Shown here in pieces: positions 1 to 41,800 of a DNA stretch of 41,800 nucleotides. The stretch covers positions 1 to 41,800 of the forward strand of contig JAQWJV010000003.1 in assembly GCA_029248185.1 (NCBI GenBank). The letters are read 5' to 3'. Source of the DNA: Flavobacteriaceae bacterium (GTDB lineage Bacteria > Bacteroidota > Bacteroidia > Flavobacteriales > Flavobacteriaceae). Both the position numbers and the translations under genes were made by a program. Within the stretch, counting starts at the first letter, position 1. Each line of letters opens with the position of its first letter. Below the pieces are notes generated by a model. The model searched no databases. It saw only the letters and a list, made by a program, of their open reading frames with translations, and was not told the DNA's origin.

Positions 1-2
1 TC

Positions 3-116
3 CAAGATATGGAGAATGGATTACATATCAAATCCCATACCCCTGTTTCAATAGAAAAACCGTTATCTAAAACCCATGCCCCTTTGTTTAAATTAATGCT
101 GGATAGAAACTTTTAG
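3..116 (+). CDS. 3' end of an unidentified gene (partial)
   Basis: The third forward frame is open from the window edge to a TAG stop at 114-116, giving 37 residues that end in LMLDRNF. The other two forward frames hit stops earlier (at 52-54 and 80-82). The fragment is too short to assign to a family. It converges on the tRNA-Ser gene. It is probably a genuine gene end, but a chance open frame of this length at the edge cannot be excluded. Confidence 0.35.
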   Translation, partial: QDMENGLHIKSHTPVSIEKPLSKTHAPLFKLMLDRNF

Positions 117-160
117 CTTTTTAAATTAGAGTAGCCGTACAAATACCGTACAATATAAAA

Positions 161-203
161 ACAAAAAATCCCTAAAACATTGTATTAGAATGTAATAGGG
201 ATT
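161..203 (-). terminator. Rho-independent terminator of tRNA-Ser
   Basis: Read on the minus strand, arms of 15 bases (203-189 and 181-167) pair with one two-base internal mismatch around a 7-base loop. They are followed by a T-rich tail opposite the A run at 161-168. It lies directly 3' of the tRNA. The plus-strand side has no T tract, so it should act mainly on the tRNA transcript. Confidence 0.8.
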
Positions 204-210
204 GTTGAAG

Positions 211-294
211 CGGAGAGACAGGGATTCGAACCCTGGCGACGGTTGCCCGTCGACAGATTAGCAATCTGCTCCATTACCACTCTGGCACCTCTCC
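211..294 (-). tRNA. tRNA-Ser (anticodon GCU)
   Basis: The reverse complement folds as a class II tRNA. The 7-bp acceptor stem starts GGAGAGG and ends TCTCTCC with a discriminator G. The anticodon arm AGATT-GCT-AATCT gives anticodon GCU, reading serine AGC/AGU codons. There is a long variable arm (GACGGGCAACCGTC) and a T arm with GTTCGAATC. The 3' CCA is not encoded. The gene stands alone, with its own promoter and terminator. Confidence 0.97.
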
Positions 295-308
295 TAAATA
301 ATGGTGCA

Positions 309-339
309 CAAAAGTAAGTCTTCCTGAATAAGAAAACAA
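309..339 (-). promoter_or_regulatory. Bacteroidota-type promoter for tRNA-Ser
   Basis: On the minus strand TTG (339-337), a 20-base spacer and TACTTTTG (316-309) match the -33/-7 pattern used by the Bacteroidota primary sigma factor (TTTG, then TAnnTTTG). The predicted start is near 304, about 10 bases before the mature tRNA 5' end. Confidence 0.75.
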
Positions 340-352
340 TCTTTTTTAAAAA

Positions 353-2407
353 TTATTCTGGGTATTCTATTCTGAGTTGATAGACATTAATTAATTTACG
401 TAAAAGTACTTTTTTAACAGTCTCTATTTCAGCTAGAGTAATGTCAGATTCATTAAACTGATGTTCTTCCATTTTACCTGTAATAATTTTTTCAATAAAA
501 ACTTCTAGCTGATTTACATCAGGAGCTTTAAGGCTTTTTGAGGCAGCTTCTATCGCGTCTGCCATCATCAAAATGGCTGTTTCTTTGGAAAAAGGTCGGG
601 GTCCGGGATATTGAAACTCCTCAATGGAGGTATCATTGGGATTTAATTCCAATTGCTTTTTATAAAAATAATAAACCGTTGTAGTACCGTGATGCGTCTT
701 GATAAAATCAATCACTCGATCAGGTAATTTGTTTTTTTGTGCAATTTCAACTCCATCCGAAACATGATTCAAAATAATTTGAGCACTTTGTTTGGGAGTG
801 AGCGCGTCATGTGGGTTTGCCTGAGCGATTTGATTTTCAGAAAAAAACTTGGGATGTTTTAGTTTTCCAATATCATGGTATAGTGCACCAACTCGGACCA
901 ACAAAGTATTGGCTCCTATTTCATTGGCTGCAGCCTCGGCTAGGTTAGCTACTTGTAATGAATGATTAAAAGTTCCTGGAGCTTGATCGGAAAGCTCTTT
1001 CAATAACTTTGAGTTGGTATCGGATAATTCCAATAAAGAAACATCTGAAACCAAGCCAAAGAGCTTTTCATAAATGTATATCAAGGGTTGTACAAAAAGC
1101 ATTAATAGACCATTGAGTAGAAACAAACCAATGGTTACTATATCAATTTTCAAAAACGTACCTTCTTGTACAATTGTAAAAGCGATGTACGCAATTAAAT
1201 AAACCAAAACAATTTGACCCACTGATATAAATAAATTTGCACGACGATACAATTGATCAATGGATTGAATCGTCACTATCCCTGCAACAATTTGAAGAAA
1301 AACAAATTCAAAACTATTAGGGACTATAAACCCAATTAAAAGCACCATTAACACATGAGCAAAAAGTCCTAAACGGGCATCGAAAAAAGCTTTGATGATT
1401 AGGGGTAATATACAAAGGGGTGTGGCGAAAATAAGTACTGTATTATATCCGATCAAAAAGGTCGTCACTAGTACAACAAAAACAATATTAAAAAAAATGA
1501 AGGTTAGCTTACGGTTGTTTTCATAAATTGAAAAACGATATTTATGTAAAAACAAAAGCAGCAGCGAAAAAGTCAATAAAATTAATATTGAATAACCTAT
1601 CAACACCCATACGGAGCTTTGACCCTCATTTTCTTGCATTGAAAACTCATTCCGAAGAGAGCTCAATATTTCAAAATGGCTCTTGTCAACAACTTCACCC
1701 TCAGCGATAATTAATTCTCCTGAAGCCACCACACCTCGTGATAGTGAGATGTTCTGTAAGGTTTCATTGATTGCATTTTGATAAAATACAGAATCAAGGG
1801 ATACATTCGGAGTAATCAATTCAAAAAACAATTCATTAAACCCGTCAAAATAATCTTCATAATTTGATCCCCTTAGCCAAAGGGACAAACTATCATAAAA
1901 AGAGTCCGATTTAAAAAGATCGTCAATTGAAAGTGGGGTTTCTACATTTTCCTGTATTAGTAAAATCTCACTATTCCCTTGGTGCTTATAGTTGGGAGGA
2001 AGTACACCGTATTCATATATTTTATGCAATAATTGCTCTCCAAATTGATAAACACTATCAAATAACATGGGGTTTTCTAAAGAGGGGAAAAAACGAGAAA
2101 ACTCTTCCTGATAACGGGTAAATACTTCCTCTTTGATTTTAAGATCACTACGTAAGTAAGGCTTTAACAAACGAAGTGCCTCTACCTTATCTTCTTGAAC
2201 CTCTGCCTCGGACTTTAAAATTGAAAAATCAAACGGAGCATAGTAACTTGGATATTGCCATACCCTACCCTTTTGAAATTCATATTTAAATTGCCCCTCT
2301 ATTGGAAAAAGATAAAGTATGAGTAAGGAACTGGAAAGTATGAGTATAGACTTATAAAGTATATTCTGTTTTGCTACGATGAAGTTCCAAATGGTTTTCA
2401 AAATCAA
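353..2407 (-). CDS. pgpH: 7TM-HD family membrane phosphodiesterase (PgpH/YqfF type)
   Basis: The architecture is that of the PgpH/YqfF family: an N-terminal membrane segment (about residues 18-35), a large extracytoplasmic region (about 40-262), seven hydrophobic segments (about 265-448), then a cytoplasmic HD domain. HD residues visible are H482 (FNHSLQ), H511-D512 (LYHDIGKL), and a later aspartate in MMADAIEAA. Characterised relatives hydrolyse cyclic di-AMP to pApA. That substrate is inferred here, and a broad HD hydrolase label is safer. No ATG is usable: an in-frame TAA lies two codons upstream of the TTG at 2407, and a second TTG sits two codons later at 2401. It is divergent from the NlpC/P60 gene. 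Confidence 0.9.
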   Translation of the reverse strand: MILKTIWNFIVAKQNILYKSILILSSSLLILYLFPIEGQFKYEFQKGRVWQYPSYYAPFDFSILKSEAEVQEDKVEALRLLKPYLRSDLKIKEEVFTRYQEEFSRFFPSLENPMLFDSVYQFGEQLLHKIYEYGVLPPNYKHQGNSEILLIQENVETPLSIDDLFKSDSFYDSLSLWLRGSNYEDYFDGFNELFFELITPNVSLDSVFYQNAINETLQNISLSRGVVASGELIIAEGEVVDKSHFEILSSLRNEFSMQENEGQSSVWVLIGYSILILLTFSLLLLFLHKYRFSIYENNRKLTFIFFNIVFVVLVTTFLIGYNTVLIFATPLCILPLIIKAFFDARLGLFAHVLMVLLIGFIVPNSFEFVFLQIVAGIVTIQSIDQLYRRANLFISVGQIVLVYLIAYIAFTIVQEGTFLKIDIVTIGLFLLNGLLMLFVQPLIYIYEKLFGLVSDVSLLELSDTNSKLLKELSDQAPGTFNHSLQVANLAEAAANEIGANTLLVRVGALYHDIGKLKHPKFFSENQIAQANPHDALTPKQSAQIILNHVSDGVEIAQKNKLPDRVIDFIKTHHGTTTVYYFYKKQLELNPNDTSIEEFQYPGPRPFSKETAILMMADAIEAASKSLKAPDVNQLEVFIEKIITGKMEEHQFNESDITLAEIETVKKVLLRKLINVYQLRIEYPE

Positions 2408-2488
2408 TATTTATCTTCAAAACTACACAATCTAATTGTTTTGATTGCTATTTTCAAAACAGTTCGAGGCTTGGGGAATAGAATTCGC

Positions 2489-2496
2489 TATTTTTG
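2489..2496 (+). promoter_or_regulatory. Putative -7 box upstream of the NlpC/P60 gene
   Basis: TATTTTTG matches TAnnTTTG and lies 36 bases before the TTG start. No well-spaced TTTG -33 element is seen; a TTG at 2471 is only 15 bases upstream. Confidence 0.4.
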
Positions 2497-2532
2497 TATT
2501 TTAAATAAAAGCACACGCTTTAAAAATATAGT

Positions 2533-3282
2533 TTGGAATACGGTATCTGTCATCTTAGCATCGTTCCGATGCGAATAGAAAATAATCATAGAAGTGAGAT
2601 GGTTTCACAGCTTTTGTATGGAGATTGTTTTAAAGTGATTGGCAAAAAAAAGGAATGGTATCATATCACAACGCTATTGGATGATTACACGGGTTGGATT
2701 GATCAAAAACAAGGACAACTTCTCTTAAAAAAAGAGGCTGAAAATATCGGTCTTCAATCAACAGCTTACAGCACACGCTTAATTGACTATATAGAAACCC
2801 AGGACAATCATCTTACTTCGCTAGTCATAGGTAGTAATGTGGGTGGAGTTTCTTTTTTGAGCCACAACTATTCCGGTCCAAGTGTAAGCGGTAAAAAGGA
2901 AAAAGCGAAGCTACTTGAAACGGCCTCAGTATACTTAAATGCACCCTATCTCTGGGGTGGAAAAACCCCAATGGGGATTGATTGTTCAGGCTTGACACAG
3001 ATGGTATATAGAATAAATGGCTATCTAATACCGAGAGATGCTTCACAACAGGTCTTGCTTGGCTCTACACTGAGCTTTATTGACGAAAGTGAACCTGGAG
3101 ACCTTGCTTTTTTTGATGATGATGAGGGTAAAATTATTCATGTGGGACTTTTACTTGAAAACAATTATATTCTTCATGCTCATGGTAAGGTCCGCATAGA
3201 CCGTATTGATCAAACAGGAATCTACAATGTAGACACCCAACAGCATACCCATAAATTGAGAATTATTAAAAAAATGATATAA
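2533..3282 (+). CDS. SH3-domain NlpC/P60 peptidase (C40 family)
   Basis: The C-terminal half is an NlpC/P60 cysteine peptidase, a family that cuts peptidoglycan stem peptides. Catalytic Cys151 is in IDCSGL, His203 in IHVGLLL, and the third polar residue is probably His215 in LHAHGK. Residues 1 to about 75 resemble a bacterial SH3 domain (SIVPMR, LYGD, WYHI, YTGWID). There is no signal peptide, as in the cytoplasmic-looking flavobacterial homologues. The start is TTG at 2533; the first residues MEYGICHLSIVPMR match the conserved N-terminus I know for this family, so the rare start is likely correct. A strong hairpin follows the stop. Confidence 0.92.
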   Translation: MEYGICHLSIVPMRIENNHRSEMVSQLLYGDCFKVIGKKKEWYHITTLLDDYTGWIDQKQGQLLLKKEAENIGLQSTAYSTRLIDYIETQDNHLTSLVIGSNVGGVSFLSHNYSGPSVSGKKEKAKLLETASVYLNAPYLWGGKTPMGIDCSGLTQMVYRINGYLIPRDASQQVLLGSTLSFIDESEPGDLAFFDDDEGKIIHVGLLLENNYILHAHGKVRIDRIDQTGIYNVDTQQHTHKLRIIKKMI

Positions 3283-3313
3283 AAAAAGCCCTTATGAATT
3301 AAGGGCTTTTTTT
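3281..3313. terminator. Bidirectional intrinsic terminator
   Basis: A perfect 14-bp stem (A7 plus GCCCTTA pairing with TAAGGGC plus T7) has a 5-base loop at 3295-3299. The A and T runs flank it on both strands, so it can end both the NlpC/P60 transcript (+) and the gyrA-TPR transcript (-). Confidence 0.92.
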
Positions 3314-3331
3314 ATTTTCAAATCCAGTCTG

Positions 3332-4552
3332 TTATTCAACAAGAGCTTTCATCTTCATGAACCCTTCATTATCTCCAAGAGTTCCATAAATATTCATTAA
3401 TGTTTTAATGGCTTCTTGATTTTGACTTACTTCAATCAACTTTTCTAAAATTGGCACACACTCTTTGTAAACATCTTCTCGTGATGTTTTAAGCACTTCA
3501 TAACGGGCGTTATCTGCTCTAGAATTTCCTAAAGAGTTCATTTCCTCAACAATCTTAGATTCTCCCTCCAAAATAAGAGAAACCAAATTCAAATATCCTG
3601 CTTCCGACTCTGGATTTAATTCAATTGATTTTTCATAATAGGTTCTTGCTTCCTCAGCATTTCCCCGTTGAGCATTCACCACCCCTAGATTAAAATAAAG
3701 AGAGCTATTGTTTGGATCCTGAGCAATGGCTTCTTTCATTAATTCCTCAAAACGATCATTTTCATTAAGTTGGATATATAAATTTGCCTCCGTTAAAATC
3801 AAATTCAAATCTTTAGGATTGGATTTTCTCGCTTCTTTCACTGCATCCATTGCCTTTTCATCGTCTCCTAATTGAGCGTATATTAAAGCGATGTTTTTTA
3901 CTATTTCAGGGAATTTAGATTCGGAAGTTTCTTCTCTAAAATCAGTATATTCTTTCGTTTTTTTATACAACTCGTACTCAGTTTCTGAAAACTCAACTTC
4001 TTCTCCAGAGGCAGCGGATTTAGCTAAATAACGGGTCGTTATTCCATCGTATTTGATGTCTCTTAATTTAGTGTAATACGCTAAAGCTCCTTCATAATCG
4101 CCATCATTTATAGAACTTGATGCAGCATAATAAAGATAATCTTTATTGGTGTCTGGATTGATCGAGTAAGCTAAATATAATTTAACAGCAGCTTCCTTAA
4201 AATTTTTCTGCTCATTATCTTCAATTGCACTATTGACGATCTCTGAAACTAATTGTTGAATTTGGGTGTCGTAATCTGAATTTTCACCTACCGCAGCTTT
4301 GAAGGCACTGAATTTATCGAAAGCAAGTTGAAAGTTTTTGTTTGCTTGAGCGATTTGAGCCTCCAGATTTAATTTTTGATTCAATACTTTAGCATCTGCC
4401 TGATCAAAAATAGCAGCGTTCGATTCCAATAAGCTTTGTGCACCTGCTACATCACCTGCTTCAAATAACTTAATTGCTTTTTTAACCTCTTTCTTTTGTC
4501 CAAAAGAAAGGGATACTGATAAGATAAAAAGTAAAAGGATATTATTTTTCAT
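3332..4552 (-). CDS. Exported tetratricopeptide-repeat protein
   Basis: This 406-residue protein starts with a signal peptide (MKNNILLLFILSVSLSFGQ, probable cut before QKK), so it should be periplasmic or outer-membrane associated. The body is helical TPR-like repeats. The clearest are around residues 210-315, with A-LGD-KAM-A, SLYFNLGVVNAQRGNAEEA and YYEKSIELNPESEAGYLNL. TPR proteins scaffold protein-protein contacts; no enzyme motif is visible and the partner is unknown. It starts 28 bases after gyrA on the same strand with no terminator between, so the two are probably co-transcribed. As far as I recall, this pairing is common in Flavobacteriaceae. Confidence 0.88.
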   Translation of the reverse strand: MKNNILLLFILSVSLSFGQKKEVKKAIKLFEAGDVAGAQSLLESNAAIFDQADAKVLNQKLNLEAQIAQANKNFQLAFDKFSAFKAAVGENSDYDTQIQQLVSEIVNSAIEDNEQKNFKEAAVKLYLAYSINPDTNKDYLYYAASSSINDGDYEGALAYYTKLRDIKYDGITTRYLAKSAASGEEVEFSETEYELYKKTKEYTDFREETSESKFPEIVKNIALIYAQLGDDEKAMDAVKEARKSNPKDLNLILTEANLYIQLNENDRFEELMKEAIAQDPNNSSLYFNLGVVNAQRGNAEEARTYYEKSIELNPESEAGYLNLVSLILEGESKIVEEMNSLGNSRADNARYEVLKTSREDVYKECVPILEKLIEVSQNQEAIKTLMNIYGTLGDNEGFMKMKALVE

Positions 4553-4580
4553 TGTTCGTTTTATAATTATTTAATTGTAT

Positions 4581-7076
4581 TTATTCAATAATAGTGCCAT
4601 CGTTAATGTCAATTTCGTTTACATCTTCAATGGGATCATCATCATTCATTACTTTAGCTACTGCAGCAATGGTATCATCTCCTTTCAAATTGATCAACTT
4701 TACCCCTTGTGTTGCTCGACCCATTACTCGGAGTGCCGCTACTTCCATTCGGATTGCAATGCCTGATTTGTTGATAATCATTAAGTCATCCGAATCAGTA
4801 ACTGTTTTTATAGTAACTAGCTTTCCTGTTTTATCTGTGATTGATATGGTCTTCACCCCTTTTCCACCACGATTGGTAATGCGATAGTCATCGAGACTGG
4901 ATCGTTTTCCATATCCGTTTTCAGAAACCACTAAGATATTCGCATCCATATCATTTACTGCGACCATTCCTACCACTTCATCTTGAGCGTCGGCTAAAGT
5001 AATTCCTCTAACTCCAGAAGCCCCACGACCCATCGGACGTGTTTTACTCTCTTCAAATCGAATCGCTTTTCCAGACTTTACAGCCAACATTACGTGACTG
5101 TTGCCATTGGTTAACTTAGCTTCTAAAAGTTCATCTCCATCTTTAATGCTGATGGCATTAATCCCATTGGCTCGGGGTCTTGAGTATTGTTCCAATGAAG
5201 TTTTCTTTACTTGCCCTTTTTTGGTCGCCATGATCACATAATGACTGTTGATGTATTCCTCATCTTTGAGGTCTTGCGTACAAATAAAGGCTTGCACCTT
5301 GTCGTCTTGTTCAATGTTGATCAAGTTTTGAATCGCTCGTCCCTTGGCAGTCTTGGAACCTTCGGGAATTTCGTAAACTCGCATCCAGAAACATTTTCCT
5401 TTTTGCGTAAAAAATAACATGTATTGATGGTTTGTTCCTACAAATAAGTCTTGGAGAAAATCTTCATCTCGTGTTGTAGAGGCCTTTTGTCCAACTCCAC
5501 CTCTGTTTTGAGTTTTGTATTCATTTAAGGGTGTTCTTTTGATGTACCCAGCATGTGAGATTGTAATAACAACTTGCTCATTGGGAATCATATCCTCCAT
5601 GCTAAAGTCTCCTCCAGCATACTCAATATTGGAACGACGCTCATCACCGTATTTGGTTCGAATCTCAAGAAGCTCTTCCTTGATAATGTCCATTCTTCGC
5701 TCCTTCTTCTCCAGGATATCTTTCAAATCTGCAATGGTAACTAACAAATCATCATACTCTTTTCTTAGTTTGTCTTGCTCTAAACCAGTCAATTGTCTCA
5801 AACGCATTTCAACAATCGCTTTGGCTTGAATTTCAGACAACTTGAAGTGTTTGATTAGATTTTCTCTAGCTTCATCTGCACTTTTTGAGCCTCTAATAAT
5901 TTTGATGACTTCATCAATATTGTCTGAAGCAATGATCAATCCCTCTAATATGTGGGCTCTATCCTCTGCTTTTTTTAACTCATATTTTGTGCGCCGCACA
6001 ACAACATCGTGGCGGTGCTCAACAAAATAATGAATCATCTCTTTTAGATTTAACATTTGAGGCCTACCGTTGACCAATGCAATATTATTTACACTAAAAG
6101 AGGATTGAAGTTGGGTGTATTTGTATAATTTATTTAGAACAATGTTTGGAACGGCGTCACGTTTCAATATGTAAACCACCCGCATTCCGTTTCTATCGGA
6201 CTCATCGCGAATAGAACTAATTCCCTCAAGCTTTTTGTCGTTGACCATTTCGGCAGTCTTACGAATCATTTCTGCTTTGTTTACCTGATAAGGGATTTCC
6301 GTTACAATGATACATTCTCGCCCGTTGAGTTCCTCAATATTTGCTTTGGCACGCATGACAATCCGTCCTCTACCCGTCAAAAAAGCTTCACGAACACCAT
6401 CATAACCGTAGATGGTACCCCCTGTTGGAAAATCTGGAGCCTTAATCGTTTGAATTAATTGCTCAATCGTTATGTCGTTATTTTCGATGTATTGGATGGT
6501 TCCATCAACAACTTCAGTCAAGTTGTGTGGAGGCATGTTGGTTGCCATCCCTACTGCAATTCCAGAAGCTCCATTAATCAATAGCGTTGGAACACGGGTA
6601 GGCAAAACTGTGGGCTCCTTTAGAGTGTCATCAAAATTGAGTTGAAGATCAACCGTTTCTTTGTCAATATCCGCCAACAAGTCTTCAGAAATTTTTTGCA
6701 TTCGAGCTTCAGTGTATCGCATCGCAGCTGGACTGTCACCATCTACAGAACCAAAATTCCCTTGACCATCAACCAAAAGATAACGAAGGCTCCACTCCTG
6801 TGCCATACGAACCATGGTGTCATAAACAGAACTATCACCATGGGGGTGATATTTTCCTAACACTTCTCCTACAATACGGGCTGATTTTTTGTGCGCTGTA
6901 TTGGCTCGAATTCCTAATTCATGCATCCCAAACAAAACGCGACGATGAACAGGCTTTAAACCATCTCTTACATCAGGTAGTGCACGTGACACTATGACAG
7001 ACATTGAATAATCAATGTATGCTGATTTCATTTCATCTTCGATATTGATTGGAATGATTTTGTCTCCTTCGCTCAT
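4581..7076 (-). CDS. gyrA: DNA gyrase subunit A
   Basis: GyrA is the DNA-cleaving subunit of gyrase, the type II topoisomerase that introduces negative supercoils with GyrB. Catalytic Tyr121 lies in AAMRYTEAR. The quinolone-determining stretch [10 protein letters not shown] keeps Ser82 and Asp86 (E. coli Ser83 and Asp87), the drug-sensitive arrangement. The C-terminal domain carries beta-pinwheel repeats (GVGQK, SGVRG, GGKGVK, TQGVKL), and the GyrA-box-like QNRGGVGQ is near residue 530. The last ~20 residues are acidic. Length 831 is normal. The ATG at 7076 is preceded by an unusual short open frame with a perfect Shine-Dalgarno. Confidence 0.98.
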
Positions 7077-7080
7077 ATGA

Positions 7081-7113
7081 CTATTTTATATTATCGCTAA
7101 AATAAGCAATCAC
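7081..7113 (-). other. Possible leader peptide ORF before gyrA
   Basis: On the minus strand AGGAGGT (7128-7122) is followed 8 bases later by GTG, nine sense codons and TAG, encoding [10 protein letters not shown]. The stop lies four bases before the gyrA ATG. A perfect Shine-Dalgarno is rare in Bacteroidota, so its presence here stands out. Translation is inferred, not shown. Confidence 0.35.
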
Positions 7114-7234
7114 TTTACAACACCTCCTATTTTTCAGCAGCTTAATTGCTAAAATTATCAACATAATTACTCCCTTATTTTGTTATAAATAATAAGGCTT
7201 CAACTTTTGAAATATGATTAATTTTTTGTCTATT

Positions 7235-7262
7235 AGCAGAGAACAACAGATTTTGGTCTGCT
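7235..7262 (+). promoter_or_regulatory. Hairpin in the clpC 5' leader
   Basis: AGCAGA (7235-7240) pairs perfectly with TCTGCT (7257-7262) around a 16-base loop, followed by a short T run, 32 bases upstream of the clpC ATG. It is weakly terminator-like. No CIRCE-type heat-shock operator is present in the gap. Confidence 0.3.
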
Positions 7263-7293
7263 TTTTGAAGAAGAACTAAAAAAATTAAAGTTT

Positions 7294-9840
7294 ATGGATG
7301 ATAATTTTTCACCTCGAGTAAAAGATGTAATTGCATACAGTAAAGAAGAAGCGCTTCGGCTAGGCCACAACTTTATTGGCACAGAACATCTTATGTTAGG
7401 GATTCTCAGAGATGGTGGAGGAAAAGCAATTGCAATTCTCAATGCCATTGAAGTAAACCTTGAAGAGTTAAGACGGAAAGTTGAAATTCTGAACCCTGCC
7501 GCCCTCGATGACCAGCATGCCATGAATGATAAAAAAAATCTTCACCTCACAAGACAAGCGGAACGTGCACTCAAAACTACATTTTTGGAAGCCAAACTTT
7601 TTCAAAGTGAACTAATCAATACCGTACATTTATTACTTTGCATTTTGAGAAATGAAAATGATCCCACCACAAAACTATTAACTAAACTCAATGTGGATTA
7701 TGATTTAGTCAAAGAACAGTTCAAACTTATGTTAGCCAATGACACGGATAGTTATGAAGACCTTTCTGCCTCTTCTTCCTTTCCAGAAGAAAAAAATGAA
7801 GGTGAAGAAAAGGAAAATCCATTCATTCCAACTTCTGAATCCAAAACCAATAAAAAAACAAACACGCCCGTTTTAGATAATTTCGGACGCGATGTAACCC
7901 TACTTGCAGAGCAAGAAAAATTAGATCCTGTGGTAGGTCGTGAAAAAGAAATTGAGCGTGTTTCTCAAATTTTAAGTCGAAGAAAGAAAAATAACCCTCT
8001 ATTAATTGGAGAGCCAGGGGTAGGTAAATCTGCCATTGCAGAAGGACTAGCGCTACGTATCATCCAAAAAAGAGTATCACGTGTGTTGTACAACAAACGT
8101 GTGGTGACCCTTGACTTGGCTGGCCTTGTTGCAGGAACGAAATACAGAGGGCAGTTCGAAGAGCGCATGAAAGCTGTAATGAACGAGCTTGAAAAAAATG
8201 ATGATATTATTTTATTTATCGACGAAATTCATACCATAGTCGGTGCAGGTGGAGCTACCGGTAGCTTGGACGCTTCCAACATGTTTAAACCCGCTTTAGC
8301 TAGGGGTGAAATTCAATGCATTGGTGCCACTACACTTGACGAATACCGTCAACACATCGAAAAAGATGGTGCGCTAGAACGACGTTTTCAAAAAGTACTG
8401 GTAGAACAAACCTCACCAGAAGAAACACTTGAAATTCTCGAAAACATTAAAGATCGTTATGAAAGTCACCATAACGTAAATTATACTCATGAGGCGCTAA
8501 AGGCTTGTGTGGAACTTACTGACCGCTATATGTCGGATCGTTTCCTTCCAGACAAAGCTATTGATGCCCTAGACGAAGCAGGATCAAGAGTACACATCAA
8601 CAATATGAGTGTGCCACAAGAAATTATTGATCTTGAAAAACAACTAGATGAAGTTAGAGAATCAAAAAACACAGTTGTTAAGAAACAAAAATACGAAGAG
8701 GCTGCGAAACTTCGCGATGATGAGAAACGTGTAGAACGCTCTCTTATTGAAGCACAAGAACGATGGCAGGAAGACTCAAAGCTGAATAGAGTCACTGTAA
8801 ACGAAAATAATATCGCAGATGTTGTTTCTATGATGACTAATATTCCTGTCAACAAAATTGTCAATTCTGAAAAGAGTAAGCTTTCCAAATTGTCGGATGC
8901 AATTGGACAAAAGTTGATTGGTCAGAAAGATGCTATTGAAAAAGTCGTTAAGGCCATTCAAAGAAATCGTGCCGGTTTGAAAGCTCCTGATAAGCCCATT
9001 GGATCGTTTATCTTTTTGGGGCAAACTGGAGTGGGTAAAACCCAATTAGCTAAAATTTTAGCTTCTGAAATTTTTGATTCTGAAGAGAATCTAATCCGAA
9101 TTGACATGAGCGAATACATGGAAAAATTTGCCATTTCAAGATTGATTGGTGCACCTCCAGGTTATGTAGGATATGAAGAAGGTGGACAACTTAGTGAAAA
9201 AGTTAGAAGACGCCCTTATTCCGTAATTCTTCTCGACGAAGTTGAAAAAGCACATCCTGATATTTTCAATATGCTTTTACAAGTATTGGATGATGGTTTC
9301 CTTACTGATAGTTTGGGAAGAAAAATTAATTTTCAAAACACCATCATCATAATGACTTCCAACATTGGAGCGCGTCAAGTTAAAGATTTTGGAACGGGTC
9401 TTGGGTTTGAAACCGCTGCACAAAAAGCACAAACATCCGATATTGAAAAAGGAGTGATCGAAAAAGAATTGAAAAAAACTTTTTCGCCTGAATTCCTAAA
9501 CCGAATTGATGATATCGTGATTTTTAATTCATTGGAACGACAAGATATTCGCCAAATTGTTGATATCGAATTGAAGAAACTCATTTCACGTGTTGAAAAT
9601 TTAGGATATCAAATTAATGTGACTAATGCAGCCAAAGACTTTATTGCAGAAAAAGGATTTGACATCAAATATGGTGCTCGCCCTTTAAACAGAGCCATCC
9701 AAAAACACGTTGAAGATTTGGTCGCTGAAAATGTGGTAAGTAACGCTATCAAAGAAGGTGATTTAATCCAAATTGATAAGAATAAAAACGAAGATGCACT
9801 TCAGCTGGATGTAAATCAACAAATTGAGAGTTCTACATAA
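7294..9840 (+). CDS. clpC: ClpC-type AAA+ unfoldase of the Clp protease
   Basis: This class I Hsp100 unfoldase has two AAA+ modules. It unfolds substrates and threads them into ClpP for degradation. The order is: double Clp-N repeat (about 1-145), acidic linker (about 150-190), first ATPase with Walker A GEPGVGKS (239-246) and Walker B LFIDE (307-311), middle region with a UVR-like helix (about 455-485) that marks ClpC rather than ClpB, second ATPase with Walker A GQTGVGKT (576-583), and a C-terminal D2 domain. Length 848 is normal. It is divergent from gyrA and followed by thrA after a gap with its own promoter-like box. Confidence 0.95.
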   Translation: MDDNFSPRVKDVIAYSKEEALRLGHNFIGTEHLMLGILRDGGGKAIAILNAIEVNLEELRRKVEILNPAALDDQHAMNDKKNLHLTRQAERALKTTFLEAKLFQSELINTVHLLLCILRNENDPTTKLLTKLNVDYDLVKEQFKLMLANDTDSYEDLSASSSFPEEKNEGEEKENPFIPTSESKTNKKTNTPVLDNFGRDVTLLAEQEKLDPVVGREKEIERVSQILSRRKKNNPLLIGEPGVGKSAIAEGLALRIIQKRVSRVLYNKRVVTLDLAGLVAGTKYRGQFEERMKAVMNELEKNDDIILFIDEIHTIVGAGGATGSLDASNMFKPALARGEIQCIGATTLDEYRQHIEKDGALERRFQKVLVEQTSPEETLEILENIKDRYESHHNVNYTHEALKACVELTDRYMSDRFLPDKAIDALDEAGSRVHINNMSVPQEIIDLEKQLDEVRESKNTVVKKQKYEEAAKLRDDEKRVERSLIEAQERWQEDSKLNRVTVNENNIADVVSMMTNIPVNKIVNSEKSKLSKLSDAIGQKLIGQKDAIEKVVKAIQRNRAGLKAPDKPIGSFIFLGQTGVGKTQLAKILASEIFDSEENLIRIDMSEYMEKFAISRLIGAPPGYVGYEEGGQLSEKVRRRPYSVILLDEVEKAHPDIFNMLLQVLDDGFLTDSLGRKINFQNTIIIMTSNIGARQVKDFGTGLGFETAAQKAQTSDIEKGVIEKELKKTFSPEFLNRIDDIVIFNSLERQDIRQIVDIELKKLISRVENLGYQINVTNAAKDFIAEKGFDIKYGARPLNRAIQKHVEDLVAENVVSNAIKEGDLIQIDKNKNEDALQLDVNQQIESST

Positions 9841-9931
9841 AAAGTAGGTGACATTTATAAATCCATCAAAAGGACTCAAAAAAACCCCATATTTTTATTC
9901 ATTATATAAAGCAAAGCATCTGTATTTGTTC

Positions 9932-9939
9932 TATTTTTG
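9932..9939 (+). promoter_or_regulatory. Putative -7 box for the thrABC operon
   Basis: TATTTTTG fits TAnnTTTG and lies 56 bases before the thrA ATG. No clear -33 element is seen. It would place the start near 9944, giving a leader of about 50 bases that contains a small hairpin. Confidence 0.45.
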
Positions 9940-9965
9940 CGTTTGATTTTATTATTTGAACCGAG

Positions 9966-9984
9966 GCCCCCTTGTGGGGTTTGA
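9966..9984 (+). promoter_or_regulatory. Small hairpin in the thrA leader
   Basis: In RNA, AGGCCCC can pair with GGGGUUU (four G-C, one A-U, two G-U pairs) around loop CUUGU, about ten bases upstream of the thrA ATG. There is no threonine-rich leader peptide and no T run, so classical attenuation is not supported. It might affect ribosome access. Confidence 0.25.
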
Positions 9985-9994
9985 TATAGAAATT

Positions 9995-12451
9995 ATGAAG
10001 GTTTTAAAATTTGGAGGTACTTCTGTTGCCAACTCGGAAAGTTTGAAACTTGTTGTTGATATTGTAAAAAAATCGACAAAACAAAAACAGCTCATCGTGG
10101 TGTCTGCTTTAGGAGGGGTTACCAATCTTTTGGTGGAAATGGCAAACGCTGCCAGTTGTGGTGATGCAGACTTCAAAAAGCATCTTGAAACAATTCAAGA
10201 GCGACATCTCAATATCATCTTAGATTTTGTCCCCGTAACTCAACAAAGTGGGATTATAAGCTTTCTTCGATCCCAAATAAATGAATTAGAAGGTGTTCTT
10301 GAATCCCTTTTTACCCTAAAAGAATTAACCCCCAAAAGCCTTTCTAAAATTTCAAGCTTTGGAGAGTTCTTATCGAGTACAATAATTAATGAATTAATTA
10401 AGCATCAAGGTATCGGTGTTATACTAAAAGACGCTCGAGAACTTTTATTCACCAAAGTTGTGAATGACAGAGAAATTGTAGATCATGCTAAAAGCAGTAA
10501 AAGCACCCAAGCCTTTATCGCATCCACTTCTGCCGAGGTAATTTTAGTCCCTGGGTTTATTGCAAGCGATGAAAAAGGAGACACCACTACTCTAGGACGA
10601 GGAGGGTCCGATTATTCAGCAGCTTTACTTGCAAATTATGCCAACGCATCCGTTCTAGAAATTTGGACTGACGTAAGCGGCATGTTTACAGCCCACCCTA
10701 AATTAGTATCTCAGGCACAACCCATTCCAAAATTATCGTATCATGAGGCAATGGAACTTTCCCATTTTGGCGCAAAAGTAATTTACCCTCCTACTCTGCA
10801 ACCCATCATTGAAAAAGAAATTCCCATTTTGATCAAAAATACCTTTGAACAAAATGCACAAGGAACAACAATCGATACGCAAGGAATTATTGGAGGTGGA
10901 AACGGAACTGTAGTTAAAGGAGTAAGTCACATTGAAAAAGTTGCACTGGTAAGTCTTGAAGGGAGTGGAATGATAGGAATTCCTGGTTTTTCCAAACGTT
11001 TATTTGAATGTTTATCCACAAGAAAAATCAATATCATCATGATTACCCAAGCTTCTTCTGAACATTCCATCTGTTTAGGCGTTAAATCTGAAGATGCCGA
11101 GTTAGCAAAAAATGCGATCGATGAACATTTTGCATTTGAGATTTCACTAAATAAAGTTGCTCCCGCTGTTGTTGAAAACAAAATGGCCAACATTGCAGTG
11201 GTTGGAGATCGAATGAAAGATCATCAAGGAATTAGTGGGAAATTATTTAGTAGTTTAGGAGCAAACAACATCAATATTAGAGCCATTGCACAAGGAGCTT
11301 CTGAAAGAAACATTTCTATAATAATAGATGAAAAAAATACACAAAAAGCGTTAAATACTGTTCATGAATCCTTTTTTGAAGAACAATCAAAAGAGCTAAA
11401 TTTATTTATTACGGGTGTGGGTAACGTAGGGGGGAAACTCATTGAACAAATCCACAACCAACAAGCCTACCTATTAGAGCATTTACGTTTAAAAATACGG
11501 GTTATTGCACTTTCCAATTCAAGAAAAATGGTGCTTAGTGATGGACAGATTGATTTGACACAGTGGAAGAGTCAACTCGAAGAAAGTTCAATTAAATCCA
11601 ATCGAGAGGAGTTCTTTGAGCATATCAAAAAACTAAACTTACGCAATAGTATTTTTGTTGATAATACAGCCAATGAAAATATCGCAAACGAATATGGGCG
11701 GTATTTAGCGCATAACATAGGCGTGGTTACTTGTAACAAAATTGCTTGTGCTAGCACCCTCAATAACTACAATGATCTTAAAAAAACAGCCCGTAAATTT
11801 GGGACTCCCTTTTTGTTTGAAACAAATGTAGGTGCAGGTCTACCCGTTATAGACACGCTCAATAACTTAATTGCCTCGGGTGATGAAATCGTTAAAATTC
11901 AAGCCATCCTATCAGGTAGTTTGAATTTTGTTTTTAACAAATTTACTGCCCATACCACATTTAAGGAAATCGTGCAGAGCGCACAGGAGGAAGGATATAC
12001 AGAACCCGATCCTAAAATTGATTTGAGTGGGGTTGATGTCGCGAGAAAAATTTTAATTCTAGCACGAGAGAGTGGTTTCTCTCTTGAGTTGAGTGATATT
12101 ATAAACAAACCTTTTTTACCTGATGAGGTATTGAATACCCAATCAAACGAAGCCTTTTATGAAATGATTGAAAAAAATGAATCTCATTTTCAAAGCTTGT
12201 TAGATCATGCAAATAAAAAAGGGGCAAGGCTAAAATACGTTGCACAACTCGAAAACGGTAAGGCAAGTGTCGGTCTTCAAGAAATTGATGCCAGTCATGA
12301 TTTTTATAATTTAGAGGGAAGTGATAATATCATCTTATTTTACACCAATCGATACAAAGATCAACCTCTCATCGTCAAAGGAGCTGGGGCAGGTGCTGAA
12401 GTCACCGCTGCAGGTATTTTTGGCGACATCATCAGAATTGGAAAACGCTAG
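9995..12451 (+). CDS. thrA: Bifunctional aspartate kinase / homoserine dehydrogenase I
   Basis: This fusion enzyme catalyses the first (aspartate to aspartyl phosphate) and third (aspartate semialdehyde to homoserine) steps toward threonine. The kinase begins with KFGGTSVAN (residues 4-12). Regulatory ACT domains occupy about 310-460, a likely site of threonine feedback. The dehydrogenase begins with the nucleotide-binding GVGNVGG near 474 and carries ETNVGAGLPVI and GSLNFV. I chose ATG 9995 because MKVLKFGGTS is the normal N-terminus; a TTG at 9956 would add 13 unlikely residues. It heads thrA-thrB-thrC, with only 3 bases before thrB. Length 818 matches the family. Confidence 0.96.
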   Translation: MKVLKFGGTSVANSESLKLVVDIVKKSTKQKQLIVVSALGGVTNLLVEMANAASCGDADFKKHLETIQERHLNIILDFVPVTQQSGIISFLRSQINELEGVLESLFTLKELTPKSLSKISSFGEFLSSTIINELIKHQGIGVILKDARELLFTKVVNDREIVDHAKSSKSTQAFIASTSAEVILVPGFIASDEKGDTTTLGRGGSDYSAALLANYANASVLEIWTDVSGMFTAHPKLVSQAQPIPKLSYHEAMELSHFGAKVIYPPTLQPIIEKEIPILIKNTFEQNAQGTTIDTQGIIGGGNGTVVKGVSHIEKVALVSLEGSGMIGIPGFSKRLFECLSTRKINIIMITQASSEHSICLGVKSEDAELAKNAIDEHFAFEISLNKVAPAVVENKMANIAVVGDRMKDHQGISGKLFSSLGANNINIRAIAQGASERNISIIIDEKNTQKALNTVHESFFEEQSKELNLFITGVGNVGGKLIEQIHNQQAYLLEHLRLKIRVIALSNSRKMVLSDGQIDLTQWKSQLEESSIKSNREEFFEHIKKLNLRNSIFVDNTANENIANEYGRYLAHNIGVVTCNKIACASTLNNYNDLKKTARKFGTPFLFETNVGAGLPVIDTLNNLIASGDEIVKIQAILSGSLNFVFNKFTAHTTFKEIVQSAQEEGYTEPDPKIDLSGVDVARKILILARESGFSLELSDIINKPFLPDEVLNTQSNEAFYEMIEKNESHFQSLLDHANKKGARLKYVAQLENGKASVGLQEIDASHDFYNLEGSDNIILFYTNRYKDQPLIVKGAGAGAEVTAAGIFGDIIRIGKR

Positions 12452-12454
12452 GCT

Positions 12455-13378
12455 ATGAATCAAATTGAAGTTTTTTGTCCCGGCAGTGTTGCCAATGTCT
12501 CTTGCGGTTTTGATGTATTGGGTTTTTGTTTAGAGCCCGTGGGAGATGTCATGAAGGTTACTAAAACAGAAACCCCGGGAGTAAGTATAGGAACTATCTT
12601 GGGACAAGATTTACCAACAGACCCGCTCAAAAATGTAGCCAGTGTGGCTGTTACAGCTTTATTGGAAGCCCATCCTAGTAAATATGGCTTTAGAATTGAT
12701 ATCGATAAAAGAATTAAACCGGGTAGTGGTATTGGAAGTAGTGCAGCCAGTGCTGCAGGAGCTGTATTTGCAGTGAATGAATTATTAGGAAAACCTTACA
12801 GCAGAAATGAATTAATTCAATTTGCTATGGCAGGAGAGGCTTTGGCCAGCGGTGCTGCACATGCGGATAATTTAGCTCCAGTTCTTCTAGGAGGTTTCAC
12901 TTTGGTGAGAAGTAACAAGTCACTTGACGTTATAAAACTCCCCAGTCCACCCGAATTAGTTGCAACAATTATTCATCCGAAAATTGAATTAAAAACAATT
13001 CATTCAAGGGCTATTTTAAAAAATACAATCCCACTAGAAAAAGCAGTTCAACAGTGGGGAAATTTAGGGGCATTTGTCAGCGCATTATACACGAATGATT
13101 ATGAACTCCTTTCCAGAAGTATGAAAGATAAAGTGATTGAACCCTACAGAGCCATGCTTATTCCAAGATTTGAAGAGGTTAAAAAGGCAGCCATCGATGC
13201 GGGGGCACTAGGGAGTGGTATTTCAGGCTCAGGGCCTTCAATTTACGCCTTATCAAAAAGTATAAAAATTGCAAATCAAGTAGGTGATGCAATGAAAAAT
13301 CAATTTGATGATTTAGATCTGGAATATGAAGTGCATATTTCTAAAATTAATAATGAAGGAATAAAAATCCTGCACTAA
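12455..13378 (+). CDS. thrB: Homoserine kinase
   Basis: A GHMP-family kinase that phosphorylates homoserine on the path to threonine. The glycine/serine-rich ATP loop PGSGIGSSAASAAGA is near residues 89-103, and the C-terminal GHMP motif GSGISGSGPSIYAL is present. The N-terminal CPGSVANVSCGFDVLG is typical of ThrB. Length 307 is normal. It sits between thrA (3-base gap) and thrC (3-base gap), so translation of the three is probably coupled. Confidence 0.97.
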   Translation: MNQIEVFCPGSVANVSCGFDVLGFCLEPVGDVMKVTKTETPGVSIGTILGQDLPTDPLKNVASVAVTALLEAHPSKYGFRIDIDKRIKPGSGIGSSAASAAGAVFAVNELLGKPYSRNELIQFAMAGEALASGAAHADNLAPVLLGGFTLVRSNKSLDVIKLPSPPELVATIIHPKIELKTIHSRAILKNTIPLEKAVQQWGNLGAFVSALYTNDYELLSRSMKDKVIEPYRAMLIPRFEEVKKAAIDAGALGSGISGSGPSIYALSKSIKIANQVGDAMKNQFDDLDLEYEVHISKINNEGIKILH

Positions 13379-13381
13379 CCA

Positions 13382-14683
13382 ATGAAATATTATAGTTTAA
13401 ATTACAATTCGCAAGATGTTTCGTTTCTGGATGCAGTAAGAAAAGGATTGGCACCAGACCGCGGTCTTTATTTTCCAAAAGAAATACCCAAGCTTCCCAA
13501 AGACTTTTTTAATAACATCAATAGCTTTTCTAATCAAGAAATTGCATTCAAGGTTATTCAACCGTTTGTAGGAAAAGATATACCAGAAGATCGCCTAAAA
13601 AAAATCATTCAAGACACCCTGAGTTTTGAATTTCCAATCGTACCCATTACAGAAACAGTGGCTACTTTAGAATTATTTCAAGGTCCTACCCTAGCTTTTA
13701 AAGATGTTGGAGCTCGCTTTATGGCTCGTTCTCTGGCTTATGCCAATGAAGTTAAGAAAAACGAAAAGCTCACCATTCTTGTAGCGACCTCGGGGGACAC
13801 AGGGGGTGCTGTTGCAGACGGATTTTATAAAGTGGAAGGAATCGATGTCGTTATTTTATATCCAAAAGGTAAAGTGAGTAAAATTCAAGAAAAACAACTT
13901 ACTACTCTGGGAGAAAACATTACTGCAATCGAAGTCGATGGAACTTTTGACGATTGCCAAGACATGGTGAAAAGTGCTTTTATTGACGGAGATTTAATTC
14001 GAAATATTTCATTGACCTCAGCCAATTCCATCAACATTGCACGATGGCTCTCACAAATGTTCTATTATTTTATTGCATACAAAAACAGAATACACCCAAA
14101 TAAAAAGCTTGCTATTTCTGTGCCCAGTGGAAATTTTGGAAATATTTGTGCTGGTTTGGTTGCAAAAAAAATGGGGCTTCCCGTTGATCAATTCATTGCA
14201 AGCACAAACATTAACGATACCGTTCCCGACTATTTAGATTCAGGAACTTATTCCCCAAAAAAATCAAAACCTACTCTTTCCAATGCGATGGATGTAGGGG
14301 ATCCTAGCAATTTTATACGAATTCAAAAGTTATTTAATAACGATATTTTTAAACTCAAAAAAATTCTTTCGGGATATCACTATACCGATTCTCAAACCAA
14401 AAAGGCAATCAAAGAAATCCATGAAATCTCAGGATATATTGCTGATCCTCATGGTGCAGTAGGATATTTAGGATTAAAACAGTTTTTACAAGATTCAACC
14501 GAAGTTTACCAAGGTCTCTTTTTAGAGACCGCTCACCCCATTAAGTTTATTGACACAGTGGAAAGCACGCTCAAAACTACAGTTCCATTCCCTGAGCGAA
14601 TTAAAGGTATTTTAGACCGTAAAAAATCGAGTGTATCCATTCACTCCTATGAACAGTTAAAAACCTTTCTTTTAGAACGCTAA
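13382..14683 (+). CDS. thrC: Threonine synthase
   Basis: A PLP-dependent lyase converting O-phosphohomoserine to threonine, the last step of the operon's pathway. The Schiff-base lysine is K107 in LAFKDVGARF. The phosphate-binding ATSGDTGGAVA and the SANSINIARW motif of the longer (E. coli-like) class are present. The N-terminus (YYSLN, APDRGLYFP) is also typical. Its TAA overlaps the stop codon of the convergent aminopeptidase gene by four bases, with no terminator hairpin evident. Confidence 0.97.
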   Translation: MKYYSLNYNSQDVSFLDAVRKGLAPDRGLYFPKEIPKLPKDFFNNINSFSNQEIAFKVIQPFVGKDIPEDRLKKIIQDTLSFEFPIVPITETVATLELFQGPTLAFKDVGARFMARSLAYANEVKKNEKLTILVATSGDTGGAVADGFYKVEGIDVVILYPKGKVSKIQEKQLTTLGENITAIEVDGTFDDCQDMVKSAFIDGDLIRNISLTSANSINIARWLSQMFYYFIAYKNRIHPNKKLAISVPSGNFGNICAGLVAKKMGLPVDQFIASTNINDTVPDYLDSGTYSPKKSKPTLSNAMDVGDPSNFIRIQKLFNNDIFKLKKILSGYHYTDSQTKKAIKEIHEISGYIADPHGAVGYLGLKQFLQDSTEVYQGLFLETAHPIKFIDTVESTLKTTVPFPERIKGILDRKKSSVSIHSYEQLKTFLLER

Positions 14684-16314
14684 TCGATTGTCAATGGGGG
14701 AAGGATAAAATCATCAAGTGCACTTTTCTCTTGCATTACTTTTTCAATTTCTTGCCAGCTCCTAGGAGCATCCACTGAGAGATTTATAGGACCACTCTCA
14801 GTAATCAATATGTCATCTTCAATACGAATACCAATATCCCACCATTTGGGATCACAAGGGCTTCCCTTTGGAATATAGATTCCTGGCTCAACGGTAATCA
14901 CCATATTGGGAGCTAGGTTTTCATACAATCCGGGATCATGGACATCCAAGCCAATATGATGAGCAATTCCGTGTGGTAAATATCGTCTGTACTCTTCTTC
15001 ACTTTCAATCAGTCCTAATTCCATAAGACCTTTTTGAACAACTGCGTAAGTTGCTTCAGTCACCGCCCTAAAACTGGCTCCATTTACAGCGGCATTGATT
15101 CCTGCAGTTTGGGCATCATAGACAATTTGATAAAGAGCTTTTTGTTCGGGAGTAAATGTACCAGAAACGGGGATTGTTCGAGTCACATCGGCGGTATACC
15201 CTTTGTATTCAGCCCCCAAATCCATTAGAATTAGTTGATTTTTTAGATCGGTTTTATCGTTGGTTATATAATGCAATACACAAGCATTATCTCCTGCACC
15301 GACGATGGAAGGATAGCCTTCATGAGCAGCGCCATACTTCTTAAAAACCAATTGATGAATCCCTTGAACTTCACGCTCTGTCATTTCTGGATGAATAGCC
15401 TTCATTACTTCCAATTGCCCTTGAGTAGAAATACGAACTGCTTTTTTAATCAATCGAATTTCTTCAGCTGTTTTGTTCTCCCTCAAACTTGCCATGAAGT
15501 AGGTTAGTTGATCGATGTCAAAATTATAATCTTTAAGCAAAAAAGCACTTCGGGTCTTTAAATCTGTAAGAACCGTCTCCTCCCCTACTTGCATAAAATC
15601 TTGGATAACCGGATCGTCCTGAAGAGAATCATCGCTGTTCATTTTATATGAAATCCATCTCTTTAAGTTGGGTACCTCCTCCTCCGAAGCCGTCCGTATC
15701 CTTTGATAAAGGCGATAGCGATCTGCATCAAAATTATCTGGATAATTAATTGCCTTTTTAAACTGTTGCTGCAAATCAAATAAATCACTTGTATCATCTT
15801 TTTTATCGCGAACATCATTTTTAAAGTCAAACATTAAAACAGTATCAAAGCGTTCAAAATTCGTTTGTTCTTTAGAAAATTCTGTTTTATTGACCACTCG
15901 ATCTAATCCCATTTTTTGTGCTCCTTCAACTCCTAATTGCTTCCCGTTCCACATTTCGTTTCGAGCATCTCGATCTCGTACATATAATTTTTCATAATAC
16001 GTACCTTCCGCATCTGTCTGCGGAGTATTGTAGACTATCAAAACTGCATGGGGTTCGTTCCATCCCGTTAGATAATAGAAATTGGGATCTGGATGGTATT
16101 CAAAGTCCACATCATTGGCTCTGTTGCGAACTGGAGCAGAAAAATAAACCGCTACACTATTAGTTGGAAGTTTTTCTCGTAATTGTTGACGCCGTTTTTT
16201 ATGAAATTCAACTGAAAGTTCCGACTTTTGCGCTGCAGTAGTAATGGGAAAAAGCAGCAACCCAAGAAAAGAGATTAACGGTAGATAAACTCGAATTCGA
16301 TTTATTGATATCAT
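14680..16314 (-). CDS. Secreted Xaa-Pro aminopeptidase (M24B family)
   Basis: A pita-bread metallopeptidase removing N-terminal residues preceding proline. It has a signal peptide (residues 1 to about 28, ending TTAAQ), so it should act in the periplasm, unlike cytoplasmic PepP. The N-terminal creatinase/AMP-N domain occupies about 35-240. The catalytic domain shows the metal-ligand motifs LILMDLGAEYKGYTADVTRT (two Asp), GIAHHIGLDVHD (His), ITVEPGIY (Glu) and IGIRIEDD (Glu), so it looks active. Length 544 is above the ~440 of E. coli PepP, partly because of the leader. Its start is only 22 bases from the divergent gcvT start. Confidence 0.93.
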   Translation of the reverse strand: MISINRIRVYLPLISFLGLLLFPITTAAQKSELSVEFHKKRRQQLREKLPTNSVAVYFSAPVRNRANDVDFEYHPDPNFYYLTGWNEPHAVLIVYNTPQTDAEGTYYEKLYVRDRDARNEMWNGKQLGVEGAQKMGLDRVVNKTEFSKEQTNFERFDTVLMFDFKNDVRDKKDDTSDLFDLQQQFKKAINYPDNFDADRYRLYQRIRTASEEEVPNLKRWISYKMNSDDSLQDDPVIQDFMQVGEETVLTDLKTRSAFLLKDYNFDIDQLTYFMASLRENKTAEEIRLIKKAVRISTQGQLEVMKAIHPEMTEREVQGIHQLVFKKYGAAHEGYPSIVGAGDNACVLHYITNDKTDLKNQLILMDLGAEYKGYTADVTRTIPVSGTFTPEQKALYQIVYDAQTAGINAAVNGASFRAVTEATYAVVQKGLMELGLIESEEEYRRYLPHGIAHHIGLDVHDPGLYENLAPNMVITVEPGIYIPKGSPCDPKWWDIGIRIEDDILITESGPINLSVDAPRSWQEIEKVMQEKSALDDFILPPLTID

Positions 16315-16336
16315 GATTAAAATTTAATATGAACTT

Positions 16337-17422
16337 ATGAAAAAAACGACACTTTACAATACGCATTTAGCATTGAATGCAAAAATGACTCCTTTTGGTG
16401 GATATGAAATGCCTGTACAGTACAGTGGGGTCACTAAAGAACATCTTGCAGTGAGAAGTGGAGTTGGCGTTTTTGATGTTTCTCATATGGGAGAGTTTTT
16501 GGTTTCAGGCGCCCAAGCATTGGATCTATTGCAATACATCTGTAGCAATGATATTTCTAAAATAACTCTCGGAAAGGCTCAATACAATTATTTTCCAAAC
16601 GAAACCGGAGGTATAGTAGACGATTTAATTGTTTATCGATTAAAAGAGACGGAATACCTATTGGTGGTCAATGCATCCAATATTGATAAAGATTGGAGCT
16701 GGATTGAAAAACATAATGCAGCATTTGGAGCAAGGCTTGAAAATAAATCTGAAGAAACAGCCCTTTTGGCTATTCAAGGACCAAAAGCGATTGAAGCCAT
16801 GCAAAAATTAACCTCAACTAATCTAGTTGATCTTCCCTTTTATGCCCATACCACAGCTTCTTTTGCCGGCTGTAAAAACACCTTAATTGCAACCACCGGC
16901 TACACGGGTGCTGGAGGAATTGAAATCTATTTTGAAGCGAATAAAGCTCCTGAAATATGGGAAGCAATTATGGAAGCGGGTTCGGAATTTAATATCGTTC
17001 CTGCAGGTCTTGCTGCACGTGACACCCTTCGTTTGGAAATGGGTTACTGCCTCTATGGCAATGAAATAAACAACCATACATCTCCCCTTGCTGCGGGTCT
17101 AGGATGGGTCACTAAACTGGAAACAGGAACATTTAACTCTGAAATGTTGGTCCTCCAAAAACAACAAGGAGTCTCAGAACGACTCATTGGATTTGCTTTA
17201 GAAACAAGAGGTATTCCTAGATCAGGATACGAGATTGTCAATCGGTTGGGAGAAACAATCGGAACTGTAACCTCTGGAACACAGTCTCCCGTCTTATCTC
17301 AAGGAATAGGTTTAGGATATGTCACTGAAAATTATGCTAAGCCCGGTACCGAAATTGCAATACGTATCAGAGAAAAAGATTGTCCTGCGCAAGTTGTAAA
17401 ACTACCCTTCATAAAAAAATAA
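16337..17422 (+). CDS. gcvT: Glycine cleavage system T protein (aminomethyltransferase)
   Basis: GcvT transfers the methylene group from the aminomethyl-lipoyl H protein to tetrahydrofolate, releasing ammonia. Family landmarks are [37 protein letters not shown] and the folate-site region [19 protein letters not shown]. Length 361 is normal. gcvH and gcvP are not in the window, so the complex must be completed elsewhere. A reductase-like gene begins four bases after the stop. Confidence 0.96.
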
Positions 17423-17425
17423 ATC

Positions 17426-18256
17426 TTGAAATCTATTTTAATTTTAGGAGGAAGTGGTTATATAGGCAATGTCCTTTACAAGGAATTAGCACCCTATTAC
17501 AATACCTTTGCTACCTATAATTTATCCAAAAACTTTACTAACAATCAACACTTTTTTCCTTTTAATATTGAAGAAGACGGACTTGAAGCCATCCTCAGAG
17601 AAGTCCAACCTAAATTGATAATCTCATCTTTGCGAGGTGATTTTAATGCGCAACTAGAGACCCATACATTTTTGACAAATTATATAAAAAATAAAAATTG
17701 TAGGATACTGTTTTTATCTTCAGCCAATGTTTTCGATTCCTTCCAGCATTATCCCTCCTATGAATATGATAAAACACTTTCAGAAAGTATTTACGGCCGT
17801 TTCAAAATAAAGATTGAAAATCAACTGATGCGCCTTGCTACGGGTAAATATACCCTTGCAAGATTGCCCATGATTTTTGGAATGAATGCCCCACGTACCC
17901 TCGAAATTGATACAGCGATCAAACAAAATCTTCCAATTGAGGTTTTTCCAAATACCATAATAAATGTGAATAGTGACCTACGCCTCAGCCAACAAATACA
18001 TTATTTAATCAATCAACAGAAGACAGGTATTTATCATCTAGGGAGCTCAGATTTAATCTCACATTTTGATTTTATTAAAACAGTTGTGGAAAAAAGACAT
18101 CAAAAACCTGGGGTTTTCAAACAAGTGTTTACCTCAAACAAGATACGCTATCTGGCTACTTTACCCAAGGAGAATAAACTTCCCAACCACCTCCTAACCT
18201 CCTACACCGATATAATTGATGATCTTACCCCAGTTGACTCAAGAAAGCATCAGTAA
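17426..18256 (+). CDS. RmlD-like NAD(P)-dependent sugar reductase/epimerase (extended SDR)
   Basis: An N-terminal Rossmann fold with GGSGYIG (about residues 8-14) and a Y-x3-K-like pair in YPSYEYDKTLSE suggest an extended short-chain dehydrogenase, nearest to dTDP-4-dehydrorhamnose reductase. It is 276 residues long and the substrate is unknown. No other rhamnose-pathway genes are nearby, so a role in dTDP-rhamnose synthesis is not supported by context. The start is TTG at 17426, four bases after the gcvT stop; the glycine-rich motif lies right behind it, so no later start is plausible. Confidence 0.8.
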   Translation: MKSILILGGSGYIGNVLYKELAPYYNTFATYNLSKNFTNNQHFFPFNIEEDGLEAILREVQPKLIISSLRGDFNAQLETHTFLTNYIKNKNCRILFLSSANVFDSFQHYPSYEYDKTLSESIYGRFKIKIENQLMRLATGKYTLARLPMIFGMNAPRTLEIDTAIKQNLPIEVFPNTIINVNSDLRLSQQIHYLINQQKTGIYHLGSSDLISHFDFIKTVVEKRHQKPGVFKQVFTSNKIRYLATLPKENKLPNHLLTSYTDIIDDLTPVDSRKHQ

Positions 18257-18286
18257 TTTTTTTATTTTAGCTTAAAATTTAACACA

Positions 18287-19003
18287 ATGGGAAGAGCCTT
18301 CGAATTTCGAAAAGCAAGAAAAATGAAACGTTGGTCTGCAATGGCCAAAACATTTACTCGTATAGGGAAAGACATTGTCATGGTCGTAAAAGAAGGAGGT
18401 CCAGACCCTGAAAATAATTCGAGACTCCGTGCGGTAATTCAAAACGCGAAGGCTGCCAACATGCCGAAAGAAAATGTTGAACGTGCTATCAAAAAAGCTT
18501 CAGATAAAGATACCGGAGACTTTAAAGAAGTACTCTTTGAAGGCTACGCACCCCACGGTATAGCGATTTTAGTAGAAACCGCCACGGACAACAACAATAG
18601 AACGGTTGCCAATGTTCGCTCTTATTTTAATAAAGCGAATGGGAATTTAGGTACTGCAGGCTCTGTAGAATTTATGTTTGATCACAGCTGTAACTTTCGA
18701 ATTGACCCCACCGGACTAGATCCTGAAGAAATTGAGTTGGAATTTATCGACTTCGGAGTCGAAGAAGTTTTTGTTGATGAAGATGGCTTACTACTTTATG
18801 CCCCTTTTGAAAGTTTTGGAGAGTTGCAGAGAGAGTTAGAACGAAGGTCTTTTGAAATCCTTTCATCAGGTTTTGAGCGCATTCCACAAATCACAAAACA
18901 ACTCAATCCAGAAGCGCAACAAGAAGTTTTAAATCTGATTGAAAAAATTGAAGAAGACGAAGACGTACAGCAAGTTTATCACGCCTTGGAAATCCAAGAA
19001 TAA
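18287..19003 (+). CDS. yebC: YebC/PmpR (TACO1) family protein
   Basis: The full-length family signature is present: MGRAFEFRKARKMKRW, FTRIGKDI, NMPKENVERAIKKA, ATDNNNRTVANVRS and FNKANGNLGTAGSVEFMF. Members have been described as transcriptional regulators and, more recently, as translation factors relieving ribosome stalling at proline-rich stretches. The N-terminus GRAFEFRKARK replaces the more usual GHSKW start, as in other Bacteroidota copies. Length 238 is normal. Its stop abuts the stop of the convergent acyltransferase gene. Confidence 0.94.
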   Translation: MGRAFEFRKARKMKRWSAMAKTFTRIGKDIVMVVKEGGPDPENNSRLRAVIQNAKAANMPKENVERAIKKASDKDTGDFKEVLFEGYAPHGIAILVETATDNNNRTVANVRSYFNKANGNLGTAGSVEFMFDHSCNFRIDPTGLDPEEIELEFIDFGVEEVFVDEDGLLLYAPFESFGELQRELERRSFEILSSGFERIPQITKQLNPEAQQEVLNLIEKIEEDEDVQQVYHALEIQE

Positions 19004-19546
19004 TTAAAAACTTTTGTCTAAGGCATAGCCTTCTACCCCCTTAAATAATTGCTCAAGAAATTCAAAGTCCTTTTTCTCATTAACTGTAGTGTTGAAAATA
19101 GGATGTACAACTACCTTTTTATTTCCGTAGTCAAAACTAACAGGTACAATAGGAACATGCGCTTTTTTAGCAATATGATAAAAACCTGTTCTTAATTTAC
19201 TTACTTTTTTCCGAGTTCCCTCTGGAGCAAGTGCGATTCTGAACTTTTCATGTGCCTCAAAAACTGCAACCATGGATTCAACCGAGCCTTTATTTCCTGA
19301 GCGATCGATTGGAGCCCCTCCTAAGCCTTTGAAAAACCATGACGTTAACGGGGTAAATAACTCCTTTTTTCCAACAAAATTGATGCTTTCACCGGAAATA
19401 CTTCTAACCAAAATTCCAATAAAAAAATCCAACCAACTGGTGTGTGGAACCACTGCAACAATATATTTAGGATCTGTAGGAAAAACCCCTACTAATTTCC
19501 ATCCCAATAAACGCGTATAAATAAACTTAGAAAGATTGCGCATCAT
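19004..19546 (-). CDS. PlsC-like lysophospholipid acyltransferase
   Basis: An LPLAT-superfamily acyltransferase, probably acting on lysophosphatidic acid or a related lipid at the membrane. The catalytic HX4D motif is HTSWLD (about residues 35-40), the second block is GAPIDR, and the third is PEGTRKKV. At 180 residues it is shorter than E. coli PlsC (~245) and belongs to a compact form common in Flavobacteriia. It is encoded just behind the helicase (two bases between stop and start). Two consecutive ATG codons open it; either could be used. Confidence 0.85.
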   Translation of the reverse strand: MMRNLSKFIYTRLLGWKLVGVFPTDPKYIVAVVPHTSWLDFFIGILVRSISGESINFVGKKELFTPLTSWFFKGLGGAPIDRSGNKGSVESMVAVFEAHEKFRIALAPEGTRKKVSKLRTGFYHIAKKAHVPIVPVSFDYGNKKVVVHPIFNTTVNEKKDFEFLEQLFKGVEGYALDKSF

Positions 19547-19548
19547 GA

Positions 19549-20979
19549 TTATTCAATTGTTAAAAAATCATCGTCAGGAAAGCCAATCAAAAACAATTGC
19601 TTTTTTGCCCGAGTTATAGCGGTGTATAACCATCTTAAAAAATCTCTGTCAGGTCCATCGGGAAGATAGGGTTTTTCAATAAACACATTTTCCCATTGGC
19701 CGCCTTGAGATTTATGACATGTTACAGCATAAGAATACTTGACTTGCAAAGCATTGAAAAAAGGATTGTTTTTGACTTTCAAAAACTTTTTATACTTAGA
19801 CTTCTCAGCGGCATAATCAAGTAGAACCTCTTGATACAATCGATTACCATCCTCGTAAGAAAGCGAAGGCGTTTCAGACTTTAAGGTATCCAAAAGCAAT
19901 ACGGTATCAAAAGAATCTTCGTCAGGATAATCTACCAAACTAATCGTTACTTCGGCAAACGAAAATCCATAGAGCTCTTTTTTAGACTGAATCGAATCTA
20001 CACGAACCACATCTCCATTGGCAATAAAACCGGGTTTGGATTCAGGATCCAACCAGAAGTAATTGTTTTTTACCACCATTAATTGATCCCCTACAGCGAG
20101 TTCATCCTCAAGACCCAATATTCGCTTTCGAATGTTCTCGTTATAAATATTGGCACGCTTATTAGAACGAACAATAAAAATAGTTTGATCTGTTCCAGCA
20201 TCTTGAAACGCATTCTCAATGGCCTCAAAAAGATCCATCCCATTATTGGTGTAAAGAATATCAGAAAATCCTTGAACATCAAATTTAAATTGATCATACA
20301 CTTCATTATTCAACTGAGAACGAAGTAGAGTTGCATTGTTTAATACCCCAGATCCTTTTGCTTGACGAACCACAGCATCTAATTTGACACTGTATATCTT
20401 GTCAAAATGAAATTGTGTTAGCTCTTCTTCATCCAAAGCAGGGCTAATATTCAAATGAACGGGGGGTAATTGTGCGGGATCTCCCACAAAAATCAACTTA
20501 CATCGATCTCCACTACTTACATATTGAACAACGTCATGAAGCAAAGAACCATTTTCAAAAAGTTTAGCATTTTGTCGATCATCCCCAATCATAGAAGCTT
20601 CATCGATAATAAAAATCGTTTTACGATACTTATTTGCTTTTAGCTGAAACTGCATCTTCCCGCCCGATTCAGGCTTGGGATAGTAGATTTGCTTGTGAAT
20701 GGTCTTTGCAGAAAATGTTGAATACGTTGACATCACTTTGGCTGCTCGTCCCGTGGGAGCCATTAAAATTGCCTTATAATCTGCAAATTTTAGTTGTTTG
20801 ACTAAAGAGCCGATTAAGGTTGTTTTTCCTGTTCCAGCATACCCTTTCAATAAAAAAGCCGCATTCTTCTCTTTTGAAAAAATGAAATCAGTAATCTCAG
20901 GAAACCATTCTCTTTGTGATGCTGTCGGGGGGAAAGGAAAACTAGTCTCTAGTTTATGATTAAATTTTTCTGGAGTCAT
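19549..20979 (-). CDS. RecD-like superfamily 1 DNA helicase
   Basis: An SF1B-type helicase. Walker A is GYAGTGKTT (residues 46-54), Walker B/DEAS is IIDEASMIGD (about 124-133), motif III-like VGDPAQLPPV follows, and the C-terminal UvrD-C2-like block is YAVTCHKSQGGQWENVF with YTAITRAKK. It lacks RecD's N-terminal RecBC-binding region and is shorter than RecD2. A stand-alone repair or replication-restart helicase is likely, with details unknown. I prefer ATG 20979 (MTPEKF) over the TTG four codons upstream. It is co-oriented with the acyltransferase. Confidence 0.88.
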   Translation of the reverse strand: MTPEKFNHKLETSFPFPPTASQREWFPEITDFIFSKEKNAAFLLKGYAGTGKTTLIGSLVKQLKFADYKAILMAPTGRAAKVMSTYSTFSAKTIHKQIYYPKPESGGKMQFQLKANKYRKTIFIIDEASMIGDDRQNAKLFENGSLLHDVVQYVSSGDRCKLIFVGDPAQLPPVHLNISPALDEEELTQFHFDKIYSVKLDAVVRQAKGSGVLNNATLLRSQLNNEVYDQFKFDVQGFSDILYTNNGMDLFEAIENAFQDAGTDQTIFIVRSNKRANIYNENIRKRILGLEDELAVGDQLMVVKNNYFWLDPESKPGFIANGDVVRVDSIQSKKELYGFSFAEVTISLVDYPDEDSFDTVLLLDTLKSETPSLSYEDGNRLYQEVLLDYAAEKSKYKKFLKVKNNPFFNALQVKYSYAVTCHKSQGGQWENVFIEKPYLPDGPDRDFLRWLYTAITRAKKQLFLIGFPDDDFLTIE

Positions 20980-21071
20980 GAAGTATTTCAAAGTCTAAAT
21001 ATAAATCATTTTAAATACTTTTCTGATTCAAAAAAAATTGTAGATTTGTTTTTATCAATTTATACACAATA

Positions 21072-21722
21072 ATGAAAATAGGCATTCAAATCGTACTCTG
21101 GATAGCATCTATCTTTTTTGCTTACAAGATTTATGATTCTATCAACGGACCCATCAAATTTAACCAAACAAAAAACGAACGTTACTCAAAAGTAATTAAC
21201 CGTTTAAAAGACATTAGAACCGCTCAAATTGCTCACAGAGATGTTAGAGGAACTTTTTCCGATAACTTTGACAGTTTAGTGAAATTTATCGACGAGGGAC
21301 ACTTTACATTGATTGAAAAACGCGATTCGTCTTACTTGGAATACGATCGTACCTACCGAATCGATATGCTTCGTGAAGTAATTGTAATCGATACCTTGGG
21401 TACAGTAGAAGTAAAAGATTCTCTTTTTGGAACTTCGACACGCTATCAAAATATGGCTTACGTTCCCATTGAAGGAGTTGACGATCAAAAATTTGAAATT
21501 GCGGCAAAAGTAATTGACAAGAACGGATACAAAGTACCTGTTTTTGAAGTCAAAGTGAAAAAAGAAGTAATCCTTTTTGATCAAAACAAAGATTTAGTAA
21601 AACAAGAAAATGAAACAGTTTCAGTTGATGGGGTAAATGGCCCTGAAATTGTATTAGGATCGCTTTCTAACGTGAGTACTAACGGTAACTGGCCAACGAT
21701 CTTTGATGCCAAACAGGAATAA
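21072..21722 (+). CDS. Membrane-anchored hypothetical protein
   Basis: Not assigned to a named family. Residues 1-22 form a single N-terminal membrane anchor (IGIQIVLWIASIFFAYKIYDS), followed by a charged helix (NERYSKVINRLKDIRTAQIAH) and a mixed beta-rich region. A helix behind an N-terminal anchor with a recurrent D/K pattern resembles pilin-like or minor-pseudopilin folds only loosely. The 3' end overlaps the DUF3822 gene by about 17 bases. The trio with DUF3822 and rsmD appears conserved in flavobacteria from memory, suggesting a shared but unknown role. Confidence 0.8.
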   Translation: MKIGIQIVLWIASIFFAYKIYDSINGPIKFNQTKNERYSKVINRLKDIRTAQIAHRDVRGTFSDNFDSLVKFIDEGHFTLIEKRDSSYLEYDRTYRIDMLREVIVIDTLGTVEVKDSLFGTSTRYQNMAYVPIEGVDDQKFEIAAKVIDKNGYKVPVFEVKVKKEVILFDQNKDLVKQENETVSVDGVNGPEIVLGSLSNVSTNGNWPTIFDAKQE

Positions 21723-22482
21723 AATAATACAACATAATGAATTATCCATTCACTCCTTTGTGAATGGATTTTCTTTTTGTACCCAATCCAAAGTAGATTT
21801 TTTACCTCTAAACAAAGATCCAAAAGAATTCAACAAAGTTTTTGAGGAGTTCATCGACTATTACCCAAAAAAAACGTTTACTGCAATTAGTCTCATTCAT
21901 TTTGAACACCCTTCCACTTTTGTTCCTAAACCCCTTTTTAGTGAAGACCGTCTGGAGCAATACCTGAGTCATTATAAAACCAATAAGGGAGATTCGTCTT
22001 TTCAATATGACGTTTTAGATGAAGAAGATCAAGTAAACGTCTATTCCTACCCCAAAGAAATACAAAGCCTATTGGAAACCACTGAAACTAGTTTTCAAGA
22101 AATACATTATAATACTATCCTTTCAAGAACCCTCTTGAATCTAGCTAGGGAATCCGCAGACAAAACCCAATTATATATTCACCTTCAGAAAGACAGTATG
22201 GATCTGTTCTTAACGAAAGAGGATTCGCTTATTTTTCACAATAGATTTAGCACTCAAAGTGAAGATGAATTTCTGTATTATGTCTTTTTTGTTGTAGAGC
22301 AATTTGAATTAGAAAATAAGGCTTTTGAAATTGTTTTTTTAGGAAAAATGGATCCATTTGATTCTTTCTACGCAGCAATAAAGCTCTATCACAACAACAT
22401 TCGTTTTCATCAAGAGGTCATCATTAGCAAACAGGCTGTAGAAAACCACAACGCTCCTTTTTTAGCACAATATTTCAGTTAA
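21706..22482 (+). CDS. DUF3822 family protein
   Basis: A 258-residue protein that I recognise as DUF3822, a Bacteroidota family with a predicted split actin-like/ribonuclease H-like fold (IHSFVNGFSFCTQSK near the start; LYIHLQKDSMDLFL and IVFLGKM later). No catalytic motif can be read. ATG 21706 lies inside the end of the previous gene; a TTG one codon earlier also exists. The stop overlaps the rsmD start in TAATG. The position before rsmD suggests a link to RNA modification or cell-envelope biology, but nothing in the sequence proves it. Confidence 0.8.
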   Translation: MPNRNKIIQHNELSIHSFVNGFSFCTQSKVDFLPLNKDPKEFNKVFEEFIDYYPKKTFTAISLIHFEHPSTFVPKPLFSEDRLEQYLSHYKTNKGDSSFQYDVLDEEDQVNVYSYPKEIQSLLETTETSFQEIHYNTILSRTLLNLARESADKTQLYIHLQKDSMDLFLTKEDSLIFHNRFSTQSEDEFLYYVFFVVEQFELENKAFEIVFLGKMDPFDSFYAAIKLYHNNIRFHQEVIISKQAVENHNAPFLAQYFS

Positions 22483-23009
22483 TGCGAATTATTTCAGGCA
22501 CGCACAAAGGACGCAGGATTTCAGCTCCAAAAAACTTACCCGTTCGCCCCACAACAGATCGATCTAAGGAAGGTCTGTTCAACATCCTCCAACATCGTAT
22601 GGATTTTGACTCCTTGACCGTTTTGGATCTTTTTTCAGGAACGGGAAACATTAGTTATGAATTTGCCTCTCGCGGAGCTTCAAAAATTATTGCAGTCGAT
22701 CAAAACCGTCATTGTGTCCATTTTATTCAAAAGACAGCAACTACTCTTGAATTAGATATTAGCGTTTTACAAAGTGAAACGATTACTTTTCTAGACAAAG
22801 ACACAGCCTCGTACACCCTTATTTTTGCTGATCCACCCTATGACTGGGAAGCTGAAGCCTATTTACAGCTCCTAGAACGTGCCAAAAAGCGCTTGGATGC
22901 TTCTGGAATCATCATCTTTGAGCATAGTAATTTTATCGATCTCTCCATGGGAGAAGGATTTGATTTTTCAAGAAACTACGGAGGAAGTGTATTTTCCTTT
23001 TTTGAATAA
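22482..23009 (+). CDS. rsmD: 16S rRNA (guanine-N2)-methyltransferase RsmD
   Basis: A class I SAM-dependent methyltransferase that modifies G966 of 16S rRNA in E. coli. The N-terminal MRIISGTHKGRRI and RPTTDRSKEGLFNIL are typical, the SAM loop is LDLFSGTGNISYEFASRGA, and the catalytic DPPY motif is FADPPYD. Length 175 is normal. The start overlaps the DUF3822 stop by one base. The 3' end converges on rnpB: the A run complementary to the rnpB terminal T tract begins within the rsmD stop codon. Confidence 0.95.
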   Translation: MRIISGTHKGRRISAPKNLPVRPTTDRSKEGLFNILQHRMDFDSLTVLDLFSGTGNISYEFASRGASKIIAVDQNRHCVHFIQKTATTLELDISVLQSETITFLDKDTASYTLIFADPPYDWEAEAYLQLLERAKKRLDASGIIIFEHSNFIDLSMGEGFDFSRNYGGSVFSFFE

Positions 23010-23014
23010 AAAAA

Positions 23015-23303
23015 GCAGGCCGATAAGCCGGATTCTGTCGAGTCTTATCATTTATCTGGATGTAAAATTACTCTTACATTCTAGCCGCCTACCCTTCTAC
23101 ATTGAACGATCTACTCTTAATTGTAGATATACTTGGCGTTGCACCGCATAGAGTTTACCTGATTTCACTACAGCCGAACTGTACTTGCTTTCTGTTGCAC
23201 TGGTCCGCTTCTTTCAAAGGGCGGGCGTTACCCGCTATGCTGCTCTGTGGTGTCCGGACTTTCCTCTCTTTTCTTACGAAAAGAGCGATAAGATGGCCTG
23301 CGG
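23015..23303 (-). ncRNA. rnpB: RNase P RNA (bacterial type A)
   Basis: The catalytic RNA of RNase P, which trims tRNA 5' leaders. On the minus strand the conserved block GAGGAAAGTCCGGACACC lies at 23266-23249. A perfect P3-like hairpin spans 23285-23266, GGGTAACGCCCGCC follows, and the 3' block has ACAGAATCCGGCTTAT (about 23038-23023). P1 is formed by GCAGGCC (23301-23295) with GGCCTGC (23021-23015). A T run follows the 3' end. About 289 bases makes it compact compared with E. coli (377). A -7 box directly upstream fits the predicted 5' end. Confidence 0.95.
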
Positions 23304-23305
23304 GT

Positions 23306-23313
23306 CAAAGTTA
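23306..23313 (-). promoter_or_regulatory. -7 box for rnpB
   Basis: On the minus strand TAACTTTG fits TAnnTTTG. Its last base is about five bases before the 5' strand of P1, just where transcription of a mature-ended RNase P RNA should begin. No obvious -33 TTTG is seen. Confidence 0.55.
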
Positions 23314-23377
23314 GCCATTTGTTAATAATTAACGGGGAATATCATCACACATAAATAGAAAAACCTCTCTTGATTTA

Positions 23378-23385
23378 TATCTTTG
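23378..23385 (+). promoter_or_regulatory. -7 box almost abutting the dnaX start
   Basis: TATCTTTG is a perfect TAnnTTTG match. Only six bases separate it from the dnaX ATG at 23392, so the transcript would be leaderless or nearly so if this box is used. No good -33 element is visible. Confidence 0.45.
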
Positions 23386-23391
23386 TAAGAC

Positions 23392-24468
23392 ATGGAAGCG
23401 TTTGTTGTATCGGCTTTAAAATACAGACCCAGTACTTTTGAGGAAGTAGTGGGTCAAGAAAGTATTACCAAAACCTTACAAAATAGCCTGGTAACCAACC
23501 AATTAGCGCAAGCGCTGCTTTTTTGTGGCCCCAGAGGTGTGGGGAAAACCTCCTGTGCTCGAATCTTAGCAAAACAAATCAATAGTACCACCACCGCTGA
23601 AGATGGAGATTATTCCTTCAATATTTTTGAACTGGATGCTGCTTCCAATAATTCTGTGGAAGATATCAGAAAGATCAATGAGCAGGTTCGGATTCCACCG
23701 CAAGTAGGAACCCATAAAATTTACATCATTGATGAGGCACACATGCTCTCTACAGCCGCTTTTAATGCCTTCCTGAAAACATTGGAAGAACCGCCCAAGC
23801 ATGTCATTTTTATTTTAGCCACTACCGAAAAAAACAAAATCATTCCCACGGTGCTCTCCCGTTGTCAAGTCTATGATTTTAAACGTATTTCTATACTGGA
23901 CATTCAAAAATATTTGGCCAAAATTGCCGCAGACCGAGGCTTGGCTTTTGAAGAAAATGCCTTGTACCTTATAGCACAAAAAGCAGAAGGTGCTCTACGA
24001 GATGCCCTTTCCATTTTTGATCGTATGGTGAGTTTTACCCAAGGAAATTTGACCGCAACCGCTGTGGCTGACAATTTGAATGTACTCGATCATCAAACCT
24101 ATGCAGATCTTGGAACTCTTATTTTTAAAAATGACATCCCTGGAATTTTAACAGCCTATGATGGCTTGCTACAGAGAGGAATTGACAGCTTGCAGTTTGT
24201 GAGTGGACTGGGAGATCATTTTCGTAATTTAATGTTGGCTAAAGACCCTAAAACCTTAAGTTTAATGGAGGTTGGAAGCAGTATTAAAGAAGCTTATACT
24301 TCAGCAACCTCTTCCCTAGCCCCTGACTATCTCCTCGATGCTATTTCCTTAGTCAACAACTGTGAAATAGGCTATAAAAACTGTAAAAACAGACGGGTAC
24401 ATGTAGAGCTATGTCTCATGCAACTTGCTTCGCTCCATTTCAATGGAGAAAAAAAAAAGGCTACATAA
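23392..24468 (+). CDS. dnaX: DNA polymerase III gamma/tau subunit, zero-frame (gamma-like) product
   Basis: DnaX is the ATPase of the clamp loader. Walker A GPRGVGKT is at 46-53, Walker B/DEAH IIDEAH at 112-117, sensor 1 ATTEK near 143, and the SRC arginine finger at 156-158. Domain III (collar) ends around 350. The zinc-binding cysteine cluster between Walker A and Walker B in E. coli is absent. The frame ends with GEKKKAT and TAA at 24466-24468, immediately after a run of ten A (24449-24458). The 358-residue product has domains I-III only, like E. coli gamma. The rest of a normal dnaX lies in the -1 frame downstream. Confidence 0.93.
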   Translation: MEAFVVSALKYRPSTFEEVVGQESITKTLQNSLVTNQLAQALLFCGPRGVGKTSCARILAKQINSTTTAEDGDYSFNIFELDAASNNSVEDIRKINEQVRIPPQVGTHKIYIIDEAHMLSTAAFNAFLKTLEEPPKHVIFILATTEKNKIIPTVLSRCQVYDFKRISILDIQKYLAKIAADRGLAFEENALYLIAQKAEGALRDALSIFDRMVSFTQGNLTATAVADNLNVLDHQTYADLGTLIFKNDIPGILTAYDGLLQRGIDSLQFVSGLGDHFRNLMLAKDPKTLSLMEVGSSIKEAYTSATSSLAPDYLLDAISLVNNCEIGYKNCKNRRVHVELCLMQLASLHFNGEKKKAT

Positions 24469-24477
24469 TCCCAGCCT
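24433..24477 (+). promoter_or_regulatory. Candidate dnaX recoding signal: hairpin, A10 run and A AAA AAG heptamer
   Basis: Zero-frame codons across the site read GAA AAA AAA AAG GCT ACA TAA. The heptamer A AAA AAG (24453-24459) is in the correct phase for a -1 slip, the same heptamer used by E. coli dnaX. CTCCATT and AATGGAG (24433-24439, 24442-24448) form a perfect inverted repeat ending exactly where the A run starts; it also supplies a GGAG. A 5-bp downstream stem (AGGCT 24458-24462, AGCCT 24473-24477) is weak. Function is inferred. Confidence 0.6.
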
Positions 24478-25151
24478 CGGAGTATAAAAACAAACCGCTT
24501 TCAAAACAAGTAATACCAATTCCCAAACCGCCAATTAAAAAAGAGGAAACTGCTATCGCTCCAGAAATTCACCCCCCAGCCCTTTTGGAAACCCCGCAGA
24601 GAGAAACAAGTACAGGCCTGCCCGCACAAACTGAAGAGAAAGCCAAAGTTGAAGAACCCGAACAAGAGTATATCCCAACGAAACCCGCTGCGACTCAAGT
24701 TTCAGGCTTTTCACTCTCAAGTATTGCCTTAAAAAAAGCTGCCAAAGAGAAAAGTCAACCCAAAGTAATAGAAACCGACTTACCGGAAGACCCTTTTGAA
24801 CTCAGCCAAGTAGAAGTGCTTTGGAACCAATACATAGAGGCCTTGAAAAAGGAAGGGAAAAGCAATATTGCTTCAATTTTGAGTATGAATACGGTAGGGT
24901 TGAACTCAGGATTTGAACTCAGTTTTACTGTTGCCAATAAAATGAATCGTGAAGAAATGTCACGAGAAATGGAGCATCTGCTCCCCTTTTTACGCAATGC
25001 CTTAAACAACCAAAGTCTCTCCATCGCCCTTGAAATCAGTGAAACTACAAAAGAAGATTCTGTATATTCTCCCAATGAAAAATACCAGCACTTACTCAAA
25101 ATAAATCCCAGCTTAGAAGACCTCAGAACGACATTCGATTTGGATTTTTAG
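24459..25151 (+). CDS. dnaX: dnaX C-terminal (tau-specific) portion in the -1 frame
   Basis: After a -1 shift at the A run the reading continues GGC TAC ATA ATC, giving GEKKK-GYIIPAS. This resembles the continuous sequence I recall at the same place in other flavobacterial DnaX proteins. The 230 codons encode a proline/glutamate/lysine-rich linker and a folded C-terminal region (DPFELSQVEVLWNQYIEALKKEG, HLLPFLRNALNN), ending DLDF. The full recoded protein would be about 586 residues, a normal length. No internal stop or further shift is seen. An ATG at 24411 exists in this frame, but the codons before the A run are domain III read out of frame, so a separate gene is unlikely. Confidence 0.8.
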   Translation, partial: GYIIPASEYKNKPLSKQVIPIPKPPIKKEETAIAPEIHPPALLETPQRETSTGLPAQTEEKAKVEEPEQEYIPTKPAATQVSGFSLSSIALKKAAKEKSQPKVIETDLPEDPFELSQVEVLWNQYIEALKKEGKSNIASILSMNTVGLNSGFELSFTVANKMNREEMSREMEHLLPFLRNALNNQSLSIALEISETTKEDSVYSPNEKYQHLLKINPSLEDLRTTFDLDF

Positions 25152-25351
25152 AGGCATCCTAATTTTCTTTTTTCTTAATCTTTTAAATTTTTATTGACAA
25201 TAAACCCAAATGGAAATCTAGTCTTTGGAAAACCTTAGCCTTTTTTCAATCCGTTATCGATTTTATTATACCCTGATACTAGCTACAGAAAGAATATAAA
25301 CGTCATATAGGCATTTATACAATTGTTCACTCCCCAAGGAATCACAACATC
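25152..25351. other. AT-rich gap between convergent dnaX and ppx
   Basis: These 200 bases separate two convergent genes. The only symmetry I find is the 15-base inverted repeat TTTATTG-A-CAATAAA at 25190-25204, a poor terminator. There is no credible open frame or RNA gene. Confidence 0.5.
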
Positions 25352-26233
25352 CTATTTATTCTTACACAGCTCCCGTATCATCCCATCGGAGAGTCCTACT
25401 TTGGGAACATATATAACCTTTGCACCACTCCAGTTTAGGGTTTTTAAGAATAATGTAGCAGCGGGAATAATCACGTCGGAGCGGTCAGGGTTTAGTCCCA
25501 ATTTATAAATCCGTTCCTCATAGGTCAATGCACTCAATTTATTGTACAAGGAACTAAGGGTAAGGAAACTCATTGGGCGACCTTCTTTGATCCCCGCCAT
25601 TTTATGCAATTTATTGATATTCCCTCCCGTACCCAACAGATATATTTTTTCGTGCGATGCACTGTGAAGTTTGACCCAAGCTTCAGCAGCTTTCCAGGTT
25701 TCATCACTTACCTTATTGTTCAATAAGCGTACGGTTCCAATCTTAAAGGATTTTGAATGAATTCGTTTTCCTTTCATTAAAATACTGAATTCGGTACTCC
25801 CCCCACCTACATCGACATAAAGAAAAGTTTTTTCTTTATTGATTGTATCAAAAATAGGGGTATTGGAAATGATTTTTGCTTCTTTTTTCCCATCAATAAT
25901 TTCAATCTTGATCCCAGATTTCACAAGAACTTTCTCCACTACTTTTGCTCCATTTTTGGCATCTCTAAGGGCAGAGGTTGCAAAAGCAAGATAATCTTTA
26001 ACTCCATGAACTTTCATCAACAATTTGAAAGCCTTCATGGATTTAACAATGCGCTTGATATTTCCTTCCGAGATCTTTCCCTCGCTAAAGGCGTCTTGCC
26101 CCAATCGGATGGGAACCCGTACCAAGGCATTCTTTCGGAAAACAGTTTTCTTCTTGTATTCCACTACATTAGAAACCAACATCCTGATGGCATTAGAACC
26201 TATGTCAATGGCAGCGTATTTTCTGATTTTCAT
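25352..26233 (-). CDS. ppx: Exopolyphosphatase (Ppx/GppA family, short form)
   Basis: An ASKHA-fold phosphatase with AAIDIGSNAIRMLV at the N-terminus and the second phosphate loop LYVDVGGGSTEFSI. Members hydrolyse polyphosphate from the ends or the gamma-phosphate of pppGpp. At 293 residues it has only the two actin-like domains and lacks the C-terminal HD-like domains of E. coli Ppx (513). It starts two bases after the ppk stop, which favours polyphosphate turnover as its role. It is the last gene of an eight-gene minus-strand series. Confidence 0.92.
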   Translation of the reverse strand: MKIRKYAAIDIGSNAIRMLVSNVVEYKKKTVFRKNALVRVPIRLGQDAFSEGKISEGNIKRIVKSMKAFKLLMKVHGVKDYLAFATSALRDAKNGAKVVEKVLVKSGIKIEIIDGKKEAKIISNTPIFDTINKEKTFLYVDVGGGSTEFSILMKGKRIHSKSFKIGTVRLLNNKVSDETWKAAEAWVKLHSASHEKIYLLGTGGNINKLHKMAGIKEGRPMSFLTLSSLYNKLSALTYEERIYKLGLNPDRSDVIIPAATLFLKTLNWSGAKVIYVPKVGLSDGMIRELCKNK

Positions 26234-26235
26234 GA

Positions 26236-28284
26236 CTATACGTTTTTGTAATAGTCATAAATCGCCCATTGTGAGCGTACAGACTCCGCTGATGTCGCTT
26301 TCAGCTGATTCTGAGGGGTTTTATTGATGATTCTTGCCTTCACATTATCATTCCAAGTAATATCAAAAACATCGAGAATTTGTTTTTGTAAGGCGAGATC
26401 ATAGATAGGTGCAGCTACCTCTACTCGGTTTTCTATATTTCGGGTCATAAAATCGGCTGAGGAAATATAAACTTTTCGCTTCCCAGCATTCTCAAAAACA
26501 TAAACCCGAGGATGTTCCAGATAACGATCTACTATACTGATGACTTCAATGTTTTCACTCATCCCTTTTACGCCCGGAATTAAACAACAAATTCCTCTGA
26601 CGATCATTTGAATTGAAACTCCCGCTTCACTGGCCTCATACAATTTGTTGATCATTGAGAAATTGGTAATGGCATTCAATTTTAATTTAATTCCACTGGG
26701 TAAACCTGCTTTTTTGTTTTCTATTTCTTTATTGATCATCCGCACCAGTGTTGCATGGGTGTAGTGTGGAGAAACAATAAGGTGTCTGTATTTTTTTAGC
26801 TTGTAGTGTACTTGTAAAAAATTAAATACTTTATTTACTTCCTTGAGTATTTTAGGGCTGGACGTAAACAGCGTATAATCTGTATAAATTTTGGCGGTAT
26901 CCTCGTTCAGATTTCCAGTACTAATAAATCCAAAGCGCTTCTTTTTTCCTTCCGTTATTTTTTCAATTACACATATTTTAGAATGCACCTTCAATCCGGG
27001 GATCCCAAAAATCAACTCAACACCCGCGGCTTGCATTTGTTCAGCATAGGTTATATTGTTGGTCTCATCAAAACGAGCTTGTAACTCAATTTGAACAAGT
27101 ACCTTTTTTCCGTTTTTGGCTGCATTGATCAAGGCACTGGCAACATTTGAAAGTTGAGATAAACGATAAATCGTAATCTTAATGGAATTTACATCGGGAT
27201 CTAAAGCCGCTTCACGTAAAAATTTGATAACAAAAGAAAAACTGTGATAGGGAGCATACAAAAGATAATCTTTTGCTTCGATGGCTTTAAAAATACTTTT
27301 CTCCAGCGATAGCCCCTCTATGGGAATGGGCTGCATTTTGTTATACAACAAATCGTTTCTATTCAATTGAGGAAACTTCATGAAATCCTTACGATTATGA
27401 TACCTCCCCCCTGGAATCAAACTATCGGTACTATCAATTCCCAACAACTCTTTAATAGTACTTAAAGTTTCAGTGTCGATTTCTTTATCGTAAACCAAAC
27501 GAACAGGCTCAGCTAAAATTCGCTCCCGAACACTTTCTACAATTTTATTGATGTAACTTTTAGACACATCTCCTTCCATATCCAATTCGGCATCACGCGT
27601 CACTTTGATCATGTGTGCTTCAATGCTGGAGAACTCGAAGAAATTAAAAATTAAATGAAAATGACACCGAATTAAGTCATCTAAGAACATCACATATTGT
27701 TTTCCATCAATCGAGGGTAAAACAATAAAGCGATCGAGTTCTGTCGGAATCTCTATTAATGCGTATTGATTTTTAAATTGTTTTGGATTTTTAAACGAAA
27801 GCTTCACTGCTAAAAACGCATGATTGTTAGAAAAATCTTGCAGAGAATTATCAGAAATAATAATGGTCATCAGTGCAGGACTTACCTTACGAATAAAGTA
27901 TTCCTTTAAAAATTCTTGATGTGCTTCAAACACATTCTTTTCATTTACAAAATAAATTTGCTCTTTTTCAAGCTCACTTTCAATATCAGTAAGGATGTTG
28001 TTGGTTTCTTTTTGTTGTTCAATTACTTTCTGGGTAATTGCTTTCAAAAGATCTTTTGCGTTTTTCCCTCCAAAAACTTTTCTTCCCGTCTTTTCAGATT
28101 GAGCAATACGTTGAACCGTAGCATAGCGAACTTGAAAAAACTCATCCAAATTATTCGAGAATATTCCGATGAATCTCAGTCGTTCCAACAAGGGAACTTT
28201 AGGATCCGCTGCTTCTTGAAGCACCCGGGCATTGAAATCCAACCAACTTATTTCTCGATTTATATAAAGTTCATCCTCCATCAT
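26236..28284 (-). CDS. ppk1: Polyphosphate kinase 1
   Basis: PPK1 reversibly polymerises the ATP gamma-phosphate into inorganic polyphosphate at the membrane. The autophosphorylated histidine is H434 in LKVHSKICVIEK (E. coli H435), and a second active-site histidine is in YLEHPRVYVFE. The N-terminal INREISWLDFNARVLQEA and FFQVRYATV blocks are typical, and FISTGNLNEDTAKIYTDYTLF is the phospholipase-D-like phosphate site. Length 682 is normal. Two ATGs in a row open it. It lies one base after sixA and two bases before ppx. Confidence 0.97.
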   Translation of the reverse strand: MMEDELYINREISWLDFNARVLQEAADPKVPLLERLRFIGIFSNNLDEFFQVRYATVQRIAQSEKTGRKVFGGKNAKDLLKAITQKVIEQQKETNNILTDIESELEKEQIYFVNEKNVFEAHQEFLKEYFIRKVSPALMTIIISDNSLQDFSNNHAFLAVKLSFKNPKQFKNQYALIEIPTELDRFIVLPSIDGKQYVMFLDDLIRCHFHLIFNFFEFSSIEAHMIKVTRDAELDMEGDVSKSYINKIVESVRERILAEPVRLVYDKEIDTETLSTIKELLGIDSTDSLIPGGRYHNRKDFMKFPQLNRNDLLYNKMQPIPIEGLSLEKSIFKAIEAKDYLLYAPYHSFSFVIKFLREAALDPDVNSIKITIYRLSQLSNVASALINAAKNGKKVLVQIELQARFDETNNITYAEQMQAAGVELIFGIPGLKVHSKICVIEKITEGKKKRFGFISTGNLNEDTAKIYTDYTLFTSSPKILKEVNKVFNFLQVHYKLKKYRHLIVSPHYTHATLVRMINKEIENKKAGLPSGIKLKLNAITNFSMINKLYEASEAGVSIQMIVRGICCLIPGVKGMSENIEVISIVDRYLEHPRVYVFENAGKRKVYISSADFMTRNIENRVEVAAPIYDLALQKQILDVFDITWNDNVKARIINKTPQNQLKATSAESVRSQWAIYDYYKNV

Positions 28285-28285
28285 A

Positions 28286-28771
28286 TCACGCTAATCTTTC
28301 TTTTGGTAAACCTAAAGTACACTTTCCATCAGAAACATCTGACCAGTGGGACTGGGTAAATGTAATTCTTGCCCAGGCTGCAGTTGGAAGGTTTCCTATG
28401 GTCGTATCACTTAAATAACTTATCACATTACTAAACGCAGGATTGTGTCCTACACAAATTACCTTGTCGAATTGATCCTCTAGAGCATAAATAAAATCTA
28501 GTAGTTGCGACGCCTCGAAGGTGTATAGCGTTTCATTTACGTTCAATTTTTTAAAATCAATTCCTAGGGTATGCATCATCAAAGTAGCGGTGTGCAAGGC
28601 TCTATTGGCAGGGCTTGAAAAAATAATTTCTTGGCTCTGAAAAATGGTAGAGCTTGCTCTAGCCATTTGAGTTATTCGCTTCATTCCCTTTTCTGTCAAG
28701 GGTCGGTTGCGATCTGAAACTGCATAATCCCACGAAGACTTGGCGTGACGTAAAAGAAGTAGCTCTTTCAT
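28286..28771 (-). CDS. sixA: SixA-like histidine phosphatase
   Basis: A histidine phosphatase (phosphoglycerate mutase superfamily) of 161 residues. The nucleophile is in LLLLRHAKSSW near the N-terminus, and the second histidine is in VICVGHNPAFS. E. coli SixA dephosphorylates phosphohistidine on signalling proteins; the target here is unknown. The start is ATG 28771, one base after the pdxH stop. A longer frame reaching 28936 exists but runs inside pdxH and precedes the conserved RHAKSSW start with unrelated residues. Confidence 0.88.
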   Translation of the reverse strand: MKELLLLRHAKSSWDYAVSDRNRPLTEKGMKRITQMARASSTIFQSQEIIFSSPANRALHTATLMMHTLGIDFKKLNVNETLYTFEASQLLDFIYALEDQFDKVICVGHNPAFSNVISYLSDTTIGNLPTAAWARITFTQSHWSDVSDGKCTLGLPKERLA

Positions 28772-28772
28772 C

Positions 28773-29420
28773 TTAAGGTGCCAAACGTTCAATATTCCAG
28801 AAACTACCTTGAAGCTGACAGCGAATTCGATCGTGGAGACGGTTGGGTCTTCCTTGCCAAAATTCAATGCATTGAGGAATAACCACATATCCTCCCCAAT
28901 GTTCAGGGCGTGGCACTTGCTTATCTGCATATTCAATTTCTAGGGCTTCCAACTTAGCCTCCATAATGGATCGGTCAGAAATCACTTTACTTTGATCGGA
29001 CACCCTCGCGCCAATTTGACTTCCTTTGGGTCGACTTTGAAAATAAGCATCTGAAGCTTCTGCACTGAGTTTGGAAGCCTCCCCTTTGACAATCACTTGA
29101 CGTTCTAATGCCGGCCAGAAAAATGCTAAGCCTACTTTAGCATGATGCGCAATAGAAGTTCCTTTTTCACTTTGATAATTGGTGTAAAAAGTAAAACCTT
29201 CTTCTGTAAGTGCTTTTAAAAGTACGATCCTAGATTTGGGATAATCATCCAGTCCTAAAGTAGAAAGAGTCATTGCATTGGCTTCTTCAATTGCTGGAGT
29301 ATGATTAGCCTCATCGAACCATTTTTTAAAAAATGTCATGGGATCATTTTGAATGTCATCCACATGCAATGCGCCCTTTTGATAAGATTTTCGTAAATGT
29401 CCTAAATCTTCTTGTTCCAT
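28773..29420 (-). CDS. pdxH: Pyridoxamine 5'-phosphate oxidase
   Basis: An FMN enzyme that oxidises pyridoxine or pyridoxamine 5'-phosphate to PLP. Diagnostic segments are the FMN-binding SRIVLLKALTEEGFTFYTNYQSEKG, FWPALERQVIVKGEA, SRPKGSQIGA, the substrate-binding WGGYVVIPQCIEFWQG, and the C-terminal RLHDRIRC...WNIERLAP. Length 215 is normal. It sits 27 bases behind rnz and one base before sixA. No other B6 genes are in the window. Confidence 0.97.
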   Translation of the reverse strand: MEQEDLGHLRKSYQKGALHVDDIQNDPMTFFKKWFDEANHTPAIEEANAMTLSTLGLDDYPKSRIVLLKALTEEGFTFYTNYQSEKGTSIAHHAKVGLAFFWPALERQVIVKGEASKLSAEASDAYFQSRPKGSQIGARVSDQSKVISDRSIMEAKLEALEIEYADKQVPRPEHWGGYVVIPQCIEFWQGRPNRLHDRIRCQLQGSFWNIERLAP

Positions 29421-29447
29421 ATTGTTATAAGTTACGAACCCTTTCAG

Positions 29448-30356
29448 TTATATTTTAAATGTTTTGAGGTCTTTTGCTAAAATGACATTCTTAAAAATGC
29501 CCGAAGCCTCAGAAATAAAATCTTCTTTATTGGGATATCGATTGGAAAAATGTCCCACCATCAATTGTTTTACATTGGCCATTTTCGCAATTTGTGCAGC
29601 TTGTTTTGCCGTACTGTGCTTAGTTTTAGCAGCCAATGTATTGTTTTTTTCTAAAAAAGTTGCCTCATGATATAATAAATCCACCTCTTTTATCAGCGGA
29701 ACCAAAGGTTCAAAATAAGCCGTATCACTACAATAGGCATACTTCATAGGTGGACTAGGCGGCAACGTATAGGCATCATTTTCCAAAACCTTACCGCTGT
29801 CTAATGTAATGTCTGTTCCTTGCTGTAATTGTTGATAATGAAAGGGCTGCAAATCAATTTCTTGAAGTGCTTCAGTATTAATTTTTCGCTTTGTAGATTG
29901 AGTTGTAAATAAAAATCCATTAGTGTACACTCTGTGATCCAAAGGTAGGGTCTCCACTTGCACAGTTTCATCTTCAAAAATAAGCTCACTAGTGTTTTTT
30001 TCTAATTCATGAAAATGAAGTGGATAATCTGTCCAAGATTTTGCTAGTTTCAATTGTAATGTTATGATTTCTTTGATTCCCTTAGGACCATAAACATGAA
30101 GGGGAGCGGTTCTTCCCAATAATCGAAAAGTACTGATGAGGCCTATTAAACCATAAAAATGATCGCCGTGTAAATGGGAAATAAAAATATGCTGGATACG
30201 AGAAAATCGAGCTTTCGATTTACGCAATTGAATCTGAGTTCCTTCCCCACAATCAATTAAAAATAGATTCCCGCCAACTTCTAACAACTGTGAAGTGGTA
30301 TGCTTGTTTTCTCTTGGAGTTGCTGAATGACAGCCTAATATAGTTAGTTCCATCAT
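29448..30356 (-). CDS. rnz: Ribonuclease Z
   Basis: A metallo-beta-lactamase-fold endonuclease that makes tRNA 3' ends, important where CCA is not encoded (as in the tRNA-Ser of this window). The zinc motif is SHLHGDHFYGL (H61, H63, D65, H66). LGCHSATP at the N-terminus, YCSDTAYFEPL and LYHEATF follow, with the late histidine in GHFSNRY. Length 302 is normal. It follows the small ORF after one base. Two consecutive ATGs open it. Confidence 0.96.
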   Translation of the reverse strand: MMELTILGCHSATPRENKHTTSQLLEVGGNLFLIDCGEGTQIQLRKSKARFSRIQHIFISHLHGDHFYGLIGLISTFRLLGRTAPLHVYGPKGIKEIITLQLKLAKSWTDYPLHFHELEKNTSELIFEDETVQVETLPLDHRVYTNGFLFTTQSTKRKINTEALQEIDLQPFHYQQLQQGTDITLDSGKVLENDAYTLPPSPPMKYAYCSDTAYFEPLVPLIKEVDLLYHEATFLEKNNTLAAKTKHSTAKQAAQIAKMANVKQLMVGHFSNRYPNKEDFISEASGIFKNVILAKDLKTFKI

Positions 30357-30357
30357 C

Positions 30358-30672
30358 CTAAAAGCCTAAGTTACGTTGCATTTGTTCAAAGGATATGAAA
30401 TCCAGCGCTTCTTTTTTTGTTGGAACGATTACCCAAGATGGGGGAAAAGAGTGCATATGATCTGGGGAAAGTACAAGCACAAAACACAGTCCCAATTTTT
30501 GTTGATGTACCCTTACTTCTTCCAATTCTTTAGGCATGGGTAAAAAAGTGCTACAGTCTAAAATCAAATCTGAATTCTTTCTTTCTTTTAAAGAGTCCAG
30601 GCAGGCTTTCCTATTTTTTACAAAATCATCTGCGGTAAGATATCCTATGTTATTTTCCTTCCAATCTATCAT
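30358..30672 (-). CDS. Small conserved hypothetical protein between pyrB and rnz
   Basis: A 104-residue protein with an alternating strand-helix pattern (NSDLILDCSTFL, LGLCFVLVLSPD, PPSWVIVPTKKEALDFISFEQM) that loosely recalls a STAS-like fold; this is only an impression. There is no signal peptide or catalytic motif. The ATG overlaps the pyrB stop (ATGA), and rnz follows after one base, so it is firmly embedded in the series. I recall similar small ORFs at this place in other flavobacteria, sometimes mislabelled as ribonuclease Z. Confidence 0.75.
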   Translation of the reverse strand: MIDWKENNIGYLTADDFVKNRKACLDSLKERKNSDLILDCSTFLPMPKELEEVRVHQQKLGLCFVLVLSPDHMHSFPPSWVIVPTKKEALDFISFEQMQRNLGF

Positions 30673-31607
30673 TTTAAAGGAATATTCAATTTAGAAGCGA
30701 GCAGGTAAATAATGGCCATTCGGATTGCGACACCGTTTTCAACCTGATCTAGGATGATGGCCTGATCTGAGTCTGCAACTTCACTTGTGATTTCAACACC
30801 TCGATTGATTGGTCCCGGATGCAATACCACGATTTCTTTTCGCAATTGTTTTAGACGTTCTCCTGTAAGTCCAAAATTCTGACTATACTCTCGTGTCGTT
30901 GGAAAATAACTCAACTCCATGCGTTCATTTTGTACACGAAGCATATTGGCAGCATCACACCAATTGAGTACATCCATTAAATCTGTTGAAACACTCACTC
31001 CCAAGGATTCGATATGTTTGGGAAGTAATGACTTTGGAGCACAAAGACGCACTTCGGCACCCAACATTTTTAATGCATATATATTGGATAAAGCTACTCT
31101 TGAATGCAAAATATCACCCACTATCGCTATTCGCCTTCCTCCTAGGTCACCAAATTTTTCTTGAAGTGAAAATGCATCCAATAAAGCTTGTGAAGGATGT
31201 TCATGTGTGCCGTCACCTGCATTGATAATGCAAGATTTAACATGTTGAGATAAAAAATGAGCCGCTCCGGGATAGGGGTGTCGCATCACAACCATATCCA
31301 CTTTCATGGCCAATATATTATTCACCGTATCCACTAAAGTCTCTCCCTTTTTGACCGAGGACTGTGCCGCAGAAAAATTAAGTACATCTGCACTGAGTCG
31401 CTTTTCTGCTAGTTCAAAAGAGAGTTTGGTTCGTGTGCTATTTTCGAAAAATAAATTAGCAATGGTAATGTCTCTTAAACTTGGGACTTTTTTAATCGGT
31501 CGATTGATGACCTCTTTAAAATGGGTTGCCGTTTCAAAAATTAAGTGTAAATCTTCTGGCTTGAGATACTTGATCCCTAAAAGGTGAGAAACACTTAAGG
31601 TCTTCAT
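30669..31607 (-). CDS. pyrB: Aspartate carbamoyltransferase, catalytic subunit
   Basis: ATCase joins carbamoyl phosphate and aspartate in pyrimidine synthesis. The carbamoyl-phosphate loop is FFENSTRTKLSFE (STRT 57-60); MRHPYPGAAHF and the C-terminal HPGPINRGVEI are also present. Length 312 is normal. No pyrI regulatory gene is adjacent, so it probably works as a catalytic trimer regulated otherwise. Its ATG overlaps the pyrR stop (ATGA). Confidence 0.97.
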   Translation of the reverse strand: MKTLSVSHLLGIKYLKPEDLHLIFETATHFKEVINRPIKKVPSLRDITIANLFFENSTRTKLSFELAEKRLSADVLNFSAAQSSVKKGETLVDTVNNILAMKVDMVVMRHPYPGAAHFLSQHVKSCIINAGDGTHEHPSQALLDAFSLQEKFGDLGGRRIAIVGDILHSRVALSNIYALKMLGAEVRLCAPKSLLPKHIESLGVSVSTDLMDVLNWCDAANMLRVQNERMELSYFPTTREYSQNFGLTGERLKQLRKEIVVLHPGPINRGVEITSEVADSDQAIILDQVENGVAIRMAIIYLLASKLNIPLK

Positions 31608-32146
31608 TGGCTTTGCTTTTCTAGGTAAACAATATTATTAAATGCATTCTCTGACCATACTACTTTTACTTTATCCCCTTGCAATGCATCAATTTGAGCT
31701 CCAAGATAGTCGGGCTGTATGGGTAAGTGACGACTAAAACGTCGATCGACTAGGACCAATAATTCAATTGATTTTGGACGTCCGTAGCTATCAATCGCAG
31801 TAAGGGCTGACCGAATACTTCTTCCGGTAAATAAAACATCATCAATCAAGACAACATTTTTCCCCTCTATACTCACCTCCATTTCAGTAGCTTTAGCATT
31901 ATGAGGAACTTCATTTCTTCGAAAATCATCCCTAAAAAAAGTAGTGTCTAGTTTTCCTTTTTGAATGGAGGAAATTCCATTTTCTTGTAGTAAATGAATG
32001 AGCTGATCCAGAAGTAGCACCCCGCGAGGCTGAAGTCCTACCAAAACAGTTTCAGAAAAATCGCCATGACGTTCGATCAATTGACAACATAGCCTGTTTA
32101 ACATGATGTTAACCCTTTTTTCGCTAAGAAGGACTTTAGGCGTCAT
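31604..32146 (-). CDS. pyrR: PyrR-type phosphoribosyltransferase / pyrimidine regulator
   Basis: The type I phosphoribosyltransferase loop VVLIDDVLFTGRSIRSAL lies at about 98-115. PyrR proteins bind pyr mRNA in Firmicutes and/or convert uracil plus PRPP to UMP. No pyr attenuator is visible: a -7 box ends only about 15 bases before the start, so there is no leader to bind and the enzymatic role or another target is more likely. ATG 32146 is preferred; a TTG at 32164 lies inside the promoter box. It heads the eight-gene series. Confidence 0.93.
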   Translation of the reverse strand: MTPKVLLSEKRVNIMLNRLCCQLIERHGDFSETVLVGLQPRGVLLLDQLIHLLQENGISSIQKGKLDTTFFRDDFRRNEVPHNAKATEMEVSIEGKNVVLIDDVLFTGRSIRSALTAIDSYGRPKSIELLVLVDRRFSRHLPIQPDYLGAQIDALQGDKVKVVWSENAFNNIVYLEKQSQ

Positions 32147-32161
32147 AGTTGGTATATAATA

Positions 32162-32169
32162 CAAAAGTA
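32162..32169 (-). promoter_or_regulatory. -7 box for pyrR
   Basis: On the minus strand TACTTTTG is a perfect TAnnTTTG match located between the rpsA terminator and the pyrR ATG. The expected -33 position falls in the terminator's T tract, so only a TTT is available there. Confidence 0.5.
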
Positions 32170-32185
32170 TTATTTTATTGAGTAT

Positions 32186-32213
32186 AAAAAAAACCCTCCA
32201 AAGGAGGGTTTTT
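32186..32213. terminator. Intrinsic terminator after rpsA
   Basis: CCCTCC (32194-32199) pairs with GGAGGG (32203-32208) around an AAA loop, flanked by A and T runs that extend the stem. On the minus strand it ends in eight T, directly 3' of rpsA. Confidence 0.9.
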
Positions 32214-32235
32214 AAAAATAAAATCCAAAAGAGGA

Positions 32236-34227
32236 TTATTTATCATTATCCATTTGCTCTTTTAAGTTTGCAAGGGCATCTAAATCTCCTAAGGTTGCTT
32301 TTTCAGAATTCGCCGAAGCTACATTCTTAGTGGCACGCTTAAGGTTTTTGATCTCTTGCTCTTTGAAAAGAACAGTATGAGAAGCAACTACTCTTTTGAA
32401 CTCTTTATTGAATTCAATGATTTTGAAAACGGCTTCATCTCCTTTTCCTAATTTAGATCCATCTTCTTTCTCTAAATGTCGTGCTGGAACAAAAGCAATG
32501 ATGTCTTCATTAAAGTGAATTGTAGCTCCTTTATCAACCATTTCAGTAATCTTAGCAGTGTGCTCAGATTCTAAACCGTATTCCTTTTCGTATTTATCCC
32601 AAGGATTATCTTTGGTTTGTTTATGACCTAAACTTAATTTACGTCCTTCAACATCCAATTCAAGAACAATCACATCAATCTTGTCTCCTACAGCAAGAAC
32701 CTCAGAGGGGTGCTTTACTTTTTTAGTCCAAGACAAATCAGAGATATAAACTAATCCATCAATTCCTTCTTCCAACTCAATAAATACTCCAAAGTTGGTA
32801 AAGTTTCTTACCAAACCAGAATGTTTGGATCCGATTGGATATTTAGATGTAATGTCAGTCCATGGGTCAGGCGTAATTTGCTTGATCCCTAAAGACATTT
32901 TTCGTGACTCACGGTCTATGGATAAAATAATCGCTTCTACCTCATCCCCTACTTTTACGAAATCTTGTGCAGATCGTAAATGAGTAGACCAAGACATTTC
33001 AGAAACGTGAACTAATCCTTCAACACCTTCTTCGATTTCAACAAAAGCACCGTAATCTGCAATAACAACCACTTTACCTTTTACTCTTTCTCCTTCTTTA
33101 AGGGTTTCAGAAATCTCATCCCATGGATGTTTACTTAATTGTTTTAATCCTAATTGGATACGAGACTTGTTGTCATCGAAATCAAGAATTACAACATTTA
33201 ACTTTTGATCCAATTCCAAAATTTCACTGGGGTGATTGATTCGACTCCAAGAAAGATCTGTGATGTGAATTAATCCGTCTACACCACCCAGGTCAATAAA
33301 GACTCCGTAAGAAGTAATGTTTTTCACAGTTCCTTCTAAAACTTGTCCTTTTTCTAGTTGACCAATGATCTCTTTTTTCTGTTCTTCAATATCTGCTTCA
33401 ATCAAAGCTTTGTGAGAAACAACAACGTTTTTAAATTCGTGATTAATTTTCACAACTTTAAATTCCATTGTTTTGTTTACATATTGGTCGTAATCACGAA
33501 TCGGTTTCACATCAATTTGAGAACCTGGTAAGAAAGCTTCAATGCCGAATACATCGACAATCATTCCCCCTTTTGTTCTACATTTGACAAAACCACTTAC
33601 AATCTCAGCATTGTCATGTGCATTATTTACACGATCCCAAGCCTTGATTACACGTGCTTTACGGTGAGATAGTATCAATTGACCCGTACGATCTTCGCGA
33701 GTGTCAACAATGACTTCTACCTTGTCGCCGACTTTTAAATCTGGATTGTAACGAAATTCATTGAGTGAGATAACCCCTTCAGATTTTGCATTGATATCGA
33801 TTATAGCCTCACGTTCTGTCATGTAAACTACTTCTCCTTCAATCACATCTTCATCAGAAGTATCAACGAAATTTTCTTTTACTAATTTTTCGAATTCATC
33901 AAGTTGCTTGTCCTCGATTACATCGATTCCTTCTTGATAATTGTGCCAGTTAAAGTTGTCTAGAAATTCAGCTTGTGCTGCTTTTTCATCAACTTTAGGT
34001 GCTTTTTCCTCCTCAACCACAGCGACATCAACAGTCGATTCTGCTACAGGAGCAGTTTCTTCAACAACAGGAGTAGTTTCTTCAGCAACGGGAGCCGCTA
34101 CAGTTTCTTCTACTTTGGGTGCTACTTCTTTTTTTGTGGTTTTTTTAGCAGTTGTTTTTTTTGGAGTTACTGCTTTTTTCGGCTCAGCGCTATTGGCTGC
34201 AGCCTCTTCGGTTGGTTTTTTAGCCAT
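32236..34227 (-). CDS. rpsA: 30S ribosomal protein S1
   Basis: S1 brings mRNA to the ribosome. Six S1/OB-fold repeats can be followed at about residues 127-190, 207-273, 292-361, 380-449, 466-534 and 553-617. The middle ones have the classic YGVFIDLGGVDGLIHITDLSW pattern. The first ~85 residues are a low-complexity Lys/Ala/Pro then Val/Glu/Thr tract, making the protein 663 residues against ~557 in E. coli. ATG 34227 (MAKKPTEE) is preferred because the only upstream in-frame start, a TTG at 34338, lies inside the promoter. It follows cmk in the common cmk-rpsA order. Confidence 0.95.
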   Translation of the reverse strand: MAKKPTEEAAANSAEPKKAVTPKKTTAKKTTKKEVAPKVEETVAAPVAEETTPVVEETAPVAESTVDVAVVEEEKAPKVDEKAAQAEFLDNFNWHNYQEGIDVIEDKQLDEFEKLVKENFVDTSDEDVIEGEVVYMTEREAIIDINAKSEGVISLNEFRYNPDLKVGDKVEVIVDTREDRTGQLILSHRKARVIKAWDRVNNAHDNAEIVSGFVKCRTKGGMIVDVFGIEAFLPGSQIDVKPIRDYDQYVNKTMEFKVVKINHEFKNVVVSHKALIEADIEEQKKEIIGQLEKGQVLEGTVKNITSYGVFIDLGGVDGLIHITDLSWSRINHPSEILELDQKLNVVILDFDDNKSRIQLGLKQLSKHPWDEISETLKEGERVKGKVVVIADYGAFVEIEEGVEGLVHVSEMSWSTHLRSAQDFVKVGDEVEAIILSIDRESRKMSLGIKQITPDPWTDITSKYPIGSKHSGLVRNFTNFGVFIELEEGIDGLVYISDLSWTKKVKHPSEVLAVGDKIDVIVLELDVEGRKLSLGHKQTKDNPWDKYEKEYGLESEHTAKITEMVDKGATIHFNEDIIAFVPARHLEKEDGSKLGKGDEAVFKIIEFNKEFKRVVASHTVLFKEQEIKNLKRATKNVASANSEKATLGDLDALANLKEQMDNDK

Positions 34228-34245
34228 TTCCGATGGGTTTTTGTA

Positions 34246-34282
34246 TTCTGTATGTGGGAAAACCTGAATTGCAGATACAGAA
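34246..34282 (-). promoter_or_regulatory. Hairpin in the rpsA 5' leader
   Basis: A perfect 8-bp inverted repeat, TTCTGTAT (minus strand 34282-34275) with ATACAGAA (34253-34246), encloses a 21-base loop and ends 18 bases before the rpsA ATG. It may be an element for autogenous control by S1; that is inference. Confidence 0.4.
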
Positions 34283-34335
34283 GTTGTTTCTAAAATTGTT
34301 GTTGCTTTCGGTTTTTCCTTCCAATTAAAAGCGTG

Positions 34336-34366
34336 CAAATATAGCCTTAATCACTTGATAAACCAA
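34336..34366 (-). promoter_or_regulatory. Bacteroidota-type promoter for rpsA
   Basis: Minus strand TTG (34366-34364), a 20-base spacer and TATATTTG (34343-34336) give the same spacing as the tRNA-Ser promoter in this window. It predicts a leader of roughly 105 bases. Confidence 0.7.
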
Positions 34367-34393
34367 TAATAAATAGATTTTTTTAATGTAATT

Positions 34394-35071
34394 TTAAGTT
34401 TCAATTACTCTTAAAATCTGCTTTGACATGGACTGATATACTTCTTCAATAGAAAGCGAACTAACATCAATTTCAAGCGCGGAGTCTGCTTTTCGTAACG
34501 GATTGATCTTTCGTGTTGAATCCTGATGATCTCTAGCTTTAACATTACTTAAGACAGCTTCGTAGGATTCTAAATTTCCAGCCTCCAACTGCTCTTTATG
34601 ACGCCGTTGAGCTCTGATCTCTGGAGAGGCCGTAAGAAAAAATTTACATTCTGCCTCAGGAAACACAACGGTCCCAATGTCTCTACCGTCCATAACAATT
34701 CCTTTGTCTTTTCCTAAAGAACGTTGTTGACTAACTAGAAAATTTCTTACCGCTCCTATACTGGCAATATCACTGACAGCATTATTTACTTTAGATTCAC
34801 GGATTTCTGCTGTAATGTTTTCTTCATTCAAAAAGGTTTGTTGCCCTTGGGCTGTACTTTCAAAATGAATTTTAATTTTTGGAAGTGCTTCTATCAATTG
34901 CAAAATATCAATACACCCTTCTGTATTTTGTTTTTGTCCAAAATAAGTAACGGCGCGGTACATGGCCCCAGTATCAATATATGTGTAATCTAAAGCGGCA
35001 GCAATCTTTTTGGCAAGAGTACTTTTACCAGTTGCTGCAAAGCCATCAATTGCAATAATGATTTTCTTCAT
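34394..35071 (-). CDS. cmk: Cytidylate kinase
   Basis: Phosphorylates CMP and dCMP. The P-loop is IDGFAATGKSTLAKKIA at the N-terminus, YIDTGAMYRAVT follows, then VMDGRDIGTVVFPEAECKFFL and the LID region RAQRRHKE. Length 225 is normal. The gene lies 21 bases behind lon and upstream of rpsA, which has its own promoter. Confidence 0.97.
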   Translation of the reverse strand: MKKIIIAIDGFAATGKSTLAKKIAAALDYTYIDTGAMYRAVTYFGQKQNTEGCIDILQLIEALPKIKIHFESTAQGQQTFLNEENITAEIRESKVNNAVSDIASIGAVRNFLVSQQRSLGKDKGIVMDGRDIGTVVFPEAECKFFLTASPEIRAQRRHKEQLEAGNLESYEAVLSNVKARDHQDSTRKINPLRKADSALEIDVSSLSIEEVYQSMSKQILRVIET

Positions 35072-35092
35072 CCTATAAAAGTAATCTTTTAT

Positions 35093-37552
35093 CTAAGATG
35101 CATAAAGCTTCTTGGCATTTACAACATTTTGAGCGGTTATGGCATACGACAAAACCTCGTGCATTTCTCTAACATAATGAAAATGTAATCCTTTTAAATA
35201 GTTCGGCTTAATTTCCTCAATGTCTTTTCTGTTGTTTTCGCAAAGAATGATTTCCTTTATTTTGGAACGCTTGGCCGCGAGGATTTTTTCTTTTATCCCA
35301 CCTACTGGAAGTACCTTACCTCTGAGGGTAATTTCTCCCGTCATGGCCAAGTGTTTTCTAACACGCTTTTGAGTAAACAAAGAAACTAATGACGTTAACA
35401 TTGTAATCCCTGCACTAGGCCCATCCTTTGGAGTAGCTCCTTCTGGAACGTGAATATGAATGTTATATTTATCAAATTGAAAATCTGCTAGCCCCAATAA
35501 AGCTGCATTGGCTTTGATATACTCCAAAGCAATGGTTGCAGACTCTTTCATTATCTTTCCTAAGTTTCCGGTAATACTTAGCATCCCTTTTCCAGGAGAA
35601 ATTGCAGACTCGATAAACAAGATGTCTCCGCCGACAGAAGTCCATGCTAAACCCGTAACGACCCCTGCAACATGATTGTTTTCATATAAATCACGCTGCA
35701 CTTTCGCTGGTCCTAAAATTGTTGTTAGATCCTCTACTTCAGGATTCCTTTTATACTCCTCCTCCATCGCAATGGATTTGGCAGCATAACGCACTGCCTT
35801 TGCCACTTGTTTGTCCAAACCTCTGACCCCAGATTCTCGCGTATAGCTTTCCACGATTTTATCCAAAACGGGTTTCTTTAGTGTCAGATGTTTTTTATTC
35901 ATTCCATGCTCCTTGAGTTGTTTGGGCAACAAAAACTTTTGAGCTATACTTACTTTTTCTTCTTGAGTGTAGCCACTCACATTGATAATCTCCATTCGGT
36001 CTCTTAGCGCAGGATGAATGGAACCTAGGTTGTTCGCTGTAGCCACAAATAAAACCTTGGATAGATCATAACCCATTTCTAGGAAATTATCGTAAAAAGA
36101 TTCATTCTGCTCGGGATCCAATACTTCCAAAAGTGCCGAAGCAGGATCACCCTGTGCACTAGTAGATAACTTATCAATTTCATCCAGAACGAAAACAGGG
36201 TTAGAGGTCCCGGCTTTCTTCAAACTCTGAATTATTCTTCCAGGTAATGCACCAATATATGTTTTACGGTGCCCACGAATTTCCGCTTCATCGCGCATAC
36301 CGCCTAATGAAATCCTCACATACTCTCTTCCAAGTGCCTCAGCTATGGATTTTCCCAAGGAGGTTTTACCTACTCCTGGAGGACCATACAAGCATAAAAT
36401 AGGAGATTTCATGTCATTCCTTAATTTCAATACTGCTAAGTATTCAATGACACGTTTCTTGACCTCTTCCAAACCAAAATGATCTCGATCTAATATTTTC
36501 TGAGCGCGTTTAAGATCAAAATTATCCTCAGAAAATTCATTCCATGGCAAATCTAAAAACAAGTCCAAATAATTTCGCTGTATGGAATATTCGGCAACCT
36601 GTGGATTCATGCGTTGCATTTTCATTAACTCTTTGTCAAAATGCTTCCCTACTTCCTCGGACCAGAGTTTGGCACTTGCACGCGCTTTCATTTCTTCAAA
36701 CTCTTCCTCATAGGAAACTCCACCTAATTCTTCTTGAATGGTTTTCATTTGCTGGTGCAAATAATACTCCCGCTGTTGTGTATCCATTTCTGAACGCACC
36801 CGGGACTGAATGTCATTTTTTAATGCAAGCTTTTGATAATCTTCATTCATATGTTTTAAGCACATCAGAGCCCGCTGGTGCAAACTCACTTCAGAGAGAA
36901 TACTTTGCTTTTGCTTTACTGCCACATTCATGTTAGAGGCAACAAAATTGATTAAAAAAGAAGGGGTTTGAATGTTTTTGATGGCAAAAGAAGCCTCTGT
37001 CGGAATATTGGGGTTCTCCTGAATAATCTGAAGGGCAAGATCCTTAATCGAATCAATGGTGGCATTAAACTCTTTGTCATTACGGGTTGGAACTTGATCA
37101 TCTACCGCCTTAATTTGAGCTTTGAGATAAGGTTCCTCTTCTAAAACAGCATCAATTTCAAAACGCTTTTTTCCTTGAATGATTATGGTGGTATTTCCAT
37201 CAGGCATTTTTAACACCCTTAAAATTTGAGCAACAGTACCCAGTTGATATATATCTTTAGCTCCTGGATTTTCTTCATTTTCATTGCGCTGGGCAACAAC
37301 TCCAATGATTTTATCCGCTTTGTTTGCCTCTTTAATTAATTGAATAGATTTGTCTCTTCCTGCGGTAATGGGAATAACGACCCCCGGAAAAAGAACCGTA
37401 TTTCTCAACGGAAGAATAGGAACAGATTCTGGTAATGCTTCATTTTCTAAAGCTTCCTCATCTTCTGTTGACATCAGAGGAATTAAATCTGCTTCGGATT
37501 CTATATCTTGCAGTGACAAGTTGTCAACTGCATTGAAAAAGGATTTCGCCAT
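35093..37552 (-). CDS. lon: ATP-dependent Lon protease
   Basis: A cytoplasmic AAA+ serine protease for damaged and regulatory proteins. The order is N-terminal substrate domain (about 45-245), coiled coil (about 250-320), AAA+ module with Walker A GPPGVGKT (390-397) and [10 protein letters not shown] as Walker B, then the protease domain with catalytic dyad S713 (DGPSAGIT) and K756 (GGIKEK). Length 819 is normal. It is divergent from the ECF sigma operon; the shared 188-base gap contains two inverted repeats. Confidence 0.98.
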
Positions 37553-37599
37553 TTATTTTTTTTTAAGTCATTCTGTCATTATCATCCCGGGAGATGTAA

Positions 37600-37616
37600 G
37601 TTTTTAAATTAAAAAC
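37600..37616. repeat. 17-base perfect palindrome between lon and the sigma gene
   Basis: GTTTTTAA-A-TTAAAAAC has 8-base arms. It lies about 48 bases upstream of lon. It could be an operator, but AT-rich composition makes chance symmetry possible. Confidence 0.35.
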
Positions 37617-37681
37617 ATGCATTTAAAACTGTTTTAATAACATCTCTTAATTAAAGGCAATAGTTATGCCAACATCATATT

Positions 37682-37699
37682 TTACATTTTAAAGTGTAA
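37682..37699. repeat. 18-base imperfect inverted repeat upstream of the sigma gene
   Basis: TTACAT-TTTAAA-GTGTAA is symmetric at 16 of 18 positions and sits 41 bases before the sigma start. It is a candidate regulator site. Confidence 0.3.
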
Positions 37700-37713
37700 C
37701 ATCTAACTAGTTT

Positions 37714-37735
37714 AACACTCATATATATGAACGTC
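37714..37735 (+). promoter_or_regulatory. Possible ECF-type promoter of the sigma operon
   Basis: AAC (37714-37716) and CGTC (37732-37735), separated by 15 bases, resemble the AAC/CGTC boxes of many ECF sigma promoters, suggesting autoregulation. The motifs are short, so the chance of coincidence is high. Confidence 0.3.
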
Positions 37736-37740
37736 GCAAT

Positions 37741-38283
37741 TTGAATGATAAACAACAACATATAAACTCCCTGATTCTTGCCTGTAAAAAGCAAGATCAA
37801 AAAGCACAAATGGAACTCTATCAACGATTTAGCCAAAATCTTTATTACAGTGCTTATCGTATTGTAAAAAATACTGAGGATGCCTTAGATGCAGTTCAAG
37901 AGGGTTTTATCACAGCATTTCAGCGGTTGGAGCAATACAATGGCGAAGGTAGTTTTGAAGGTTGGTTGCACAAGATCGTGGTAAGAAAAAGTATTGCCTA
38001 CTATAAAAAAAACAAGCGATTTGTTCGAAATGATCAACTTGAAAACAATGCCGAATTGAGTATCTATCAAGAAGAAAATAGCACATTCACTTTTGAGCTA
38101 GAAAAAGGAAAACTTGAAAAAGCGCTGAATCAATTAAACGATCGCTACCAAATCATTTTAAAGCTATATTATCTTGAAGGCTATGATCATCAAGAAATTA
38201 GCGAGATTATGAATTGGAGTCCTGTCAATTGTCGCACGACGCTTTCGCGTGCCCGTGAGCAATTAAAAAAACTATTAATATGA
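37741..38283 (+). CDS. ECF-family RNA polymerase sigma factor
   Basis: A 180-residue sigma-70 family protein with only regions 2 and 4. Region 2 (about 24-92) shows YYSAYRIVKNTEDALDAVQEGF and FEGWLHKIVVRKSI; region 4 (about 118-178) shows LNDRYQIILKLYYLEGYDHQEIS and the helix-turn-helix NCRTTLSRAREQLKK. Such factors direct transcription of a stress regulon and are usually held by a membrane anti-sigma factor encoded next door. The start is TTG at 37741; the only nearby ATG frames close within a few codons. The stop overlaps the next gene (ATGA). Confidence 0.92.
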   Translation: MNDKQQHINSLILACKKQDQKAQMELYQRFSQNLYYSAYRIVKNTEDALDAVQEGFITAFQRLEQYNGEGSFEGWLHKIVVRKSIAYYKKNKRFVRNDQLENNAELSIYQEENSTFTFELEKGKLEKALNQLNDRYQIILKLYYLEGYDHQEISEIMNWSPVNCRTTLSRAREQLKKLLI

Positions 38284-38798
38284 AAAAAGTATCCATCCAA
38301 GAGGCATTTAAAGCATGGAATGCGGAACAAATACGCCCAAAACTTCCAGAGGGTCACGAACAGCGTTTTTTGGAACGTCTAACAACTCAGAAGCAATTCC
38401 ACAAGCGACGTGCTGTTTTGCGATGGGCTGCCGTGGCCCTCTTATGTATTGGTTTAAGTCAAACTTTTTGGTTTACTCCAGCAAAACCTACTGAAGAAGT
38501 GCTTAAATTTCAAAAAGCGGAAACCCATTTCACCTTTCTTATCGACCAACAACTGGAAAAACTAAGCCATTTTGATTCTCCCCAAGGAACACAATTTATG
38601 GAGGATTCAAAGCGTCAAATCAATCGAATTCAAGGAGATTATCAAATGCTATACCAGCAATGGGAGCAAGAACCCAATCAGTCGAAATTAATCCAAGCGT
38701 TAATTTCCAACCTTAAAACACAAATAGAACTTTTAAACGAATTACAAAATCAATTAATCACCATTAAAAATTTAGAGAATGAAGATAAAATACTATAA
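38280..38798 (+). CDS. Single-pass membrane protein, candidate anti-sigma factor
   Basis: It is 172 residues with a cytoplasmic N-terminus (1 to about 42; FKAWNAEQIRPKLPEGHEQRFLERL), one membrane segment (about 44-62; LRWAAVALLCIGLSQTFWF) and a helical, coiled-coil-prone outer part. This topology and its ATGA overlap with the sigma gene suggest an anti-sigma factor. No ZAS zinc motif is present and I recognise no named family. The last 20 bases overlap the following gene. Confidence 0.75.
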   Translation: MKKVSIQEAFKAWNAEQIRPKLPEGHEQRFLERLTTQKQFHKRRAVLRWAAVALLCIGLSQTFWFTPAKPTEEVLKFQKAETHFTFLIDQQLEKLSHFDSPQGTQFMEDSKRQINRIQGDYQMLYQQWEQEPNQSKLIQALISNLKTQIELLNELQNQLITIKNLENEDKIL

Positions 38799-39852
38799 TC
38801 TATGCTTCTTGTTATTCTTCCTTTTAGGTGCAGAAAATTTGCTTTTTGCAAACCTACAAGAGAGCCGTAAAAAAATGCATAAAGAGATTGAGGTAAACCC
38901 AGATGCTCTTGTCGAAATTGACAATGCTTTTGGCGATTTAAACATAAGCAGCTGGGATGAAAACAAGGTCGTTATTGATGTACTCATCACCGTTGAGGGA
39001 AGAAATTCAAAAAGTGTACAGGAAAAACTGGATGCTATTGATGTTCAATTTTCTTTAAGTCCAGAAAAAGTAACTGCCAAAACAAAAATTGAGGACCATT
39101 GGAGTTTTAAATGGTTTTCAAGTAATACGATTAATTACAGAATCAATTATACCATTAAACTCCCAAAAACCAATAGTGTGAACTTATCAAATGATTATGG
39201 CACCATACGATTGAACCGTTTGGAAGGTCAAGCAACAATCAGTTGTGATTATGGAAAAATGATTTTGGGTGACCTAAATGCGTCAGATAATCTATTGAAC
39301 TTTGATTATACCTCCAATTCTACCATTGACTTTATTGAAGGAGGGGTCATTAATGCCGATTATTCTGGCTTTGAAATCGGACAAGCTGGTGAGATAGAAT
39401 TGAATGCAGATTACACTAACGCCTCTTTTAATTCGATTACTTTTTTACGTTTTAAAAATGACTATGGAAAACTAATTACAGATAACATTGGAACTTTGAA
39501 AGGTAAAGGCGATTATTTAACCCTAAAGTGTGGGACCCTTCATGAACAGCTCCATTTAGACAATGAATTTGGATTAATACAGGTAAAACAAATCAAACCT
39601 TCAGTAAAAAGTGTGGAGATTGACGCAGAATATACCGGTGTTCAGTTGGGTATTGACGAAGATTGGTCTTTCGCCTACGAAATCAATTTAGACTATGCTG
39701 GCTTTCGATCTACTCTGCCGTTGGATCATTCCATTGAAAACAGTAGAATGACCGAAAAATATTATAAAGGAATTTACAATCAAAGCAACTCTTTGTCCAC
39801 TTTAAAAATCACTTCCGAATATGGAGGTGTCAAACTTAACCCTTCAAATTAA
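38779..39852 (+). CDS. Exported DYG-repeat protein (DUF4097-like adhesin fold)
   Basis: A 357-residue protein with a signal peptide (about 1-25). The mature part contains about twelve short repeats centred on an acidic residue, an aromatic and glycine: NAFGDL, NDYGTI, CDYGKM, FDYTSN, ADYSGF, ADYTNA, NDYGKL, GDYLTL, NEFGLI, AEYTGV, LDYAGF and SEYGGV. They are mostly spaced by 15-25 residues, which suggests a beta-solenoid similar to DUF4097/DUF2807 proteins. No enzyme motif is seen. It is translationally coupled to the candidate anti-sigma gene and probably part of the sigma regulon. Confidence 0.75.
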   Translation: MKIKYYNLCFLLFFLLGAENLLFANLQESRKKMHKEIEVNPDALVEIDNAFGDLNISSWDENKVVIDVLITVEGRNSKSVQEKLDAIDVQFSLSPEKVTAKTKIEDHWSFKWFSSNTINYRINYTIKLPKTNSVNLSNDYGTIRLNRLEGQATISCDYGKMILGDLNASDNLLNFDYTSNSTIDFIEGGVINADYSGFEIGQAGEIELNADYTNASFNSITFLRFKNDYGKLITDNIGTLKGKGDYLTLKCGTLHEQLHLDNEFGLIQVKQIKPSVKSVEIDAEYTGVQLGIDEDWSFAYEINLDYAGFRSTLPLDHSIENSRMTEKYYKGIYNQSNSLSTLKITSEYGGVKLNPSN

Positions 39853-39857
39853 TAATC

Positions 39858-40553
39858 ATGAAAAACTTACTTATCCTAGTGGCTATCCTTAGCCTTAATG
39901 CAATCAAAATCAATGCACAACACACTGAAAAAAGAACGGTTGGAACCTATGACGGAATCCATATAGCAGGAAGCTATGAAGTCAAATTAGTATCGGGTTC
40001 TGAGGGAACTATTGAATTGAAAGGTGACCCTGAGGACCTTGAAAAAATTGAAACTGAAGTTAGAAAGGGAAGTTTAGTCATCAAACAACAAGAAAAATCT
40101 TGGTTTGGAAACTGGAATTCTGGAAGGGTTTACATTACAATTCCTGTGGAAGAGATCAATAACGTTATTTTGAGTGGATCGGGTGAGATTCAATCCAATA
40201 TTCCTTTGGAAGGAGATCACTTTAAAACGATCCTTTCAGGCTCCGGTGAAATCAGCTTAAACCTTGAGGTCACTAAAGTGAATGGAACGGTCACCGGATC
40301 AGGAGAAATTACACTAGTAGGTAAAGCAGATATCGTAAACTTTACCGTTACGGGCTCTGGAGATATTGATGCAGGAGACATCAAGGCAGATACCGGTGAA
40401 GCCAAAATCACAGGCTCTGGAGACATTATAATGAGTACCTCTGAACGCTTAAACGCATCTGTTACTGGGTCTGGAGATGTTATTTGTAAGGGAAACCCTG
40501 AGAAACAAATAACCAAAGTAACGGGTTCTGGGGATATTATTGTCCGAGATTAA
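39858..40553 (+). CDS. Exported head-GIN domain protein (DUF2807)
   Basis: A 231-residue protein with a signal peptide (about 1-20, ending INAQ), then the head-GIN/DUF2807 pattern GTYDGIHIAGSYEVKLVSG near the start. Seven GSG(E/D)(I/V) motifs recur every 18-21 residues (LSGSGEI, LSGSGEI, VTGSGEI, VTGSGDI, ITGSGDI, VTGSGDV, VTGSGDI), consistent with turns of a right-handed beta-helix. The function of the family is unknown; surface or periplasmic location is expected. It ends the sigma operon, five bases behind the DYG-repeat gene, and its stop overlaps that of the convergent transporter by four bases. Confidence 0.88.
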   Translation: MKNLLILVAILSLNAIKINAQHTEKRTVGTYDGIHIAGSYEVKLVSGSEGTIELKGDPEDLEKIETEVRKGSLVIKQQEKSWFGNWNSGRVYITIPVEEINNVILSGSGEIQSNIPLEGDHFKTILSGSGEISLNLEVTKVNGTVTGSGEITLVGKADIVNFTVTGSGDIDAGDIKADTGEAKITGSGDIIMSTSERLNASVTGSGDVICKGNPEKQITKVTGSGDIIVRD

Positions 40554-41800
40554 CCCCTTAATTTTTTTCTCGGAACACGGAGTAACATCAGGGCGCCTAC
40601 AATAAAAAAGAGCATGAAAAATAAAATTGCATTGCGCATACTTCCTGTAATCTGATCAATCACACCAAATAGGGACATTCCTACAATGATCCCTATTTTT
40701 TCGGTTACATCATAGAAACTAAAAAAAGAAGCTGTGTCTTCTGTTTTCGGAATCAACTTTGAATACGTGGATCTTGAAAGTGCCTGAAGTCCTCCCATTA
40801 CCATCCCTACCAATCCAGCAACCGAATAGAATTGAATCGGAGTCTGAATGTGATAAGCATAATAACACAAGGCTGCCCATATTAAATTGACCACAATTAA
40901 AACGGGAATATTTCCAAAACGTTCAGAGGCACGGGCAGTTAAAAAAGCACCCAGTATCCCCACAATTTGTATCAAGAGAATGCTCACAATGAGTCCTGTT
41001 GTTTTTTCACCTGCACTCCCCCATTGAATCTCTTCTTCTCCAAAATAAGCAGCTACTAACAAAACGGTTTGTAATGCCATACTATACATATAAAACGCAG
41101 GTAGATATCGTTTCAAAGCTTTATTGTGTTCCAATTGTTTCCAAACACCTTTCAATTCTCTATATCCATTCCAAAAGATATCTTTAGTCACTTTAACCTC
41201 ACGATTTCCTTTGGGCAAAAAATAAAAAGAATACTGGCTAAAAAGTATCCACCAAATACCCGCAGAAACAAAAGAATAGCGCATTGCTTTCATGGTAGCT
41301 TCCCCTTCAGTACCTGAAATACCAAACCAATCCGGATTCATTACCATCGCCAAATTAGATAATAATAAAATTACACTTCCTACATACCCCACAGAGAACC
41401 CTCGTGCCGATACCCGGTCTTGTTGTTCTGGAAAAGCTATGTCTGGGAGATACGAATTATAAAAAACCAAACTAGACCAATATCCAATCAAACCCAAAAA
41501 ATGAATGAATAAGCCCAAATAAATGGTTTCCAATTCAAAAAAATACAAGCCCACACAACTACTTGCTCCTAAATAAACAAAAAACTTCATAAAGCGTTTC
41601 TTGTTTCCTATATAATCCGCAATTCCAGAAAGTAAGGGAGATACAAAGGCAACAATAAAAAAGGCTGCTGCCGTAACAAAACTGATCATGGCAGTATTCT
41701 TTACCTCATAGTCAAAAATGGAAATGATATTATTTTCAGAGAATAAGGCTCCGTAATAAATTGGAAAAATGGCGGAGGAAATGACCAGAGGATAAACTGA
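40550..41800 (-). CDS. MFS transporter of the UMF1 type (5' end outside window)
   Basis: The frame remains open from 41689 to the window edge, adding 37 codons (SVYPLVISSAIFPIYYGALF) that match the first membrane segment of UMF1-family major facilitator proteins. The gene is therefore cut by the window rather than starting at the ATG at 41689. About eleven hydrophobic segments are visible, with GIADYIGNKKRFM as the loop 2-3 signature and GGLQALSRSTYSKLIPK late in the protein. The UMF1 family includes yeast Atg22, a vacuolar amino-acid exporter; the substrate here is unknown. Confidence 0.88.
   Translation of the reverse strand, partial: SVYPLVISSAIFPIYYGALFSENNIISIFDYEVKNTAMISFVTAAAFFIVAFVSPLLSGIADYIGNKKRFMKFFVYLGASSCVGLYFFELETIYLGLFIHFLGLIGYWSSLVFYNSYLPDIAFPEQQDRVSARGFSVGYVGSVILLLSNLAMVMNPDWFGISGTEGEATMKAMRYSFVSAGIWWILFSQYSFYFLPKGNREVKVTKDIFWNGYRELKGVWKQLEHNKALKRYLPAFYMYSMALQTVLLVAAYFGEEEIQWGSAGEKTTGLIVSILLIQIVGILGAFLTARASERFGNIPVLIVVNLIWAALCYYAYHIQTPIQFYSVAGLVGMVMGGLQALSRSTYSKLIPKTEDTASFFSFYDVTEKIGIIVGMSLFGVIDQITGSMRNAILFFMLFFIVGALMLLRVPRKKLRG

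Follow-up and report, generated by a model that had tools for sequence, protein, structure and literature searches.

The dnaX gene of the Flavobacteriaceae genome studied here (assembly GCA_029248185.1) is split across two reading frames at a run of ten A residues, which raises the question of whether the gene is broken or whether full-length tau is produced by recoding and, if so, at which step. Automatic annotation can be expected to flag many such dnaX genes as broken, despite the central place of tau in the replisome. The sequence analysed, referred to here as the window, comprises the first 41,800 nt of contig JAQWJV010000003.1, and all dnaX features described below lie on its plus strand.

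The dnaX locus and its reading frames

The zero-frame ORF of dnaX starts at the ATG at 23392 and occupies positions 23392–24468. Its 358 codons encode the predicted gamma product (358 aa), which matches positions 1–370 of the NCBIfam gamma/tau profile PRK14971 (E 4e-161). Profile matches place the AAA+ clamp-loader ATPase module, the lid and domain III (PF13177, PF22608, PF12169, TIGR02397) within this ORF, and the break thus falls right after domain III, as the original prediction had proposed. The site reads GGA GAA AAA AAA AAG GCT ACA TAA, and direct reading bore out both the A10 run at 24449–24458, where relatives have at least nine A residues at the corresponding site, and the zero-frame stop of gamma, a TAA at 24466–24468 that lies two codons past AAG and is the third codon after the run. 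The heptamer A_AAA_AAG (24453–24459) is indeed in phase with the zero frame, and could also be used by −1 ribosomal slip.

From the run onwards, the −1 frame is open for 230 codons (24459–25151, with its stop at 25149–25151). The earlier assignment of this stretch to the tau linker and C-terminal domain was confirmed by the similarity of its product to the C-terminal part of PRK14971 (positions 416–612 of 614, E 9e-23). The +1 frame is shut by a TAA at 24485–24487, the ninth codon after the run, and the two frames that do not encode tau therefore end at codons 3 and 9. The gamma stop is itself formed inside the ATA-ATC codons (24465–24470) of an I-I-P motif in the −1 frame. Upstream of the run, the −1 frame contains an ATG (24411–24413) that is not conserved in the genus. 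The genome contains two other dnaX-like genes, of 31–34% identity over part of the query only, and no second full dnaX was found in the assembly, a draft of 53 contigs that is 89% complete.

An AlphaFold2 model of the tau C-terminal part, built from an alignment of 34, predicted a folded domain at 24786–25148, with nine of 12 ten-residue blocks above pLDDT 90 and block means above that value over residues 111–190. The domain is probably KH-like. The best Foldseek matches were chains of a SirA–DnaA domain I complex (4tps, E 8e-3), followed lower down by DciA (8a3v, E 0.17), all of them weak (8e-3 to 0.26, none below 0.001); judging by its length, the matched 4tps chain would be DnaA. The KH fold is described as common to DciA, DnaA domain I and DnaX domain V (PMC9912922). 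There was no DnaX chain among the best 50 Foldseek matches listed, and a profile search of the PDB with the C-terminal alignment returned no DnaX chain; its two matches, both weak, were to a plant Ras-related protein.

The gene for RNase P RNA (class A; 23008–23304, minus strand) is divergent from dnaX and lies ~90 bases upstream of it. An Rfam scan of the window at gathering scores yielded this RNA and one tRNA, and nothing else.

Conservation of the run and the frame break

The genus set comprised 38 genomes, including that of the window. The dnaX N-terminus is complete in 32 of them, one has a cut copy of the gene, and the remaining five yielded only distant paralogues. The A10 run, the frame break and tau in the −1 frame (the arrangement we call reversed) were found in 23 of the 32. 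The reversed congeners read GGA (GAA in one) GAA AAA AAA AAG, have a run of exactly ten A residues in every case (23/23), and reach a zero-frame stop three or eight codons after it. The alignment of this site across related genomes, which had been proposed as a check, shows both the run and the break conserved in these 23 congeners, and supports the prediction that the long subunit needs recoding. A break shared by 23 species-level genomes of the genus is neither a sequencing error nor a private mutation, which refutes what the original prediction had put forward as the main alternative. We conclude that the dnaX break in the window is real and kept.

The remaining nine congeners are continuous, with tau in frame 0, and each keeps at least ten A residues. 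Relatives that were all continuous and had no long A run, the pattern named beforehand as evidence against recoding, were therefore not seen. Continuity is reached through A11 in one genome (L021), A10 followed by C in another (L014) and A10 followed by T in seven. The −1 frame of these nine genes stops one to nine codons after the run, so that a slip there would give gamma, which is the classical arrangement. Two close species, L020 (A10, tau in −1) and L021 (A11, tau in frame 0), show a flip that goes with one extra A.

We extended the survey to the family (384 of 397 genomes matched) and read genes from the best matches listed. After the removal of two truncated genes (L151 and L159), the cut copy (L035) and eight loci repeating genomes already included, and outside a related genus, g21, that is considered below, 121 flavobacterial dnaX genes were available: the 32 congeneric genes, two sets of 25 and 58 from elsewhere in the family, and six added. 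A run of 9–14 A residues stands at the site in 120 of these 121 genes, and is A10 in 100. By comparison, the N-terminal dnaX bodies of these 120 genes, 126,432 bases in all, contain a single run of at least nine A residues, a rarity which argues that the run at the slip site is not there by chance. The run is kept although it requires GAA and AAA, whose shares of the Glu and Lys codons in the rest of these genes are 75% and 79%, respectively.

Among the 120 run-bearing genes, tau lies in frame 0 in 74, in −1 in 40 and in +1 in six; these are not population frequencies, because genes with an open frame <420 aa were all taken from the matches listed, whereas the continuous ones were sampled in part. 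The six +1 genes (L052, L144, L146, L150, L156 and L158) follow runs of A10–A14, and L144 and L146 are neighbours in the tree. Both non-tau frames are shut within ten codons in 111 of 120 genes, against an expected fraction of 0.40 obtained by sliding along the same C-terminal regions, and within five codons in 75 of 120 (0.15 expected). One or both of these frames stay open beyond ten codons in the other nine genes, and all 120 genes have both closed within 19. In these stop tests, as in the codon tests below, genes are counted as independent and kinship is ignored.

A conserved I-I-P motif follows the run within 14 codons in 82 of 120 genes. Its first Ile is encoded by ATA in 74 of the 82, whereas ATA makes up 25% of the Ile codons in the rest of these genes (binomial p 3e-35, without correction for relatedness), and the bias is found across all three tau polarities. 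ATA followed by AT creates a TAA in the frame that is +1 relative to tau, and it is this TAA that ends gamma in the window.

At the level of the class, 380 of 395 genomes matched, and the site was read in the best 30 loci. All 30 carry A9–A11, with tau in frame 0 in 19 and in −1 in 11. A cultured relative, Fulvivirga sp. M361 (L078), likewise has a reversed gene, with A10 and tau in −1. In a tree of the N-terminal part, the fewest changes needed were 17 with four states and 15 when genes were scored as continuous or broken, three of the latter within the genus. Well-supported branches force at least eight state changes, a count in which five Cyclobacteriaceae rows, themselves reversed, and L166 were scored as unbroken; 57 of the 140 inner branches are weak.

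Three genes depart from the general pattern. L166 is continuous and has no A run, the only such gene of the 121; its tree neighbour L181 has A9, and the loss of the run in L166 is possibly a loss of gamma production. The Cyclobacteriaceae MAG L082 has only A7, with an open −1 frame. In the Bacteroidales MAG L079 the C-terminus lies in another frame and there is no run, perhaps owing to an assembly error.

Probable transcriptional slippage and its alternatives

The conservation of the run and of the stops in the off frames led us to consider it likely that the A10 run of dnaX is a programmed slippage site giving both gamma and tau, and that RNA polymerase is most probably what slips. RNA polymerase would add or drop A residues at the run and so generate mRNAs in more than one downstream frame. 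Translation of messages in which the run is unchanged, or altered by multiples of three, would end at the TAA at 24466 and yield gamma (358 aa), whilst those that open the −1 frame, for example by one additional A, would yield tau, in which approximately 356 N-terminal residues are joined to the linker and C-terminal domain (230 residues). Provided that slippage at the run is frequent and stops come early in the other frames, it would matter little which frame of the DNA holds tau, and this apparent near-indifference would account for the repeated flips in polarity. We infer that the slip takes place at transcription and yields tau and gamma in some ratio, and that the clamp loader would use both products.

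The original prediction cited both the E. coli heptamer and the Thermus run as precedents, and the comparative data favour the Thermus-like route, because tau may lie in frame 0, −1 or +1 among relatives while the run and the off-frame stops stay. The dnaX gene of Thermus thermophilus, in which slippage occurs on A9, resembles that of the window in having a run of at least nine, nearby stops in the other frames and two products, and differs in that the Thermus tau lies in the zero frame and that of the window in −1 (PMC1088944, PMC5009743). The Escherichia coli gene shares the in-phase A_AAA_AAG and the production of gamma and tau from one gene. In E. coli, however, slipping produces gamma and is stimulated by an SD sequence and a 3′ stem-loop (PMC3711429, PMC5009743), and an excess of hairpins is absent from the reversed genes here. 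The mxiE gene of Shigella flexneri is comparable in that the long product needs transcriptional slippage (PMC1088944), but it is an unrelated gene with a U run in the mRNA.

The best-surviving alternative is that −1 programmed ribosomal frameshifting at A_AAA_AAG makes tau, using the E. coli slip site with the roles reversed, which we regard as rather unlikely. The heptamer is in phase in the window, all 40 genes with tau in −1 contain a zero-phase A_AAA_AAN, and a G directly follows the run in 35 of them (23/23 congeners and 12/17 others) versus 17 of 74 frame-0 genes. Two tRNA-Lys genes were found in the genome, both with anticodon UUU, and ribosomal slipping in E. coli is associated with having a UUU tRNA-Lys alone (PMC5009743, section 21). 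The six genes with tau in +1, however, cannot arise from a −1 ribosomal slip, and 120 of 121 genes keep a longer run than the heptamer would require. Folding tests of the sequence after the run revealed no excess of hairpins in the 23 reversed congeners (mean z −0.39 and −0.42, with four and three genes below −2), and the corresponding 67 nt of the window fold with an MFE of −1.6. The nine continuous congeners showed some folding excess (mean z −0.88 and −0.94; 4/9 below −2 over the longer stretch).

A GGAG adjoins the run in 22 of 23 reversed congeners, and also in 48 of 65 frame-0 genes outside the genus. In the window it ends only 4 nt before the heptamer, a spacing shorter than that between SD sequence and heptamer in E. 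coli. SD sequences are, moreover, reported not to be recognised by the ribosomes of Bacteroidia (PMC9976891), which is a further point against ribosomal frameshifting as the source of tau. In view of the G after the run, the heptamer, the UUU tRNA-Lys, the GGAG and the folding excess in the continuous congeners, part of the slippage could nevertheless be ribosomal.

Under a second alternative, the tau C-terminal part would be a separate protein started at ATG 24411, the result of gene fission, and there would be no full-length tau. This ATG is present in the −1 ORF of the window, so the window alone cannot exclude separate initiation, and g21 has a conserved ATG there and no run. Most relatives do exclude it: no ATG, GTG or TTG precedes the run in the −1 frame of 21 of the 23 reversed congeners, and in 17 of the 23 a stop one or two codons ahead of the run closes that frame. 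Only the window and one other congener have an upstream start, which is lacking in L004, the closest relative of the window. A −1 frame that is so often closed or start-less ahead of the run means that the shift must take place at the run. Codon changes agree, as codons −10 to −3 of the reversed congeners are constrained in frame 0 (pair sums, synonymous : other, 632 : 22) and not in frame −1 (0 : 878). Taken together, these observations render separate initiation in the window's gene very improbable.

Outside the genus, 16 of 23 reversed genes lack an upstream start in the tau frame, and those with one are L039 and the six +1 genes. Among the reversed genes read at class level, none of 11 has such a start. 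In four of the +1 genes an ATG stands just before the run, but the same ATG is common in the other polarities (54 of 74 frame-0 genes and 35 of 40 −1 genes), which indicates that it follows from the coded peptide.

A homopolymer error or a recent strain-specific mutation is hardly credible: the assembly is a draft of many contigs and congener L021 has A11 and a continuous frame, but the same A10 and break recur in 23 species-level assemblies that diverge around the site, and similar breaks occur in other genera and families. Long homopolymers mutate, and the difference between L020 and L021, which are close on the tree, might suggest a phase-variable switch in which replication slippage at A10 toggles tau in the population, yet this is just as far-fetched given the exact length of ten in all 23 reversed congeners, the conserved off-frame stops and codon choice, and the harm that loss of tau should do to replication. 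The 33 overlapping A10 hits in the genome represent 26 runs including that of dnaX, and no second dnaX-like case was seen in 21 of the 25 others, read in 20 stretches, for which frames only were compared (the four near contig starts being excluded). Where A10 runs lie inside long stop-to-stop frames, they are mostly no more than ~80 bases from the frame end, the clearest exception being L280 (~150 bases).

Reported two-ORF dnaX genes and a related genus without the run

Antonov et al. (2013) reported 17 two-ORF dnaX genes in which tau needs recoding, nine of them with A10 (PMC3711429), and two-ORF dnaX genes are also mentioned by Atkins et al. (2016) (PMC5009743). As in the window, the 2013 genes have a zero-frame ORF followed by the tau C-terminus in −1 at a poly-A run, and transcriptional realignment was inferred there (PMC3711429). 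The window gene shares the defining features of this type, with the zero frame closing shortly past poly-A where domain III ends, a DnaX-homologous tau part in −1 and conservation in relatives, and it joins the reversed A10 dnaX genes already reported. The reversal of roles relative to E. coli and Thermus that the original prediction described therefore holds for this gene, although it is not without precedent. Unlike the present survey, the 2013 set as presented there is restricted to −1 cases in 12 genera, with no polarity flips, +1 cases or run loss described (PMC3711429). Tau in +1, recurrent flips, the codon signature and a run-less genus were not found in the literature searched on dnaX recoding, slippage and splitting. 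Titles and abstract openings in that literature likewise gave no further reports of reversed or split dnaX beyond PMC3711429 and PMC5009743.

The run-less genus g21 belongs to the same well-supported clade of 62 rows as the genus of the window. Its dnaX was found in 18 of 22 genomes (L036, L038 and L203–L218), and all 18 genes break at codon 353–354 with no run of nine or more A residues. In each of them the −1 frame has an ATG 13 codons before the stop, which requires a Leu codon ending in A (38% of Leu codons there). The −1 peptide PFRG, at codons −5 to −2, hardly varies among the genes (R in 17, W in one), in contrast to the frame-0 residues. Synonymous : other changes (pair sums) over the last six codons were 130 : 223 in frame 0 and 208 : 79 in frame −1, while those over codons −20 to −6 were 440 : 115 and 0 : 672, respectively. 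Constraint on the −1 frame thus begins ahead of the old slip site, yet does not reach back to the ATG.

Of the explanations for this pattern in g21, initiation of a separate product at the ATG, whose first stretch would be free to vary, appears the likeliest, the rival reading being a shift near codon −6 at an unrecognised site; caution is advised because, within 120 codons, a further two off-frame ATGs show conservation (15 or 16 of the 18 genes). Gene fission of dnaX in g21 is accordingly described here as probable. We lean, at somewhat better than an even chance, towards a combined reading. In the Bacteroidia, dnaX would be indifferent to frame, with the run and the off-frame stops selected and the polarity drifting (about 15 changes, at least eight well supported), and in g21 (18/18) the gene would be split into gamma (353–354 aa) and a separately started tau C-terminal protein (201–234 aa) from the overlapping ATG, with no full-length tau. 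If split, g21 would show programmed slippage giving way to fission of a replication gene, and whether an untethered tau C-terminal domain works.

The need for both gamma and tau has long been debated in E. coli (PMC5009743, section 21), and this lineage represents a natural experiment on whether both are wanted. In g21, which is one clade, ATA encodes the first Ile of the I-I-P motif in one of 15 cases, although ATA accounts for 26% of Ile codons in the dnaX N-termini of that genus. The ATA bias therefore goes with the presence of the run, and this pattern in the sequences suggests that both gamma and tau are wanted where the run is kept.
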